A stretch of DNA of 64,000 nt from Selenomonas sp. oral taxon 892 str. F0426 (GTDB lineage: Bacteria; Bacillota; Negativicutes; Selenomonadales; Selenomonadaceae), in NCBI RefSeq assembly GCF_000468035.1, contig NZ_KI260523.1, forward strand, positions 1 through 64,000. Reading direction: 5' to 3'. Within the stretch, counting starts at the first letter, position 1, and each line of letters begins with the position of its first letter. The notes below the pieces were generated by a model. That model was not told the DNA's origin. It made no database searches and saw only the letters and a list, made by a program, of their open reading frames with translations. The translations under genes were made by a program, and so were the position numbers. Below, in pieces: positions 1-64,000 of this stretch.

Positions 1-107
1 TTTATTCGTTCAAGCGAAGCGCGTTTGGAATCCGCAGGTATTTAGGCAGATAAGCGCCCGACCGATTGCGTAACGAGGTGTTCGTGAGGGACACGCATTA
101 CAATCAA
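1..107. other. left edge, no gene assigned
   Basis: I see no supportable gene here. Only short open frames exist on either strand, and no clear terminator follows the hydroxyacid dehydrogenase that ends at 108 on the minus strand. A neighbouring gene could begin just outside the window. Confidence 0.4.
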
Positions 108-968
108 TCACTCGTAATATTTCAGCAAGCTCTGTGTGCCGTCAGCCCCACCGCCGCGCTCCTCAAGTGCGCGTGCTTCGCTCAGCACCTGCTCCAGAAT
201 GGGCAGGTCGACACCGTATTCTTTGCTCGTCTCGGCACCGATCGTCATATCCTTGACAAAGTGCTTGATCATAAAGCCGGGGGCGAAGTTGCCGTCGAGT
301 GCCATGCGGATCATATTGCTCATCTGGAAGCTTGCTGCTGCGCCGCCTGAGATGGAAGCGTAGACCTTTTCCACATCGAGCCCCGCAGCGCGCGCGTAGG
401 CAAATGCTTCGCAGGCGCCCGCAAGTGTGCCCGCAATGGCGATCTGATTGGCTGCCTTCGTCTTTTGTCCCGCACCCGCTGCGCCCTCATAGACGATGTT
501 CTTGCCCATCGCTGCAAAGACGGGGTGTATGGCGTTGAACGCATCCTCGTCTCCACCGACGAGAATGTTCAGCGTGGCGTTCCGTGCGCCCATGTCACCG
601 CCTGTGACGGGGGCATCGAGCGCGTGAATGCCGCTTTTTTTTGCCTCTGTGTAGATACGCTCGGCGAGTGCGGGGGAGGAGGTTGTCATATCGGCGGTAT
701 ATGCACCCGCACTGAGATTTGCGAGAATGCCGTCTGCGCCGAGGTAGATCTCCTCTACATCCTTCGGATAGCCGACGATGGTGATGACGATATCCTGCCC
801 GCGTGCGCATGCGCCGGGACTGTCACAGTACTTTGCGCCGCGCGCGACGAGTTCATCTGCTTTGGACTTTGTACGGTTGTAGACACTGAGTTCATAGCCC
901 GCATCCATCAGGTGTCCTGCCATCGCTGCACCCATGATGCCGAGTCCGATAAAGCCGATTTTTTTCAT
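108..968 (-). CDS. garR: NAD(P)-dependent beta-hydroxyacid dehydrogenase (tartronate semialdehyde reductase / 3-hydroxyisobutyrate dehydrogenase family)
   Basis: A 286-residue cytosolic oxidoreductase of the beta-hydroxyacid dehydrogenase family, the usual length. The N-terminal Rossmann motif GFIGLGIMG is at residues 5-13. NRT (31-33) after the second strand places an arginine where NADP(H)-preferring members have one. The substrate-site motif DAPVTGG is at 118-124, and the catalytic lysine segment GAGQKTKAANQ is at 165-175 (K171, N174). The family interconverts tartronate semialdehyde and glycerate, or methylmalonate semialdehyde and 3-hydroxyisobutyrate. Sequence alone does not settle which, so the symbol is a best guess. 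A GGAGG-type ribosome site lies just upstream of the ATG. The gene diverges from the nuclease gene at 1113 and has no visible operon partner. Confidence 0.85.
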   Translation of the reverse strand: MKKIGFIGLGIMGAAMAGHLMDAGYELSVYNRTKSKADELVARGAKYCDSPGACARGQDIVITIVGYPKDVEEIYLGADGILANLSAGAYTADMTTSSPALAERIYTEAKKSGIHALDAPVTGGDMGARNATLNILVGGDEDAFNAIHPVFAAMGKNIVYEGAAGAGQKTKAANQIAIAGTLAGACEAFAYARAAGLDVEKVYASISGGAAASFQMSNMIRMALDGNFAPGFMIKHFVKDMTIGAETSKEYGVDLPILEQVLSEARALEERGGGADGTQSLLKYYE

Positions 969-1014
969 AGCATTTCCTCCATTTCACACGTTGTCCATAT
1001 GCTCAGTGTATCAT

Positions 1015-1042
1015 AAAATCCTGCAGGAAGCAGGATTTTTTT
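1015..1042 (+). terminator. terminator-like hairpin in a divergent intergenic region
   Basis: A 9-bp stem (AAATCCTGC / GCAGGATTT) with a 5-nt loop is followed by seven T on the plus strand. It lies between two divergently transcribed genes, where an ordinary terminator is not expected. Confidence 0.55.
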
Positions 1043-1070
1043 GATGGATTCCGAATTTTATAAGTATAAA
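1041..1070 (+). promoter_or_regulatory. candidate promoter of the beta-CASP nuclease gene
   Basis: TTGATG (1041-1046) and TATAAA (1065-1070) are separated by 18 nt. The -35 begins at the end of the T-run of the preceding hairpin. Confidence 0.4.
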
Positions 1071-1112
1071 TGTGATACGAGAAAATATATAAATTTGGAG
1101 GGAGGATATGTT

Positions 1113-2723
1113 ATGCGGCTTGAATTTTTGGGCGCTGCACACGTTGTCACTGGATCGTGTTATCTGCTTCATGTGGGTGATCATCTGTATCTGATTGACT
1201 GTGGAATGTATCAGGGAACACGTCGACTGCGTGAGATGAACTACGAGGATTTTCCCTTTAACCCCGCCGAGATCGAAGCGGTTTTTCTGACACACGCGCA
1301 TATTGACCACTGTGGACGTATTCCGCGGCTCGTGCGTGAAGGCTTTCGCGGAAAGGTATATGCAACGCGTGCGACGTGCGATCTTGTCCGGATCATGCTG
1401 CCGGACTCAGCACATATCCAGGAGAGCGATGCGGAGCTGATGAACCGCAAGAATGCGCGTCGGAGTGAGGCACCGATCACACCGCTCTACACACAGGCTG
1501 ATGCCTATGCGGCACTCGAGCAGTTCGAGCCTGTTGATTATCGGACGCCTCTGCAAGTGGATGATTTGCGGCTGACGTTCCGTGATGCAGGTCATATCCT
1601 AGGCTCCGCAATCATTGAGATTGTCGTGGTGGAGCAAGGAAAGGAGACGAAACTTGTATTCTCAGGGGATCTCGGGCAGCCAGATCAGCCCATTTTGTGT
1701 GATCCTGAAGTGATTGATGGGGCGGATTTTCTGCTCGTCGAGTCAACCTACGGGGACCGCATCCACCGCGACTATGATAAGGAGTCTGCACTGCTCGAGG
1801 TCATTCGCGACACAATGGATCGCGGCGGCAATGTCATCATTCCGTCCTTTGCCGTCGGACGGACGCAGACATTGCTTTACTATTTTTACAATCTGTGGAA
1901 AGCGGGACGGCTCGACGGCGATATTCCGATCATCATCGACAGTCCGCTGGCAATCCAAGCAACGCGTGTTTTTCTCAAGAACTATGAGGATTTCGACGAG
2001 GAGACGATCGCGTTCTTTGGAGAACAGGGGACAATTCCCGCATTCCCTCAGGTGCGTATTGCGGAGACTGCAGCGGAGTCGCGTGCGCTGAACTCTGCCG
2101 AGGGGGCAGCGATCATCCTCTCCGCCTCTGGTATGGCAGATGCGGGACGCGTACTTCATCATCTCAAGCATAACCTATGGCGCCCTGAGTCCACCATTCT
2201 CTTTGTGGGCTATCAGGCAGAGGGAAGCCTTGGGCGTCGTCTGATTGACGGTATCAAGCGTGTACGTGTCTTGGGAGAAGAGATCGCGGTCAAGGCTCAG
2301 ATCCAGATGCTGGATGGATTCTCGGCGCACGCAGATGCGGAACAGATCGTACGGTGGATGGAGTCCATCAAAGAGCCGTGTCCCGCGAAGGTGTTCCTCG
2401 TTCATGGTGAGGGACAGGCACAGGAGGCCCTCAAGGAGCGAATTCAGGAGGAGCTTGGCCTTGAGGTCTATGCTCCCTTCCTCGGTGATGTTGTAACGAT
2501 ACAGGGACGGAGCGCCAATCTTATTCCGTCGAATATTTCATCTGTTTCTGTTGAGGCAGAAATGGAGGAAGTCATGCGCGATTTCGATGCGGAGTACCGT
2601 CAGCTGCGCAAAGCTGTAATTCGTACAGTCGTCCGTCAGCCAAAACTTATGGAACCGATCATCCGTACAATGCAGAAGGCGCGCAATTACTTCAAGAAGT
2701 TGGCTGCTCCATACAACATCTAA
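1113..2723 (+). CDS. MBL-fold beta-CASP ribonuclease
   Basis: A 536-residue metallo-beta-lactamase-fold RNase of the CPSF73/Ysh1-like beta-CASP group. HAHIDH (61-66) is the zinc-binding HxHxDH motif. H161 (AGHILGS) and D186 (SGDLG) supply further metal ligands. ESTYGDR and the IIPSFAVGRTQ segment mark the beta-CASP insertion. GFSAHAD near residue 410 is the C-terminal RMMBL motif. Bacterial members process or degrade RNA; the substrate here is unknown. I start at ATG 1113 because GGAGGGAGG sits just upstream and the MRLEFLGAA beginning is typical. An in-frame upstream ATG at 1041 lacks a ribosome site. The gene appears monocistronic and ends before a hairpin at 2828. Confidence 0.88.
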   Translation: MRLEFLGAAHVVTGSCYLLHVGDHLYLIDCGMYQGTRRLREMNYEDFPFNPAEIEAVFLTHAHIDHCGRIPRLVREGFRGKVYATRATCDLVRIMLPDSAHIQESDAELMNRKNARRSEAPITPLYTQADAYAALEQFEPVDYRTPLQVDDLRLTFRDAGHILGSAIIEIVVVEQGKETKLVFSGDLGQPDQPILCDPEVIDGADFLLVESTYGDRIHRDYDKESALLEVIRDTMDRGGNVIIPSFAVGRTQTLLYYFYNLWKAGRLDGDIPIIIDSPLAIQATRVFLKNYEDFDEETIAFFGEQGTIPAFPQVRIAETAAESRALNSAEGAAIILSASGMADAGRVLHHLKHNLWRPESTILFVGYQAEGSLGRRLIDGIKRVRVLGEEIAVKAQIQMLDGFSAHADAEQIVRWMESIKEPCPAKVFLVHGEGQAQEALKERIQEELGLEVYAPFLGDVVTIQGRSANLIPSNISSVSVEAEMEEVMRDFDAEYRQLRKAVIRTVVRQPKLMEPIIRTMQKARNYFKKLAAPYNI

Positions 2724-2827
2724 ATCTAAACGAGATTTCTTCTGATAAAATAAAGAATTGTTATTTGGAAATTGGAATTCGCAGAGCTGTGCCTCATACA
2801 CTTGCATACTCCTGTGAAATACGTTAA

Positions 2828-2860
2828 AATAGGGAAGCCTTAGAATAGGCTTTCCTATTT
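2828..2860 (+). terminator. probable terminator after the beta-CASP gene
   Basis: AATAGGGAAGCC pairs with GGCTTTCCTATT (one G-U pair) across an 8-nt loop. The T-tract that follows is short and interrupted. Confidence 0.5.
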
Positions 2861-2920
2861 AATATGTTTCAACTGAAAAATCTATATGTTTTTATATAGA
2901 TTTGGATAGGTGGTGTTATT

Positions 2921-5900
2921 TTGGAATCCCCATTTCGTGTCGGGGTGGATGTCGGATCGACAACGATCAAGCTGGTCGTGCTCGGGGAGGAGCATGAGAT
3001 CATCTATAAGAACTATGCACGGCATTTTTCTGAGATCGGAAAGGCGTTGCAGGACAATCTTGCGCAGCTGAAGGATGTGGTGGGCGAGGCGAAATTCTCG
3101 TTTGCACTTACAGGATCGGCGGGCATGGGTATTGCCCAGCGTATCGGCTTGCCGTTTGTGCAGGAGGTCATTGCCTGTGCTTCGGCGGTGCGCCGTCTTA
3201 TTCCGGAGACGACGACGGCGGTTGAGCTCGGTGGTGAGGATGCCAAGATTACGTATTTCGGCGATGCGCCGGAACAGCGTATGAACGGTGTCTGTGCAGG
3301 CGGTACCGGCTCGTTCATCGATCATATGGCGTCCCTTCTCTCGACGGATCCCATCGGACTCAACGCACTTGCCGAGCAGGGCAAGCGCGTCTATGCGATC
3401 GCTTCTCGCTGCGGCGTGTTTGCCAAGACGGATATACAGGCACTCATGAATGACGGCGCGGCAAAGGCGGATATTGCACTTTCGATTTTTCAGGCCGTGG
3501 TCAATCAAACAATCGGGAATCTGGCGCAGGGGCGTCCGATTGATGGTCGAGTTGCATTCCTCGGAGGGCCCCTCTATTTTCTCCCAGAACTGAAAAGACG
3601 TTTTATCGAAACATTGAAACTCGACGATGACCATGTTGTCGATGTGGATTACGGCAATTATTTCGTCGCTGTTGGAGCAGCCCTGTCGGACGATGCCAAG
3701 GCGATTGATATGCGAGAGATGGAGGCGTGCATTGCACGTGCGGAGCAGGCAGCTGCAGAGGAGACACGAACATCAGATGTGACGCTGTTCAAGGACGCTG
3801 CGGACTACGCTGCGTTCAAGGAGAGACATGATCGTGATCGTGTGAAGCGCGGCAATTTGGCATCCTATCGTGGAGCAATCTGTATCGGTATTGATGCGGG
3901 GTCAACGACGACGAAACTTGTCGCTATCGGCAGTGATAAGGAGCTTCTTTATACTTCCTATGGAAGCAATCACGGTTCTCCGCTGCAGTCAGTCATCGAT
4001 GCACTGCGGGGGTTCTATGAACAGATGCCGGAGGGGTGTCACATCGCTGGAGCGATGACAACGGGCTATGGTGAGGCAATCGTCAAGGCGGCACTCCATG
4101 CCGACGGCGGTGAGGTTGAGACCTTTGCCCATCTGCGCGCAGCACAGGAATTCTGCTCCGATGTCAGCTTCGTTCTGGATATCGGCGGTCAGGATATGAA
4201 GTGCTTCTTTGTGCAGGACGGCAGTGTCGGCAACATTACGCTGAACGAGGCGTGCTCGGCGGGCTGCGGCTCGTTTATCCAGAATTTTGCCGAAGGACTT
4301 CATATGACGCCAGCAGAGTTTGCAGGGAAGGCGGTGGATGCGAAAGCCCCCGTTGATCTTGGCACACGCTGTACAGTTTTTATGAACTCAAAGGTGAAGC
4401 AGGCGCAGAAGGAGGGGGCGGAGGTCGCCGATATCTCGGCGGGCATTGCGCTCTCCGTCGTCAAGAATGCACTCTTCAAAGTCATGCAGATCAAGGATGT
4501 CTCTGCGCTCGGTGATCACATCGTCGTACAGGGGGGGACATTCTATAATGATGCTGTCCTGCGTGCCCTTGAGCATCTGATTGGAAAGGATGTCATTCGT
4601 CCCGATATCGCAGGACTTATGGGCGCATACGGTGCTGCTATCCTTGCGCTTGAGAGAGGTACAGAACAATCCACTTTGCTTGGAGCGGATGAGCTTGGTG
4701 ACTTTACGACAAAGGCAAGCTCCTATCGTTGTACGAAGTGCGGGAATAAATGCCTGATTACCATGCAGCAGTTCTCCAACGGGGAGCGCTATTTCACTGG
4801 AAATCGATGTGAGCGCGGCATCGGCGGAGAGAAGCGTGAGGACGATACGCCGAATATATACAAGTTTAAGTATCGGCGTGTGTTCAAACATTACAAATCT
4901 CCCGCAGAGCCGCGTCGTGGCCGCATCGGCATACCGCGTACGCTCAATATGTATGAAGACTATCCGTTCTGGTTCACCTTCTTTGACAAGCTTGGCTATG
5001 GGGTCGTACTTTCGGGCAAATCTACACCGCAGCTCTTCTACAAGGGAATGGCGACGATTCCGTCGGATTCGCTTTGCTATCCAGCAAAGCTTGCACATGG
5101 GCACATTGTTGATCTCGTCGAGAAGGACGTCGATACAATATTCTATCCGTGCGAGCCGCACAATATGGCCGATAAACCAGACTCCTCGGCGAACAACTAC
5201 AACTGTCCTATTGTAGCCTCCTACGCAGAGAATATTCGTATCAACATGGATATTCTGCGCGAGAAGAATATTCGATTTGTCCAGCCGTTCCTGCCGATCA
5301 ATGACCGCGGGCGTATGATTGAGCGCCTTGTGGAGGAGTTCGGCAAAATCGAGGGCATCGGAAAGAAGGAAATCACTGCTGCCGTCGACGCGGGGTATGC
5401 CGAGATCGAGCAATATCGGCAGGATGTGCGTGACTATGGGCAGCAGATTCTCGATCGCATTGCACAGACGGGAGAGCATGCGATTCTTCTCGCGGGACGC
5501 CCATACCACGTCGATCCAGAGATCAATCACGGCATCCCGGAAATGATACAGTCCTACAAACTGCCGATTCTCTCTGAGGATGCGGTCTATCATATTCCTG
5601 TTAAGGAGCTCCGGCTTCAGGTCGTCAACCAGTGGAGCTATCACGCGCGGCTCTATCATGCGGCACAGTTCGTTGCGGAGCATCCAAACGTGACTCTGAT
5701 TCAGCTGAGCTCATTTGGCTGTGGTCTTGATGCACTCACGACGTCGGAGGTGCGCGAGATCCTGGAGTCGCATGAGCGCATCTATACGATGATCAAGCTC
5801 GATGAGGTCTCAAATCTAGGGGCAGCGCGGATACGTCTGCGTTCACTCATGGCAACGCTTGCTCGTCGGCAGAATCCTGCCTACCATGAGGCGCCCGTCA

Positions 5901-7180
5901 TTGAGCGTCCGCACTTTACGGAGGAGTGCAAAAAGACGCATACGATCCTTGCACCGCAGATGGCGCCGATTCATTTTGATCTCTTCCGTACGACGATGAA
6001 AAAACACGGCTATAATGTTGTAATCCCGCCGATGCCGGATAAGGCATCGATTGATCTGGGACTGCGCTATGTTCATAATGATATGTGTTATCCGGCGATT
6101 GTCGTCATTGGTCAGCTGCTCGCCGCCCTTAAAGCGGGGCTGTGTGATGCCGATCATACGAGCATTGCCCTCTTTCAGACGTGCGGCGCCTGTCGTGCGA
6201 CCAACTATCTTGGCGTTCTGCGTAAGGCACTCCGTGACGCAGGTTTCCCGAATGTTGCCGTCTTTGCTGTGCGTGGTCTGCCCGAGGAGACGGACAGCTT
6301 CGCATTTACGCGTGAGATGATGGTAGATGCGGTCAAGGCTGCAATCTATGGGGATCTTCTCATGAATGTGCGCAACCGCATGATGCCGTATGAGCTCCAA
6401 AAGGGAACAACGCAGGCGGTGTTTGAAAAGTGGATGGCGCGTGCGAAAGAGGAACTAGTGCATGGAAATGTATTTAAGTTCCGGCGGATGGTAAAGGACA
6501 TTGTACGTGATTTTGATCATATACCGATCAATGAGCACCTCTGGAAACCTAAGGTTGGTATCGTCGGTGAAATACTTGTGAAGTATCATCCCGTCGCAAA
6601 TAACGATATTGAAAGGGTCTTGATGAACGAAGGGGCAGAAGTTGTCATGCCGGATTTTGTCGACTTCTTCCTCTACGCAGCATACGATCCAATTGCGCAG
6701 CACAAGCTTCTTGCGGGATCGTACAAGGATCGTCTCTTTGGACGTATGTTCATTAAGGTAATTGAGTTCTTCCGCTCGCCAATGCGTGAGGCTCTCAAGG
6801 AGAGCCGTCACTTCCGTCCGCCGCAGTCCATCGACCATACAGCACAGCTTGCCGCGCGTCATGTCAGTCTCGGCAACATGGCAGGTGAGGGGTGGTTCCT
6901 TACGGGTGAGATGGTCAAGCTCATCGAGGGAGGAGTGCCGAATGTGGTCTGTCTTCAGCCGTTTGGCTGTTTGCCGAATCACATTACTGGAAAGGGCGTT
7001 ATGCACGATCTGCGCAAGGCATATCAAGGTGTGAACATTACGGCGATCGACTGCGATGCAGGGTCAAGCGAGGTCAACCAGCTCAATCGCCTGAAGCTCA
7101 TGCTTGCCGTTGCGAAAGAGCGTCGCCCGCAGGGGATGGACTTCAAGAAAGCGTCAGGAGAGTTGGCGCAGAAAAACTGA
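2921..7180 (+). CDS. fused acyl-CoA dehydratase activase / HgdB-like protein (BcrAD-BadFG, DUF2229)
   Basis: A 1419-residue fusion related to the ATP-dependent activators of 2-hydroxyacyl-CoA dehydratases. Two ASKHA ATPase domains stand in tandem, opening with GVDVGSTTIKL (about residue 8) and GIDAGSTTTKL (about 325). Each has the cysteine of the iron-sulfur loop: GVCAGGTGSF and EACSAGCGSF. A Cys cluster CTKCGNKC lies near 603-610, followed by a DUF2229 region beginning around IGIPRTLNMYED and a C-terminal HgdB/HgdC-like part (GIVGEILVKYHP). Classical activators reduce a separate dehydratase by ATP-driven electron transfer; here both kinds of domain share one chain, and no separate dehydratase lies nearby. 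The substrate is unknown. The start is TTG with AGGTGG 7 nt upstream. A strong terminator follows. Confidence 0.85.
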   Translation: MESPFRVGVDVGSTTIKLVVLGEEHEIIYKNYARHFSEIGKALQDNLAQLKDVVGEAKFSFALTGSAGMGIAQRIGLPFVQEVIACASAVRRLIPETTTAVELGGEDAKITYFGDAPEQRMNGVCAGGTGSFIDHMASLLSTDPIGLNALAEQGKRVYAIASRCGVFAKTDIQALMNDGAAKADIALSIFQAVVNQTIGNLAQGRPIDGRVAFLGGPLYFLPELKRRFIETLKLDDDHVVDVDYGNYFVAVGAALSDDAKAIDMREMEACIARAEQAAAEETRTSDVTLFKDAADYAAFKERHDRDRVKRGNLASYRGAICIGIDAGSTTTKLVAIGSDKELLYTSYGSNHGSPLQSVIDALRGFYEQMPEGCHIAGAMTTGYGEAIVKAALHADGGEVETFAHLRAAQEFCSDVSFVLDIGGQDMKCFFVQDGSVGNITLNEACSAGCGSFIQNFAEGLHMTPAEFAGKAVDAKAPVDLGTRCTVFMNSKVKQAQKEGAEVADISAGIALSVVKNALFKVMQIKDVSALGDHIVVQGGTFYNDAVLRALEHLIGKDVIRPDIAGLMGAYGAAILALERGTEQSTLLGADELGDFTTKASSYRCTKCGNKCLITMQQFSNGERYFTGNRCERGIGGEKREDDTPNIYKFKYRRVFKHYKSPAEPRRGRIGIPRTLNMYEDYPFWFTFFDKLGYGVVLSGKSTPQLFYKGMATIPSDSLCYPAKLAHGHIVDLVEKDVDTIFYPCEPHNMADKPDSSANNYNCPIVASYAENIRINMDILREKNIRFVQPFLPINDRGRMIERLVEEFGKIEGIGKKEITAAVDAGYAEIEQYRQDVRDYGQQILDRIAQTGEHAILLAGRPYHVDPEINHGIPEMIQSYKLPILSEDAVYHIPVKELRLQVVNQWSYHARLYHAAQFVAEHPNVTLIQLSSFGCGLDALTTSEVREILESHERIYTMIKLDEVSNLGAARIRLRSLMATLARRQNPAYHEAPVIERPHFTEECKKTHTILAPQMAPIHFDLFRTTMKKHGYNVVIPPMPDKASIDLGLRYVHNDMCYPAIVVIGQLLAALKAGLCDADHTSIALFQTCGACRATNYLGVLRKALRDAGFPNVAVFAVRGLPEETDSFAFTREMMVDAVKAAIYGDLLMNVRNRMMPYELQKGTTQAVFEKWMARAKEELVHGNVFKFRRMVKDIVRDFDHIPINEHLWKPKVGIVGEILVKYHPVANNDIERVLMNEGAEVVMPDFVDFFLYAAYDPIAQHKLLAGSYKDRLFGRMFIKVIEFFRSPMREALKESRHFRPPQSIDHTAQLAARHVSLGNMAGEGWFLTGEMVKLIEGGVPNVVCLQPFGCLPNHITGKGVMHDLRKAYQGVNITAIDCDAGSSEVNQLNRLKLMLAVAKERRPQGMDFKKASGELAQKN

Positions 7181-7191
7181 ATAATCATGTC

Positions 7192-7239
7192 AGATGCTGT
7201 TGTACGAAGTTCTTAACTTCATACAACAGCATCTTTTTT
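7192..7239 (+). terminator. strong intrinsic terminator
   Basis: A stem of about 20 bp (AGATGCTGTTGTA.. / ..ATACAACAGCATCT) has one mismatch, a 3-nt loop and a T-run. It ends the activase transcript. Confidence 0.9.
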
Positions 7240-7248
7240 CAAAAATAT

Positions 7249-7339
7249 GTTCCGCGAACAAAAATTTCGCAAAAATGCGTTCGAAAACTATTGACCGAAC
7301 ATCTTTTCTGTGATATTCTATATCCGAACAACAGTTTTG
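7249..7339 (+). promoter_or_regulatory. promoter with clustered LexA-like half-sites
   Basis: TTGACC (7291-7296), 17 nt, TATTCT (7314-7319) form a good sigma-A-type promoter for the LysM gene. CGAAC half-sites occur at 7255-7259, 7279-7283 (minus strand), 7296-7300 (overlapping the -35) and 7325-7329 (at the expected start of transcription, read CGAAC-AACA-GTTTT). Against the Bacillus LexA consensus CGAACRNRYGTTYC these sites match 11-12 of 14 positions. LexA control is inferred. Confidence 0.5.
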
Positions 7340-7376
7340 AGAATGTATATACGGATATTAATATAATGGAGGGGTT

Positions 7377-7730
7377 ATGATGAAGAAGTTCGGTATTTTC
7401 CTCAGTGTATTTGCTCTTATTTGGATGGGCGTATCTGCGCTTCATCTGACAAATCCATATCTGCGCTCATCGGAATTCATTGAGGTGAATGTATCGCGTG
7501 GTGAGAATATCTGGACGATTGCACGTAAATATGCGACAAAGGAGACAATGGCGGAGCAGCTTGAGGAGGCAATCATCGAGGTGAATGGTCTCGCACCGGA
7601 CGGTGCCGTCACAGCAGGACGCCGTCTGCGTGTTCCCGTGCTTGAGCCTACAGAGCAACTGCAGGCAATGGCGGAACATAAATCCCTTGACACAGCTGCC
7701 CGTGCGCCTTATAATGACGTTACCGAGTAG
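7377..7730 (+). CDS. LysM-domain membrane protein, YneA-like
   Basis: A 117-residue protein with an N-terminal hydrophobic anchor (about residues 5-24) and one extracytoplasmic LysM domain (about 37-90: VNVSRGENIWTIARKY ... LAPDGAVTAGRRLRVP). The size and layout match YneA of Bacillus, an SOS-induced inhibitor of cell division in which a membrane segment precedes LysM. Similarity outside LysM cannot be judged by eye, so this is an analogy. Two adjacent ATGs (7377 and 7380) follow GGAGGGG. The LexA-like half-sites in its promoter favour an SOS role. The last 14 codons contain a perfect promoter pointing at thrS. Other possibility: a general peptidoglycan-binding protein. Confidence 0.65.
   Translation: MMKKFGIFLSVFALIWMGVSALHLTNPYLRSSEFIEVNVSRGENIWTIARKYATKETMAEQLEEAIIEVNGLAPDGAVTAGRRLRVPVLEPTEQLQAMAEHKSLDTAARAPYNDVTE
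7687..7715 (+). promoter_or_regulatory. consensus promoter for thrS inside the LysM gene
   Basis: TTGACA (7687-7692), exactly 17 nt, TATAAT (7710-7715): both hexamers are perfect. It lies wholly inside the 3' end of the LysM coding region, so transcription should start around 7722, only about 20 nt before the thrS leader terminator. Confidence 0.75.
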
Positions 7731-7756
7731 GGTGGAAACATATAGCCTTGTCCCTA
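7728..7756 (+). promoter_or_regulatory. T-box-like antiterminator core before thrS
   Basis: TAGGG (7728-7732) can pair with CCCTA (7752-7756), leaving a 7-nt bulge TGGAAAC (7733-7739) that matches the T-box bulge UGGNACC at 6 of 7 positions. Three further weak pairs (ATA with TGT) extend the helix. The 3' strand GTCCCT is also part of the following terminator stem, so the two folds exclude each other as in a T-box. No Stem I or specifier loop fits between the promoter and this element. Confidence 0.4.
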
Positions 7757-7794
7757 TGGGATGGATTTCCTATCCCAAGGGGCAAGGCTTTTTT
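7744..7794 (+). terminator. terminator/attenuator in the thrS leader
   Basis: AGCCTTGTCCCT (7744-7755) pairs with AGGGGCAAGGCT (7778-7789) for 12 bp. An inner stem TGGGAT/ATCCCA adds 6 bp, and six T follow. It may end the LysM transcript, attenuate thrS, or do both. Confidence 0.85.
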
Positions 7795-7801
7795 GTATGA
7801 G

Positions 7802-7839
7802 GGAGCACCGATGGATGACATCATTTTATCAGTGGCTCC
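7802..7839 (+). promoter_or_regulatory. hairpin just upstream of the thrS ribosome site
   Basis: GGAGCAC (7802-7808) and GTGGCTCC (7832-7839) can pair with one bulged base. The hairpin ends a few bases before the AGGAGAG ribosome site, so it could influence translation. No function is established. Confidence 0.3.
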
Positions 7840-7857
7840 TATGAGAGGAGAGCGTTT

Positions 7858-9777
7858 ATGATAAAGCTGACACTGCCGGATGGTTCTATTCGTGAGGCAG
7901 AGGCGGGGACAACGCTGCTGGACGTTGTAAAGGGAATGAGCAATTCACTCGCGAAGAAGGCACTTGCCGCGAGTCTGGACGGCAGAACCGTCGATCTGAC
8001 GACGCCTGTGACACAGGACGCCGCATTTCGGGTGCTGACCTTTGACGATGAGGGAGGGCGCCTTGCCCTGCGCCATACGAGCGCGCATATCATGGCGCAG
8101 GCGGTAAAGCGCCTTTATGCGGACTGCAATGTGCAGCTCGCCATCGGACCCGCGATCGAAAACGGCTTCTACTACGACTTTGATCTCGAACGTCAGCTGA
8201 CGGATGCTGATCTGCGTGACATCGAAAAGGAAATGAAGAAGATCGTCAAGGAGAATCTGAAGCTCGAACGCCGTGAGATCCCCCGTGCGGAGGCAATCGA
8301 GTTCTTTCGCGCAAAGGGGGAGAACTACAAGGTGGAGTTGATCGAGGATCTGCCTGCGGACGTGACCATCTCGACCTATACACAGGGAGAGTTCACGGAT
8401 CTTTGCGCAGGGCCTCACGTCCTGTCCACGGGCAAAGTAAAGGCGTTCAAGCTGCAGAGTGTGGCGGGTGCGTACTGGCGCGGCAGTGAGAAAAACAAGA
8501 TGCTGCAGCGCATCTACGGCACGGCATTTGAAAAACAGGAGGATCTGGATGCCTACCTCCACATGCTTGAGGAGGCGGCAAAGCGTGACCATCGCAAGCT
8601 TGGCAAGGAGCTGGATATTTTCAGCCTACATGAGGAGGGACCGGGCTTCCCGTTCTTCCACCCGAACGGCATGATCCTGCGCGATGAGCTGCTGAAATAC
8701 TGGCACGAGGTACATCGCCGCTACGGCTATCAGGAGATCAGCACGCCGACGATCCTCAGCCGCAAGCTCTGGGAGACCTCGGGGCACTGGTTCCACTATC
8801 GCGAGAATATGTACACGACCGAGATAGATGACGAGGACTATGCGATCAAGCCGATGAACTGTCCCGGCTGTATGCTCGTCTACCGTTCGCAGCTCCACAG
8901 CTACCGTGATCTGCCGCTGCGTTTGGCGGAGCTTGGTGTTGTTCACCGTCACGAACTGTCCGGTGCACTGCACGGCCTTTTCCGCGTCCGCAGGTTTACA
9001 CAGGACGACTCGCATCTATTTGTGACACCCGCCCAGCTGGAGGGGGAGATTCAGCATACGATTGACCTCTTTGACGAGGTCTACAATACGTTTGGTCTCA
9101 CCTATAAGGCGGAGCTCTCGACGCGCCCCGAAGACTCGATGGGCTCAGATGAGATGTGGGAGATTGCGACAGAGGGGCTGCGCAAGGCTCTTGAGAATCG
9201 CGGGCTGGATTTTGTGGTGAACGAGGGCGACGGCGCGTTCTACGGGCCGAAGATCGACTTCCACCTGCGCGACTCCATTGGGCGCACGTGGCAGTGCGGC
9301 ACGATCCAGCTCGACATGAGCCTACCCGAGAAGTTTGACCTCACCTATGTCGGCGAGGACGGGGAAAAGCATCGTCCCGTTATGCTGCACCGCGTCGTCT
9401 ACGGTTCGGTCGAGCGGTTCATCGGCATCCTGATCGAGAACTATGCGGGTGCGTTCCCCGTGTGGATGGCGCCCGTACAGGTGCGTATCCTTCCGATCAC
9501 AGAACGTCATGCGGCATACGCAGAGCAGCTGCGTCAGAAAATGTTCGGTCTCGGCATTCGCGTTGCAGTGGATGACCGCAACGAAAAGACGGGCTACAAG
9601 ATCCGCGAGAGTCAGGTCAAGAAGACGCCGTACACGCTCGTTGTCGGCGATCAGGAACAGGAGAATCATACCGTCGCGCTGCGCAAGTATGGTGAGAAGG
9701 ACAGCGCAACGCTGACTGTGGATGATTTTATCGCACTCGTGCAGGAAAAAATTGCGACACGCGCACAGGAGTATTGA
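7858..9777 (+). CDS. thrS: threonyl-tRNA synthetase
   Basis: A 639-residue class II aminoacyl-tRNA synthetase that charges tRNA-Thr, close to the usual length. A TGS domain covers about 1-62. The editing domain has HTSAH (73-77), C183 and H187 (DLCAGPH), which hydrolyse mischarged Ser-tRNA-Thr. The catalytic core has the zinc cysteine C335 (MNCPGC), motif 2 around HRHELSGALHGLFRVRRF, and motif 3 (HRVVYGSVERFIGIL). The anticodon-binding domain follows. AGGAGAG precedes the ATG. The leader contains a terminator and a T-box-like core, so attenuation by uncharged tRNA-Thr is a reasonable guess. The stop codon overlaps the -35 of the infC promoter. Confidence 0.98.
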   Translation: MIKLTLPDGSIREAEAGTTLLDVVKGMSNSLAKKALAASLDGRTVDLTTPVTQDAAFRVLTFDDEGGRLALRHTSAHIMAQAVKRLYADCNVQLAIGPAIENGFYYDFDLERQLTDADLRDIEKEMKKIVKENLKLERREIPRAEAIEFFRAKGENYKVELIEDLPADVTISTYTQGEFTDLCAGPHVLSTGKVKAFKLQSVAGAYWRGSEKNKMLQRIYGTAFEKQEDLDAYLHMLEEAAKRDHRKLGKELDIFSLHEEGPGFPFFHPNGMILRDELLKYWHEVHRRYGYQEISTPTILSRKLWETSGHWFHYRENMYTTEIDDEDYAIKPMNCPGCMLVYRSQLHSYRDLPLRLAELGVVHRHELSGALHGLFRVRRFTQDDSHLFVTPAQLEGEIQHTIDLFDEVYNTFGLTYKAELSTRPEDSMGSDEMWEIATEGLRKALENRGLDFVVNEGDGAFYGPKIDFHLRDSIGRTWQCGTIQLDMSLPEKFDLTYVGEDGEKHRPVMLHRVVYGSVERFIGILIENYAGAFPVWMAPVQVRILPITERHAAYAEQLRQKMFGLGIRVAVDDRNEKTGYKIRESQVKKTPYTLVVGDQEQENHTVALRKYGEKDSATLTVDDFIALVQEKIATRAQEY

Positions 9778-9803
9778 CAAGATATACGCATCTGTGATAG
9801 TAT
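9774..9803 (+). promoter_or_regulatory. promoter of the infC operon
   Basis: TTGACA (9774-9779), 18 nt, TAGTAT (9798-9803). The -35 overlaps the thrS stop codon (9775-9777). Confidence 0.65.
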
Positions 9804-9810
9804 ATCTTCT

Positions 9811-9906
9811 GTTACAAGCAGAAGCCACCGCTTCTCACCTGCGGACATTGTGTGCGTTGGGTCGAATGAAAGAATTTTTAAGGGTGGCTTTGTGCCGCCC
9901 TTTTCT
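9811..9906 (+). ncRNA. L20-type ribosomal protein leader with attenuator
   Basis: The untranslated leader contains a hairpin AGAAGC-CACC-GCTTCT (9820-9835) and, further down, a terminator AAGGGTGGC/GCCGCCCTT (9880-9902) followed by TTTTCT. GCCACC (9824-9829) is exactly complementary to GGTGGC (9883-9888) in the terminator, giving a competing antiterminator. In Firmicutes such leaders before infC-rpmI-rplT bind ribosomal protein L20 and prematurely stop transcription when L20 is in excess. Assignment to this class rests on position and on the pairing scheme; I have not scored a covariance model. Confidence 0.7.
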
Positions 9907-9956
9907 ATTGCCGGATGGCGTTTAGACGTGCATCCGAACCAGGAGGTGTTCTTGCC

Positions 9957-10535
9957 ATAAGCAGGGAATCTTTGCGAATCAATGAGGAAATCCATATCCG
10001 TGAGGTGCGTGTCACCAGCGCGGAGGGAGAACAGCTTGGCATTATGCTGACGCGTGACGCCCTTCGCATGGCGGAGGAGCAGCATCTCGACCTGGTCGAG
10101 GTTGCGCCGAAGGCAAAGCCGCCCGTCTGCCGCATCATGGACTTTGGAAAGTTCCGCTATGAGCAGCAGAAACGCGAGAAAGAAGCGAAGAAGAAGCAAA
10201 AGACTATCAGCATCAAGGAGGTCAAGCTGCGTCCGAACATCGACGAACATGACTTCAACGTCAAGCTGAAGAATGCGCTTCGTTTCGTCGAAGAGGGCAA
10301 CAAGGTCAAGGTGACGATTATGTTCCGCGGCAGAGAGCTCTCTCATCCGGAACTCGGGCGCGTGGTTCTTGACCGCGTTGCCGAGCGGATGACAGACCTC
10401 GTGACCATCGAGCGCGGTGCAAAACTGGAGGGGAAGAACATGACGATGATCCTTTCCCCGAAGGTACAGAAGCCGACGAAGACCGTCAAACCCGCGAAGG
10501 AAGATAAAGGAGGAAATGGCGATGCCGAAGATTAA
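9957..10535 (+). CDS. infC: translation initiation factor IF-3, ATA start
   Basis: IF-3 (192 residues) binds the 30S subunit, prevents premature 50S joining and proofreads start codons. The body is standard: [12 protein letters not shown] near the start, [20 protein letters not shown] in the N domain, and [25 protein letters not shown] leading into the C domain. The strong site AGGAGGTG (9941-9948) is followed 8 nt later by ATA at 9957, and no ATG, GTG or TTG is in frame at a usable distance. An ATG at 9915 lies inside the leader and upstream of the ribosome site. IF-3 genes elsewhere start with AUU or AUC, which lets IF-3 repress its own translation; ATA would work the same way. The 3' end overlaps rpmI by 14 nt. 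Confidence 0.95.
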
Positions 10536-10719
10536 AACGCGCCGCGCTGCAGCAAAGCGTTTCAGCGTAACAGGAAGCGGAGAATTCCGCCGCAACAAGG
10601 CGTACAAGAGACATATTCTGGAGAAGAAGACGCCGAAGCGCAAGCGTAATCTGCGCAAGGCTGCTCTTGCCGATACGTCGGACTACAAGCGCATCCGCAA
10701 GATGCTCCCCTACGCATAA
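10522..10719 (+). CDS. rpmI: ribosomal protein L35
   Basis: A 65-residue basic protein of the 50S subunit, the normal L35 length. It begins [14 protein letters not shown] and contains [18 protein letters not shown], both typical. AAAGGAGG at 10507-10513 favours ATG 10522 over ATG 10516. It lies inside the infC-rpmI-rplT operon, overlapping the end of infC, and shares the L20-type leader control. Confidence 0.97.
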
Positions 10720-10770
10720 TTGGGGCAACGAACAACATCCCCATGAGGGTAGGAACTAGGAGGAAATGCA

Positions 10771-11124
10771 ATGCCAAGAGTAAAGAGCGGTGTCACAGCA
10801 CATCGTCGTCATAAGAAGATCCTGAAGCTCGCGAAGGGCTACCGCGGCTCGCGCAGCAAGCAGTTTAAGAAGGCAAACGAGACCGTCATGAAGGCGCTCT
10901 ACTATGCGCGCCGTGACCGTCGTGCGAAGAAGGGGACGTTCCGCCGTCTCTGGATCGCCCGCATCAATGCAGCTGCCCGCGCGAACGGCATCTCGTACAG
11001 CCGCCTCATTGCAGGTCTGACGAATGCTGGTGTCGAAGTCAACCGCAAGATGCTCGCTGACCTCGCTGTTGCCGATGCTGCTGCATTTACGCAGATCGTC
11101 AACGTGGCGAAGGAGAACCAGTAA
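10771..11124 (+). CDS. rplT: ribosomal protein L20
   Basis: A 117-residue 50S protein needed early in large-subunit assembly. The basic N-terminal extension ([20 protein letters not shown]) and the globular half ([32 protein letters not shown]) are typical. AGGAGG precedes the ATG. In this operon type L20 also binds the mRNA leader to shut down its own synthesis; the candidate target is at 9811-9906. A strong terminator follows at 11133. Confidence 0.98.
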
Positions 11125-11132
11125 GAAGAGAT

Positions 11133-11172
11133 TACGTCTGATGAGTCGCTCGATTCATCAGACGTATTTTTT
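11133..11172 (+). terminator. terminator of the infC-rpmI-rplT operon
   Basis: A 12-bp perfect stem TACGTCTGATGA / TCATCAGACGTA with a 10-nt loop and six T. Confidence 0.9.
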
Positions 11173-11177
11173 ACGAT

Positions 11178-12008
11178 ATGAAGAACATACAAAGCATTAC
11201 TAGCGCTGCGAATCCCATCATACGTCTCACATCTGCTGTTGCGCACACGCATCGCCGCGCGGCAAAGGAAGGGCTGTTCACGGTTGAGGGACTGCGTCTT
11301 GCCGAGATGGCGGCAGAATCGGATTGGAAGATCCGCCACGCATTCGTGACGGAGCGTGCAATGACCGGGCAGCGGACGCGCATACTCACGAATACCCTGC
11401 TTGAACGAGGCATTCCCACATTTCTTGTTGCGGAAAAACTGTTCTCGACACTCTCTGACACAGACAGTCCGCAGGGCGTTCTGCTTGTCGTGGAGCGGCA
11501 AAAGGTCGGTTCGTTGGATACCCTTTATCAAGGGCGTCGTTCGAATGAGATGCCTCTCTATATCGCACTTGACCGCGTGCAGGATCCAGGCAACGTCGGG
11601 ACGATTCTGCGGACAGCGGATGCCGTCGGTGCGTCGGGTGTCATTCTCCTGAGCGGCTCTGCAGATGTCTACAGCTCCAAGGTTGTGCGTGCGACGATGG
11701 GCGCCGTCTTTCATGTCCCATTTGTCCTTGGTGTTACGACAGGGGAGCTGATTCACTTTGCAGAGAGTGCGTCGATCGCACTCCTCGCAGCCGCATGTGA
11801 TGCAGAGGCGCGCACGCACTTCGCGGCAGATTTGCGCCGCTCTGTGCTCGTCGTACTTGGCAATGAGGCAAACGGCGTGTCGGAGGAAATCCTGCACGCG
11901 GCAGAACATATCTACATCCCCATGCGCGGGCACGCGGAGTCGCTGAACGTCTCCGCAGCGGCAACCGCTATTCTGTATGAGGCATTTCGCCAGCGACTCT
12001 ATGCATAA
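11178..12008 (+). CDS. TrmH/SpoU-family RNA 2'-O-ribose methyltransferase
   Basis: A 276-residue SPOUT methyltransferase that transfers a methyl group from SAM to a ribose 2'-OH of rRNA or tRNA. An N-terminal substrate-binding domain (about 1-105) precedes the catalytic domain with motif 1 (DRVQDPGNVGTILRTADAVG), motif 2 (VVLGNEANGVSEEI) and motif 3 (IPMRGHAESLNVSAAATAIL). This gene often follows rplT or precedes pheS in Firmicutes; here pheS is 5 kb away. The ATG comes only 5 nt after the T-run of the rplT terminator, and no ribosome site is visible, so expression may depend on read-through or a leaderless message. Confidence 0.9.
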   Translation: MKNIQSITSAANPIIRLTSAVAHTHRRAAKEGLFTVEGLRLAEMAAESDWKIRHAFVTERAMTGQRTRILTNTLLERGIPTFLVAEKLFSTLSDTDSPQGVLLVVERQKVGSLDTLYQGRRSNEMPLYIALDRVQDPGNVGTILRTADAVGASGVILLSGSADVYSSKVVRATMGAVFHVPFVLGVTTGELIHFAESASIALLAAACDAEARTHFAADLRRSVLVVLGNEANGVSEEILHAAEHIYIPMRGHAESLNVSAAATAILYEAFRQRLYA

Positions 12009-12014
12009 ACAACA

Positions 12015-12046
12015 AAAGGGCTTGATCTGAACAGACCAAACCCTTT
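12015..12046 (-). terminator. terminator of trxA, perhaps shared with the methyltransferase
   Basis: A stem of up to about 15 bp (with wobble pairs) between AAAGGGCTTGATCTG and its partner at 12032-12046. On the minus strand it is followed by TTTTGTTGTTT. The plus-strand side lacks a T-run. Confidence 0.6.
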
Positions 12047-12064
12047 GTGCTATGTAATTTTACT

Positions 12065-12376
12065 TTATTCCGGCAGGAGGGATAGAATTCGCTCCTTTGA
12101 GATGAGTCCGATGGAGTCTTCTATCAGCTCTCCATTTTTAAAATAGAGAAGCGCGGGGAGGCTCATCACAGCATATTGTTCTGCAATGTCCTGTGCATCA
12201 TCCATATTGATCTTGCAGATCTTAATGTCCGGGCGCTCTGCGGCGATTTCCTCAAGAATGGGGGTAAGCATACGGCAGGGCGTACACCACGTTGCCCAGA
12301 AGTCGACGATTACCAAACGATCGCTTTTCAAGACCTCTGCCTCAAATGTTTCTCCCGTCAGTTCGATAATACCCAT
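12065..12376 (-). CDS. trxA: thioredoxin with a WCTPC active site
   Basis: A 103-residue cytosolic thioredoxin that reduces protein disulfides. The fold is complete: VDFWATWCTPC with the redox pair C31/C34, and the cis-proline P74 in MSLPALL. Two features differ from the classical protein. The active site is WCTPC rather than WCGPC, and the residue after the cis-proline is Ala rather than Thr. These could shift redox potential or partner choice. AAGGAGAAG precedes the ATG. The gene stands alone, with its own promoter at 12417-12445. Confidence 0.92.
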   Translation of the reverse strand: MGIIELTGETFEAEVLKSDRLVIVDFWATWCTPCRMLTPILEEIAAERPDIKICKINMDDAQDIAEQYAVMSLPALLYFKNGELIEDSIGLISKERILSLLPE

Positions 12377-12416
12377 ACTCGCTTCTCCTTCACGCTATTT
12401 TCTCGTATTTTTGCTT

Positions 12417-12445
12417 ATCATAAACAATGCTCATCTTTTTTTCAA
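12417..12445 (-). promoter_or_regulatory. trxA promoter
   Basis: On the minus strand TTGAAA (12445-12440), 17 nt, TATGAT (12422-12417). Confidence 0.6.
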
Positions 12446-12516
12446 CCCCCCTGTGAAGAAAAAATCTGTCGTCCTTAAATGTGGCCTGTGTTCCGTGCAA
12501 TCAGCGGATTGTCTGG

Positions 12517-12545
12517 TTGCGTGTAAACAAGAAAAGGTATATAAT
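12517..12545 (+). promoter_or_regulatory. promoter of the GGDEF/EAL-queF-kinase operon
   Basis: TTGCGT (12517-12522), 17 nt, TATAAT (12540-12545). The stretch between trxA and this promoter shows nothing else. Confidence 0.6.
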
Positions 12546-12611
12546 ATCAAAAAAAGAAAAATCATTTTCGTGGATGAGGGTAGAAGTGTGTGAAAAGCGA
12601 GGGAAGGGAAT

Positions 12612-14303
12612 ATGAGCGGAAAGAAGAGAATTGCACTGAGCCCTGTGCTCAAACGGCATAAGTTCATCTTTGATCTGATGAAGAATACGACCTCTGATTA
12701 TACCTTTTTGATGGACCCTGCTGCCGGCATTTTTCTTGCGGCTCCGGCATTCGTTCAGGCGTATGACCTCCCCGCAGAGACGATGGAGGATATCGCTGGC
12801 ATACTGACGCCGCTTGTCTATCTGCAGGATCGAAAGTCCCTTGCGGAGCTCTTCTCCTCGCTCGGCAGCCTGGCCGAGGGGCGAGATCGTCAGCTTGACT
12901 TCCGCATGAAGGATGCAAAGGGAGATTTTTCGTGGCTGCGTCTGAAGGGGAAGATCGGTACTTCCGAGGATGGAACGCCGAATCTCTTCGTCGGGACGAT
13001 CAGCCAGCTCGCACGCCGCAACTCTGCAGACTCTGTCACGGGACTCCTCAACCGCTATCAGTTCATTGAAGATCTGGGCGAGGCACTGCGTGAGGCACGT
13101 GAGACAGGCGGGAGCGGCGGACTCCTCGTCATGGGTATCGATAACTTCCGTACGGTCAACGAGGCGTTCAACCATGAGATTGGCGATATCATCCTGCGCC
13201 AGATCTCTGAGCGCATCCTTCAGAATATCCCGCGCAAGCTTTCTCTCTATCGTCTTGACGGCGATGAGTTCGGTCTCATCTATCCGGGGGCTGATGCGGA
13301 TCTTCTGACGGAGTTCTTTATCCGCGTGCAGCGTGAGTTCGCGCATCCGCAGATGTATGACGGGCGTCAGTACATCGTCACTGTGTCGGCGGGCATGGTG
13401 TTCTATCCGCAGTCGGCGCGTGACCCGCTCGTCCTGCACAAATATGCACAGGCAGCACTCGACGCTGCGAAGTCGGGCGGAAAGAATCGCATCAATGAGT
13501 TCTCGAAGGAAGTCTACAACCGTTGGCTACGCTCCCTGACGATCCAGGAGCAGATCCTGCAGGATGTCAAGGCGGGCTGCCGCAACTTCGAGCTCTACTT
13601 CCAGCCGCAGGTGGCGGGGGACGATCAACACCTTGTGGGCGCGGAGACACTGCTCCGTTGGAAAAACAGCAAGGGGCGCATGGTCGCACCGATGGAGTTC
13701 ATTCGCATTCTGGAGGAGACCAAGACGATTGTGCCCGTCGGGCGCTGGATCTTCGAGCAGGCATTGCGCGTCTGCAAGGAATGGCGGAAGCGCATTCCGG
13801 ATTTCCACATGAGTGTCAACATGAGCTACGAGCAGATCAAGGATCTCTCCTTCCTTGAGTTTGTAGAGGACTGTCTGCGGCGGCACGATATGCCGGCGGA
13901 TGCCGTTGTGCTTGAGCTCACGGAGAGCAAGATTGTCAGCGATCTGAAGTTTGTCAATGCCCAGTTCGATGTATTCCGCAGCCACGGCATCAAGGTGGCA
14001 ATGGACGACTTCGGTACGGGCTACTCCTCGCTCTCGTCGCTGAAGAATCTGAACTGCGACATCGTAAAGATCGACCGTGCCTTTGTCATACGGATCCTTG
14101 AGAACCACTTCGACCAGAAGCTTGTGGAGTACACGGTGGATCTCTGCCACAGCATCGGCATGACCACCTGCATCGAGGGTGTAGAGAAGCAGGACGAGTA
14201 TGACTGTCTCGTGAAGATCTGCAAGACGGATACGATACAGGGCTATCTCTTTGGTCGTCCCGAGCCGCAGGATGTATTTGAAAAGAAATTCTTGGGGATG
14301 TAA
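12612..14303 (+). CDS. PAS-like/GGDEF/EAL cyclic-di-GMP protein
   Basis: A 563-residue soluble signalling protein. A PAS-like domain covers about residues 20-135, a diguanylate-cyclase fold about 140-300 and an EAL phosphodiesterase domain about 315-560. The GGDEF signature reads DGDEF (about 216-220) and no RxxD inhibitory site stands before it, so cyclase activity is doubtful. The EAL motif reads ETL (GAETLLRW), keeping the metal-binding Glu. [22 protein letters not shown] and EGVE are all present, so the phosphodiesterase half looks intact. It probably degrades c-di-GMP, with the GGDEF half perhaps a GTP sensor. The stop codon overlaps the queF start (taATG), which suggests translational coupling to unrelated functions. 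Confidence 0.9.
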
Positions 14304-14794
14304 TGGCAAGAGACAAGACACAGGAGGGGCTGACGCTTCTCGGACAGCAGCGCACGGACTATGGCTATGACTACGCGCCCGAGGCGCTTGAGACATTTCA
14401 AAATAAACATGCGGATCACGACTACTGGGTGCGGTTCAACTGCCCCGAGTTCACGACGCTCTGTCCGATCACGGGGCAGCCGGACTACGGGACGATCTAC
14501 ATCTCCTATATGCCCGCTGAGCGCATGGTCGAGAGCAAGTCACTGAAGCTCTATCTCGTGAGCTTTCGCAATCACGGGGACTTCCATGAAGATGTGGTCA
14601 ATGTTATCATGCGTGATCTTATTCATCTGATGGAGCCAAAATACATCGAGGTGCAGGGAAAATTCCTGCCGCGCGGCGGCATCTCGATTGATCCCTACGC
14701 GAACTACGGTATGCCTGGGACGAAATACGAGCAGCTCGCCTGGGAGCGCCTGTCCATGCACGACCGCGTGCCGGAACGGGTGGATAACCGCTGA
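14303..14794 (+). CDS. queF: NADPH-dependent preQ0 reductase (QueF)
   Basis: A 163-residue enzyme that reduces the nitrile of 7-cyano-7-deazaguanine (preQ0) to the amine preQ1 in queuosine synthesis. The catalytic cysteine C54 sits in [13 protein letters not shown], with D61 nearby. The QueF motif [21 protein letters not shown] follows. The length suits the short, unimodular type. Its product is the substrate of tgt at 48.6 kb, the next step of the pathway. It overlaps its neighbours at both ends (TAATG and TGATG), so it is co-translated with the c-di-GMP protein and the kinase. Confidence 0.95.
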
Positions 14795-15624
14795 TGGCGC
14801 GGCAGAAACGAATTGCCCTCGTCAATGACATCACGGGATTTGGGCGCTGCTCTGTAACAGTACAGCTGCCGCTGATCTCTGCGATGCGCGTGCAGGCGTG
14901 TCCTCTTCCGACGGCAATTCTCTCCGTGCATACGGGTTTTCCGAATCACTACATCGACGACTATACGGAACGTATGCGCCCCTATATGGAGAATTGGGCG
15001 GCGAACGCCCTCGATTTTGACGCGATCTTGACGGGTTTTCTGGGGTCGGAGCGGCAGATTGAGGTCGTTTTGGAGTGTATTGCGCGTTTCAAGGGGCGGG
15101 ATACATGCGTCATTGTTGACCCTGTGATGGGAGACAACGGCACGCTTTACTCCTCCTATACGCCGGAGCTCTGTGCGAAGATGCGCCAGCTGCTTCCGTA
15201 TGCGGATGTGGTGACACCGAACCTTACGGAGGCGTGTCAGCTGCTTGGCACGGACTATCCTGCAAACGGATTGGTGACGGAAGAAGAACTTGCAGAGATG
15301 GCGGCGGCAATTGCAGCGATGGGGCCGCATGATGTCATCATTACAGGCCTGCATGCGGGGGATCGCGTGCGTACCTATCTCTATGCAGAGGGGCATGGGT
15401 ATGCCTTTGACAACGCAAAGGTCGGGCGCGACCGCTCCGGTTCGGGTGATGCCTTTGCTGCGATTGTGGCAGCGGCGCTTGTGCGCGGTATTCCCATTGA
15501 GGAGGGGGCACGGCGCGCGGCGGCGTTTATCGGACACTGCCTTGCGTATGCCGAGGAGCTGGATCTGCCGTGGAACTACGGGCTCCCATTCGAGGAGTTT
15601 ATGAGTGAGCTTACGACACTGTAA
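14794..15624 (+). CDS. pdxY: pyridoxal/pyridoxamine kinase-type ribokinase-superfamily enzyme
   Basis: A 276-residue kinase of the PfkB/ribokinase superfamily, pyridoxal-kinase branch. The N-terminus has NDITGFGRCSV, the middle has VIVDPVMGDNGTLYSSY (substrate and metal site), and the C-terminus has GSGDAFAA, where the Asp is the catalytic base. Such enzymes phosphorylate pyridoxal, pyridoxamine or pyridoxine to feed the PLP pool; the preferred vitamer cannot be told from sequence. The ATG overlaps the queF stop (TGATG). A terminator follows at 15640. Confidence 0.85.
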   Translation: MARQKRIALVNDITGFGRCSVTVQLPLISAMRVQACPLPTAILSVHTGFPNHYIDDYTERMRPYMENWAANALDFDAILTGFLGSERQIEVVLECIARFKGRDTCVIVDPVMGDNGTLYSSYTPELCAKMRQLLPYADVVTPNLTEACQLLGTDYPANGLVTEEELAEMAAAIAAMGPHDVIITGLHAGDRVRTYLYAEGHGYAFDNAKVGRDRSGSGDAFAAIVAAALVRGIPIEEGARRAAAFIGHCLAYAEELDLPWNYGLPFEEFMSELTTL

Positions 15625-15639
15625 CACTGCAAACAAAAT

Positions 15640-15665
15640 AAGCTGTCGCAATGCGGCAGCTTTTC
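15640..15665 (+). terminator. terminator after the pyridoxal-type kinase
   Basis: A 10-bp stem AAGCTGTCGC/GCGGCAGCTT with a 3-nt loop, followed by TTTTCT. Confidence 0.8.
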
Positions 15666-15693
15666 TCATTTCTGTGTATGATAGGAGAATCTT

Positions 15694-16353
15694 ATGATTG
15701 TATATGCCACACATGCGGGCGGGCGCTATCTCCCCATCGAGGAGAGCCTTCGGGAACAGCCGGAGGGCAAGCGTGCCGTCTACATCAATATCACAAATGA
15801 CTGCAACTGTGACTGCGTCTTCTGCCTGCGCAGCATGAAGGAGATGGCAAAGGAATCCTCCCTGTGGATCGAGCGGGATCCGTCTGTCGAGGAGATCATT
15901 GCAGAACTCGACCGCCTGCCGTGGGAATATGTGTGTGAGGTGGTTTGCTGCGGCTTTGGCGAGCCGCTGATTCGTCTCGATACCGTGCTTGCTGTTCTGC
16001 GCCGCGTGAAGGAGCAGCATCCCGATGTGCCGACACGCGTCAACACGAACGGACTCGGGGAGCTTGAGCATGGCTGCGAATTCGCGGAACGCTTTGCAGG
16101 ACTGCTCGACACCATATCCATCAGCCTTAACGCCTCGAATGCGGAGCGCTATCTCGCACTCACGCGCTCGAAATTCGGCATCTCCTCCTATGAGGCGATG
16201 CTGGCATTTGCTGAGCACTGCAAGCCCTATGTGCCGAACGTCGTGCTCACCGTCGTGGAGAAGGTCGAGAATGAGGAGGAGATTGCGCTCTGCCGCAAGA
16301 TCTGTGCGGAGCGTGGCCTGACGCTGCGTGTGCGCACGTATGAGGATAGCTAG
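15694..16353 (+). CDS. TatD-linked radical SAM protein
   Basis: A 219-residue radical SAM enzyme. CxxxCxxC lies in NDCNCDCVFCLR (about residues 34-41) and binds the 4Fe-4S cluster that cleaves SAM. GFGEPL and NTNGLGE are the expected later motifs. Small size and the opening MIVYATHAGGRYLPI fit the family usually found beside or fused to TatD nucleases, but tatD is not adjacent here. The substrate is unknown. A ribosome site TAGGAG precedes the ATG. The TAG stop codon (16351-16353) is formed by the first three bases of a MITE-like element, so the natural C-terminus may have been trimmed or replaced. Confidence 0.85.
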   Translation: MIVYATHAGGRYLPIEESLREQPEGKRAVYINITNDCNCDCVFCLRSMKEMAKESSLWIERDPSVEEIIAELDRLPWEYVCEVVCCGFGEPLIRLDTVLAVLRRVKEQHPDVPTRVNTNGLGELEHGCEFAERFAGLLDTISISLNASNAERYLALTRSKFGISSYEAMLAFAEHCKPYVPNVVLTVVEKVENEEEIALCRKICAERGLTLRVRTYEDS

Positions 16354-16517
16354 GGAATCGCTGATAAAATGAAGTCCGTCAGATTGGCGTAGATTTTTTC
16401 GTCCGAACAAGGAGACAAACCGGACGATAGCCAAAGCTATGTGGAGGATTTGCCGACACAGTTCTGGCAAAAAAGATACGTCAAGATGACAGGGCTGAAT
16501 TTATCAGTGCTTCCCTA
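16351..16517. mobile_element. MITE-like element, 167 bp
   Basis: A 167-bp non-coding segment bounded by imperfect terminal inverted repeats. The left end TAGGGAATCGCTGATAAA and the right end, read on the other strand TAGGGAAGCACTGATAAA, agree at 16 of 18 bases. Both ends begin with TA, which could be a TA target duplication. Internal palindromes include CGTCCG/CGGACG and ATAGC/GCTAT. No transposase is encoded. It lies exactly between two convergent genes, touching the stop codon of one and ending 3 nt from the stop of the other. No second copy was seen in the window. Confidence 0.65.
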
Positions 16518-16520
16518 AGA

Positions 16521-17174
16521 TTACTGTGTCAGCTTTGCACCATAGAGTGGCGTCCTTTGATCCATCGCGGCAAGGAGACGAGGAACGGGAAGGATGCGCA
16601 GGATCACAAGGCAGATGACCGCCTCAGGCACGAGGTAGGTTGCATTAAACACCAGAGAGTAGAGATAGGGTGACATGTCCGGCGGGGCATATGAGCCGAA
16701 GAAGACGACCCCGGAGATGTAGTGGCAGAGGAAGCGCGCCGAAAAAGCAAGTGCTGCGCCCGCGTAGAGGCGTCCCGGCACGGCAGCGGCGATGGCTAGT
16801 GCCATATAGGGCAGCGGATAGTCAAAGAGCACCTGCAGCGGGTGGACGATGAATGCGTCCTGCATGAGATTTATCATGCCGTAGAGGAAGCCCGCAAGGC
16901 AGCCTATGCCCGCGCCGTAGCGGTAGGTGAGGAAGAGCAGCGGCACCATCGCCCCCAGCGTAATGCTGCCGCCTTGCGGCATATGGAAGAGCCGCAGCTG
17001 ATGCAGCACAATCGTCAGCGCAAGCATCAGAGCGACGTTGATGAGCATGCCTGTCGTGAAATGGATCCGGCGCATCTGCAGATAGCCGAGGATGAAGATG
17101 AGCACGGCAAGCAGGGTGAAGAGACTGGCCGGCTGAGTGAGCAGTTCTGTCATGCTCTTGATGAGTGTGTCCAT
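16521..17174 (-). CDS. thiT: thiamine-specific S component of an ECF transporter (ThiT)
   Basis: A 217-residue integral membrane protein with about six transmembrane helices. GGSITLGAMVPLLFL and the QDAFIVHPLQVLFDYPLPY stretch are characteristic of the thiamine-binding ThiT family. Such S components capture the vitamin outside and need a shared EcfAA'T energising module, which is not in this window. I see no TPP riboswitch in the leader. A good promoter lies at 17233-17261. It converges on the radical SAM gene with the MITE-like element between them. Confidence 0.85.
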   Translation of the reverse strand: MDTLIKSMTELLTQPASLFTLLAVLIFILGYLQMRRIHFTTGMLINVALMLALTIVLHQLRLFHMPQGGSITLGAMVPLLFLTYRYGAGIGCLAGFLYGMINLMQDAFIVHPLQVLFDYPLPYMALAIAAAVPGRLYAGAALAFSARFLCHYISGVVFFGSYAPPDMSPYLYSLVFNATYLVPEAVICLVILRILPVPRLLAAMDQRTPLYGAKLTQ

Positions 17175-17232
17175 AGGAACCTCCTTGTGTGGTGTACGTG
17201 GGGGGATGCCACTTCTTTGAGAATCTCTCTAT

Positions 17233-17261
17233 AGCATACTATAAAAAAGAGGGTTCTTCAA
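17233..17261 (-). promoter_or_regulatory. thiT promoter
   Basis: On the minus strand TTGAAG (17261-17256), 17 nt, TATGCT (17238-17233). Confidence 0.6.
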
Positions 17262-17364
17262 TTCCTTTGAACGTGCGAATCTGCGCGTCAATCTGGATTT
17301 TTTCAGATAAATATGGTAAACTGAACAGTGGTATTTTTATCAAATGAATCGAAAGAATGTATAA

Positions 17365-18429
<1,065 letters not shown>

Positions 18430-18441
18430 GGAGGCGGGACT

Positions 18442-20877
18442 ATGCAGGTTTCCATCAAATGGCTGAAAGACTATGTGGACATCGACGAGACAGCAGAGCA
18501 AATCGCAGACCGCCTTACGATGGCGGGCGTTCCCGTCGAGCGCATTGTGCGTGCGGATGAGGGGCTCGATAAGGTCATCACGGGGCGCATCGAGAAGATC
18601 ACACCGCATCCGGATTCCGACCATCTCCTTGTCTGTCAGCTGAACATCGGCAAAGATGAACTGATTCAGATCGTGACGGGTGCATCCAACGTGCGCGAGG
18701 GGCATATCGTTCCCGTCGCAACGGTTGGTTCTGTCCTGCCCGATGGGAAGAAGATATCGAAGGGCAAACTGCGCGGCATTGCCTCAAACGGCATGATGTG
18801 CTCAGCGGGAGAGCTTGCTATTGATACCGAGGGGCTGCCCGAGGAGCAGGTGAACGGCATCTACATCCTGCCTGCGGATACGCCTGTCGGAATTCCTGGA
18901 GCTGAGGCGCTTGGTCTGGATGATGTTGTTCTCGAGTTCGAGCTGACAGCGAACCGTGCGGACTGCTTCAGCGTCATTGGCATTGCACGCGAGATCGCAG
19001 CGCTGACGGGAAAGGAACTGCGTTTTCCGACGATCAAAGTGGGAGAGACAGCTCCGGAGAGTGCCGACGAACTTGTACACATCGGCATCGAGGCAGAGGA
19101 ACTCTGCCGCCGCTTCTCTGCGCGTGTCCTGCGCGATGTGAAGATTGGGCCCGCACCCGCATGGATGGCGGACCGCCTGCGCGGAGCGGGGATTCGCTCC
19201 ATTAACAATGTGGTCGACGTCACTAATTTTGTCATGCTCGAACTCGGACAGCCGCTCCACGCTTATGACTATGACGCTGTCGCAGGACACAGCCTCACGG
19301 CGCGTCGTGCGCGTGCGGGGGAGAATCTGCATACATTGGATGATTCAAGCCGTGTCGCTGTCGGCGATGAGCTCGTCATTGCCGACAGCGAAAAGCCCGC
19401 GGGGCTTGCGGGCATCATGGGCGGGCTGGAGTCCGAGATCACGGAGGGCACTACTTCGGTCATCCTCGAGGCAGCATCCTTCCATGGCCCGACGATTCGC
19501 CGAACGGCACGACGCATCGGACTGCACTCTGAGTCCTCGAGCAGGTTCGAGCGCGGTGTCGATGAGACGGAGACCGTGCGTGCAGTGACGCGAGCCGCAC
19601 AGCTGCTCGTCGAGATGGGGGCGTGCAAGGTAGCGAAGGGCGTGGTCGATGTCTATCCGAAGCATCGCGTTCCGACCGTCCTCGAGTTCAGCGCCCGTGC
19701 TGTCGGAGAACGCATTGGAGCAAACATTCCCGGCGACTGGATGGCATCGGCACTCCGTTCGCTCGGCTTCATCGTCGAGGAGAAAGGCGTTGAGGTCTAT
19801 CACGTTGCTGTGCCTTCGTGGCGCAGCGATGTAACGATGATGGAGGACATCTCCGAGGAGATTGCGCGTCTCTACGGTTACGACAACATTGCTTCGCGCC
19901 TCCCGATGGGGGCGGTGCAGCAGGGCAGGACGAGCGAGCGGCAGGACTTTGTCGACCTTATGCGCGGGACACTCGCCGCGCTCGGTATGACGGAGGAGCT
20001 TTCATTCAGCTTTACGAGTGAGAAAACCCTCGACAAGCTTGCAGTTCCCGAGGACAGCTCGCTTCGTCAGGCAATTCCCATCATGAACCCACTCACGGAC
20101 GAGTATCCGCTCATCCGTACGACTCTTCTCACAAGCATTCTCGAAAATGCGGCGCGCAACGTTGCGCGCAAGAACATGGATCTGCGGCTCTTTGACATCG
20201 CGCCCGTGTTCTTCCCGAAGGCGCTGCCCGTCACGGAGCTTGCAAACGAGAAGCTCATGGTTGCAGGGCTGATTACGGGACGCCGCAACCCGATTGCATG
20301 GGATACAGACAACGCGCAGGTCGATTTCTACGATATGAAGGGGATTCTCGAGCGATTCCTCACGTCAATCGGCGTGCAGAAGTACACAGTGGAGCGCGGC
20401 GAACACTTTGCGATGCACCCCGGCAAGACAGCGCTGTTCAAGAAGGGGCGCGACGTAATCGCAACCCTCGGTGAGATTCATCCGACCGTCGCCGCGAATT
20501 TCGGCATCGTGCAGAGCGTCTACGTCTTTGAGATGGAGGTCGACACCCTCCTGCGCTATCGTAAGAAGAAAAATACGATTACGTCGCTGCCGAAGTATCC
20601 GGCGTCGACGCGCGACCTCGCCATCCTCGTAGATGCGGGGCTTACAACAGCGGAGATCGAGCGCGTTATCGCGAAGAAGGGCGGCAAGTTCTTCCGCGGT
20701 GCGACGCTCTTTGATGTCTATATGGGCAAGCAGGTCGGGAGCGGCAAGAAGAGCATGGCGTTCCATCTGCATTTCCAGTCCGATGACAAGACCCTGACCG
20801 ATGAGGAAGTGGATGCGGCATTTGCGGACATCCTCGAGGCGGCACAGAGTCAGCTTCACGCAGAGCTGCGTGCATAG
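18442..20877 (+). CDS. pheT: phenylalanyl-tRNA synthetase beta subunit
   Basis: The 811-residue beta subunit. Its domains run in order: a tRNA-binding EMAP/OB fold (about 40-150, with LLVCQLNIGKDELIQIVTGA), B3/B4 editing domain (about 210-385) that clears mischarged Tyr, B5 (about 410-475), a class II-like core, and the C-terminal anticodon-binding FDX-ACB domain (about 715-810, from KYPASTRDLAILVD). The length is normal. It follows pheS by 12 nt with an AAGGAGG site and is in one transcript with zapA. Confidence 0.98.
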   Translation: MQVSIKWLKDYVDIDETAEQIADRLTMAGVPVERIVRADEGLDKVITGRIEKITPHPDSDHLLVCQLNIGKDELIQIVTGASNVREGHIVPVATVGSVLPDGKKISKGKLRGIASNGMMCSAGELAIDTEGLPEEQVNGIYILPADTPVGIPGAEALGLDDVVLEFELTANRADCFSVIGIAREIAALTGKELRFPTIKVGETAPESADELVHIGIEAEELCRRFSARVLRDVKIGPAPAWMADRLRGAGIRSINNVVDVTNFVMLELGQPLHAYDYDAVAGHSLTARRARAGENLHTLDDSSRVAVGDELVIADSEKPAGLAGIMGGLESEITEGTTSVILEAASFHGPTIRRTARRIGLHSESSSRFERGVDETETVRAVTRAAQLLVEMGACKVAKGVVDVYPKHRVPTVLEFSARAVGERIGANIPGDWMASALRSLGFIVEEKGVEVYHVAVPSWRSDVTMMEDISEEIARLYGYDNIASRLPMGAVQQGRTSERQDFVDLMRGTLAALGMTEELSFSFTSEKTLDKLAVPEDSSLRQAIPIMNPLTDEYPLIRTTLLTSILENAARNVARKNMDLRLFDIAPVFFPKALPVTELANEKLMVAGLITGRRNPIAWDTDNAQVDFYDMKGILERFLTSIGVQKYTVERGEHFAMHPGKTALFKKGRDVIATLGEIHPTVAANFGIVQSVYVFEMEVDTLLRYRKKKNTITSLPKYPASTRDLAILVDAGLTTAEIERVIAKKGGKFFRGATLFDVYMGKQVGSGKKSMAFHLHFQSDDKTLTDEEVDAAFADILEAAQSQLHAELRA

Positions 20878-20891
20878 GGGCGGTGAGAGCC

Positions 20892-21149
20892 ATGGCAGAG
20901 GAGAAAAAGCAGCCCCAGCGGGTTGTGATCGAGATGTTTGGGCAGACCTACCAGCTCAAGACGGATGATCCAGAACGGCTCAAGCGTCTTGCGGCAGAGA
21001 GTGATCGACGGATCAAGGAGATGTCGAAGAAGGTGCGCAGCTTCGACGTGCAGCGCATCGCTGCACTCACTGTCCTGCAGATGATGGATGAGTATGAGCA
21101 GCTGCAGCGGGACTATGATGAGCTTGTGCAGCTGCTTGAGGAAAAATAA
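20892..21149 (+). CDS. zapA: cell division protein ZapA
   Basis: An 85-residue coiled-coil protein that bundles FtsZ filaments at midcell. The opening QRVVIEMFGQTYQLKTDD forms the small ZapA head, followed by a helical tail (IAALTVLQMMDEYEQLQRDY). I use ATG 20892, 8 nt after AGGGGCGG; an in-frame GTG at 20883 overlaps that site. Placement after pheT is common in Firmicutes. The stop codon is part of the following terminator stem. Confidence 0.88.
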   Translation: MAEEKKQPQRVVIEMFGQTYQLKTDDPERLKRLAAESDRRIKEMSKKVRSFDVQRIAALTVLQMMDEYEQLQRDYDELVQLLEEK

Positions 21150-21207
21150 TTGCAATAAAATAGCTGTGGCGGAAAAATTCCATCACAGCTATTTTATTGC
21201 AATTTTA
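21148..21207. terminator. bidirectional terminator between zapA and tonB
   Basis: A perfect 21-bp stem (AATTGCAATAAAATAGCTGTG and its complement at 21184-21204) with a 15-nt loop. A/T tracts on both sides allow function on both strands. The zapA stop codon, and at the other end the tonB stop region, lie within it. Confidence 0.9.
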
Positions 21208-21996
21208 TCGAATACTAAAGCTGACGTTTGTGGTGACAGATACCGTTCCGCCCGTGGGGTTTGGGTAACTGCCGACGGCGTATGCCGCTGCAACTGCAGC
21301 ATCGTCAAGGATGCCATGTCCTGAGGAGGAGGCAACCGAGACACTCGTGATTGCACCAGAGGCGCTGATCGTCGTGACGATTGTCGTCGTACCTTCGAGG
21401 CGGCGCTTCATCGCCATGTAGGGGTATTCCTTGTTCGCGTTGACTGCCGCCCAGAACCCGTTTGTATCAAATGGTGCACTGCCCGTACCGGAGACATTGC
21501 CGTCGCCCGAGCCCTGTCCTGCGCCCGAACCGTCACCGATACCGTGACCATCTCCTGTACCGTCGCCCGTGCCAGTTCCTGTACCTGAGCCGCTGCCGCC
21601 GCCCGTGCCCGTGCCGTCGCCCGTCTCAGAGGACGAGGCGACAGATGATGTGGATGCATCCGTGCTTGATGAGGGCGCCTGCGGAACATTAACTGCATCC
21701 GGTGTCGGGACAGCCGTCTCGGTCGGTGTGGTGACGGGGACGGTCTGCTGCACCGTCTCGACGCGCTTTGCCACTTCCTCCGCCTTGAGGGGTTCGGGGA
21801 AGAGGTTCTCTGCGCCCCCGCCGCCGCCTGCGTGCCCACTGCCCTGACTGAAATCAGATGCCTGCAGGTCGATCTCGTAGACCTGCTCCTTTTCGGCAAC
21901 CACGACGGCAAGGCCGATGGCGAAGAGGATGAAGACGACGAGATGAACGGCGGCAGAGACGATATAGGCCTTTCTCCATGAGAGGTGTTGATCCAT
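21205..21996 (-). CDS. tonB: TonB-family energy transducer with Gly-rich linker
   Basis: A 263-residue protein that passes inner-membrane proton-motive energy to outer-membrane receptors. One transmembrane helix (about 12-34) is followed by a periplasmic stretch with some proline (85-110), a glycine-rich low-complexity linker (126-172, mainly GDG/GTG/GSG repeats), and a C-terminal TonB domain from about 178, including EYPYMAMKRRLEG with the conserved YP at 191-192. Most TonB linkers are Pro/Lys/Glu-rich, so this one is unusual. I start at ATG 21996, preceded by AAGGGA and 4 nt after the exbD stop. Last gene of the receptor remnant-exbB-exbD-tonB set. Confidence 0.9.
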   Translation of the reverse strand: MDQHLSWRKAYIVSAAVHLVVFILFAIGLAVVVAEKEQVYEIDLQASDFSQGSGHAGGGGGAENLFPEPLKAEEVAKRVETVQQTVPVTTPTETAVPTPDAVNVPQAPSSSTDASTSSVASSSETGDGTGTGGGSGSGTGTGTGDGTGDGHGIGDGSGAGQGSGDGNVSGTGSAPFDTNGFWAAVNANKEYPYMAMKRRLEGTTTIVTTISASGAITSVSVASSSGHGILDDAAVAAAYAVGSYPNPTGGTVSVTTNVSFSIR

Positions 21997-22000
21997 ATAT

Positions 22001-22408
22001 CTATCCCTTCTGCTGCGCGGCAATCGAGAGCCGTTTTACCCCCGCTCCTTTGAGCATATCCATCACGGCAACGACCTGACCGTGTGCCGTACGCTTGTCC
22101 GCCTGCAGGACGACCGCCGCATTCGGGTTCTCCTGCATATGGCGCTTCATGATTTCCGCAGATTCCGCGATGCTCACGGGATTGTTGTCAATTGTGATAT
22201 GCCCCTCTTCGTCTATCGTCATGATGATGGGAAGCTGTGCAGGCGCGGTCGCAGACTGTGCCTGCGGGAGCTGAACGGCAAGCGCTTTTTGTGCGACCGT
22301 CTGCAGGCTGTTCATCATGAAGAAAACGAGCAGAAAGAAGATGATATCGATCATCGGAATAATCATGAACTCCGGCTTCTTCTTCAAACGGTGATTGCTA
22401 AAATTCAT
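22001..22408 (-). CDS. exbD: ExbD/TolR-family transport protein
   Basis: A 135-residue protein with a single transmembrane helix (about 17-37) carrying the key proton-path aspartate in PMIDIIFFLLVFFM, and a periplasmic domain (about 60-135). Together with ExbB it forms the motor that energises TonB. ATG 22408 overlaps the exbB stop (TAATG), showing translational coupling and correcting a longer open frame that starts inside exbB. Confidence 0.95.
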   Translation of the reverse strand: MNFSNHRLKKKPEFMIIPMIDIIFFLLVFFMMNSLQTVAQKALAVQLPQAQSATAPAQLPIIMTIDEEGHITIDNNPVSIAESAEIMKRHMQENPNAAVVLQADKRTAHGQVVAVMDMLKGAGVKRLSIAAQQKG

Positions 22409-23028
22409 TATGCATCCCAGCTTTCTTTCTTCGCAGTGACAATCGTCGCGCACAGACGCTCCGTATCCGTCACGACTGTGTCGAGCTGATGGCTGAAGTA
22501 GGTGTAGACGCAGAATGCAATGATTGCGACGCAAAGACCCGATGCCGTCGCAACAAGGGCCTCGCCAACACCGCCCGTAATTGCGGCTGCGCCGCCGCCT
22601 GCGTCGAGGACGCTGAACGTCTGGATCATACCCGTGACCGTGCCGAGCAGACCAAGCAGCGGGGCAATCGTGACGATTGCACTCAGATAGTCGAGATAGC
22701 GGCGGAAGTTGATCGACTCCATCGACATGCGATCCGAGAACGAGCCCTTCATTGAAATCTCTGTGCCGGCATTCTCCATGCCGCTCTCAATGATGCGGCT
22801 GATGGCGGAGGGGAACTCCTTGCAGAGCTTGCCGATGGTGTTAAAGTCCTTCTGCACAGCAGCGTGATAGACCCCGTGGAAGAACACACGCGAACCCTTG
22901 CGATTGATGCGGTAGTAGTAGAAGCGTTCCACTGCAATCGCAAACGTAATCAGCGAGAGAATGAGCAGGGGGTACATAACCAACCCACCGCTGTGAAAGA
23001 GATGTACTGCACTTTCAAAACCTGACAT
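22408..23028 (-). CDS. exbB: ExbB/TolQ/MotA-family proton channel protein
   Basis: A 206-residue inner-membrane protein with three transmembrane segments (about 14-34, 111-134 and 155-178). The conserved TM2 sequence ITIAPLLGLLGTVTGMIQTF-type motif is present, as is the TM3 run GGVGEALVATASGLCVAI. It pairs with ExbD at 22001 and TonB at 21205. It follows the decayed receptor by 25 nt and probably depends on the promoter upstream of that remnant. Confidence 0.95.
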   Translation of the reverse strand: MSGFESAVHLFHSGGLVMYPLLILSLITFAIAVERFYYYRINRKGSRVFFHGVYHAAVQKDFNTIGKLCKEFPSAISRIIESGMENAGTEISMKGSFSDRMSMESINFRRYLDYLSAIVTIAPLLGLLGTVTGMIQTFSVLDAGGGAAAITGGVGEALVATASGLCVAIIAFCVYTYFSHQLDTVVTDTERLCATIVTAKKESWDA

Positions 23029-23053
23029 AAAATTGACTCCTTTATTATAAAAG

Positions 23054-23693
23054 TTAGAACATCATGCGCATACCAAAGCGGCAGATGCGCCCGCCCATAC
23101 CGAGATACAGGTCGTATTGGTTGAACAAATTTGTGATGTGGGTGTAGAACGTGAGGAAGTTGTGGCAGGATTCCTCGATCATCAGATTCCACAAGCCGTA
23201 GATCAGGGCGATCTTTTCGTGAGAGAGGGTGCCCCTCAAGACAATTGCCCACCTGACAATCACGTACACCGAGGCAGGTGCAGCCTGCCTTGATAGTGAA
23301 GTTGCTGCACCGTAGTATTTGCTGAGACCTCCCGCGAGTCTGCGACCATCGACGAGAATGAGCGTGCGGCGTGGTTCAGCGCCGCGGATGTCAATGATCT
23401 TTTATCACTTGTTGTTCGTGCCTCCCTGCTCCGCCGCGAGGGCATTCGAGAGCTTATGCGGCTTCCTGCGATCGAGATCGGCATCGGGAATGGTCGTCTT
23501 GGTATAGGGGGGCGTTCTTGAGCATCTCTTTATCGAAGTCCACGTCCACATGAATGCCTTCTGCAAAGTTTGATTTGTCGCTCCCAACGCCAGCGTCCTC
23601 TGCTGCATGGCCGTGCATCGCACCGAGACGGGCGAGCACGGCTGCGGTCAGCAAGGCATATCGCCCTTGTTTCATTTTTCCTTTGAATGACAT
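23054..23693 (-). pseudogene. decayed TonB-dependent outer-membrane receptor
   Basis: Minus-strand remains of a receptor gene. The 5' part encodes a signal peptide (MSFKGKMKQGRYALLTAA...) and a mature start. A run of six G (23507-23512) then shifts the frame: dropping one base joins KNAP to YTKTTIPDADLDRRK. That frame reaches two successive stops (TGA, TAA) after GGTNNK. Read past the stops it gives the plug signature IDIRGAEPRRTLILVDGRRL, then jumps within about 60 codons to a typical last strand of a beta-barrel, NLFNQYDLY ... FGMRMMF. Nearly the whole barrel is missing: about 640 nt remain of an expected 2 kb. Damage is therefore threefold: frameshift, stops and a large deletion. It heads the exbB-exbD-tonB set. 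Confidence 0.8.
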
Positions 23694-23730
23694 ATGGCAA
23701 ATATATCCTTTCATCCATGATAAATAATAT

Positions 23731-23771
23731 GAACACGATTATCATTATAGGACGATACAGACGGATGTCAA
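23731..23771 (-). promoter_or_regulatory. promoter with Fur box for the receptor-exbBD-tonB region
   Basis: On the minus strand TTGACA (23771-23766), 16 nt, TATAAT (23749-23744). A 19-bp sequence (23749-23731) overlapping the -10 matches the classical Fur box GATAATGATAATCATTATC at 15 of 19 positions. Iron repression of the operon is inferred. Confidence 0.7.
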
Positions 23772-23814
23772 TAGGAAAATACTACATTATTGATGTTCTT
23801 GTCAGAGGTGTGTT

Positions 23815-23843
23815 TTGACAATGCGAACTTTTTTTATTATACT
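23815..23843 (+). promoter_or_regulatory. promoter of the YacL-ispDF operon
   Basis: TTGACA (23815-23820), 17 nt, TATACT (23838-23843). Confidence 0.75.
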
Positions 23844-23908
23844 AAAAGAGTTGAGAAGAACTCTATTGACAGAGGTTCTAAACCTGCTCATACGAGGGGG
23901 GTGAATGT

Positions 23909-25057
23909 TTGTTATTCGATCGTGTATTACGGTTTTTCATCGTGCTCATGATGGCGATTATTGGAGGAACCCTCTTCGAACTTGTGATACCATCGGTGAG
24001 TGAGTATTTCTCTGCGCCGTTTTGGCATGTCGAGTTTGGTGTACTTGGCCTTTCTCCAGCGGGGCTCGTCTGTATTCTATTTGGCACGGTTCTCGGCGGG
24101 ATGATTGGCTATCCGCTCGCTCCATTCTTCACAGGACGCCTTCGGCGCTTCTCTGTATGGGTGGAGGTACAGCTTGGCAAAATGCCAACCAGGGATGTAA
24201 TCGCAGGGGCAATCGGACTTTTTATTGGACTCATCATTGCGCGCCTTCTCGGCGATTCGTTCTCTATGATACCGATTGTCGGCGACTATATTCCTATTAT
24301 GTTCAGCATTGTGCTTGGCTATCTCGGCGCTCACATCATGGTGAAGAAGCAGGAGGAGCTGGCGGCCGTCTTTGACTTCATCCCGCGTTTTCGGCGTGAG
24401 ATGGCTCGCGCACGTGAGGTACGTGCATCCTCACAGGTGATGGCACAACCTCAGCAGACAGAGCGTCAGTATAAACTGCTCGATACGAGCGTCATCATTG
24501 ACGGACGTATTGCAGATATCTGCGAGACAGGGTTTCTCGAGGGGACTCTTCTTATCCCCGTCTTCGTCCTGGAGGAACTGCAGCATATTGCAGACTCAGC
24601 GGATTCGCTGAAACGTGTGCGTGGACGGCGAGGACTTGATATTCTGCAAAAGATTCGCAAGGAATCGCGTATGAAGGTGGAGGTTACGGAGGCGGACTTC
24701 GAAGATATCACCGAGGTAGACTCCAAGCTGCTCCAGCTTGCCCAGGAGGTCGGCGGGAAAATCATTACGAACGACTTTAACCTGAATAAGGTGGCACAGC
24801 TGCGTGGTGTTCCCGTGCTGAACATCAATGCGCTCTCAAATGCAGTGAAACCAGTCGCAATTCCAGGCGATCTGATGACGGTTCAGATTGTTCGTCCAGG
24901 TAAGGAGCATGGGCAGGGACTGGCCTATCTCGATGACGGAACGATGATCGTTGTAGACGGCGGATTTCGCTGTATGAATGAAGTTGTTCCTGTGGAGGTG
25001 ACCTCTGCGCTTCAGACAGCGGCAGGTCGTATGATCTTTGCTAAGCTGACGCGGTGA
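23909..25057 (+). CDS. yacL: YacL-type membrane protein with PIN and TRAM domains
   Basis: A 382-residue protein with four N-terminal transmembrane helices (about 5-25, 45-70, 88-110 and 120-145), a PIN nuclease-like domain (about 188-305, starting KLLDTSVIIDGRIADI, later IITNDFNLNKVA with conserved acidic residues) and a C-terminal TRAM domain (about 310-375). The order matches B. subtilis YacL, which also precedes ispD-ispF. Its substrate is not known. TTG 23909 is used after GGGGGGTG; the nearby ATG and GTG are out of frame. Confidence 0.88.
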   Translation: MLFDRVLRFFIVLMMAIIGGTLFELVIPSVSEYFSAPFWHVEFGVLGLSPAGLVCILFGTVLGGMIGYPLAPFFTGRLRRFSVWVEVQLGKMPTRDVIAGAIGLFIGLIIARLLGDSFSMIPIVGDYIPIMFSIVLGYLGAHIMVKKQEELAAVFDFIPRFRREMARAREVRASSQVMAQPQQTERQYKLLDTSVIIDGRIADICETGFLEGTLLIPVFVLEELQHIADSADSLKRVRGRRGLDILQKIRKESRMKVEVTEADFEDITEVDSKLLQLAQEVGGKIITNDFNLNKVAQLRGVPVLNINALSNAVKPVAIPGDLMTVQIVRPGKEHGQGLAYLDDGTMIVVDGGFRCMNEVVPVEVTSALQTAAGRMIFAKLTR

Positions 25058-25083
25058 TCGCATGGAGCACAGGAGGGGAATGT

Positions 25084-25854
25084 ATGGTTAGTGTGATTTT
25101 TCCTGCGGCGGGACAGGCGCATCGAATGCAGGCAGGGCTGAATAAGGTTTTTTTGACCCTTGCCGGCAAGCCGATGCTTCTGCGGACGCTGCTCACGTTT
25201 TCCAAGGTGCCTGAGGTCGGCGAGTTGATTGTTGCTGTTGGTGCAGATGAGATGGACGCAGTGCAGGGGCTCCTCAGTCGCGTCAAAGGTCTTGCTCCAT
25301 GGCGTGTTGTCGAGGGCGGCACGGAGCGACAGTATTCTATCCGCAATGGTCTAGCACTTGTCTCAGAAAAGGCGGATATTGTTCTTGTTCATGATGCGGC
25401 ACGCCCCTTGATACGACGTGAGACGATCGAGGAAGTCATCCGCGTTGTGCGTGCGGAAGGGGCAGCGATTGTCGCCGTTCCGGAGAAGAATACGATCAAA
25501 ATTGCGTCTGAGGACGGTGTTGTCGTATCGACGCCGCCGCGCAGCACACTCTGGCAGGTGCAAACACCGCAGGGGTTCCATAAGGATATTCTGATCGAAG
25601 CGAATCGCCGTGCAGACGAGGACAATTTTCTTGGGACGGATGATGCGAGCCTCGTCGAGCGCATCGGCGTTCCTGTCCATATCGTGAGGGGAGAATACAG
25701 CAACATCAAGGTGACGACGCCCGAGGATATGGTGATTGCGGAGGCAATCCTGCGCAATGACATGGGGGCGGGCGAGCTTATGAAGACTGCCGTTAATGAG
25801 GCAAAGCGCCTGCTTGGCGGAGTTGTGCGGCGACGCAAGGAGGATGGAGAATGA
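25084..25854 (+). CDS. ispD: 2-C-methyl-D-erythritol 4-phosphate cytidylyltransferase
   Basis: A 256-residue enzyme that joins CTP and MEP to form CDP-ME in the non-mevalonate isoprenoid pathway. [20 protein letters not shown] is the nucleotide-binding N-terminus and [11 protein letters not shown] the metal and substrate segment. [13 protein letters not shown] precedes a tail about 25 residues longer than most IspD proteins. AGGAGGGG favours ATG 25084 over an in-frame GTG 30 nt upstream. Its stop overlaps the ispF start by 4 nt, so the two pathway enzymes are co-translated. Confidence 0.96.
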
Positions 25855-26327
25855 CGCGGTTTGGCATTGGCTATGATGTACATCGTCTTGCTGAAGGTCG
25901 CAGGCTCATCATTGGCGGTGTAGATATATCCTATGAGAAAGGCCTGCTCGGACACTCGGATGCCGATGTGCTGCTCCATGCCATCTCGGATGCATTGCTC
26001 GGAGCAGCGGCGCTCGGTGATATTGGAAAGCATTTCCCCGATACGGATGAGCGCTTTGCTGGGGCAGACAGCGGGAAACTGCTCGCCAAGGTTGCACGTC
26101 TTGTCCGTGCTGAAGGCTATGCTATCGGCAATGTTGATGCAACGATTGTCGCGCAGGCACCGAAACTCCAGCCGCATATTCCTATGATGCGAGACAATAT
26201 TGCGCACTTGCTTGACATCCCTGTAGGCGATGTCAATGTCAAGGCAACCACAGAGGAGCGCCTCGGATTTACGGGCGCCGGAGAAGGGATGTCCGCCTAT
26301 GCCGTTGCAGGCATCGAGCGTATATAA
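25851..26327 (+). CDS. ispF: 2-C-methyl-D-erythritol 2,4-cyclodiphosphate synthase
   Basis: A 158-residue trimeric enzyme that cyclises CDP-ME 2-phosphate with loss of CMP. The zinc site residues lie in GYDVHRL (D8, H10) and [39 protein letters not shown] is the C-terminal nucleotide-binding signature. The ATG overlaps the ispD stop (ATGA). IspE, the intermediate kinase, is not in the window. Confidence 0.98.
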
Positions 26328-26354
26328 TAAACATAGTGTTATGGAGGGATTATT

Positions 26355-27299
26355 ATGGCAAATCGTTTAAAAGAACTTTTGGGGATTGAGATTCCTGTAC
26401 TGCAGGGCGGTATGGCATGGATTTCTGAGGCAAACCTCACGGCTGCTGTCTCAAATGCAGGTGGTGCCGGTATTATTTCAACAGGTGGTCGTACGACAGA
26501 GTTTACGCGTGACGAGATTCGCCGCTGCCGCACGATGACCGATCGTCCGTTCGGTGTGAATGTTATGCTTATGGCGCCGAACAAGGACGAAATTGTGGAT
26601 GTCATCTGTGAGGAGAAGCCGGCGTTCGTCACACTTGGTGCGGGCAATCCCGTCCCATATTTTGAAAAGCTTCATGCAGCAGGAGTGAAAGTCATTCCGG
26701 TCGTCCCGAGTGTCAAGCTCGCTAAGCGCGTGGAGGAAAAGGGAGCAGACGCCATCGTTGTCGAGGGCATGGAGGCTGGCGGTCATATTGGCGTGCTCTC
26801 CACGCTGCCGCTGATGGAGCAGGTTATTCCTGAGGTAAAGCTGCCGGTCATCATGGCGGGTGGATTTGGGGATGGACGCGGGCTTGCAGCGGCACTTCTG
26901 ATGGGGGCATCGGGGATTCAGATGGGAACACGCTTCCTCGTTTCAGAGGAGTGTGTTGTGCATCCGAATGTCAAGGCAAAGCTGATCGAGGCTGTAGATA
27001 CGGATACGATCGTGACGGGATCCACCATTGGCGGTTCTGTCCGTGGCGTCAAGAACAAGTTCTCTGAGGAGTTCGTTGCCCTAGAGTTCTCTGGCAAGGC
27101 TACGCGCCAAGAGCTGCTTGATCGTGCTACTGGCACGAACAAACTTGCAGCAGTGGATGGCGATGTTGTCAACGGCATGGTACAGGCGGGTGAAACATTG
27201 ACGCTGCTGCGTGAGGTCGAGCCGGTGAAGGTGATCCTTGACCGCATCGTACGCGAGGCTCGTGAGACGCTTGCAAATGCAAAGGCAATTGAGCTGTAA
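26355..27299 (+). CDS. fabK: enoyl-ACP reductase FabK (nitronate monooxygenase-like fold)
   Basis: A 314-residue flavin-dependent TIM-barrel enzyme. It opens MANRLKELLGIEIPVLQGGMAW and has VVEGMEAGGHIG (about 135-146, the catalytic His region of FabK) and GGFGDGRGLAAALLMGASGIQMGTRF (FMN phosphate loop). FabK performs the last reduction of fatty acid elongation and is not inhibited by triclosan. Nitronate monooxygenases share the fold, but the EGxEAGGHxG motif and Firmicute origin favour FabK. No other fab genes are adjacent. GGAGGGAT precedes the ATG. Confidence 0.85.
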   Translation: MANRLKELLGIEIPVLQGGMAWISEANLTAAVSNAGGAGIISTGGRTTEFTRDEIRRCRTMTDRPFGVNVMLMAPNKDEIVDVICEEKPAFVTLGAGNPVPYFEKLHAAGVKVIPVVPSVKLAKRVEEKGADAIVVEGMEAGGHIGVLSTLPLMEQVIPEVKLPVIMAGGFGDGRGLAAALLMGASGIQMGTRFLVSEECVVHPNVKAKLIEAVDTDTIVTGSTIGGSVRGVKNKFSEEFVALEFSGKATRQELLDRATGTNKLAAVDGDVVNGMVQAGETLTLLREVEPVKVILDRIVREARETLANAKAIEL

Positions 27300-27314
27300 G
27301 AGGTAAACAAGCGA

Positions 27315-28229
27315 ATGGGTACGGATGAACTGACACGGATTCATGAACTCGCGAAGCGGGTCACGCTTCTCGAAAAGATGGCGCTGCGTCAGCAGAGCCG
27401 TATCGACGAACTAATTGAGCGTTTGGAGCAAGTGGAACGCGGCGCGGGACGGACGGGTGAGCGAAAAGAGCATCCGAAAGTAGAGCATGCTGCCGCTGAG
27501 GAAAATGCAGCCGCACACCACACCATTCCCTCTGTGAGTGATCTTCTCGATGAAGAGCTGAAGCGCGATTTATCACGCGCCTATACTGGTGCATCGGCTC
27601 CGCCACCCCCTTCGGAACAACAGCTGCAGACCAAAGCAACGAATGCAATGGAGCGCGCTGCAGGAACCTATGCACGTGCGACGGGCGGCAAGGAAGCAGC
27701 ACCGAGCGACCGTGCCAAGCAAAATGAAGCTGCACGAAAAAAAGCTGCCGAGGCTGCTTTGGAGCAGATCCCCGTGCATGAACTGCGTGAGCGCACTCCT
27801 GCCGAACGGACTGCAGACTATGTGCGGGACTATAATGCGCTCTATGAAGTGCAGGGGACCATGTTTCAGAAGAAAAAAGCGCAGGATGATTTCATCAAGC
27901 TTTATGAGGTTCAGGGAATGCGCTGCACGAATATGCAGCTCCGCCTCAGTCGTCCTGAGCTTGAACCGCGCTTTGTCGCCGTTACGCCCACCCGTGATGC
28001 GGATTTTTGGGGAATGCCCCTTGGAAATGCTCTTTTCGCCGTTGTGCCGAACCCCTTTCTAGTCTATGGTGAGGAGATGCATATGGCTGGCGGCATGCGT
28101 GAGGCATTCAACTCAAACTATCGTGCGGGAAACACCTTTGGGAGGTTCACGGTCAAAGATGCTGCGACGTTCCAGTTTGGAACGATTGGCAAGGTGTTTA
28201 AACGAGGACTTCTCGAGGCGGAGCTGTAG
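27315..28229 (+). CDS. unrecognised coiled-coil / low-complexity protein
   Basis: I do not recognise this 304-residue protein. Residues 1-35 look like a coiled coil (LAKRVTLLEKMALRQQSRID). Residues 36-165 are Ala/Glu/Lys-rich and probably disordered. The C-terminal 140 residues look folded and contain a short internal repeat: NALYEVQGTMF and IKLYEVQGMRC, 27 residues apart. Aromatic and Gly-rich segments follow (DADFWGMPLGNALFAVVPNPF). There is no signal peptide or membrane segment. It follows fabK by 15 nt with AGAGGT upstream, so it is probably co-transcribed, and ends at a strong terminator. Codon use resembles its neighbours, so recent transfer is not suggested. Confidence 0.7.
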   Translation: MGTDELTRIHELAKRVTLLEKMALRQQSRIDELIERLEQVERGAGRTGERKEHPKVEHAAAEENAAAHHTIPSVSDLLDEELKRDLSRAYTGASAPPPPSEQQLQTKATNAMERAAGTYARATGGKEAAPSDRAKQNEAARKKAAEAALEQIPVHELRERTPAERTADYVRDYNALYEVQGTMFQKKKAQDDFIKLYEVQGMRCTNMQLRLSRPELEPRFVAVTPTRDADFWGMPLGNALFAVVPNPFLVYGEEMHMAGGMREAFNSNYRAGNTFGRFTVKDAATFQFGTIGKVFKRGLLEAEL

Positions 28230-28268
28230 CAAAAAAATAAGGCAGAAGTATTCTGCCTTATTTTTTGC
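28229..28268. terminator. bidirectional terminator between the unknown gene and cobT
   Basis: AAAAAATAAGGCAGAA pairs with TTCTGCCTTATTTTTT around a 3-nt loop; A and T runs on both sides serve both strands. It begins and ends at the stop codons of the converging genes. Confidence 0.9.
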
Positions 28269-30025
28269 TATTCACGAACCTGACGTCCTGCACCGACACC
28301 GTCGATTGCAACGGCAACACTTGTCTCGGTAAAGGTCTTCATGTCATTCAGGGCATGGAGGGCGGCGCGCACGTTCTCCATACCGAGAAGTCCCGCTGCG
28401 CCGACAGCGAGTGGTGCATCAATTGTGAGCATTGCCGGGAGGACGTGGAGGATATGCGCGCGTATTACGGCATCCTCCTCCACACGGCACGCGGCGCGTT
28501 CTGCCTCTGCATCACCGGGAAGGATGAGACTGCTGCCCGCCGCTGCTCCTCGCAGTGCGTCAGCAAGAATTGCCTGTGCTGTTCTGTTGCCGTCAAACTC
28601 ACCTGTGCCGAGAATGAGAAGGGGGTGTGTGCGGGCAAGATCATATGCTGCTCGATATGCGTCGCTCTCCGTTTCGGCCGTGCAGAGGATATGGACGGAA
28701 ATGTCTGTCCCTGTGGTGAGCGCCGTGAGCAGCTGCTCGTGCTGCTTGGACAGATCTCTCTGTGTGACGAGGAGGAGGGCGGCACGTGCGTCAATGGGAG
28801 GACGCTCGTTCGCCATCGTTCCAGCAAGCTGGACAGCAATGCGCTCGAGGTGGCCGAGGCTGTGAATGGGCTTTGCGAGATTGTCGAGGCGGTATTGGCA
28901 TGCATCCATTGCGGCTTGGTCGGGGAGAGAGGGAGCCGCTTTCTCCGCTTGTGGACAAAGTGGAACGCACCGCGAGCCAATAGGGGAATCATCCTTTGCA
29001 GATATATCTACTGTTTCCCACACGTTCAACATGTGTCCTAACATCCGCAGGGCAATCGATGATCCTGCCGCCTCGCTCAGGCGGATGTCGAGGCGCAGCA
29101 TGGGGGTGAGCCCAAGGTGACGGAGTGCATGCGGATGCGAGTGCTCTGTCAGTGAAGCATGAGAGGCAAGAAGGTAGTGGGTGCATGACGGAGCAAGAGC
29201 ATGTGCAACGAGTGCTGCGGAGGTCGTATTTGCGCCGTCGAGAATGACAAGCATGCCACGTGCGGCACTGCCAAGGATCAGCCCTGCAATGCAGCCAAGC
29301 TCAAAACCGCCAACCTTGCTGAGGACATCCAGACCGTCGTGCGGGTCAGGAAGGTTGATCTCGAGTGCGCGACGGACAATCTCAACCTTGTGTGCGAGAC
29401 GTTCATCGGAGATGTTAGCACCACGCCCTGTGACCTCCTCGGGTATCAGTCCAAGAAACGATGCAACAATGGCTGCACTCGAGGTCGTATTGGAGATCCC
29501 CATCTCTCCAGGCAGAATACAGCGATCGCCTGCATCTGCGCATTCATTTGCAAGGGCAATGCCCGTTTCTATGGATGCAATTGCCTGAGCACGGGTCATA
29601 GCAGGGCCCTTTGTCATATTCATTGTACCGCGGGCAATGCTGTGATGACGCAGGCCTGGAATATCTGTGCTTTCTGTATTGACACCGAGATCAGCGACAA
29701 TCAGATCTGCGCCCGCATAGTTTGCTGCAGCATTTGCCGCACCCCCGCGTGCGATGAGATAGTTGCACATCATATTCAGCGTCGTCTCAGGTGGATATGC
29801 ACTAACACTTTCAGCGGCGACACCATGGTCGGCACAGGAGATTACAACCCTTGTCTGTGGATGTGCGGGGTGACGCTCGCCTGTTATGCGGATATACCGA
29901 AGGAGGGCGGCTTTCAATCGCCCAAAGTCTACACTCATTTTTTTTGTAAATGCTGCGTCAACACTTTCGGCAGCTGTCGGATCTGGGATACGTATGGAGC
30001 TAATCGTGTGTTCAAGAAGATTCAT
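28268..30025 (-). CDS. cobT: CobT (nicotinate-nucleotide-DMB phosphoribosyltransferase) with an extra CobT-like C-terminal half
   Basis: CobT activates the lower-ligand base of cobalamin with nicotinate mononucleotide. Residues 1-345 form a complete enzyme: SCADHGVAAESVSAYP (63-78), GEMGISNTTSSAA (173-185) and the catalytic Glu E318 in RLSEAAGS. The protein continues to 585 residues, against about 350 normally. The extra part (about 374-585) begins with the CobT N-terminal signature RLDNLAKPIHSLGHLERIAV and ends with NDMKTFTETSVAVAIDG, again CobT-like, but lacks the SCADHG, GEMG and E318 motifs. It therefore looks like a second, shortened and probably inactive CobT unit. The start overlaps the tex stop by 4 nt, so the genes are co-translated. 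No other cobalamin genes are adjacent. Confidence 0.88.
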   Translation of the reverse strand: MNLLEHTISSIRIPDPTAAESVDAAFTKKMSVDFGRLKAALLRYIRITGERHPAHPQTRVVISCADHGVAAESVSAYPPETTLNMMCNYLIARGGAANAAANYAGADLIVADLGVNTESTDIPGLRHHSIARGTMNMTKGPAMTRAQAIASIETGIALANECADAGDRCILPGEMGISNTTSSAAIVASFLGLIPEEVTGRGANISDERLAHKVEIVRRALEINLPDPHDGLDVLSKVGGFELGCIAGLILGSAARGMLVILDGANTTSAALVAHALAPSCTHYLLASHASLTEHSHPHALRHLGLTPMLRLDIRLSEAAGSSIALRMLGHMLNVWETVDISAKDDSPIGSRCVPLCPQAEKAAPSLPDQAAMDACQYRLDNLAKPIHSLGHLERIAVQLAGTMANERPPIDARAALLLVTQRDLSKQHEQLLTALTTGTDISVHILCTAETESDAYRAAYDLARTHPLLILGTGEFDGNRTAQAILADALRGAAAGSSLILPGDAEAERAACRVEEDAVIRAHILHVLPAMLTIDAPLAVGAAGLLGMENVRAALHALNDMKTFTETSVAVAIDGVGAGRQVRE

Positions 30026-32211
30026 GCCCGTGATTTTTCCTTTTTTATGCGTTTGAGAGAGAGGCCAATGCGGCCCCGTTCCTCGTCAATGTTGATAATC
30101 ATAACATCAAGTGCCTCGCCAACGGAAACAACATCAAGCGGGTGACGCACACGGCGATGACTCATCTCCGAGATGTGAAGGAGTCCTGCCTGCTTCAGAC
30201 CAATATCGATGAAAGCGCCAAAATCTGTAATGTTGCGTATGGTACCGGGGAGGATGGTTCCAACAGAGAGGTCGGAGAGCTTTACAATATTCTGTCGCAT
30301 AAGAGGAGGAGGAAGTTCTTCCCTCGGATCACGGCCAGGGCGCGCGATTGCTTTTAGAATATCCGTGACGGTTGGAACTCCGGCTCCAAGTTGATTTGCG
30401 AGCACCTCAGGCGGTATTTGTGAGGTTTTAAGGGCGAGTGATGGGAGTTTTGTACGCTCACGCAGATCGTCCTCTGTCGCACCGAGCTCTTTCAATATTG
30501 AGCGTGCGAGTCCGTAGGATTCCGGATGAACCGCAGTGCTGTCAAGCGGTGTTTCTCCCTCATAAATACGCAGAAAGCCTGCGCATTGGGTGAAGGCAGC
30601 TTCGCCGAGACGAGATACCTTGAGAAGCGTCTTGCGGTTTGTAAAGCGTCCGTTCTTGTTGCGATAGGTGACAATGTTTTTTGCAATGGAGGAGTTTATG
30701 CCCGCGATACGGTTTAGCAGAGCGGGTGATGCGGTGTTAAGATCAACACCGACATGGTTTACGGCGTCTTCCACCGTGGCGTCCAATGTCTCCTTGAGCT
30801 GCTTTTGGCTGACATCGTGCTGATACTGTCCAACGCCGATTGCCTGTGGGTCAATCTTTACAAGTTCGGCAAGCGGATCCTGTACACGGCGCGCGATAGA
30901 GACTGCACCGCGGATCGTAACATCGTAGTCAGGCAACTCCTCCTTTGCGAGCTGCGAGGCAGAGTAGACGGAGGCTCCTGCCTCATTTGTGATAAGATAA
31001 TGCACGTTTTTGAGATCGTAATCCCGAATAAGCGCAGCAACGAACTGCTCCGTTTCATAGGATGCCGTACCATTGCCAATGGAGATGAGTGTCACGTTGT
31101 GTGTACGGATGAGTTTTAGGAGCACCTGAGCTGCAGATTGACGTTCTCCGTCACTCTTTGTGACCTGAATGACCCCGCTTGCGAGTACATTGCCTGTCGC
31201 GTCGACAAGAGCGACCTTGCATCCGGTGCGATAGCCTGGGTCTAGCCCGAGTACAGTATGTCCCACCAGCGGAGGCTGAAGGAGAAGCTGGCGAAGGTTG
31301 TGACCAAATATCGTGATGGCTTTTTCCTCAGCTGCTTCGGTTAGCTGTGTGCGCAGCTCACGCTCAAGAGAAGGCACGAGCAGGCGCTTGTATCCATCCT
31401 CGACCGCTGCGTGCAGTTCATCTGAGAAAATCGAGGGATGTGCATAAATCCGTTTGTATATCCACGTGATATTTGCTTCATGATCAATGGCAATGCGCAC
31501 AGAGAGGCAATTTTTCTTTTCACCGCGGTTGATGGCAAGAATGCGATGAGAGGGGAGTGTACGGACAGGTTCCGTGTAACCGTCGTACATCTGAAAGACC
31601 TGCGCATCCTCAGCATCCGTATTCAGGGTCGTCTCTAGGGCAGCACCCTTCCAAAATCGTTCACGTGCAAGGCGGCGAAGCTCAGCGTCGTCCATTATGG
31701 TTTCGGCAAGAATGTCACGTGCTCCTGCAAGAGCGGCAGCAGTGTCTGGAACTTCCTTTTCGGTGTCTACATATGGAATGGCATAATCCTCTGGCGTTCC
31801 CTTTGTCACCTGCTGGAGCAGTATGGCATTTGCCAACGCATCGAGTCCTCGTGCACGTGCAATGGATGCGCGGGTGCGTTTTTTTTGTTTATAGGGACGG
31901 TAGAGATCCTCAAGGCGTTGGAGTTTCTCCGCTGTCTCAATCTCCGCACGCAGTTCGTCGGTCAGCTTTCCCTGTTCCTCAATGCGTGCGAGTATTTCCT
32001 CCTGACGGGTGACGAGGCTGCGCAAATAGTTCAAACGTGTTTCCAGTTGACGCAGCGTTTCGTCCTCGAGTGAGCCGGTCGCCTCCTTGCGATAACGTGC
32101 AATGAACGGGATGGTATTCCCCTCATCAAGAAGAGTGATGGCGGACTCGACCTGCTGTCGGCGGATGGAGAGTTCCTCTGCGATCACAGCGGGAATCTCG
32201 GAGATACGCAT
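30022..32211 (-). CDS. tex: RNA-binding transcription accessory protein Tex
   Basis: A 729-residue nucleic-acid-binding protein. The N-terminal helical region (IPFIARYRKEATGSLEDETL) leads into a YqgF/RNase H-like domain (VLGLDPGYRTGCKVALVD), helix-hairpin-helix motifs (LNTASPALLNRIAGI) and a C-terminal S1 domain (about 650-720, VGTILPGTIRNITDFGAFIDIG). Tex is widespread and associates with transcription and RNA. ATG 32211 has AAAGGT upstream; a longer frame starting with GTG at 32232 lacks a ribosome site. It is the first gene of a two-gene unit with cobT, an unusual pairing. Confidence 0.95.
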   Translation of the reverse strand: MRISEIPAVIAEELSIRRQQVESAITLLDEGNTIPFIARYRKEATGSLEDETLRQLETRLNYLRSLVTRQEEILARIEEQGKLTDELRAEIETAEKLQRLEDLYRPYKQKKRTRASIARARGLDALANAILLQQVTKGTPEDYAIPYVDTEKEVPDTAAALAGARDILAETIMDDAELRRLARERFWKGAALETTLNTDAEDAQVFQMYDGYTEPVRTLPSHRILAINRGEKKNCLSVRIAIDHEANITWIYKRIYAHPSIFSDELHAAVEDGYKRLLVPSLERELRTQLTEAAEEKAITIFGHNLRQLLLQPPLVGHTVLGLDPGYRTGCKVALVDATGNVLASGVIQVTKSDGERQSAAQVLLKLIRTHNVTLISIGNGTASYETEQFVAALIRDYDLKNVHYLITNEAGASVYSASQLAKEELPDYDVTIRGAVSIARRVQDPLAELVKIDPQAIGVGQYQHDVSQKQLKETLDATVEDAVNHVGVDLNTASPALLNRIAGINSSIAKNIVTYRNKNGRFTNRKTLLKVSRLGEAAFTQCAGFLRIYEGETPLDSTAVHPESYGLARSILKELGATEDDLRERTKLPSLALKTSQIPPEVLANQLGAGVPTVTDILKAIARPGRDPREELPPPLMRQNIVKLSDLSVGTILPGTIRNITDFGAFIDIGLKQAGLLHISEMSHRRVRHPLDVVSVGEALDVMIINIDEERGRIGLSLKRIKKEKSRA

Positions 32212-32315
32212 GAGATCAGACCTTTCTTTCACTTGATTTTATGTTTCCCTATTATAGCATGATTTTTGAAGAGCGTAAAAGGAGAGGATTCTGTATAAAG
32301 AAGATGATGGGACTA

Positions 32316-32353
32316 TTGACAGGAGTTTTTGAATAGAGTATTATGATACATAA
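32316..32353 (+). promoter_or_regulatory. perR promoter with palindromic operator
   Basis: TTGACA (32316-32321), 17 nt, TATTAT (32339-32344). A perfect palindrome TTATG-ATA-CATAA (32341-32353) overlaps the -10, a likely place for autoregulation by the Fur-family product. Confidence 0.6.
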
Positions 32354-32398
32354 ATAATAATGATTTTAGTTTTGAGAACATGAAAAGTAGGAACAATT

Positions 32399-32851
32399 AT
32401 GAGTGAACACATGATGTTGACCCTGGGCGAAGTGACGGATATTTTGCGTCAAAATAAGAAAAAAGTGACGCCGCAGCGGCTTGCTGTTTATTCGGTGTTG
32501 GCTTCGTCGAAGGAACATCCTACGGCAGAAGCGCTGTATAAGGAGCTCCGCCCCAACTACCCGACGATGAGTCTTGCGACCGTTTATAAGTCGCTTGACG
32601 CATTCTGTGAGATCGGCATTGTGCGGGAGTTGAACGTGGGGGAGGAAGCCTTCCGTTATGATGCGGATATCTCAGCACATCCACATGTTCGCTGCATTGC
32701 CTGTGACAAAGTCTCAGATGTTCCCATCGCTTCGCTTCCCTCGCTTGACAAGAATGTCTCAGCGGTGACAGGATATCGCATTGTTTCTCAGCAGATGTAT
32801 TTCTTCGGCTATTGCCCGGAGTGTCAGCAGGTGAATGCGTCAGACAACTGA
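32399..32851 (+). CDS. perR: Fur-family peroxide regulator PerR
   Basis: A 150-residue DNA-binding metalloregulator. A winged helix (about 12-85, with MSLATVYKSLDAFCEIGIV as the recognition region) is followed by a dimerisation domain. Residues H40, D88, H94, H96 and D107 each stand exactly three positions after the Fe/Mn ligands H37, D85, H91, H93 and D104 of B. subtilis PerR. Asp rather than Glu at the D85 position marks PerR rather than Fur. C99/C102 and C139/C142 form the structural zinc site. Such proteins sense peroxide by metal-catalysed His oxidation and derepress defence genes. It sits alone. Confidence 0.88.
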   Translation: MSEHMMLTLGEVTDILRQNKKKVTPQRLAVYSVLASSKEHPTAEALYKELRPNYPTMSLATVYKSLDAFCEIGIVRELNVGEEAFRYDADISAHPHVRCIACDKVSDVPIASLPSLDKNVSAVTGYRIVSQQMYFFGYCPECQQVNASDN

Positions 32852-32931
32852 TCAGATACCGCTCGATGGTTTGTAAACCTTACGCTCTTCGATCGAATCA
32901 CTTGATAAGGTCTGATGAAGTATTTGAAAAC

Positions 32932-32977
32932 AAAAAGTGACATGGCCTCCTTCTTAGAGAGGACATGTCACTTTGTA
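32932..32977. terminator. terminator between perR and the AdoMetDC-like gene
   Basis: AAAGTGACATG and CATGTCACTTT pair for 11 bp, with an inner CCTC/GAGG. T-rich and A-rich flanks allow use by both converging genes. Confidence 0.75.
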
Positions 32978-32986
32978 TTTGTACTG

Positions 32987-33451
32987 TTATCCGCGATTGC
33001 GGCGAGCGAGGATGCGGATGACCTTTGCTCCCGTACTTTTAATTTTACGGATGGGGGCTACACGTGTTGTGGTCTTTGGGCGAATCTCGGCAGGGGAACG
33101 GAAATCGCCGCGCCGCAGATGGGTACTCTTTGTTTTCTCTGGCTGCAGTGCTTTGCGCATGACTTGGGCAATTGGGTCAAGTGCGGCATCTTCCGCACAA
33201 AGATAGATGTCCAGTGAGACATGACGCAGCTCTGGGTGTGTGTGGAGTGCAAGGTGTCCGTCCGGCAGAAGTGCCATCAGGGAGATGTGGCCGCTTTCCT
33301 GTACATCGCTGATGATTTGCAGGGGGATAAGATCAAGTTCTCTGAGAGCCTGGGAGACTTTTGTGCGCAATGCATCTTCATCGCTGCATTTTTCTGCTTT
33401 GCAATTATAAAAATCCACTGTCAACAATCTTGACTGAATATCCATTCGCAT
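32987..33451 (-). CDS. S-adenosylmethionine decarboxylase-like protein without the pyruvoyl serine
   Basis: A 154-residue relative of class 1b AdoMet decarboxylase (SpeH), which supplies aminopropyl groups for spermidine. The core around residues 64-85 is recognisable (DGHLALHTHPE ... VSLDIYLC). H70 and C85 align with the catalytic His68 and Cys83 of the Thermotoga enzyme, but the position of Ser63, which cleaves itself to make the pyruvoyl cofactor, is G65 (ESH becomes DGH). Without serine the usual processing cannot happen. The last 45 residues are Arg/Lys-rich, an added basic tail. It may be a regulator, a binder of SAM or nucleic acid, or a dead paralogue. Promoter at 33485-33513; no speE neighbour. 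Confidence 0.75.
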   Translation of the reverse strand: MRMDIQSRLLTVDFYNCKAEKCSDEDALRTKVSQALRELDLIPLQIISDVQESGHISLMALLPDGHLALHTHPELRHVSLDIYLCAEDAALDPIAQVMRKALQPEKTKSTHLRRGDFRSPAEIRPKTTTRVAPIRKIKSTGAKVIRILARRNRG

Positions 33452-33484
33452 CCGTCTCCTTATGCAGTTTATATAATTATTTTT

Positions 33485-33513
33485 ATTATAGAGGAAAGGC
33501 GCACATCCGTCAA
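33485..33513 (-). promoter_or_regulatory. promoter of the AdoMetDC-like gene
   Basis: On the minus strand TTGACG (33513-33508), 17 nt, TATAAT (33490-33485). Confidence 0.7.
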
Positions 33514-33614
33514 GGAATATGGTCAGATCGTCCTAAATGACATAAATGGAAGAAGAATTGCATGTCAATCCATCCGTTCCCCCTAAAAATCTCATGGAAA
33601 AATAAACTTGCTTA

Positions 33615-33623
33615 TGCTATACT
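33615..33623 (+). promoter_or_regulatory. extended -10 promoter of the mre-min operon
   Basis: TGCTATACT (33615-33623) is an extended -10 element; the -35 region (about 33595) is weak. It is the only good promoter seen upstream of mreB, and the operon appears to run to rodA. Confidence 0.5.
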
Positions 33624-33704
33624 GATTCTGCACGTCTGATAGGCAGTGCATATGGAATTATAGAGCAGATACATCTCATCTGGTGGAAGGAGACTCCATT
33701 TACA

Positions 33705-34739
33705 ATGTTTGGTCTTTTTGGTGGACACGATATGGGGATTGACCTCGGTACGGCAAATACGTTGGTGCATGTCAAGGGGCGCGGAATCGTTCTGAGAGAG
33801 CCGTCCGTTGTTGCGATAAAGAGTGATTCGGGGGATGTGCTTGCGGTAGGCGAAGAAGCAAAGCAGATGATTGGGCGCACGCCTGGCAATATCGTTGCAA
33901 TCCGTCCAATGAAGGATGGTGTCATTGCAGACTTCGATGTGACGCAGGCGATGCTGAAATATTTCATTCGCAAGGCGATGCGAGCGAAATCATTTGTACG
34001 CCCTCGTGTTGTGGTTGGAGTTCCCTCAGGTGTTACAGAGGTGGAGAAACGTGCCGTGATTGATGCCGCACAGCAGGCCGGAGCACGTGAGGCCTATCTG
34101 ATCGAAGAGCCAATGGCTGCCGCAATCGGTGCGGGACTTCCTGTGGAGGAAGCAACGGGAAGTATGGTCGTTGATATCGGTGGAGGTACGACAGAGATTG
34201 CTGTGATCTCGCTTGGCGGCATTGTGACGAGTCGCTCCATTCGTATTGGCGGTGATGAAATGGATTCGTCCATCGTGCAGTATATCAAACGAATGTATAA
34301 TCTTATGATTGGTGAGCGTACAGCAGAGGAAATCAAGATCACCGTTGGGACGGCTATCGTGACTCCAGATACTGACCGGACGATGGATATTCGCGGGCGA
34401 GATCTGGTGAGCGGTCTGCCAAAGACGCTGACCATCCATGCGAAGGAGATTCGTGAGGCGCTGAATGAGCCAATCTACAAAATCATCGATGCAGTGAAAG
34501 GAACTCTTGAAAAGACTCCGCCGGAGCTCGCTGCCGATGTCATGGATCACGGTATCATGATGACAGGCGGCGGTGCTCTCCTCATGAATCTGGATAAACT
34601 CCTCTCCCATGAGACTGGCATGCCAGTATTGGTATCCGAGGATGCACTTTCCTGTGTCGGCGAAGGAACGGGACGGACGCTTGAAAACATTGGCCTGCTC
34701 AAGAATGTTGTTATGTCCTCGAAGAAATTGAAGCAATGA
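33705..34739 (+). CDS. mreB: rod-shape protein MreB
   Basis: A 344-residue actin homologue that forms membrane-bound filaments and guides side-wall peptidoglycan synthesis. [15 protein letters not shown] is the phosphate 1 loop, [19 protein letters not shown] phosphate 2, and [15 protein letters not shown] the adenosine motif. AAGGAG lies upstream of the ATG. First gene of an eight-gene operon for elongation and division-site placement; its 3' end overlaps mreC by 4 nt. A rod-shaped or curved cell is implied. Confidence 0.97.
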
Positions 34740-35677
34740 TTGACCGAATTGGACGGGCAAGGCAGGCGGGACGCAAGATCTGGGCATTGCTTTTCGTCCT
34801 GCTTGCGCTTTTCTGTGTTATTTTCTTTGCTGCGCGCGGTCGCTTTCAGGCGACTGCGTCGACCAATACCGTGGGTACTGTGTTGGCGCCCTTTGAGATG
34901 GCCTTTTCCTATCTGGGGCAGCAGGTTCATCGTGTGACAGCGAATCTCTGGGAAATCGCTACGGTCCACGAGCAGAATAAGATGCTCAAGAATGAGATCG
35001 AACAGCTGCGGCAGCAGAACACGATGGCAGAGGAATATGCGGCGGAAAATGCACGTCTGCGTGAACTTCTTGCGTATAAGCAGTCAGCACAGCAGTTTGA
35101 TCTCCTTGCCGCGCGTGTGATCGGGAGGGATGCAGCACTCTGGACGAGTACGATCGTTGTAGATCGTGGTTCGAAGGACGGGGTGCGTGAGAACATGCCT
35201 GTGGTGACAGGCAAGGGGCTTGTGGGACGTGTGACGGAGGTTGCTCCGATCTCGTCTAAAGTTCAGCTGATCCTAGATGTGCGCTCCTCTGTTGGGACTC
35301 TCGTTCAGCGTACAGAATCTCGTGTGACAGGAATTGTCACGGGGACGATGGACAATCCCTATATGCCACAGATGGTAAACATTCCGCGCAATGCGGATGT
35401 CAAGGATGGTGATGTTGTCATTACCTCCGGATTCGGCGGGATCTATCCCAAGGGGATTCCTATAGGGCAGATTGTTTCCCAGCACAGTGATGACACTGGC
35501 CTCTTAAAGGTTGCATTGCTCGAGACGGCAGTGGATTTCCAGCGGCTCGAAGATGTTGCGATCATCACAGCATCACGAGAGGCACCGCCGGAGCCGATTC
35601 AGCCCATGCCGCTAAGTCCAGGTGCAGCAGCGGCGGCGCAGATCTCTGCAACACAGACAAAGGCGGCGGCGCAGTGA
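34736..35677 (+). CDS. mreC: rod-shape protein MreC
   Basis: A 313-residue bitopic membrane protein. One transmembrane helix (about 14-34), a coiled coil (about 65-112) and two periplasmic beta domains (from about 120; [26 protein letters not shown] is typical). It links MreB to the PBP2/RodA synthase. The C-terminal 35 residues are Ala/Pro-rich. It overlaps mreB and mreD by 4 nt each. Confidence 0.95.
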
Positions 35678-36171
35678 AGAGATATAAATTCTTTATCTTG
35701 TTTTTTGTGGTGCTCTTTATTCTCCAATTGTCTTTTTTGCCGCTCATCGCTGTGTATGGCGTGGTGCCTGACCTACTCCTTTTGGCGACCGTTTCCTATG
35801 CGTTTCTGCGCGGCAGTGTCTGGGGCGGATTCGTTGGCTTTCTTTTGGGAATGATGGAAGATCTCAGTGTAGGTTCGTTTTTTGGTCTGCATGCCTTTAC
35901 ATTGACTCTCATTGGTCTTTTCTTCGGACGATTTTCCGACCGCGTGTTCAAGGAGCAGTTCTTCTTACCAATTACAGCATCCTTGGCGGCAACTTTTGCA
36001 AAATATGTGATTTCAGCGTTTATCGTGTATTTGCTTGGCTATCATTTCAATCCGTTTTTGCATATGGGGCGCGTACTCCTGATCCTGCTTCTGTTTCAGC
36101 TGATCTTTGCGTATCCGATTCATTGGGCAACATTCCATCTCGATAAGCGCATACGCGATCCGAAGCGTTAA
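35674..36171 (+). CDS. mreD: rod-shape protein MreD
   Basis: A 165-residue polytopic membrane protein with five or six hydrophobic helices and little else, as expected for MreD. DLLLLATVSYAFLRGSVWGGFVGFLLGMMEDL is the recognisable central part. GTG start overlapping the mreC stop (GTGA), 20 nt before mrdA. The role, membrane partner of MreC in the elongasome, is inferred from family and context. Confidence 0.92.
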   Translation: MKRYKFFILFFVVLFILQLSFLPLIAVYGVVPDLLLLATVSYAFLRGSVWGGFVGFLLGMMEDLSVGSFFGLHAFTLTLIGLFFGRFSDRVFKEQFFLPITASLAATFAKYVISAFIVYLLGYHFNPFLHMGRVLLILLLFQLIFAYPIHWATFHLDKRIRDPKR

Positions 36172-36191
36172 AAAATTCTCGGAGTGTAATT

Positions 36192-37982
36192 GTGAACGAA
36201 CATGAAGATTTTAGTGGGCGCCTCCAATTTCTTAGCGCGGTAATTGTGCTTATTATTCTTGTACTGATTGGCCGTGCGGGGTATTTACAGGTTTATGACG
36301 GAGAACTCTATGCACGACTTGCTGAGGGCAATCGCATCCGCATCATACCGGCAGAAGCCGCTCGTGGGACATTTTACGATCGGAACGGAGAGCTCCTCGT
36401 TACGAATCGTCCGGGATTTGCAGTATCTCTGCTCCCTCTGACGGAGCCTATTTCTCCTGAGGTAATGGCGCGCGTATCAAAGCTCATCAATGTTCCTGTG
36501 ACTGAGATTCAGCAGAAGATTGATGCGCATGTTGGCTTCGATCCAATACGTATCAAGACTGATGTATTGCCCGATATCGTCACGATCATCGAGGAGCAGA
36601 AGGACGACTACCCCGGTGTTGTGATCGAGGTACTGCCGATCCGCGATTATATCTATGGAGAATATGCAGCGCACGTATTCGGCTATGTGAGTGAGATCAA
36701 TGAGGAGGAGCTAGAGCGTCGCAAGGACGAGGGGTATAAATCCGGCTATATTATTGGTAAGTTTGGTCTTGAGCGCATATATGACAAGGATGTCCGCGGA
36801 ATCAACGGCGGCGATCAAGTCGAAGTGGATGTATCGGGACGTCCCATACAGCTGCTTGGACGTCAGTCACCTGTACCGGGAAACGATCTCGTTTTGACTA
36901 TTGATAAGCATATCCAGGAGGCGTCAGAGCGGGCGGTTGATGAACAGCTTGCTATTGTGCATGCACATGCAGCAGCAGTCGTCGTCATGAATCCACAGAC
37001 GGGTGAGGTATTGGCAATGGTCAGCCGCCCAGCCTTTAACCCAAATCTTTTTGCGGGCGGTATCTCCACGCAGAACTGGAATGTACTGAATAACAATCCC
37101 TATCATCCGATGGACAACAAGGCGATTACAGGTGAGTATCCGCCAGGTTCGACATTTAAGATTGTAACAGGTACAGCGGCGCTCGCTGAGCATAAGGTGA
37201 CGCCGCAGGAGAAAATCTTCGACGCGGGACACCATTGGATCATTCCAAAGACAAACGCTGGTGGTGAAGCTCTAGGATGGATCAATTTTCAAGAGGCGAT
37301 GGCTCATTCTGATAATGTCTATTTTTATGAGATGGGCAATCGTCTCGGTGTCGATGCTCTTGAGCGATATGCGCGTATGTTTGGACTCGGTGAACGCACG
37401 GGAATCGATCTGCCGTATGAGGCGGAGGGGCTGGCGCCAAACCGCAAATACAAGCAGGACAACTATGAGGATGGCGAATGGTATCTTTCAGAGACGTTCG
37501 ACGCGGCGATTGGGCAGGGCTTCAATCTCGTAACACCGCTGCAGGCAGCAATGGTCATGGCAGAGATTGCAGCGAATGGAAAGCGGTATCAACCACATCT
37601 CGTTCAGCGGATCGTAGATGTCAATGGCAATACCGTGCGGGAGTTCCAGCCTAAGCTCCTATCGGAGCTGGATGTGAGTCCGACGGTGATCCGAAATGTG
37701 CAGGAAGGTCTACACGATGTTACGAAGATCGGTACGGCAGCGGGCATATTTGCCGGGTTTCCGATCGATATTGCGGGAAAGACGGGAACCGCAGAGAACT
37801 CTCAGGGCCGTGACCATGGATGGTTTGTGGCCTATGGGCCGTATGTAAATCCGAATATCGTCGTTGCGGTTATTGTGGAGCAGGGTGGTTTTGGCTCTAT
37901 GTCGGCTGTGCCGATTGGACGCAAAATCATGGAGGCGGCTTTCCGACTGGATCGTACTCCACAAAATGTAGGGAACAAGTGA
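36192..37982 (+). CDS. mrdA: penicillin-binding protein 2
   Basis: A 596-residue class B PBP, the transpeptidase of the elongasome. N-terminal transmembrane helix (about 12-32), a dimerisation/pedestal domain (about 50-220) and the transpeptidase domain with S320-TF-K323 in PPGSTFKI, SDN in HSDNVYFY, and KTGT starting at K530. It cross-links glycan strands made by RodA, encoded 3.5 kb downstream in the same operon. GTG start at 36192 after GGAG. min genes separate it from rodA. Confidence 0.96.
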   Translation: MNEHEDFSGRLQFLSAVIVLIILVLIGRAGYLQVYDGELYARLAEGNRIRIIPAEAARGTFYDRNGELLVTNRPGFAVSLLPLTEPISPEVMARVSKLINVPVTEIQQKIDAHVGFDPIRIKTDVLPDIVTIIEEQKDDYPGVVIEVLPIRDYIYGEYAAHVFGYVSEINEEELERRKDEGYKSGYIIGKFGLERIYDKDVRGINGGDQVEVDVSGRPIQLLGRQSPVPGNDLVLTIDKHIQEASERAVDEQLAIVHAHAAAVVVMNPQTGEVLAMVSRPAFNPNLFAGGISTQNWNVLNNNPYHPMDNKAITGEYPPGSTFKIVTGTAALAEHKVTPQEKIFDAGHHWIIPKTNAGGEALGWINFQEAMAHSDNVYFYEMGNRLGVDALERYARMFGLGERTGIDLPYEAEGLAPNRKYKQDNYEDGEWYLSETFDAAIGQGFNLVTPLQAAMVMAEIAANGKRYQPHLVQRIVDVNGNTVREFQPKLLSELDVSPTVIRNVQEGLHDVTKIGTAAGIFAGFPIDIAGKTGTAENSQGRDHGWFVAYGPYVNPNIVVAVIVEQGGFGSMSAVPIGRKIMEAAFRLDRTPQNVGNK

Positions 37983-37991
37983 GGGACGGAA

Positions 37992-38651
37992 ATGAGCGAG
38001 GATAAGATCAAGATCAAAGGAGAAAATGACGGGCTTATGCTCGGCTTCCCCGCCGATATATCCTTTTCAGAAATCATAGAGGAACTCGAGAAAAAGTTGG
38101 AGTCTGGATCCGGGTTCTTCTTGCGCGGCACACTGGTACGTGTCCCGCGAGATTTTTTTACAAAAGAAGAGCTGGCTCAGATGCAGGAGCTTTTTCGGTC
38201 GCATGGACTCATTTGCCGTTTGGCAAAGCCAGAGCCGGCCGCTCCCCTCACTCCACCCGCTGACGAGCATCGGGTACAGATTTCTGAAACACCTAAGTTG
38301 ACAGCGCAGGACACGCAGGAGCTGCAGCGTATGCTCATCATTGACAAGACGCTGCGCGGCGGCCAAGCGGTGGAGACAGAGGGCTCTGTCATTGTATTTG
38401 GTAATGTCAACCCGGGAGCTCAGATCACGGCAGGCGGCAGTGTGGACATTCGCGGAACATGTCGCGGTGTCGTGCATGCGGGGGCAGCGGGGGATTCGAC
38501 TGCGTTTATCATTGCAGATCATCTTATGCCGACACAGATTCGGATTGCAAACTATGTGGCGCGCTCGCCGGATGAACCGGAGGACTCCGGAAAGGCAGAA
38601 CGCGCCTATGTCAGAGATGGTCAGATAGTCATTGAGCCAATAGAGAGGTAG
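37992..38651 (+). CDS. minC: septum-site protein MinC
   Basis: A 219-residue inhibitor of FtsZ assembly at the cell poles. The N-terminal domain (about 1-75) precedes a Pro-rich linker (about 76-95) and the C-terminal beta-helix (about 110-205), with GGQAVETEGSVIVFGNVNPGA and the MinD-contact stretch IRGTCRGVVHAGA. Starts 9 nt after mrdA and is followed by minD. Confidence 0.93.
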   Translation: MSEDKIKIKGENDGLMLGFPADISFSEIIEELEKKLESGSGFFLRGTLVRVPRDFFTKEELAQMQELFRSHGLICRLAKPEPAAPLTPPADEHRVQISETPKLTAQDTQELQRMLIIDKTLRGGQAVETEGSVIVFGNVNPGAQITAGGSVDIRGTCRGVVHAGAAGDSTAFIIADHLMPTQIRIANYVARSPDEPEDSGKAERAYVRDGQIVIEPIER

Positions 38652-38660
38652 GTTCGAAAT

Positions 38661-39455
38661 ATGAGTGTGATCTATGTGGTGACATCGGGAAAGGGTGGCG
38701 TCGGCAAGACGACAACGACCGCGAATCTAGGGGTAGGCTTTGCCATGCGTGGCAAGAGTGTTGTCCTCATTGACACGGACACGGGGCTCAGGAATCTCGA
38801 CCTCCTGCTCGGCCTCGAGAACCGCATCATGTACGATTTGGTCGATGTGACTTCGGGACGAGTGCCCTACAAGAAGGCACTCGTAAGACATAAGAAATAT
38901 GATTCTCTTTTCCTCTTGCCAACATCACAGGTTAAAGATAAAAGCGCGGTGAATCCCGAGGAGCTTGCGGCTCTCTGTGAGGAGCTTCGTCGCTCCTATG
39001 ATGTCATTATTATTGACTGCCCTGCGGGGATTGAGCAGGGGTTTCAAACGGCCATTGCGGCTGCCGATACGGCAATTGTGGTGACGATGCCCGAAATCTC
39101 AGCCGTACGTGATGCAGACAAGATTATTGGTGAACTTGGTCGTGCTGACAAAGATGATATCCGCCTTGTTGTGAATCGTATTCGCCCGAAGATGATTGAA
39201 AAAGGCGATATGCTTGATATGGAAGATATCGATGAGATCCTTTCGGTCGGATGCATTGGCCAGATTCCAGATGATGAGATGGTCGTGACGAGTACCAACC
39301 GCGGTGAACCGTGTGTAACCATGCCGGATTCTCCTGCGGGACAGGCGTATCTGGATGTGGTGGGACGTCTCTCGGGTGAGGAGATACCGTTCCGCGAGTT
39401 TGCGAAGGAAAGTCTCTGGGAGACGATCAAGGGCAAGCTCTTTGGGAAAAAGTAA
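38661..39455 (+). CDS. minD: septum-site ATPase MinD
   Basis: A 264-residue deviant-Walker ATPase. GKGGVGKTTTTANLG (about 10-24) is the P-loop with the signature lysine. DTDTGLRNLDLLLGLE and IIDCPAGIEQGF (Walker B) follow. The last residues (FAKESLWETIKGKLFGKK) form the amphipathic membrane-targeting helix. It recruits MinC to the membrane and cycles with MinE. Confidence 0.97.
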   Translation: MSVIYVVTSGKGGVGKTTTTANLGVGFAMRGKSVVLIDTDTGLRNLDLLLGLENRIMYDLVDVTSGRVPYKKALVRHKKYDSLFLLPTSQVKDKSAVNPEELAALCEELRRSYDVIIIDCPAGIEQGFQTAIAAADTAIVVTMPEISAVRDADKIIGELGRADKDDIRLVVNRIRPKMIEKGDMLDMEDIDEILSVGCIGQIPDDEMVVTSTNRGEPCVTMPDSPAGQAYLDVVGRLSGEEIPFREFAKESLWETIKGKLFGKK

Positions 39456-39467
39456 GGAGGTTCCGGT

Positions 39468-39755
39468 GTGATTGAGGCACTCAAAAGGCTTCTTGGGAAA
39501 AAGGAAAGTTCCGGCGATGTTGCGCGCCGCCGCCTCCAGCTCGTTATCATCAACGATCGGGCGAACGTCTCCCCAGAAATCATGGACAATATGCGCGCAG
39601 AAATCATCCAGGTGATCTCGAAATACATGTATATCGATACACGGGAGATGGAGTTCGCGCTCGAAAACGAGAATGATACAATGGCGCTCGTCGTCAATAT
39701 TCCTGTTGTCAGTGTACAGCATGGTGGCAGCGATCTCTCAAGGCGTCGGCGATGA
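39468..39755 (+). CDS. minE: MinD-activating protein MinE
   Basis: A 95-residue topological specificity factor. The N-terminal segment (IEALKRLLGKKESSG) is membrane-binding, and RRRLQLVIINDRANVSPEIM contains the MinD-contact helix/strand that triggers ATP hydrolysis and pole-to-pole oscillation. GTG start after AGGAGG. The stop overlaps the rodA start by 4 nt (ATGA). Presence of MinE indicates an oscillating Min system rather than DivIVA-based placement. Confidence 0.93.
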   Translation: MIEALKRLLGKKESSGDVARRRLQLVIINDRANVSPEIMDNMRAEIIQVISKYMYIDTREMEFALENENDTMALVVNIPVVSVQHGGSDLSRRRR

Positions 39756-40858
39756 TAATCTCGAAAAGGCTCCTGCGGCGCACGGACCTGACGCTCATTG
39801 CAGCAACGGCTGCAATCGTCATCATGAGTCTTATCATCATTGGCAGCGCAACGCATGTCAATACGCCGAGTGAGGAGCGTTACTGGTTTGTCCAGCGCCA
39901 GGGGATTTCGATCATCGTAGATATTGCCCTTGCTGCATTTCTGATGAACTTTGACTATAAGATCTTGCAGCGCTATGGCAACCACTTCTATGTGTTTAAC
40001 CTGATTTTACTGATCTTGGTCATGCTGGTCGGGCAGACAGCACTTGGTGCACAGCGGTGGATCGCACTCGGTCCCATCAGCATACAGCCATCAGAGTTCT
40101 CAAAACTCATCATGATTATTGCGCTTGCCGCTATGATGGAAAAGCGTGGTAAGATACAAAGCCTTACCGATCTTGCTCCGATTGCCGGGTATGTTGCGGT
40201 TCCGTTTTTACTCGTTCTGAAGCAGCCTGACCTTGGCACATCACTTGTTTTTCTTGCAATCTTCCTGGGCATGGTCTTTGTTGCTGGAATTCGTCTGCGA
40301 ATCCTCTTTGGCATTTTTGGACTTGGACTTGCAGCAATGCCTGTGCTCTGGCATTTTCTCAAGGACTATCAAAAAATGCGCATCATGGTTTTCTTGGATC
40401 CAAATGTCGATCCTCTTGGTGCGGGCTATCATATCATCCAGTCAAAGATTGCAATTGGATCGGGACTTCTGTTCGGAAAAGGGCTTTTTGGCGGAACGCA
40501 GAGCCAGCTGAACTTCTTGCCCGAAAACCATACTGACTTCATCTTTTCGGTTGTGGGAGAGGAGCTGGGGTTCGTTGGATGTGCCATTCTCCTGCTGCTT
40601 TATCTCATCGTTCTCTGGCGCGGTGTTAAGATTGCGCGGGATGCGAGTGATACGTTCGGACGTCTGCTTGCCGTCGGAATCACCTCGATGATTGCATTCC
40701 ATGTTCTTATCAATGTCGGGATGACGATGGGCATCATGCCTGTTACTGGGATTCCGCTGCCGCTCATGAGTTATGGAGTAAGTTCACTCACAACGAACAT
40801 CATGGCAATCGCGATTCTGCTGAATATTCAGCTGCGGCGGCAAAAGTTGTTGTTTTAG
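39752..40858 (+). CDS. rodA: RodA peptidoglycan glycosyltransferase (SEDS family)
   Basis: A 368-residue SEDS membrane protein with about ten transmembrane helices. GAQRWIALGPISIQPSEFSK and the late ENHTDFIFSVVGEELGFVG are hallmark sequences; the Asp in the latter region is essential in the family. PLPLMSYGVSS lies near the C-terminus. It polymerises lipid II with PBP2 from the same operon. Overlaps minE; a terminator follows. Confidence 0.95.
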   Translation: MIISKRLLRRTDLTLIAATAAIVIMSLIIIGSATHVNTPSEERYWFVQRQGISIIVDIALAAFLMNFDYKILQRYGNHFYVFNLILLILVMLVGQTALGAQRWIALGPISIQPSEFSKLIMIIALAAMMEKRGKIQSLTDLAPIAGYVAVPFLLVLKQPDLGTSLVFLAIFLGMVFVAGIRLRILFGIFGLGLAAMPVLWHFLKDYQKMRIMVFLDPNVDPLGAGYHIIQSKIAIGSGLLFGKGLFGGTQSQLNFLPENHTDFIFSVVGEELGFVGCAILLLLYLIVLWRGVKIARDASDTFGRLLAVGITSMIAFHVLINVGMTMGIMPVTGIPLPLMSYGVSSLTTNIMAIAILLNIQLRRQKLLF

Positions 40859-40868
40859 AGAAACTTGT

Positions 40869-40903
40869 GAGGCTGTTCGCCTTCGCGCGGCAGCCTCTTT
40901 TCT
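40869..40903 (+). terminator. terminator of the mre-min-rodA operon
   Basis: GAGGCTG and GCAGCCTC pair, with an inner CGC/GCG, followed by TTTTCTGT. Confidence 0.75.
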
Positions 40904-40927
40904 GTGTATATGGGGGAGTACAAAACA

Positions 40928-43540
40928 ATGGTGCAGCTTGATCACAGTATCCTACAGTCGGTACTGAAACCTGCGCGCTATACGGGCGGCGAATGGAATG
41001 CCGTCCGAAAAGACTGGGACGGTGTGCGATGCAAATTTGCATTGGCACTGCCAGATGTCTATGAAGTCGGCATGAGCAATCTTGGGCTGGCCATTCTCTA
41101 TGAAATCTTGAATCGTCGTATGGATACGATGGCAGAGCGTGTCTATGCACCATGGGTTGACATGGAGGAGAAAATGCGTGAACGGGAGATTCCTCTATTT
41201 TCACTCGAGAGCCGTCGTCCCATCGCTGAGTTTGATTTCCTTGGATTCTCGCTCCAATATGAGATGATCTACTCGAACGTTCTCAATATGCTTGACCTCG
41301 CAGGAATTCCTCTCTATGCTCGGGAGCGCAGCGAGGAAATGACGTTCGTCGTGGGCGGAGGCCCCTGCGTTTATAATGTCGAGCCCGTTGCAGACTTCTT
41401 TGACTTTTTCGTAATTGGGGAGGGGGAGGAGGTCGTTCCAGAGATTTGTGATGTATTTATCACCTGGGATACAGAGGGACGGCCGGAGGGGCGAAAGGGC
41501 TTTCTCAAACGACTTCTCTCTGTCGAAGGCATCTATGTGCCATCGTTCTATGAGCCTGTCTATGATGCTGGAGGAGATTTCCGAGAGTTGCGTCCTCTGC
41601 ATCCAGAGGCGCGTCCCGTAATCTATAAGCGTGTTGTTCGCGATATGGATGCAGTGATCTCCGTGGAGCATCCAGTCGTACCCTATATGGACATTGTGCA
41701 TAACCGTATTATGATGGAGCTTTTCCGCGGCTGCTCGCGCGGCTGCCGGTTCTGTCAGGCAGGGATTGCCTATCGTCCAGCACGTGAGCGAACGGAGGAG
41801 CGTCTCCGTCGCATGGCAAATGGTTTGATCGAAACGACTGGGTACGATGAGATGAGCCTCACATCACTCTCCTCAGCAGATTACTCCTGCCTTGGTCGTC
41901 TGGTGGACGACCTAATGAAGGACAACGAAGGGGATAAGATCAGCTTCTCACTGCCGTCCCTGCGCATCGACAGCTTTTCGATTGACCTCGCACATAAAAT
42001 GCAGCAGGTCCGCAAGTCTGGACTTACCTTTGCACCGGAAGCGGGGACTCAGCGTCTGCGCGATGTTATCAACAAAGGGGTAACGGAGGAGAACCTCATA
42101 GAAGCATGCGGTGCAGCATTTCGTCACGGGTGGAAGCAGGTGAAGCTCTACTTCATGATGGGACTGCCGACGGAGACGGACGAGGACATTATCGGGATTG
42201 CGCGACTTGCCAAAAAGGTGGTCGACCTCTATACAGAGATTCGTGGACGACGTGGATGTAAGGTAACGGTCTCGGTTTCCTGCTTTGTACCAAAACCATA
42301 CACGCCATTCCAGTGGTTCGGGCAGCTGTCGATGGAGGAGTTCCAGCGCAGGCAGCGGCTGCTTAAAGAGCACATCACGGATCGGTCGATTACGTTCCAC
42401 TACCACGACGCACGCCTCTCCGTAATTGAGGGGGTATTTGCGCGCGGTGACCGCCGGCTTTCTGCTGCGCTTTATGAGGCGTGGAAGAGCGGTGCAAAAT
42501 TTGACGGTTGGTCGGATCTCTTCGACGACAGCCGCTATTTTGCCGCTTTTGAGAAATGCAGCATCGACTGGGAATATTTTAGTCGACGTACGCGTACAAT
42601 TGGCGAACCTCTGCCGTGGGCACATACCTCGCCCGGCGTGCTAGAGCGCTTCTTGAAATCGGAATGGCAGAAAGCTCTTGCTGCTTCTCTCACGGAGGAC
42701 TGCCGTCGCACGCATTGTACGGGCTGTGGTATCTGCCCAACTCTCGGGGTCGATGTGATCGACTACGCGGGCATGGAGGAAAAGCGCAGCTCTGAACAGA
42801 CAAAACAATTTGCGCAGTCTGTGGAAAATGATACAGCGATGCCCCCCGCAGAGCGCAAACTCTTCGTTTATCGTGGACTAATTACGAAGGGGGAAGAGCT
42901 GCGTTATGTTTCACATCTGGACTATGCAAACCTCTTCGTTCGTGCATGCAAACGAGCAGAACTCCCGATGGCGTACTCGGAGGGCTTCAACCCGCATATG
43001 AAGGTCGCATTCGCCTCTGCGCTGTCCCTTGGTGCGGCGAGTGATGCCGAATATGTGGACTTTGAGATGACGGAGGAACTCGCTGCCCCTATTGTAATGG
43101 AACGACTTTCAAAACATCTGCCGCGCGGTGCCCAGATTGTGCGCCTCAAAATTCTGAAAGGGAAGCATAAGGCGCTGATGGCGGATGTGGACGAGGCCCG
43201 ATATCGGATCGTCCTCGCCTATACGGGTGCGCTGGAGGCAGTACGTGAGAGTGTGCATCGCTACAACGAGGCAGATACGGCCGTATGGGAGAGGGTGACC
43301 CCAAAGAAGAGCCGGACTATTGAGACGAAGGCGTATATAAAAACGCCCGTCTCCTTTCAACTAGAGAACGGGCGCCTGATCTTCTGGATGAATCTGGTGG
43401 TGACACCACAGGGCAGTGTGAAGCCAATCGAGATCCTCAGCCTCATGGTACGGGACTTTGACCTTCCTGTCGATCCCAGTGAGGCATATGTCACTCGCAT
43501 TGGACTCTTTGCCGACGGCATAGCATTGATTGACCGCTAA
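40928..43540 (+). CDS. TIGR03960-type radical SAM protein fused to a TIGR03936 (DUF2344) domain
   Basis: An 870-residue protein. The first 620 residues form a B12-binding-like N-terminal part and a radical SAM core with GCSRGCRFCQAG (about 270-281, CxxxCxxC). A second Cys cluster TGCGICP stands near residue 600. The C-terminal 230 residues (from KGEELRYVSHLDYANLFVRA) are the DUF2344 domain, with AYSEGFNPHMKVAFASALSLG. The fusion is conserved in Firmicutes, usually near ribonuclease G and rplU, but its reaction is unknown; a role in rRNA or tRNA modification is only a guess. GGGGGAG sets ATG 40928. The 3' end overlaps the convergent transglycosylase gene. Confidence 0.88.
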   Translation: MVQLDHSILQSVLKPARYTGGEWNAVRKDWDGVRCKFALALPDVYEVGMSNLGLAILYEILNRRMDTMAERVYAPWVDMEEKMREREIPLFSLESRRPIAEFDFLGFSLQYEMIYSNVLNMLDLAGIPLYARERSEEMTFVVGGGPCVYNVEPVADFFDFFVIGEGEEVVPEICDVFITWDTEGRPEGRKGFLKRLLSVEGIYVPSFYEPVYDAGGDFRELRPLHPEARPVIYKRVVRDMDAVISVEHPVVPYMDIVHNRIMMELFRGCSRGCRFCQAGIAYRPARERTEERLRRMANGLIETTGYDEMSLTSLSSADYSCLGRLVDDLMKDNEGDKISFSLPSLRIDSFSIDLAHKMQQVRKSGLTFAPEAGTQRLRDVINKGVTEENLIEACGAAFRHGWKQVKLYFMMGLPTETDEDIIGIARLAKKVVDLYTEIRGRRGCKVTVSVSCFVPKPYTPFQWFGQLSMEEFQRRQRLLKEHITDRSITFHYHDARLSVIEGVFARGDRRLSAALYEAWKSGAKFDGWSDLFDDSRYFAAFEKCSIDWEYFSRRTRTIGEPLPWAHTSPGVLERFLKSEWQKALAASLTEDCRRTHCTGCGICPTLGVDVIDYAGMEEKRSSEQTKQFAQSVENDTAMPPAERKLFVYRGLITKGEELRYVSHLDYANLFVRACKRAELPMAYSEGFNPHMKVAFASALSLGAASDAEYVDFEMTEELAAPIVMERLSKHLPRGAQIVRLKILKGKHKALMADVDEARYRIVLAYTGALEAVRESVHRYNEADTAVWERVTPKKSRTIETKAYIKTPVSFQLENGRLIFWMNLVVTPQGSVKPIEILSLMVRDFDLPVDPSEAYVTRIGLFADGIALIDR

Positions 43541-44427
43541 CGATCCTCTGGGCGGAAGATGAGCGGCTGTATCTTCGCATCCTCGGCAGTGCGCGCATCA
43601 ATGAGTCCCTGCGCCTCCATTGCATCAAGTACGATCGCCTGCCGCTTCTTTGCAGCAATAAAGTTGGTAAATGGGGAAAGCTCTGAGGGGGCATTCGGAA
43701 TGCCGGCGAGCATAGATGCCTCAGGCAGATCGAGCGCAGCGGGTTTTTTTGCGTAGTATCCTGCGGAGGCATCATTTACTCCATAGAATCCTGCGCCGTA
43801 GTAGACGACATTCAGATACATCTCCAGGATCTCGTCTTTGGAATAGGCAATCTCAATGTCCAGAGCAAGCAGCAGCTCCTCCGCCTTGCGCGTGAAGGTC
43901 TGCTCATTTGCGAGGAAGAGATTCTTTACAAGCTGCTGGGTGATCGTGCTTGCCCCCTCCTCAATGCGTCCGCGCTGGATGTTGACGAGAGCTGCGCGTG
44001 CTACTCCAGTCACATCAAATCCCCAGTGGTCATAAAAGCGCCGATCCTCAATGGCAACAATGGCGGTTCTCAAGTCTGGAGAAATGTGCTGGATGGGGAC
44101 ATAGTTTGAGCGGTTGAGACGTGCTTCAATCGAACGCCGAATGAAGAGAACACGTGCAGCCTGTTCACCAATATCGGGGGCGTGGAGCTCATGGAGCTGG
44201 TTGGCAGGGAGCTGCCGTTCTGCGGCAGGCAAGAGATCACCAAGCTCCTGCCAGACACTTGGAACAAAGAGGAATGTTCCAAGGGAGACAAGGAGAAGAC
44301 ACAGCGCCGCACTCAAGAAAAAACGCCCAAATTTACGGGGCGTTTTTTTCTTGCTTGTCCGCTTCCGCGTAGATGTCCTGCGCCTTTGTTTTCGCTTCGG
44401 TGGCGACTCCTTTAAGGTATCGGTCAT
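43537..44427 (-). CDS. mtgA: monofunctional peptidoglycan glycosyltransferase (GT51)
   Basis: A 296-residue membrane-anchored enzyme. A Lys/Arg-rich cytoplasmic start and a transmembrane helix (about 33-53) precede the GT51 domain, with the catalytic Glu in AIVAIEDRRFYDHWGFD, the motif EGASTITQQLVKNLFL, and EILEMYLNVVYYGAG. There is no transpeptidase domain, so it polymerises lipid II without cross-linking. ATG 44427 follows GGAG by 6 nt; TTG 44448 is an alternative. Its stop codon overlaps that of the convergent radical SAM gene (43537-43540), so no terminator can fit between them. Confidence 0.9.
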   Translation of the reverse strand: MTDTLKESPPKRKQRRRTSTRKRTSKKKTPRKFGRFFLSAALCLLLVSLGTFLFVPSVWQELGDLLPAAERQLPANQLHELHAPDIGEQAARVLFIRRSIEARLNRSNYVPIQHISPDLRTAIVAIEDRRFYDHWGFDVTGVARAALVNIQRGRIEEGASTITQQLVKNLFLANEQTFTRKAEELLLALDIEIAYSKDEILEMYLNVVYYGAGFYGVNDASAGYYAKKPAALDLPEASMLAGIPNAPSELSPFTNFIAAKKRQAIVLDAMEAQGLIDARTAEDAKIQPLIFRPEDR

Positions 44428-44444
44428 TATGCACTCCGTTTGTT

Positions 44445-45203
44445 TCAAAAATATTTTGCGCGGATCCGATCCCGCATCTCTGAAAGGTTGGAGGGCAGGA
44501 GACGGATGTTGTATCCGATGAAGATGGGTGACGTAGCAAAGCGCGGCATGATCTTGATGAAGATGTCCGTTCCTTCGTTGTAGAAGAAGATATTATAACT
44601 TGTGAGCGGTCGGCGGAAAGCATTCATCAGAAAATCTACGCAGATCTGGATATAGTCAGCAATTGTCTCTGTTGCGTGCGTGTCGGCGGGTACAATATTG
44701 AGTTCCCAAAAGCCAACACGCGGCTGGGTTGACAGGCTGAGCACAACGCCGTTTCGCTCGTCTACGACGAGGCCGTCGAACTCGCTGCGGCGGAACGCAA
44801 GCTCCTGTCGAAACGAGGGGAATCCGACCAGCTGCATGTGAGGGTGACGGATTGTTCCCCCCGAATATGGTCCGTAATTCTTGAAGAAGAGCACCGTTTC
44901 ATATTTTCCGCTGGTACGCATACGCTCCCAATGATCCATGCCAAAGGCAATGAGGCGATGCATATGTGCTTGGCTGTAGCTTGGAATATCTATGTCACAG
45001 TTTTTTCCCTCAATGAGGACGAACTGATCTGCCTCCTCGATGACGTTGTATTTATTCTTGAGTAGAATGATGTCGCCATCTGTCGCAATGATATCCGTGA
45101 GTTCATCCGTTGCACAGAAGGGGCATGCATTGTCTTTGTGAATGATGTTCTCGGGCTTCTGTCGTCCGATTTCTGTATTGAAATGGGCAAGATTGATGTC
45201 CAT
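44445..45203 (-). CDS. GalT-like DUF4931 protein
   Basis: A 252-residue protein resembling galactose-1-phosphate uridylyltransferase. CPFC (about 29-32) looks like the zinc half-site, and RHPHMQLVGFP carries the HxHxQ nucleotidyl-transfer motif of the HIT/GalT superfamily. Firmicute DUF4931 proteins share this layout; the substrate is unknown, though a sugar nucleotide is plausible. ATG 45203 follows AGGAGC, against a longer open frame that starts upstream of the promoter. It lies 17 nt before the transglycosylase gene and is probably co-transcribed with it. Confidence 0.75.
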   Translation of the reverse strand: MDINLAHFNTEIGRQKPENIIHKDNACPFCATDELTDIIATDGDIILLKNKYNVIEEADQFVLIEGKNCDIDIPSYSQAHMHRLIAFGMDHWERMRTSGKYETVLFFKNYGPYSGGTIRHPHMQLVGFPSFRQELAFRRSEFDGLVVDERNGVVLSLSTQPRVGFWELNIVPADTHATETIADYIQICVDFLMNAFRRPLTSYNIFFYNEGTDIFIKIMPRFATSPIFIGYNIRLLPSNLSEMRDRIRAKYF

Positions 45204-45234
45204 AAAAAGCTCCTGATGTCGTTTTTCTCGTCTT

Positions 45235-45263
45235 ATTATATATCTTCTGTGCGCATTCGTAAA
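45235..45263 (-). promoter_or_regulatory. promoter of the DUF4931-mtgA unit
   Basis: On the minus strand TTTACG (45263-45258), 17 nt, TATAAT (45240-45235). Confidence 0.6.
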
Positions 45264-45282
45264 ATATTTTATGAGGACGTCC

Positions 45283-45310
45283 TTATTCGTATCTTCGTTC
45301 ATGGTATAAT
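45283..45310 (+). promoter_or_regulatory. trmD promoter
   Basis: TATAAT at 45305-45310 with a weak -35 TTATTC at 45283-45288 (16-nt spacing). Confidence 0.5.
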
Positions 45311-45342
45311 GAGAGGGATTCAAGAACAGGAAGGGAGCAGCT

Positions 45343-46077
45343 ATGAGGATTGATTTGGTGACGCTTTTTCCCGAGATGTTTACAGGTGTATTCGGTACAA
45401 GTATCATCGGGCGGGCCGTGGAACGAGGTATATTGGAGATTGCATATACGAACTTCCGTGACTACTCAACGGACAAGCATCGCCATGTGGACGATACGCC
45501 GTGCGGTGGCGGGGCGGGCATGGTGTTGAAGCCCGAGCCCATTTACAGCGCTGTGCGCGATATCTGGGCGAAAACAGCCGCATATGCAGGGAAGCGCTGT
45601 ACGATCATTTTCGATCCTGCGGGCCCCGTGTTCACACAGCAGACGGCAAAGGAACTTTCCGACTATGAGCAGATCGTTCTCATCTGTGGACACTACGAAG
45701 GGTTTGACGCACGTGTCTACGATCTCGCTGATCGACGTATCTCTGTGGGAGATTTTGTTTTGACGGGCGGAGAGATTCCTGCCATGCTTGTGGTCGACGC
45801 GACCGCACGAATGCTGCCAGGAGTGCTCGGCGATGAGACATCCGCGCCGACGGATTCCTTCTTTGATGTTTTGCTGGGATACCCGCAATATACGCGACCA
45901 CGTGAATTTGAGGGGAAGACGGTTCCTGAGGTGCTTCTTTCTGGAAATCATGCGGAGATTGCACGTTGGAGGAGAGAGCAATCCCTCCTTGCTACGCTTC
46001 AGTATCGACCAGAGATTCTCCCTATGGCAAAGCTGATGCCGGAGGATTTGAAATTTCTTGCGCTGCAGAGCAAATAA
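45343..46077 (+). CDS. trmD: tRNA (guanine37-N1)-methyltransferase
   Basis: A 244-residue SPOUT methyltransferase that makes m1G37 next to the anticodon and prevents +1 frameshifting. DDTPCGGGAGMVLKPEPI and ICGHYEGFDARV with FVLTGGEIPAMLVVDA are its knot motifs. AGGGAG precedes the ATG. In most Firmicutes trmD follows rpsP-rimM; here it stands alone with its own promoter. Confidence 0.97.
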   Translation: MRIDLVTLFPEMFTGVFGTSIIGRAVERGILEIAYTNFRDYSTDKHRHVDDTPCGGGAGMVLKPEPIYSAVRDIWAKTAAYAGKRCTIIFDPAGPVFTQQTAKELSDYEQIVLICGHYEGFDARVYDLADRRISVGDFVLTGGEIPAMLVVDATARMLPGVLGDETSAPTDSFFDVLLGYPQYTRPREFEGKTVPEVLLSGNHAEIARWRREQSLLATLQYRPEILPMAKLMPEDLKFLALQSK

Positions 46078-46084
46078 ACGACCT

Positions 46085-46113
46085 TTGCGTGAATACGCAG
46101 GAACTGATATAAT
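46085..46113 (+). promoter_or_regulatory. pncB promoter
   Basis: TTGCGT (46085-46090), 17 nt, TATAAT (46108-46113). Confidence 0.6.
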
Positions 46114-46190
46114 AACCAATTATATCGTTTCGTCGATTTTTGAAATTACAAATGGAGTCATGAGGATTTCAGTGAAGGAGGTCAGTATTT

Positions 46191-47648
46191 GTGACACAGT
46201 TTGATAAGAGAAACTTATCCATGATGATGGATTTTTACGAGATGACGATGTCGTATGGATATTTTGATGGACATCATGGAGATGTACGTGTTGCCTTTGA
46301 TCTCTTCTTTCGTTCGGTTCCAGATAAAGGCGGTTATGCGGTGTTCGCCGGACTTGAGCACGTGATTGAGTTCGTTGAGAACTTATCCTTTTCGGAAGAA
46401 GATATTGAGTATTTCCGTCAGCAGAAACTATTCTCTGAAGAGTTTCTGACATTCTTAAAAACTTTTCGCTTTCGCGGAGATATCTATTCACTTCCAGAGG
46501 GGACGATCATCTATCCCGATGAACCTCTGATGACTATTGTTGCGCCTGCCATTGATGCGCAGCTTCTTGAGACGGCGATCCTTTCACAAATCAACCATCA
46601 GTCTCTGATTGCAACGAAAGCATCACGTATCGTACGTGCCGCAGAAGGGCGAAGCGTGTCCGATTTCGGTGCACGCCGTGCACATAATATGGACGCTGCA
46701 ACATATGGTGCTCGTGCAGCTTATATTGGCGGTGTGGACATGACAGCAACTGTTTCGGCAGGACAGCAGTTCGGTATCCCCATATCGGGGACGATGGCGC
46801 ACAGCTGGGTCATGTTCTTTGAGGATGAGTATACGGCATTTAAGAGCTATGCCAAACTCTATCCGCAGGCGACGGTGCTCCTCATTGATACGTATGATGT
46901 TATTCACTCCGGTCTCCCGAATGCAGTACGTACGGCACATGAGGTCTTGGAACCGCAGGGACATCGTCTCGCAGGGGTTCGCATTGATTCTGGGGATCTT
47001 GCCTACCTATCAAAGCGTATCCGCAAAATACTCGATGAGGAGGGGCTCTACGACTGTAAAATCATCCTGTCAAACAGTCTCGATGAGTTCACGATTGCCT
47101 CACTTCTCCTTCAGGGCGCACAGGTGGATGCCTTTGGTGTGGGGGAACGCCTGATTACAGCGAAGTCCGACCCCGTCTTTGGCGCGGTCTATAAATTAGT
47201 AGCTGTGGAAAAAGGGAATGACTTCATTCCCCGGATTAAGATGTCGGAAAATGTGGAAAAACTCACGAATCCAGGCCTCAAGGATCTCTATCGTATCTAT
47301 GATGATCACGGAAATGCGGTCGCAGATATGCTTGCTATGTGCGGCGAAAAGATCGATCTCTCGACTCCTTTTCGCTATGTCGATCCCAGTAAGCCGTGGA
47401 AGAATCGATTCTTTGAAGGATTCTCCGCAGTGAATCTGCGTCGTCTTTACGTGAGTCAAGGGAAGCGTGTGGAGCGGCTTCCTCATTTGAATGAGATACG
47501 CGCCTACGTCCGAAAGCAGCTCTCGGATGAGATCTGGCAAGAGGAGCAGCGGTTTGAAAATCCGCATCGGCACTATCTCGATATGACCCCTGCATACTAC
47601 GAACTCAAAATGAGTCTGCTCGATGATATGCGCGGCAAGCACAGCTGA
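46191..47648 (+). CDS. pncB: nicotinate phosphoribosyltransferase
   Basis: A 485-residue enzyme that converts nicotinate and PRPP to nicotinate mononucleotide for NAD salvage, the length seen in the Firmicute type. MDFYEMTMSYGYF is the N-terminal signature. SDFGARRAHNMDAAT and ISGTMAHSWVMFF form the active site region, and RIDSGDLAYLSKRI the phosphoribosyl pocket. GTG start after AAGGAGGTC. NaMN is also the co-substrate of CobT, encoded at 28.3 kb. aroE follows 14 nt downstream. Confidence 0.95.
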   Translation: MTQFDKRNLSMMMDFYEMTMSYGYFDGHHGDVRVAFDLFFRSVPDKGGYAVFAGLEHVIEFVENLSFSEEDIEYFRQQKLFSEEFLTFLKTFRFRGDIYSLPEGTIIYPDEPLMTIVAPAIDAQLLETAILSQINHQSLIATKASRIVRAAEGRSVSDFGARRAHNMDAATYGARAAYIGGVDMTATVSAGQQFGIPISGTMAHSWVMFFEDEYTAFKSYAKLYPQATVLLIDTYDVIHSGLPNAVRTAHEVLEPQGHRLAGVRIDSGDLAYLSKRIRKILDEEGLYDCKIILSNSLDEFTIASLLLQGAQVDAFGVGERLITAKSDPVFGAVYKLVAVEKGNDFIPRIKMSENVEKLTNPGLKDLYRIYDDHGNAVADMLAMCGEKIDLSTPFRYVDPSKPWKNRFFEGFSAVNLRRLYVSQGKRVERLPHLNEIRAYVRKQLSDEIWQEEQRFENPHRHYLDMTPAYYELKMSLLDDMRGKHS

Positions 47649-47662
47649 GAGGGGAAAAAGCA

Positions 47663-48523
47663 ATGATCACAGGAACGACAAGGCTGTTGGGCGTCATTGG
47701 TGCGCCCATCGAACATAGCCTCTCGCCGATCATTCAGAATGCTGCTCTACGTGCCGCGAATCTGGACTATGTCTATACAGCGTTTCCTGTCTCTCGATGC
47801 GCACTCGATTCAGCGGTGCGCGGACTTCGTGATGCCGGTGTTGTCGGATTCAATGTAACGATTCCGTTCAAGACGGAGGTCATGCGGTTGATGGATGAGC
47901 TGAGCGAGGATGCACGGCGCATTCAGGCGGTCAACACGGTTGTTGTCCAGAGTGACGGAAGACTCCGTGGCTGCAATACGGATGCCATCGGCTTTTGCGC
48001 GGGTCTAGAGGAGAGAGGGATTGACCTCCATGGGAAAAAGGCCGTTTTGATCGGGGCGGGCGGCGCCGCGCGCGCAGCACTTTGGGGGCTTCTGCGCAGT
48101 GGGATTTCCTCGGTGGATATTGGAGTTCGTACCATAGAGAAAGGACAAATGCTCTGTTGTGACTTTACGATGGATGCAGATGTTCATGCATATCGATTTG
48201 ATGATTCTGCGTTTTCGACTGCGCTTAGTTGTGCAGACATTGTTGTGCAGACGACGCCGATGGGGATGACACCGGACATAGAGAAGATGCCTCCGGTAGA
48301 TATTGCAGCGATTCATCCAGCCGCTGTTCTTTATGACCTCATCTACACACCCGACAACACCTGCTTTCTTCGGGAGGCGGCTGCACGCGGACATGAGACC
48401 ATCAATGGGGAGGCGATGCTTGTCGCGCAAGGCGCGGAAGCATTTTTCCTATGGACGGGAGTGCGCCCAGATACAAGCCTCATGAAGCGGGTGCTGCGCG
48501 AAGAGCTGGTACGCAGGGGATAA
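47663..48523 (+). CDS. aroE: shikimate dehydrogenase
   Basis: A 286-residue NADPH enzyme that reduces 3-dehydroshikimate to shikimate. GAPIEHSLSPIIQNAAL binds substrate, VGFNVTIPFKTEVM carries the catalytic Lys, CNTDAIGF has the catalytic Asp region, and LIGAGGAARAALWGLL is the nucleotide-binding loop. It sits two genes upstream of tgt and about 12.5 kb before aroQ, which catalyses the preceding step. ATG after GGGGAAAAAG, in one unit with pncB. Confidence 0.97.
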   Translation: MITGTTRLLGVIGAPIEHSLSPIIQNAALRAANLDYVYTAFPVSRCALDSAVRGLRDAGVVGFNVTIPFKTEVMRLMDELSEDARRIQAVNTVVVQSDGRLRGCNTDAIGFCAGLEERGIDLHGKKAVLIGAGGAARAALWGLLRSGISSVDIGVRTIEKGQMLCCDFTMDADVHAYRFDDSAFSTALSCADIVVQTTPMGMTPDIEKMPPVDIAAIHPAAVLYDLIYTPDNTCFLREAAARGHETINGEAMLVAQGAEAFFLWTGVRPDTSLMKRVLREELVRRG

Positions 48524-48531
48524 TTCCTGTT

Positions 48532-48560
48532 TTGAAAACTTTTTCTATTTGTGATATAGT
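48532..48560 (+). promoter_or_regulatory. promoter of the tgt-yajC-secDF region
   Basis: TTGAAA (48532-48537), 17 nt, TATAGT (48555-48560). Confidence 0.65.
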
Positions 48561-48590
48561 ATAGCTTGTTTTGAGAATGGTGGTGTATGA

Positions 48591-49712
<1,122 letters not shown>

Positions 49713-49734
49713 TTTTTTTGAAGGAGTTGTATTT

Positions 49735-50019
49735 ATGGATGCAGAAATGATGGCACAGCTGAGTTCGTGGGGGCCTATTATCATATTGGTCCTTTTCTTT
49801 TATTTTCTCCTCTATCGTCCGCAGAAGCAGGCTCAGAAGAAGCGTGAGGATATGCTCAGCCGCCTCAAGGTCGGGGATGAGATCATAACGCTCGGTGGTA
49901 TGCACGGAACGATTACCGCACTGGATGACAAAACCGTGACCCTGGCTGCGGCAGATACGGTCCACATCGTCTTTGAGCGCTCCGCAATTAGTGCCGTGAA
50001 TACGTCGCAGCAGGAGTAA
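49735..50019 (+). CDS. yajC: preprotein translocase subunit YajC
   Basis: A 94-residue single-pass membrane protein. One transmembrane helix (about 9-27, WGPIIILVLFFYFLLYRPQ) precedes a small cytoplasmic domain (RLKVGDEIITLGGMHGTI). YajC associates with SecDF and SecYEG. GAAGGAG precedes the ATG. Confidence 0.95.
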   Translation: MDAEMMAQLSSWGPIIILVLFFYFLLYRPQKQAQKKREDMLSRLKVGDEIITLGGMHGTITALDDKTVTLAAADTVHIVFERSAISAVNTSQQE

Positions 50020-50030
50020 TTACGACGGCG

Positions 50031-50645
50031 ATGACGGATGCACTTTGTGCTGTACAAAAGAGTGCGCTGCGGGGGGATATGACTGTCAAGCGACGTGCTC
50101 TGTCACTTGAGGAGCGTGTGCACATAAGTCAGATGATATGTGGACGCGCTATGGAAGAGTTGGTCTTGCAAAATGCCCAGACGATCATGCTGTATGCGTC
50201 GATGCCGGAGGAGATCAATCTGTTTCCTCTTATGGAAAAGCTGCTGTCTGACGGGCGGCGCATTGCGCTTCCACGGATCGTTGAGAGAGGCCTGATGGAG
50301 GCCTGGGAACTTCGTGCGATGGAGAATCTGGTCCCAGGGAAATTCGGCATCCCCACACCGGATCCTTTGTACTCCACGCGTATTCCACCCACAGAGCTCG
50401 AGCTTGTAGTCGTTCCTGGAGCGGCATTCTCTCCAAATGGGGGACGTTTGGGCCTGGGGGGCGGCTATTATGATCGGTTTTTACCACAGGCGGAAAATGC
50501 TGTGCGCTTTGCGTTAGCCTTTGATTTCCAACTTGTTCCATTCGTTCCGATGGGGAGACGGGATGTTCGTGTAGACTATGTTTTAACGGAGCATCGACGC
50601 GTTTCTTGTCGGGATGTATTGAGAAAGAGGTGTGAGGACTGTTGA
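50031..50645 (+). CDS. 5-formyltetrahydrofolate cyclo-ligase
   Basis: A 204-residue enzyme that uses ATP to convert 5-formyl-THF to 5,10-methenyl-THF. KSALRGDMTVKRRALSLEER contains the N-terminal basic motif. VVPGAAFSPNGGRLGLGGGYYDRFL is the ATP-binding signature. The ATG has only a distant GGAG upstream (about 14 nt), so translation may be coupled to yajC. Its stop overlaps secD by 4 nt. Placement between yajC and secD is unusual. Confidence 0.92.
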   Translation: MTDALCAVQKSALRGDMTVKRRALSLEERVHISQMICGRAMEELVLQNAQTIMLYASMPEEINLFPLMEKLLSDGRRIALPRIVERGLMEAWELRAMENLVPGKFGIPTPDPLYSTRIPPTELELVVVPGAAFSPNGGRLGLGGGYYDRFLPQAENAVRFALAFDFQLVPFVPMGRRDVRVDYVLTEHRRVSCRDVLRKRCEDC

Positions 50646-51901
50646 GACAACATAGTCTGTTAAAGCTCGTAATTTCGATTGCGGTCATTGTCGGTGCGTT
50701 TTTTTTCCTGGCCAAACCTCTCGCTGGTTCCATTCGTCAGGGACTTGATCTGCAGGGTGGAACGCATGTTGTGCTGGAAGCGGTCGATACCGAGCAGGCA
50801 CAGGTCAATGACGATTCCATGAATCGTGTTGTCGCCATCATGGAGAAGCGCGTCAATTCGCTTGGTCTGACGGAACCGATTATCCAGCGCGAGGGTGACC
50901 GCCGTGTCATCATTGAGCTGCCTGGTATTAAGGACCCCGATGCAGCAATTCAGACCATCGGTAAAACGGCGATGCTCGAGTTCCGTGACGAGGAGGGGCA
51001 TACGGTGCTGACTGGCACGGATCTAAAGGATGCGCAGGCATCCACAAATCCGCAGTCTGGGCAGAATGTCGTCAATCTAGAGTTCTCAGATGAGGGCGCA
51101 CAGAAATTTGCCGATCTCACGATGCGAAATGTCGGCCGTACGATTGCGATTCTTTTGGACGGCGAGGTTCTCACAGCGCCGAATGTGCGTGAGCCAATTC
51201 TTGGCGGGCGTGCTGAGATTACAGGTCAAAAGACCCTCGAAGAGGCTCAGAATCTCGCCGTCGTCCTTCGTAGCGGTGCACTCCCTGTAAAGGTGGAGAT
51301 CATCGAAACGCGCACGGTTGGTCCGACACTGGGGCAGGACTCGAAGGATAAGTCCCAGTTTGCGTTTGTCGTTGGCCTCGGCGCCGTTGTCGCCTTCATG
51401 ATTTTCTTTTATCATCTCTCAGGAATCATTGCAGATGTGGCTCTGATGGCCTATACCGTCATGCTTCTTGGGATTCTCTATCTGATGGATGCGACATTGA
51501 CCCTTCCGGGCGTTGCGGGCATTATTCTCTCGATCGGCATGGCTGTTGATGCAAACGTCCTCATCTTTGAACACTTCAAGGAAGAGTATCAGGTGAACCG
51601 TAAATCGCTGCGGCTCGCGATGGATGCGGGCTTCAAGCGTGCGTTTACGACGATCTTCGACTCAAATGTTACGACGCTGATCGCGGCAGGTGTCCTCTTC
51701 TTCCTCGGAACGGGAACGATTCGAGGCTTTGCCATTACGCTCGGCGTTGGAACGATCCTATCGATGTTCACGGCGATCACTCTGACGCAGTTCATGCTCA
51801 AGCTCATGATCAATTCCAAGATATCGGAGAATCCATGGCTCTATGGTGCGAATGGCTTCATGCTTGGGATAAAAAAGACGGGGGATGAGAAGAATGCCTA
51901 A
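50642..51901 (+). CDS. secD: protein translocase subunit SecD
   Basis: A 419-residue inner-membrane protein that uses the proton gradient to aid late steps of export. A first transmembrane helix (about 8-28) is followed by GLDLQGGTHVVLE, a periplasmic region (about 45-240) and five C-terminal helices (VDANVLIFEHFKEEY is the RND signature). TTG start overlapping the preceding stop. It is shorter than E. coli SecD, as usual in Firmicutes. secF overlaps its end. Confidence 0.96.
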   Translation: MRQHSLLKLVISIAVIVGAFFFLAKPLAGSIRQGLDLQGGTHVVLEAVDTEQAQVNDDSMNRVVAIMEKRVNSLGLTEPIIQREGDRRVIIELPGIKDPDAAIQTIGKTAMLEFRDEEGHTVLTGTDLKDAQASTNPQSGQNVVNLEFSDEGAQKFADLTMRNVGRTIAILLDGEVLTAPNVREPILGGRAEITGQKTLEEAQNLAVVLRSGALPVKVEIIETRTVGPTLGQDSKDKSQFAFVVGLGAVVAFMIFFYHLSGIIADVALMAYTVMLLGILYLMDATLTLPGVAGIILSIGMAVDANVLIFEHFKEEYQVNRKSLRLAMDAGFKRAFTTIFDSNVTTLIAAGVLFFLGTGTIRGFAITLGVGTILSMFTAITLTQFMLKLMINSKISENPWLYGANGFMLGIKKTGDEKNA

Positions 51902-52811
51902 GTTCAATATAGCGGGACACCGCAGAATCTTTTTTGCTATCGCGCTCCTTCTCATCATTCCAGGGATTATCTGCATGGGGATGCGTGGATTTAATTTCGG
52001 CATTGACTTCACCGGCGGAACCATTATGGATCTTCATTTTGAAAAGCCTGTGACGCTTCCCGAGGTGCGAACGAGTCTCGCTAAGTACGGGTTAGACGGA
52101 AGTACAATCCAGCTTTCAGGAGCGGCGTCCGGGGTGGAGTCCTCCGAGAATGTCATGATTCGTACTGTTGATCTCGAGGAAAACCAACGCAAAGAGGTCA
52201 TGGCCTCGCTTACACAGGATGTTGGTTCCTACACCGTTCTTCGTGAAGAGAAGGTTGGTGCTACCATTGGAGGCGAACTCATTACGAATGCGGTACTTGC
52301 GCTTGTCATTTCGTGGGGGCTTATCATCGTCTATGTTGCCTATCGCTTTGAGTGGCGATTTGGCGTGTCAGCAGTTCTTGCACTGATTCACAACATTCTT
52401 ATTGTGCTCGCAGTGTTCTCGTTTACGCAGCGGCAGATTGACTCATCCTTTATTGCAGCGCTCTTAACAATTGTCGGGTATTCCATCAATGATACGATTG
52501 TTATTTTCGACCGTATTCGTGAGAATTTGAAACTTCATTTCCGTCGTGACGGCGATATCGAGGAACTGGTCAACCGTTCGATCTATCAGACATTGACACG
52601 TTCGCTCTATACGGTCTTTACCGTTTTGTTCACGACATTTGCGCTTTACTGGTTCGGTGGAGAGACCACGAAAGATTTTGCCTTTGCGCTCCTCGTCGGA
52701 TTTGCCGTTGGATGCTATTCATCCATTTTTATTGCAAGTCAGTTTTGGATTGAGCTGCGCAATCGTACGGATCAACGTTCTGCTGCAAAACCAGCGGCGG
52801 TGGAGGGATAA
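51894..52811 (+). CDS. secF: protein translocase subunit SecF
   Basis: A 305-residue partner of SecD with six transmembrane helices. GFNFGIDFTGGTIMDLHF follows the first helix. TIVGYSINDTIVIFDRIREN is the RND signature in TM4-5. I use ATG 51894 because GGGG lies 9 nt upstream, while ATG 51885 touches that run. It overlaps secD by 8 nt. A terminator-like hairpin follows. Confidence 0.95.
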   Translation: MPKFNIAGHRRIFFAIALLLIIPGIICMGMRGFNFGIDFTGGTIMDLHFEKPVTLPEVRTSLAKYGLDGSTIQLSGAASGVESSENVMIRTVDLEENQRKEVMASLTQDVGSYTVLREEKVGATIGGELITNAVLALVISWGLIIVYVAYRFEWRFGVSAVLALIHNILIVLAVFSFTQRQIDSSFIAALLTIVGYSINDTIVIFDRIRENLKLHFRRDGDIEELVNRSIYQTLTRSLYTVFTVLFTTFALYWFGGETTKDFAFALLVGFAVGCYSSIFIASQFWIELRNRTDQRSAAKPAAVEG

Positions 52812-52879
52812 TATCGTAATTTCAAAAAGCCTCCTTTGTCGATACGGGGGCTTGAATCGGTATATCCAATATAAAGTTA

Positions 52880-52925
52880 GGGCTGTTGCACGCAACAAAT
52901 GAATGTGCATCAGCCTCTCTTTTAT
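52880..52925 (+). terminator. terminator after secF
   Basis: GGGCTGTTGCAC can pair with GTGCATCAGCCTC (one internal mismatch), followed by TCTCTTTTATT. The rest of the secF-recJ gap holds a second weak hairpin near 52825-52852. Confidence 0.6.
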
Positions 52926-52946
52926 TATTGTGAAAGGGGGGATACT

Positions 52947-54938
52947 ATGCTGAAAGAATGGATTGTGAACGAGGCAACTGCAGAAGGCGCTGCCCTTGCC
53001 CGCGAACTTGCGATCGCACCGATCATCGGACAGATCCTTTGGAACCGTGGCATACAGACGGCAGATGCTGCGCGTACCTTTCTGCATCCTGCTGAGGCCC
53101 CTTTTCATGAACCATTTCTTATGATGGATATGGAGAAGGCATCAGAACGTATTTTGGAAGCGATTCGTAGGGATCAGCAGATTGTCGTCTATGGGGATTA
53201 CGATGTGGATGGTATGACCTCGACCACACTGCTCATGAAGAACATTCGAAGTCTTGGCGGCAAGGTCTCCTATTATATTCCAAATCGATTTACCGAGGGC
53301 TATGGCATCAATCTTTCTGCGCTTCATCAAATAGCAGCGGAAGGATGCGAGCTGCTCGTCACTGTAGACTGCGGCATTTTGTCTGCAGATGTCATTGCAG
53401 AGGCGAACTGTGGGATGGATATCATCATTACGGATCACCATCTTCCAGGAAGGATACTGCCAAATGCATATGCTGTCATAAATCCGCATCGTACGGACTG
53501 CTCTTATCCATTCAAGGATCTTGCAGGCGTTGGCGTTACGCTTAAACTTGCACAGGCACTCTGGAGGATGGAGAAGGGACAGCCGTACGCAGACGATTTG
53601 GATATCGCCGCACTTGGGACGATTGCTGACCTTGTTCCGCTCATTGGGGAGAATCGAAAGATTGTTCAGATGGGACTTACGCAGATGACACAGTCTCCCT
53701 GCGCTGGAATCGCTGCACTCATTCAAGCAGCAGGTTTCGAAGGAAAGACGGTCAATACTGGCGTGGTTGGCTTCCAGCTGGCACCGCGTCTGAACGCAGC
53801 GGGACGCCTTGAGACAGCACATCGCGGTGTGGAACTGCTTACCTCCATCGATCCAAGAGAGGCAGAACATATCGCTGGAGAGCTCAATGAACTCAATACA
53901 GAACGTCGTGATCTGGAACAGAGTATCCTAAGTGAGGCAGAAAATATGCTTGCGGGGATTACACCGGATACACCTGCTATTGTGGTCGCAGGGGAGCATT
54001 GGAGCTCCGGTGTCATCGGTATTGTAGCTTCTCGTCTCGTTGATAAATACTACCGACCGAGTATTGTTCTCACACGTCAGGGAGATATCTGTAAGGGATC
54101 CTGCCGCAGTATAGCGGGACTAAATATGTATGACGCACTGACTGCATGCAGACATACGCTTATCCAATTTGGCGGACATGAGATGGCTGCAGGTCTTACA
54201 CTCGCATGGGAGAGCGTGGAGGATTTTCGATGTGCATTCTCGAACTATGTACATACACATTTGAGAAGCAGAGACTTTCTGCCAAAAATACGTATCGAAG
54301 GTCTTGTTGCGCCAGCGGACTGGACGCTTGAAATAGTAGAGGAACTTGCTTGTCTCGAACCCTATGGCATGGGAAATCCACGCCCTGTTTTTGGAACGCG
54401 TGATTTTCGTCCACGGTCTGCATCATCGATTGGCGCAGAGGGAAAACATCTGCGCATAGAGGTTGGCAGCCGAGAAAAACGTGTGTCAGCGCTCTATTGG
54501 AACGCAGGAGATCTTGCAGAGATTGTGACCGAAGAAGCAAGTGATCTCGCCTATACGCCGAGCATCAATGAGTGGCAGGGGATACGCTCTGTACAGTGTA
54601 TGGTTGATACTATCATGCCGGCTGAGCATGAATGTATCTTTCCAGACCGTGCCTTGCTTAGATCCGTGTATTCATTTCTCAGAAGACTGCGAAGAGACGA
54701 TGGCCGGATTGCAGGTAATACGATAGTGCTTACCCGGCAGTTCTCGCGGGATATAGGACATATCTCGCGTTATACCATGGAGAATGCTCTTTGTATTTTC
54801 CAGGAACTTGGTATACTCCGTCCTCTTCCAGAGGGCGTCTGGGAGTTCATTCAACCCGCGGGGAAAATAGAATTGATGGATGCGCCGACATTTCGACGGT
54901 ATGAGGAGAGCAAGGGGGACAAGCAAGATGCCAGATGA
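52947..54938 (+). CDS. recJ: single-stranded-DNA exonuclease RecJ
   Basis: A 663-residue 5'-3' exonuclease of the DHH family used in recombination and mismatch repair. VVYGDYDVDGMTST, VTVDCGI and ITDHHLPG give the metal-binding motifs, and SGVIGIVASRLVDKYYRPSIVL belongs to DHHA1. An OB fold (about 455-560) and a C-terminal extension follow. GAAAGGGGGG selects ATG 52947 over an in-frame ATG 48 nt upstream that lies inside the terminator. The 3' end overlaps rel by 11 nt. Confidence 0.95.
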   Translation: MLKEWIVNEATAEGAALARELAIAPIIGQILWNRGIQTADAARTFLHPAEAPFHEPFLMMDMEKASERILEAIRRDQQIVVYGDYDVDGMTSTTLLMKNIRSLGGKVSYYIPNRFTEGYGINLSALHQIAAEGCELLVTVDCGILSADVIAEANCGMDIIITDHHLPGRILPNAYAVINPHRTDCSYPFKDLAGVGVTLKLAQALWRMEKGQPYADDLDIAALGTIADLVPLIGENRKIVQMGLTQMTQSPCAGIAALIQAAGFEGKTVNTGVVGFQLAPRLNAAGRLETAHRGVELLTSIDPREAEHIAGELNELNTERRDLEQSILSEAENMLAGITPDTPAIVVAGEHWSSGVIGIVASRLVDKYYRPSIVLTRQGDICKGSCRSIAGLNMYDALTACRHTLIQFGGHEMAAGLTLAWESVEDFRCAFSNYVHTHLRSRDFLPKIRIEGLVAPADWTLEIVEELACLEPYGMGNPRPVFGTRDFRPRSASSIGAEGKHLRIEVGSREKRVSALYWNAGDLAEIVTEEASDLAYTPSINEWQGIRSVQCMVDTIMPAEHECIFPDRALLRSVYSFLRRLRRDDGRIAGNTIVLTRQFSRDIGHISRYTMENALCIFQELGILRPLPEGVWEFIQPAGKIELMDAPTFRRYEESKGDKQDAR

Positions 54939-57159
54939 CATGCAGAGGGATATCACACTCGATATGATCTTGGATAAGGTGCGTTCCTATCAGGCGGATG
55001 CAGACATCGAGAAGATCAAAAAGGCATATGCCTATGCGGAGAAAGCACATCGTGGACAGGTACGCATCTCTGGTGATCCCTATATCATGCACCCGCTCAA
55101 TGTTGCCTATATTCTTACGGGACTTCATCTTGATGACGAAACCATCTGTGCTGCACTGCTGCATGATGTGGTGGAGGATACGCATGCTACCCTCGAAGAG
55201 ATGGAGGCTGAGTTCGGCAAAAACATCATGGAACTCATCGATGGTGTGACAAAACTCGGTCGTATCGAATATATGTCCAAAGAAGATGTCAAGCTTGAGA
55301 ATTACCGCAAAATGTTTCTCGCAATGGCCAAGGATATCCGTGTCATCATGATCAAGCTTGCTGATCGTCTGCACAATATGCGGACACTCAAGTATATGCG
55401 TGAGGACAAGCGTCATCGTATTGCGAAGGAGACCATCGAGGTCTATGCCCCCCTGGCCAACCGTCTTGGTATCTCCAACATCAAAGTGGAACTTGAGGAC
55501 CTTTGCCTGCGTTATCTTGAACCGGAGGCATACTATGCGCTCGTAGAGGAAGTCAAGCACAAACGAAAGGAGCGCCAGGAATTCATACGGGAGTCCATTC
55601 AGCAGATTCGCGAGAAGCTGGAGGCTGCTGGAATCGAGGCTGATATCAAGGGGCGCGCGAAACATTTTTACAGCATCTATCGGAAGATGAAGAGGGATAA
55701 TAAGAGTGTCAGTGAGATCTACGATCTCTCCGCCGTACGTGTACTTGTACCATCTGTCAAGGACTGCTATGGTGTGCTCGGTGTCATCCATGCGATGTGG
55801 AAGCCTATTCCGGGAAGGTTTAAGGACTACATTGCCATGCCAAAATCAAACGGCTATCAGTCCCTGCATACAACCGTCATGACACATGGTTATCCGCTTG
55901 AGATTCAGATCCGCACGCACTCCATGCATCAAGTCTCAGAGTTTGGTGTTGCGGCTCACTGGAAATATAAAGAAGCAGGGCGGAGCATCAATGCGGCCGA
56001 TGAAAATGATCAAAAGATGTCCTGGCTGCGTCAGATGGTCAGCCTGCAAAAGGAATATGATGACCCAAAGGAATTCTTTGAGGCACTCAAGTTGGATGTG
56101 TTCTCCGATGAGGTTTTTGTCTTTACGCCGCGTGGAGATGTCATCGATCTGCCCAAGGGATCGAATCCAATTGATTTTGCCTATCACATTCATACGGAGA
56201 TCGGTCATCACTGCGTTGGGGCAAAGGTCAACGGGAAGATTGTACCGCTCGAGTATAAACTCAAGAATGGCGACATCGTATCCATTGTCACGAACAAGGC
56301 GAGCAATGGGCCAAGTCCTGATTGGCTGAATACGGTCGCATCTTCTGCAACGCGGAGCAAGATCCGTGGATGGTTCAAGAAGGAGAACCGCGAGGAGAAC
56401 GTTGAACGCGGTATGAACCTCATTCGCGACGAAGCGAAGCGGCTTGGCTATGCGCCAAAGGAACTAATGGCAGGAGGCCGCCTTGGTAAGGTTGCGGAGA
56501 AGCTCAACGTACAAAGTGAAGATGACCTGCTTGCAGCGCTCGGGTACGGCGGCGTAACCCTGCGTGGTGTTATGACGAAGCTTATTGAACTGCACCAGCA
56601 GTCAATCAAGGACAGCACACCGCCCGAGGTTTCGCAGATGCTTTCCGAACTCAAGGCGCCGCGCAGAGGAAAGCGAAAAAAGGCGAGCCATGGCGTCCTC
56701 GTCGAAGGGGAGGGCGGCTATCTTGTGCGCCTTGCACGCTGCTGCAGTCCGATCCCAGGTGACCCTATCACGGGATATATCACACGCGGGCGCGGCGTTT
56801 CGGTTCATCGCTCCGACTGTCCGAATGTCCTCAACGATACGGAGTTCACTCGTGTAATCGAGGTGAGCTGGGATATCGGGCTGGACAAGGAGTATACCGT
56901 CGGCATCGAGATCATTTGTAATGACCGTAACGGCATGCTCTCTGAGATCCTCGCAGTGCCTGCTGAGATGAAGGTGAACATTCACACCGTCAATGCCACA
57001 CCCAATCGCCGTAATAAAACCTCAACGGTCCTTCTTGGGCTCAATGTGAGCAATATAGACCAGATCACACAGGTTATGACGCGTGTCCGCCTGTTAAAGG
57101 ATGTCTACCGTGTCACGCGCACACTTGGAAGTTCAGGTCTTTCTGGCAGCGAGGCATGA
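54928..57159 (+). CDS. rel: bifunctional (p)ppGpp synthetase/hydrolase
   Basis: A 743-residue Rel enzyme controlling the stringent response. The HD hydrolase domain has AALLHDVVEDT (about 66-76). The synthetase has RAKHFYSIYRKMKR and MPKSNGYQSLHTT. The regulatory half has TGS (VFVFTPRGDVIDLPKG), helical and zinc-finger (LARCCSPIPGDPI) and ACT domains. With both catalytic motif sets present it can make and destroy ppGpp. recJ-rel is a common Firmicute pair. ATG 54928 follows AAGGGGG; ATG 54940 is an alternative. Confidence 0.96.
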   Translation: MPDDMQRDITLDMILDKVRSYQADADIEKIKKAYAYAEKAHRGQVRISGDPYIMHPLNVAYILTGLHLDDETICAALLHDVVEDTHATLEEMEAEFGKNIMELIDGVTKLGRIEYMSKEDVKLENYRKMFLAMAKDIRVIMIKLADRLHNMRTLKYMREDKRHRIAKETIEVYAPLANRLGISNIKVELEDLCLRYLEPEAYYALVEEVKHKRKERQEFIRESIQQIREKLEAAGIEADIKGRAKHFYSIYRKMKRDNKSVSEIYDLSAVRVLVPSVKDCYGVLGVIHAMWKPIPGRFKDYIAMPKSNGYQSLHTTVMTHGYPLEIQIRTHSMHQVSEFGVAAHWKYKEAGRSINAADENDQKMSWLRQMVSLQKEYDDPKEFFEALKLDVFSDEVFVFTPRGDVIDLPKGSNPIDFAYHIHTEIGHHCVGAKVNGKIVPLEYKLKNGDIVSIVTNKASNGPSPDWLNTVASSATRSKIRGWFKKENREENVERGMNLIRDEAKRLGYAPKELMAGGRLGKVAEKLNVQSEDDLLAALGYGGVTLRGVMTKLIELHQQSIKDSTPPEVSQMLSELKAPRRGKRKKASHGVLVEGEGGYLVRLARCCSPIPGDPITGYITRGRGVSVHRSDCPNVLNDTEFTRVIEVSWDIGLDKEYTVGIEIICNDRNGMLSEILAVPAEMKVNIHTVNATPNRRNKTSTVLLGLNVSNIDQITQVMTRVRLLKDVYRVTRTLGSSGLSGSEA

Positions 57160-57169
57160 TGCGGTCAGA

Positions 57170-57198
57170 TTGTTTTTTCGTCCATTTTGTGGTAATAT
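57170..57198 (+). promoter_or_regulatory. candidate promoter of the ireB operon
   Basis: TTGTTT (57170-57175), 17 nt, TAATAT (57193-57198). Confidence 0.45.
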
Positions 57199-57283
57199 CT
57201 ACCATGTGATTTTAGTATGCATATCTGCGATGAATGCAGTCCGGGAAGATTTATTATAGATATTCCACGGTGAGGTGAATCAA

Positions 57284-57535
57284 ATGGATGAACAGAAAAC
57301 AATGATGTTCTCCTTCGGTGAGGATAAACCGAAGGCGGATGTCGTCATACGAGCGGCCGCAGCGGCCATGCGGGAGAAGGGGTATAACCCCATCAATCAG
57401 CTGGTCGGCTATCTGCTCTCCGGTGATCCTGCATATGTGACGAGTTATCAGGATGCTCGGGGGAAGATCCGCAGCCTTGAGCGTGATGAATTGCTCGATG
57501 AACTTGTGCGCTTCTATCTGGAGAACGAAAAATGA
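57284..57535 (+). CDS. ireB: IreB-family regulatory phosphoprotein
   Basis: An 83-residue protein of the DUF965/IreB family. The N-terminal KTMMFSF carries Thr and Ser near the positions phosphorylated by the PASTA-domain kinase in Enterococcus. AAAAMREKGYNPINQLVGYLLSGDPAYVTSY is the conserved core. In Enterococcus IreB affects cephalosporin tolerance. GGTGAGGTG precedes ATG 57284; GTG 57275 lies within that site. It starts the conserved order ireB-ruvX-DUF1292-mltG and overlaps ruvX by 4 nt. Confidence 0.9.
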   Translation: MDEQKTMMFSFGEDKPKADVVIRAAAAAMREKGYNPINQLVGYLLSGDPAYVTSYQDARGKIRSLERDELLDELVRFYLENEK

Positions 57536-57957
57536 AGCGATATCTGTCGCTTGATATTGGTGATGCGACCATTGGGGTTGCTGTGAGCGACCTTCTTGGA
57601 CTCACGGCGCAGGGAGTGGAGACCATTCGCCGTAAGGAGCTCTCCTCAGATCTCGACTGTCTCGCTGCACTCGTTCAGGAGTATGAGCCTGCGGCATTCG
57701 TTGCGGGACTGCCAAAGCATATGAACGGAGACGAAGGAGAGCGATGCCAAATTGTCCGCGCTTTTATGGCGGATGTCGCAGGGCGGTTTCCAACGATTGA
57801 GATACACTATTGGGACGAGCGTCTTTCGACGGTAGCTGCCTCGCGTGCGCTCCTTGAGGGGGATGTCTCTCGCAAGAAGCGACGTAAGGTCATTGACAAG
57901 ATGGCAGCGGTCTATATACTGCAGGGGTTTTTAGATCGACAACAGCATTTGAAGTAA
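57532..57957 (+). CDS. ruvX: RuvX/YqgF RNase H-like nuclease
   Basis: A 141-residue protein with an RNase H fold. LSLDIGDATIGVAVSDLLG starts the domain, VAGLPKHMNGDEG is the middle signature, and HYWDERLSTVAASRAL with IDKMAAVYILQGFLD closes it. Family members act as Holliday-junction resolvases or in 16S rRNA 5' maturation. It overlaps ireB (ATGA). Confidence 0.95.
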   Translation: MKRYLSLDIGDATIGVAVSDLLGLTAQGVETIRRKELSSDLDCLAALVQEYEPAAFVAGLPKHMNGDEGERCQIVRAFMADVAGRFPTIEIHYWDERLSTVAASRALLEGDVSRKKRRKVIDKMAAVYILQGFLDRQQHLK

Positions 57958-57987
57958 AGTCTGAGCAGTGAAATAAAGGAGTACAAA

Positions 57988-58290
57988 ATGACAGAACATG
58001 AAGAACTTCACGATGAGGATGTTATCGTCGTCATGACGAATGAGGATGGTGATGAGAGATACTACCGTGAGGAAATGATCATCCCCATCGGTGATGATCG
58101 CTTTGCTGTCCTGATCGCTCTCACGGCTTCCTCGGAGGAAGATCTCGAAAACGCCGAGGAGGGGGATGAGGCGACGATTGCGAAGATTGTCACGGACGAG
58201 GATGGTGAGGATATCTATACTGATCCGACGGACGAGGAGTTTGATGCAGTGCGTCAAGCATACGAACTTCTGGAAGACGAGGATGAGTGA
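57988..58290 (+). CDS. DUF1292 protein (YrzB-like)
   Basis: A 100-residue, strongly acidic protein (many Asp/Glu; EEDLENAEEGDEATIAKIV). DUF1292 proteins occur in Firmicutes between ruvX and mltG; their function is unknown. AAAGGAG precedes the ATG. A terminator 14 nt downstream separates it from mltG. Confidence 0.88.
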   Translation: MTEHEELHDEDVIVVMTNEDGDERYYREEMIIPIGDDRFAVLIALTASSEEDLENAEEGDEATIAKIVTDEDGEDIYTDPTDEEFDAVRQAYELLEDEDE

Positions 58291-58303
58291 CGAGAGAGAA
58301 GGG

Positions 58304-58334
58304 AGCTGTCATCAGAGGGAGATGACAGCTTTTT
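58304..58334 (+). terminator. terminator between DUF1292 and mltG
   Basis: A perfect 10-bp stem AGCTGTCATC/GATGACAGCT with a 7-nt loop and five T. Confidence 0.85.
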
Positions 58335-58369
58335 CATAGGGAACTGTATGAAAAGAGGGAGGATTCGTC

Positions 58370-59467
58370 TTGAAGGAGTCGTTGAAGGAAATTTTGGACT
58401 TCTTGAATAACGACGGATTGCGGCAGGCATTTAACGCTGTCTATTGCGGGAAGGGAACGCCGCTCCAGAAAAAAATTGTGTTCGGGATTCCGGTGCTTGG
58501 AATTTTATTTTTTTTGATCGTGGCACTCGTGATCGTTCCGCTGTCTGGCTCTTCTTCCTATACGGGCGAACGTGGGGTGCCCATTTTCTTCACAGTTCGC
58601 CCTGGTATGAGTGTCAGTGAGATCGGGAAGGAGCTGCATGAGCGTGGTGTCATTGACAGTGAGACGAAGTTTTGGTGGACAGCAAAGCTAAACGGCTTTG
58701 AGAACAAGGTCAAGAGTGGTACCTTTGCGCTCGAGACCGGTATGACACCGCGCGATGTGTTCGAGACGCTCGTCTATGGCAATACAGTTGTGATCCGCTT
58801 TGTGATACCAGAGGGGTTCAGCGTGTACGATATTGCAAAGCGCCTTGAAGCAGCGGGTCTCTGCAAGGCTGATGACTTCATGGAACTTGCGAAGACATAT
58901 CGCCCATATCCTTACGTCGAGAAGCATGAGCATGTGCGCTATGCGGCAGAGGGCTTTCTCTTTCCAGATACCTATGAGATCAACGGAGAATTTGATGCAG
59001 CGCGTATCATGGAGATCATGGCGGAAAACTTTGATCGCCGTCTGACAAAGGAGATGCGTGAACGTGCAAAGGAAATGGATCTCTCAATCTATGAGCTTGT
59101 GACCCTCGCTTCGCTTGTGGAGAAGGAAGCGTATCATGAGGAAGATCGTCCGATCATTGCACAGATTTTCCTGAAGCGGCTGCGGATCGGTATGCCGCTG
59201 CAGGCGGATCCTACGGTACAGTACCTGTTGGATGCTCCGAAGGAGGATCTGCTTTACCGTGATACGGAGATTGAGTCGCCCTACAATACCTATCAGAATG
59301 TCGGGCTGCCTCCGGGACCCATTGCAAGTCCCGGTACGGCTTCTCTGATGGCGGTACTTCATCCGGCAGATACGAACTATCTGTATTTTGTAGCTGATCG
59401 AAACGGCAATAATTACTATGCAACGAATTATGCAGACCATCTCGATCTCGTGGATCGGGTGCGTTAA
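58370..59467 (+). CDS. mltG: endolytic murein transglycosylase MltG
   Basis: A 365-residue membrane-anchored lytic transglycosylase that cuts new glycan strands. One transmembrane helix (about 38-62), a LysM-like region (VRPGMSVSEIGKELHERGVI) and the YceG domain with LASLVEKEAYHEEDRPIIA (catalytic Glu) and LQADPTVQYLL. TTG start, GGGAGG 7 nt upstream. The 40 cytoplasmic residues before the helix are longer than in E. coli. Confidence 0.94.
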   Translation: MKESLKEILDFLNNDGLRQAFNAVYCGKGTPLQKKIVFGIPVLGILFFLIVALVIVPLSGSSSYTGERGVPIFFTVRPGMSVSEIGKELHERGVIDSETKFWWTAKLNGFENKVKSGTFALETGMTPRDVFETLVYGNTVVIRFVIPEGFSVYDIAKRLEAAGLCKADDFMELAKTYRPYPYVEKHEHVRYAAEGFLFPDTYEINGEFDAARIMEIMAENFDRRLTKEMRERAKEMDLSIYELVTLASLVEKEAYHEEDRPIIAQIFLKRLRIGMPLQADPTVQYLLDAPKEDLLYRDTEIESPYNTYQNVGLPPGPIASPGTASLMAVLHPADTNYLYFVADRNGNNYYATNYADHLDLVDRVR

Positions 59468-59486
59468 GGTATGCGGAGGCTGATGA

Positions 59487-60725
59487 ATGGGAAAGAAACC
59501 TGAACTGCTAGCACCTGCAGGAACGATGGAGAAGCTGCAGATGGCACTCGTCTATGGCGCAGATGCGGCGTATCTTGGCGGCGAGCAGTTTGGGCTGCGT
59601 GCGTTCGGCGGCAATTTTACGAATGACGAGATACGGTCGGCAGTGCAGTTGGCGCATGGTGCAGGGAAGAAGATCTATGTGACGGTCAATGTCTTCCCGC
59701 ATAATGAGGATCTCGTATCCCTGCCGGATTATTTGCGCTTTCTTGCGGACGCGGACGTGGATGCTGTACTCGTTGCCGATCTCGGCGTCTTTTCGCTTGC
59801 GCATGAAGTGGTGCCCAATTTGCCCATGCACATCAGCACACAGGCAAATAATGTGAACTGGCGCACGGTGCGTGCGTGGCAGGAACTCGGTGCGGAGCGC
59901 GTGGTGCTCGCACGTGAACTCTCGCGTGAGGAGATCCGCGAGATTCGCCAGCATACGGATGTGGAACTCGAACTCTTTGTGCACGGAGCAATGTGTATTT
60001 CCTACTCGGGGCGCTGCCTTCTGAGCAGTTATTTCACGGGACGCGATGCGAATCGCGGCGGATGTGCTCAGTCCTGTCGCTGGAAATATGCGCTCGTGGA
60101 GGCATCACGTCCGGGGGAATACTATCCCGTTGAGGAAGATGAGCGCGGTACCTATATCATGAATTCAAAGGATCTCTGTCTCCTGCCGTATCTGGATGAG
60201 GTTGTGGACTCCGGCGTCGACAGTCTCAAGATCGAGGGGCGCATGAAGAGTGTCCACTATGTTGCGAGTGTGGTCAAGGCATATCGTATGGCGCTGGATG
60301 CCTGTCTCGCGGGGACTCCCTATGCTGCACAGGAGGCGTGGTTGTCTGAGCTGGGAAAGGTCTCACACCGTTCCTATACGACGGGATTTTTCTTCGGAAA
60401 GACGACGGCGGCGGATCAGATCTACGCCTCGTCCTCCTATGAGCAGAGTTCGGACTTTGTGGGGCTTGTACGCTCCTATGACAGTGAAACGCGGCTTGCT
60501 GCGGTGGAGCAGCGCAACCATATAAAGCTGGGACAGGAAATCGAGGTATTTCAGCCCGCAGGCGCTCTGTTCCGTCAGGAGCTTGCGGAAATGTGGGATG
60601 CGGAGGGGCAGGAAATCACGGCGGCGCCGCATCCGCAGCAGCTCATCTATATACGAATGGAGCAGCCGGTCGAGCCAAACAGTATTTTGCGTCGTGATAT
60701 CCCTATGAAGAAGGAGATGCGATGA
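59487..60725 (+). CDS. U32-family protein, probable tRNA hydroxylation factor (TrhP/YrrO-like)
   Basis: A 412-residue member of peptidase family U32. ELLAPAGTMEKLQMALVYGA opens it. LFVHGAMCISYSGRCLLSSYF and NRGGCAQSCRWKY carry four cysteines that bind a cluster in related RNA-hydroxylating proteins. The position after mltG matches B. subtilis YrrN/YrrO (TrhP), which take part in 5-hydroxyuridine formation in tRNA, so this role is more likely than proteolysis. Its stop overlaps the acylphosphatase start. Confidence 0.85.
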   Translation: MGKKPELLAPAGTMEKLQMALVYGADAAYLGGEQFGLRAFGGNFTNDEIRSAVQLAHGAGKKIYVTVNVFPHNEDLVSLPDYLRFLADADVDAVLVADLGVFSLAHEVVPNLPMHISTQANNVNWRTVRAWQELGAERVVLARELSREEIREIRQHTDVELELFVHGAMCISYSGRCLLSSYFTGRDANRGGCAQSCRWKYALVEASRPGEYYPVEEDERGTYIMNSKDLCLLPYLDEVVDSGVDSLKIEGRMKSVHYVASVVKAYRMALDACLAGTPYAAQEAWLSELGKVSHRSYTTGFFFGKTTAADQIYASSSYEQSSDFVGLVRSYDSETRLAAVEQRNHIKLGQEIEVFQPAGALFRQELAEMWDAEGQEITAAPHPQQLIYIRMEQPVEPNSILRRDIPMKKEMR

Positions 60726-61006
60726 TGGAAGATGTGATTCGCCGCTATGCGTGCGCCGCAGGGCGCGTGCAGGGTGTGGGCTTCCGTATGTTCGTCCGTC
60801 AGCAGGCGGTGATGAACGATGTCACGGGTTGGGTGATGAACATGTCCGATGGAACTGTGACGATGGAGCTGCAGGGTGCTGCATCTGCAGTCGAGGCGGC
60901 TTTTGAAGCCATGCGTGCGGGCAATTACTTCATCCGTGTGGAGCGTTTGGATGTTGAGGAGCGCGGTCCTGTATCCGGCGAGCGTGACTTTTCCATCAAA
61001 TATTAG
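60722..61006 (+). CDS. acyP: acylphosphatase
   Basis: A 94-residue enzyme that hydrolyses acyl phosphates. [16 protein letters not shown] has the catalytic Arg in the phosphate loop, and [13 protein letters not shown] has the catalytic Asn. The start may be ATG 60722 or ATG 60725; AAGGAG precedes both. It overlaps the U32 gene (ATGATG). Confidence 0.93.
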
Positions 61007-61014
61007 GAGCACTT

Positions 61015-61458
61015 ATGGGCAAGATACTTGTACTGAACGGACCCAATCTCAACTTGCTTGGTACGCGGGAGCCTGAGATATATGGTTCCCTGACCCTGGA
61101 GGATATCAATGAACGTCTGCGCCGCCGCGCCGAGGCGGCAGGTTTGGACATGGAATGCTTGCAGTCAAACCACGAGGGGGTGCTCGTGGATGCGATTCAG
61201 GCGGCGCACGGGAGGGTGGACTACATCATCCTAAACGCTGCCGCATTCACGCATTACAGCATTGCAATCCGCGATGCGATTGCGGCGGTCGATGTCCCCG
61301 TCATTGAAGTGCATTTATCAAACATCCATCAGCGTGAGGATTTTCGCCACAAGTCCGTTATCGCCCCCGTTGTGCTTGGACAGATTGCCGGACTCGGTGC
61401 GGAGAGCTATATGGCGGCACTCGAGGCGATTATCTGCCGGATTGGAGGAACGCGATGA
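61015..61458 (+). CDS. aroQ: type II 3-dehydroquinate dehydratase
   Basis: A 147-residue dodecameric enzyme of the shikimate pathway. [19 protein letters not shown] has the catalytic Tyr region; [17 protein letters not shown] and [17 protein letters not shown] complete the site. Its product is the substrate of aroE at 47.7 kb. ATG after AGGAGC. It overlaps pepQ by 4 nt. Confidence 0.98.
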
Positions 61459-62531
61459 ATATGGATGGGCGTATTGAGCGTTTGCGGGCGTTTCTCACGG
61501 AGAAGATAGTGGATGCTGTTCTCATTACAAAGGAGGAGAACGTCCACTATTTCAGCGGCTTTCGTGGGGATTCGACAGCTCTTCTTGTAATGCATGAGCG
61601 GCTTGTACTGGTGACGGACAGTCGCTATAAGGAACAAGCAGCTGCAGAGGCCCCTCTCTATGAGATTGTGGAGCAGCGGGACGGGCTGTATAAGAAAGTC
61701 GCGGAGCTTGCGGCGGAGGCGGGCGTCGTTGCGCTTGGATACGAGGGAGCTGCACTTGTCTGTGACCAGTATGAGAAGCTAAAGGAGATGCTCGGAGAGA
61801 TTTCCTTTGATACTTCGCTCGCGCTTGATGCACTCCGTCAGGTAAAAGATGCGGACGAAATCGCGCTCATTCGTCGTGCGTGCGTCATTGCAGACGAAGG
61901 ATTTGACCATATCATTGCTTATATTCAGCCGGGCATGACGGAGGTGGAGGTTGCAGCGGAACTTGAGCATCATATGCGCAGGCTTGGCTCGGAGCGTCCC
62001 GCGTTTCAGACAATCATTGCCTCGGGCGTGCGTGGAAGTCTGCCGCACGGTGTGGCGAGTGACAAAGTGATCACGAGCGGAGAACTTGTGACGATGGATT
62101 TTGGCGCAGTCTGTGGCGGCTATCACTCGGACATCACGCGCACGATTTGTGTAGGGCGTGCGGATGAGCGTCAGCGTGAACTCTACGGTGCAGTGCTTAG
62201 CGCACAGAAATGCGCCCTTGCTGCACTCCACCCTGGAGTGACGGGGGTCGAGGTGGACCATGTGGCGCGAAAATCTCTTGCGGAGAAGAACCTTGATCAA
62301 TACTTCGGACATGGACTTGGGCACAGTCTGGGGCTTGAGATTCACGAGGAGCCGCGCCTCTCGAAAGCAGGCCATACGAGGCTTCTTCCGAATATGCTGA
62401 TTACAGATGAGCCTGGTGTCTACATTCCGGGGTGGGGCGGCATCCGCATTGAGGATACGGTGCTCATTACGGCAGATGGTGCAGAGCCCCTGACACACGC
62501 ACCAAAAGAATTTATTGAAATCTGCCAGTAA
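61455..62531 (+). CDS. pepQ: Xaa-Pro aminopeptidase/dipeptidase (M24B)
   Basis: A 358-residue metallopeptidase that cleaves X-Pro bonds. A creatinase-like N-terminal domain (about 1-125) precedes the pita-bread fold with metal ligands in [17 protein letters not shown] (two Asp), [14 protein letters not shown] (His), the Glu of [12 protein letters not shown], and [10 protein letters not shown] (Glu). It stands in the common aroQ-pepQ-efp order. The efp promoter begins inside its 3' end. Confidence 0.94.
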
Positions 62532-62543
62532 AACCGCTATAAT
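62515..62543 (+). promoter_or_regulatory. efp promoter
   Basis: TTGAAA (62515-62520), 17 nt, TATAAT (62538-62543). The -35 lies in the last codons of pepQ. Confidence 0.75.
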
Positions 62544-62580
62544 ATGCAAAGACAATGTATTGTATGGAGGAACGAATGAT

Positions 62581-63138
62581 ATGATTAACAGCACCGATTT
62601 CCGCACTGGTCTTACCATTGAATACGATGGAGGCGTCTGGCAGATTGTCGATTTCCAGCACGTGAAGCCGGGAAAGGGTGCTGCATTCGTCCGTACGAAG
62701 ATCAAGAACGTCGAGACTGGGGCCGTGATTGAGCGTACGTTCAATCCGAATGAGAAAATGCCTGCGGCTCATCTTGAGACGCATACGATGCAGTATCTCT
62801 ACGAAGCGGATGGCGTCTATACGTTCATGAACACTGAGACCTATGAACAGACTGAGCTCACACGTGAGCAGCTCGGCGATGCACTGAACTATCTTATGGA
62901 GAACATGGAGGTTGCGGTTCAACAGTTCAAGGAGCGCATCATTGGTATTCAGCTTCCGAACTCTGTCAGCCTTAAGGTAATCGAGTGTGAGCCGAGTGTT
63001 AAGGGCAATACAGCAACGGGAGCGACGAAGATGGCGAAGGTCGAGACCGGTTATGAGGTTCGAGTTCCTCTCTTCATTAACGAGGGGGATGTCCTTCGAA
63101 TCGATACGCGCACGGGAAATTATATCGAGCGCGGATAA
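62581..63138 (+). CDS. efp: elongation factor P
   Basis: A 185-residue translation factor that relieves stalling at consecutive prolines. Three beta-barrel domains of standard length. The tip loop VKPGKGAAFVRT places K32 where B. subtilis EF-P carries a 5-aminopentanol modification; no beta-lysylation genes are nearby. GGAGG selects ATG 62581; an earlier ATG at 62576 is out of frame. Confidence 0.98.
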   Translation: MINSTDFRTGLTIEYDGGVWQIVDFQHVKPGKGAAFVRTKIKNVETGAVIERTFNPNEKMPAAHLETHTMQYLYEADGVYTFMNTETYEQTELTREQLGDALNYLMENMEVAVQQFKERIIGIQLPNSVSLKVIECEPSVKGNTATGATKMAKVETGYEVRVPLFINEGDVLRIDTRTGNYIERG

Positions 63139-63169
63139 GTATGTTTTCGTGAGAATGGAGGATATGGAC

Positions 63170-63571
63170 ATGGATAATGAGAAGAATGCAGTAAAAAAGG
63201 AAAATGGACTCGGCACTATTCGCGTTGCAGATGAGGTTGTCAGCATCATTGCAGGCCTTGCGACAACGGAGGTCGAAGGCGTTGCTGGCATGAGCGGCGG
63301 CATTGCCGGCGGTATTGCGGAGATTCTTGGACGCAAGAACTTCTCTAAGGGCGTTAAGGTCGAGGTGGGTGAGAAGGAAGCCGCTGTTGATCTCTACATC
63401 ATTGTCAAGTACGGTATTCGTATTCCTGAAGTTGCACTTGCAGCCCAGGAGAATGTCAAGCGTGCTATTGAGACGATGACAGGGCTTACAGTAATTGAAG
63501 TCAACGTGCATGTGCAGGGTGTCGGCTTTCCAGAAGAAGAGCCGAAGGTCGAGGAAGCTCGTGTGCGCTGA
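63170..63571 (+). CDS. Asp23/Gls24-family envelope stress protein
   Basis: A 133-residue protein. The family core is clear: IRVADEVVSIIAGLATTEVEGVAGMSGG and VDLYIIVKYGIRIPEVALAAQENVKRAIE, ending VIEVNVHVQGVGF. Asp23 proteins sit at the membrane through AmaP, and the next gene encodes an AmaP homologue. GGAGG stands 8 nt before ATG 63170; ATG 63164 is too close. An open frame extending into efp is not the real start. Confidence 0.92.
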   Translation: MDNEKNAVKKENGLGTIRVADEVVSIIAGLATTEVEGVAGMSGGIAGGIAEILGRKNFSKGVKVEVGEKEAAVDLYIIVKYGIRIPEVALAAQENVKRAIETMTGLTVIEVNVHVQGVGFPEEEPKVEEARVR

Positions 63572-63592
63572 ATGCGATTGAGGAGCTAAACG

Positions 63593-64000
63593 ATGGGAAT
63601 TATAAATCGTCTGTTGCTCCTGCCCTATGTGCTGTTTATGATGGCACTGTCTCTTGCCGTGATCAGTGTGGCTTTGCGTATTATTCCAGAGAATGTATGG
63701 CTGAATGAGGTGCGCTATGCTTTGGCACAGCAGGAACTATTGGCGGTATGCGGAGTTCTCTTCTTAGTCAGCTTTAAGTTGTTCTTTGCCGTCTTTTCTA
63801 GGACATCGAAAACTGCGCGGACACATGGCGAATTTATGGTAGTTGACACACCGGCGGGAGCGGTTCAGGTTGCTCTTCCTGCCATATGCGGGATTGTCGA
63901 GCGCGTAGCTCTTTCGATGCAGGGAGTACGTACAGCGAATGCCGTTATCTCTGTGGATGACGCACCAAAGGATTCTCTCACGACACCGATGCAGGTGGAG
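63593..64000 (+). CDS. amaP: AmaP-like alkaline shock membrane anchor protein (partial, runs off the window)
   Basis: The first 136 codons of a membrane protein. It begins MGIINRLLLLPYVLF, with two hydrophobic helices (about 8-28 and 51-70) followed by a soluble domain, the AmaP plan in which a helical hairpin precedes an Asp23-like region. The reading frame is open to base 64000. GAGGAG precedes ATG 63593. Its place directly after an Asp23 gene supports the call. Confidence 0.75.
   Translation, partial: MGIINRLLLLPYVLFMMALSLAVISVALRIIPENVWLNEVRYALAQQELLAVCGVLFLVSFKLFFAVFSRTSKTARTHGEFMVVDTPAGAVQVALPAICGIVERVALSMQGVRTANAVISVDDAPKDSLTTPMQVE

Follow-up and report, generated by a model that had tools for sequence, protein, structure and literature searches.

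Background

The AdoMet decarboxylase (AdoMetDC) of T. maritima, a class 1b SpeD/SpeH protein represented by the structures 1tlu, 1vr7 and 1tmi, is presumably a dimer, and its Phe49 is taken here to be the residue that stacks on the adenine. In trypanosomatids, the AdoMetDC prozyme is a catalytically dead paralogue which regulates an active partner, and the N-terminal domain of human spermine synthase is likewise an inactive AdoMetDC domain (PMC5201418); both cases indicate that the AdoMetDC fold can be re-used without catalysis. According to PMC10407285, a duplicate of SpeD may turn into an ornithine or arginine decarboxylase, and in a SpeD fusion of Victivallis the degraded second domain has lost active-site residues and cannot self-cleave.

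The protein described here is encoded within a window of 64,000 nucleotides, by which we mean the whole stretch of DNA that was analysed. It resembles the T. maritima enzyme in its fold and in the spacing of His68 and Cys83, but it lacks the pyruvoyl serine and the Phe at the Phe49 column, and it carries an extra basic tail. As in the trypanosomatid prozyme, we are presumably dealing with a dead AdoMetDC paralogue, yet the tailed protein persists where no other AdoMetDC match is found, and the trypanosome proteins belong to a larger, eukaryotic class. In human spermine synthase the inactive domain belongs to an aminopropyltransferase, whereas the tailed protein stands alone with its basic tail; the neofunctionalised SpeD decarboxylases are pyruvoyl-dependent, unlike this serine-less protein; and the degraded domain of Victivallis is fused to an active SpeD, whereas the tailed protein is free-standing. 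AdoMetDC pseudoenzymes are thus already known as a kind, but to our knowledge no earlier bacterial one is known as a free-standing, class-wide protein, and the present one is apparently the first. We propose, with a probability of about one half, that it is a pseudoenzyme scaffold, namely a duplicate of class 1b AdoMetDC whose basic tail attaches it to a partner of anionic or acidic character and which has lost catalysis several times.

No description of the tailed protein was found in the open-access PMC papers searched, including passages of PMC10628300, PMC10407285, PMC6529473, PMC11999265 and PMC5201418. The main text of PMC10407285 contains none of the strings "Selenomon", "Negativicutes" and "Firmicutes", and the available part of PMC11999265, in which a Sporomusa ovata aminopropyltransferase is used in a spermine study, does not mention the tailed protein.

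Results and Discussion

The gene, its signals and its domain

By its promoter, ribosome-binding site and hairpin (Table 1), the tailed gene looks like a working unit. The preliminary description of this DNA had credited it with a strong promoter of its own, which holds for the motif itself (TTGACG-17-TATAAT, 11/12) but not for the number of sites: the promoter scan gives 2 such sites within 1 kb, where shuffled sequence would yield 1.6, about as many, so that the promoter draws its support from quality and position. The terminator-like stem-loop lies between the tailed gene and a convergent gene at 32399-32851, and a consensus terminator scan listed nothing at that place. The divergent neighbour is a series of mreB-mreC-mreD-pbp2-minC-minD-minE-rodA-like genes at 33705-40858, named by reading and not by a family scan.

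Table 1. Coordinates of the tailed gene, its parts and its flanking signals in the window
Feature	Position	Strand	Basis
ORF of the AdoMet-decarboxylase homologue (serine-less, with a basic tail at the C-terminus)	32987..33451	minus	154 aa, ATG start
AdoMetDC-like domain, residues 10-115	33107..33424	minus	PF02675 73.1 bits (genome search); fold match 1vr7/1tlu, Z ~17, 117 residues
Gly65 codon GGA, aligned with the pyruvoyl serine Ser63 of T. maritima	33257..33259	minus	alignment; codon read
Conserved basic C-terminal tail, LRRGDF...APIRKIKSTGAKVIRILARR	32990..33118	minus	tail profile A1, 67.2 bits, E 3.2e-18
Extra predicted strand, residues 126-131	33059..33076	minus	AlphaFold2 model; equivalent 124-129 in serine-bearing L086
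C-terminal helix, residues 140-152, predicted to be basic and amphipathic	32996..33034	minus	AlphaFold2 (block pLDDT 62-74); amphipathicity test
Sigma-70-type promoter TTGACG-17-TATAAT, 11/12	33485..33513	minus	promoter motif scan
Ribosome-binding site AAGGAG, 4 nt before ATG	33456..33461	minus	read from sequence
Stem-loop and T-run past stop codon, terminator-like	32928..32980	minus	fold -24.3 kcal/mol, z -5.9

The 154-aa ORF scores 72.5 bits against PF02675 (Pfam AdoMet_dc; cut-off 25), and 62.3 bits, below the cut-off of 75.65, against the NCBIfam equivalog of class 1b AdoMetDC, TIGR03330. A phmmer alignment of residues 7-117 to the T. maritima enzyme (1tlu) bears out two points of the preliminary description: Gly65 stands opposite Ser63, and His70 and Cys85 stand opposite His68 and Cys83 with their spacing kept. 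At the Phe49 position the residue is not Phe by either alignment (Gln51 in the MAFFT column, Val50 by phmmer). The AlphaFold2 model, built with 58 sequences, has a mean pLDDT of 85.2, and its best structural match is again the T. maritima enzyme (Foldseek E 8.7e-10 to 1tlu; VIA fold match to 1vr7/1tlu with Z 16.7-16.9 and rmsd 2.6-2.7 over 117 residues, the higher values being those of 1vr7); the S63A non-processing mutant, 1tmi, and human spermine synthase, 3c6k (Z 11.7 over 99 residues), are also among the fold matches. Established enzymology implies that a protein with Gly at this site would not be self-processed. The model extends past the end of the T. maritima enzyme with the strand and the helix listed in Table 1.

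Loss of the serine and decay of the pocket

The absence of the serine, which the preliminary description had presented as a property of this protein, is real but not peculiar to one gene, as 144 of 172 non-identical homologues in the class lack it. In these counts, any row outside the 8 canonical rows is taken as tailed, and 3 of 183 rows were dropped beforehand, namely the two frames of the frameshifted L174 and the class-1a-like L002. The Ser63 column of the 172 homologues holds S in 28, G in 108, C in 12, F in 10, A in 9 and T in 5, where ESH members are over-represented since the loci L003-L032 were chosen as the best PF02675 scores. Where the preliminary description proposed to look for DGH instead of ESH among the homologues, Gly is the commonest residue at the site, Cys, Phe, Ala and Thr also occur there, and the deep branches have ESH.

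The full ESH motif is present in 22 of the 28 serine-bearing homologues, 19 of which also have His68 and Cys83. The other six, with DSH, GSH, KSH, QSH and twice NSH, all lack Cys83; these are L204, L205 and L211 of family f33 (NSH, NSH and QSH) and L061-L063 of families f34 and f32 (GSH, DSH and KSH), and some of them are read by parsimony as regains of the serine without enzyme function.

The substrate residues follow the serine. All 8 canonical enzymes and 21 of 22 ESH members retain Phe49, compared to 10 of the 144 serine-less members. The Ser55 and Glu72 columns likewise turn variable in serine-less members. By contrast, the equivalents of His68 and Cys83 often stay (138 and 106 of the serine-less members, with Cys83 changed to Phe in 35; 166 and 125 of all 172). 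The pocket has thus decayed, though not everywhere, and the survival of these two residues could mean that it is still used, which counts against a pseudoenzyme scaffold.

Such residual conservation also bears on a possible role as a small-molecule sensor, whereby a ligand bound in the emptied pocket (SAM, its decarboxylated form or a polyamine) would switch the hold of the tail on RNA, DNA or protein. His68 and Cys83 remain in most serine-less members, as counted above, and human AdoMetDC structures bind putrescine, to judge by the titles of the structure entries. On the other side, the pocket is altered beyond the serine (non-Phe at the Phe49 column in 134 of 144, a variable Glu72, Phe for Cys83 in 35 of 144), and the protein also occurs in genomes with no other PF02675 match and no speE match, and we therefore regard the sensor as possible but rather doubtful.

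History of the serine states

A tree was built from 104 rows of less than 80% identity, leaving out the motif columns 64-66 and rooting on a single canonical row; many of its forks are weakly supported. On this tree the serine and non-serine states need 8 changes. With serine at the root, the most parsimonious solutions have 3-4 losses, the remainder being regains, and 13 losses are needed when regain is forbidden. The deep branches retain ESH, and the residue at position 63 differs (G, C, F, A or T) from branch to branch, even between close branches. The window protein belongs to a clade of 50 rows with Gly throughout, the serine members being placed elsewhere, and the window copy is intact; the combination of serine-bearing homologues in the same clade with a frameshift in this gene, which would have marked it as a pseudogene, is thus not what is found.

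The basic tail

The basic C-terminal tail noticed in the preliminary description is borne out, since of the last 43 residues 14 are K/R and 2 are D/E (net charge about +12), and it is highly conserved. Its consensus among relatives reads xKRGDFGSxxDMKPKxKxxxAPLRRxxNTGAKVxxxL, and it occurs in serine-bearing as well as serine-less branches. As the serine-bearing deep branches share it, the tail is older than the losses of the serine. Among 64 sequences its net charge lies between 6 and 22 with a mean of +11.8, compared to -4.0 in the domain.

Both measures of constraint place the tail above the domain. The mean information is 2.78 bits per column in the tail versus 2.03 in the domain (effective number about 60), and dN/dS among 13 intact copies of the genus (78 pairs) is 0.034 for the tail, 0.114 for the domain and 0.095 overall, values which are rough because the mean dS between congeners is about 1.1-1.4 and 13 of the 78 tail pairs are saturated. 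By these comparisons, the tail is the part most guarded by selection. The conserved residues of the tail include the non-basic Asp116, Phe117, Pro125 and Gly141, which favor a specific contact over loose charge binding.

The predicted structure of the tail recurs in an ESH relative, L086 of Lucifera butyrica, whose AlphaFold2 model (mean pLDDT 88.1) repeats the strand and the helix; across the two models, one serine-less and one ESH, the block of the tail helix has a pLDDT of 59-74. The helix segment is amphipathic at 100 degrees, at a mean percentile of 0.82 against its own shuffles (63 sequences of less than 70% identity) compared to 0.30-0.55 at other angles, although this is a trend, with a third of the 63 sequences above the 90th percentile and the window helix at 0.76. 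A search for a known relative of the tail, with profile A1 against PDB sequences, gave 4 weak matches, the best at 8.7e-05 without a stretch that passes alone and one of them a de novo-designed protein, and such a relationship was set aside.

The distribution of constraint along the protein also weighs on the idea of an enzyme with a new, non-pyruvoyl chemistry in the same pocket. The invariance of Cys17 and Arg114 (172/172) and the near-invariance of His64 (171/172, as for Asp79) and of His68 would suit it. Cys17 and Arg114, however, lie in stretches common to the canonical rows and may be structural, position 63 varies even between close branches in a manner unlike that of a catalytic residue, and the strongest constraint is in the tail rather than in the pocket. 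New chemistry is thus unlikely.

Distribution and retention

Relatives were gathered from whole genomes and from a scan of GTDB contigs, in which 135 stretches had one of two peptide patterns, 101 were confirmed and 80 were kept. We take 78 of these 80 to be Negativicutes by their taxa, the other 2 being labelled only as "Bacillota bacterium"; the class is accordingly inferred to be Negativicutes, and the family of the window (f1) to be Selenomonadaceae or near it. The tail profile A1 matches 355 of 380 class genomes and 228 of 234 good ones, nearly always in one copy. The tail of the window (Table 1) is the single match in its own genome and is itself among the 37 rows of A1. Of 398 genomes sampled from the phylum, 17 match; 14 of these are class members (E <=1.1e-14), and the three outside the class give marginal matches to part of the profile (E from 7.6e-5 to 3.4e-4), two of them with internal stop codons.

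No match to the tail profile is found in 25 of the 380 class genomes. A search of nine genomes with the full-length profile, allowing E up to 1, found nothing in the fairly complete G002, G011 and G274 and only a scrap at a contig edge in G278. The gene can thus be lost and is not indispensable, although absence from a draft genome may be a gap. Within the genus, the tailed gene is present in 14 of 14 genomes, with one copy, that of the congener G126 (L174/L175, G126:C1:161501-161961), split over two frames by a real frameshift or an assembly error.

That frameshifted copy and the 25 class genomes without a tail match are what a decaying relic would predict. Against this stand the presence in all genomes of the genus, the dN/dS of 0.095 (78 pairs of 13 intact copies), the class-wide retention and the presence of promoter, ribosome-binding site and terminator-like hairpin, such that a relic deserves hardly any credence; the retention and the dN/dS together rule against it, in agreement with the preliminary description, which judged the gene probably not a relic.

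Relation to spermidine synthesis

A second SpeD with an intact serine, which the preliminary description had proposed to look for, is present in the same genome outside the window (283 aa, DKSH, G000:C12:266576-267424). It appears to be class-1a-like, an assignment made from length and motif and not from a TIGR03331 scan. The genome also has a speE match. The active partner in the window's family is a divergent, class-1a-like type of SpeD. With this genome's own class-1a-like SpeD as the query, matches were found in 98 of the 189 family genomes, and no g21 genome is among them. In two genomes the class-1a-like SpeD is in two pieces (G144:C1:2443184-2445229, with stop codons in one piece, and G180:C111:3286-4066), which reflects either possible loss of the enzyme or draft errors.

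A single PF02675 match is found in 140 of the 355 tail-bearing genomes; contiguous coordinates identify this sole match as the tailed gene itself in some of the 140, and it is taken to be so in the rest. Of these genomes, 79 have speE above the cut-off, 54 have no speE match and 7 have a weak one. Among genomes of at least 90% completeness, the single match occurs in 78 of 246 tail-bearing genomes (speE in 42, none in 34, weak in 2). The split was compiled by hand from three genome searches, whose totals of 312, 355 and 366 agree with the tallies; the completeness list consists of 252 genomes with completeness as the only criterion, and this list and the split by one or more PF02675 matches lack a tally for comparison. 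A sole AdoMetDC-type match in 140 genomes, 54 of them without speE, speaks against a general role as a prozyme or in spermidine synthesis.

Regulation of an active SpeD by a prozyme-like subunit, as in trypanosomatids, would agree with the intact-serine SpeD of the same genome and with the appearance of chains of the T. brucei AdoMetDC/prozyme heterodimer among the fold matches (5tvf_B, Z 11.5; 6bm7_E, Z 8.6; a chain which may be either partner). The co-occurrence with an active AdoMetDC in this genome is nevertheless not family-wide: the 140 genomes have no other PF02675 match, and the class-1a-like SpeD reaches 98 of 189 family genomes and none of g21, whereas all 22 g21 genomes carry the tail. 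Little probability is therefore left for a prozyme.

A related proposal is that the protein supports SpeE by providing decarboxylated SAM through an unknown route in speE genomes which have no other SpeD, for which the 79 tail-bearing genomes with speE above the cut-off and no other PF02675 match may be quoted. The 54 further genomes that lack both a speE match and any other PF02675 match, and the decay of the substrate residues along with the serine, make support of SpeE very improbable.

The g21 genomes present an observation of their own, in that speE was found in 5 of 5 sampled while no g21 genome is among the matches to the class-1a-like SpeD. At L226 (206-3773, G254:C5), a locus with speE and no other SpeD, speE lies between Orn/Lys/Arg decarboxylase-like and carboxyspermidine-type (saccharopine-like) dehydrogenase-like genes, as named by reading and not by a family scan. 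Such an aminopropyltransferase would have no evident supply of decarboxylated SAM. The adjoining dehydrogenase-like gene makes another route possible, as judged from the reading of this one locus.

Neighboring genes and physiological context

No neighbor spans the class as a constant gene partner among the 72 and 142 loci for which neighbors were clustered. In the set of 142, lgt precedes the tailed gene in the same orientation at 37 loci; 24 loci have a nitronate-monooxygenase gene upstream but oppositely oriented, and at 15 a menaquinone-biosynthesis gene follows in the same orientation, these families being assigned from representatives. The mreB-neighborhood genes have no match in the flanks of the other 71 compared loci, which cover about 1.5-4 kb and are often cut by contig ends.

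A polyaminated cell wall together with OmpM is described as a trait of Negativicutes (PMC10628300). Genes with SLH domains, used here as a proxy for OmpM, are present in 9 of 9 genomes, that is, in G002, G011, G274 and G278 as well as in five genomes with the tailed gene; their retention in genomes without the tailed gene indicates no co-loss, which speaks neither for nor against a link to this trait. In Veillonella parvula, an "s-adenosylmethionine decarboxylase proenzyme", Vpar_0438, is listed as changed in coaggregation (PMC6529473); it may or may not be the tailed gene. A search of the open-access PMC literature found no transposon-essentiality study of Veillonella.

A possible mechanism and its implications

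The sequence data show repeated serine loss, purifying selection, class-wide and nearly always single-copy retention, a tail which both kinds of branches share and on which constraint is stronger than on the active site, as well as occurrence in genomes that have no other genes of spermidine synthesis. In the scaffold that we propose, an old duplicate of a class 1b AdoMet decarboxylase would have gained the basic tail of 40 residues at or before the base of the class. The job borne by the tail would then have become the selected one, after which the pyruvoyl serine could be lost several times. The present protein may be an uncut dimer like the T. maritima enzyme, displaying two tails, each with a strand and a basic amphipathic helix. 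Through these tails the acidic domain may be attached to a partner that is polyanionic or acidic, for which RNA or the ribosome is our first guess from charge and size, followed by a specific protein and then by the inner membrane, which the amphipathic helix makes possible. Once docked, the protein would act as a non-catalytic scaffold or regulator.

The annotation of these proteins has practical consequences. In a scan of 9 tailed relatives with TIGR03330, L050, L054, L068 and L062 fail, while the ESH proteins L020, L018 and L025 pass together with the serine-less L031 (127.0) and L071 (105.5); 2 of the 6 serine-less proteins scanned, including that of the window, are thus above the NCBIfam AdoMetDC cut-off of 75.65. 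Database names may therefore mislead, and a step of spermidine synthesis may be attributed to genomes which do not have it.

More tentatively, and with less confidence than in the scaffold itself, one may suggest that an enzyme was captured at the root of the class as a carrier of the tail, that the tail became a class-defining function while catalysis was dropped in parallel, and that the protein might serve as a class-specific, near-universal tether; its polyanionic target would be the ribosome/RNA, the nucleoid or the inner membrane, which it may couple to the polyamine pool. The tail and the domain can be disrupted separately, which offers an experimental handle. The repeated loss of the serine under a fixed tail, in a near-universal protein of the class, would represent a natural experiment in the evolution from enzyme to scaffold.
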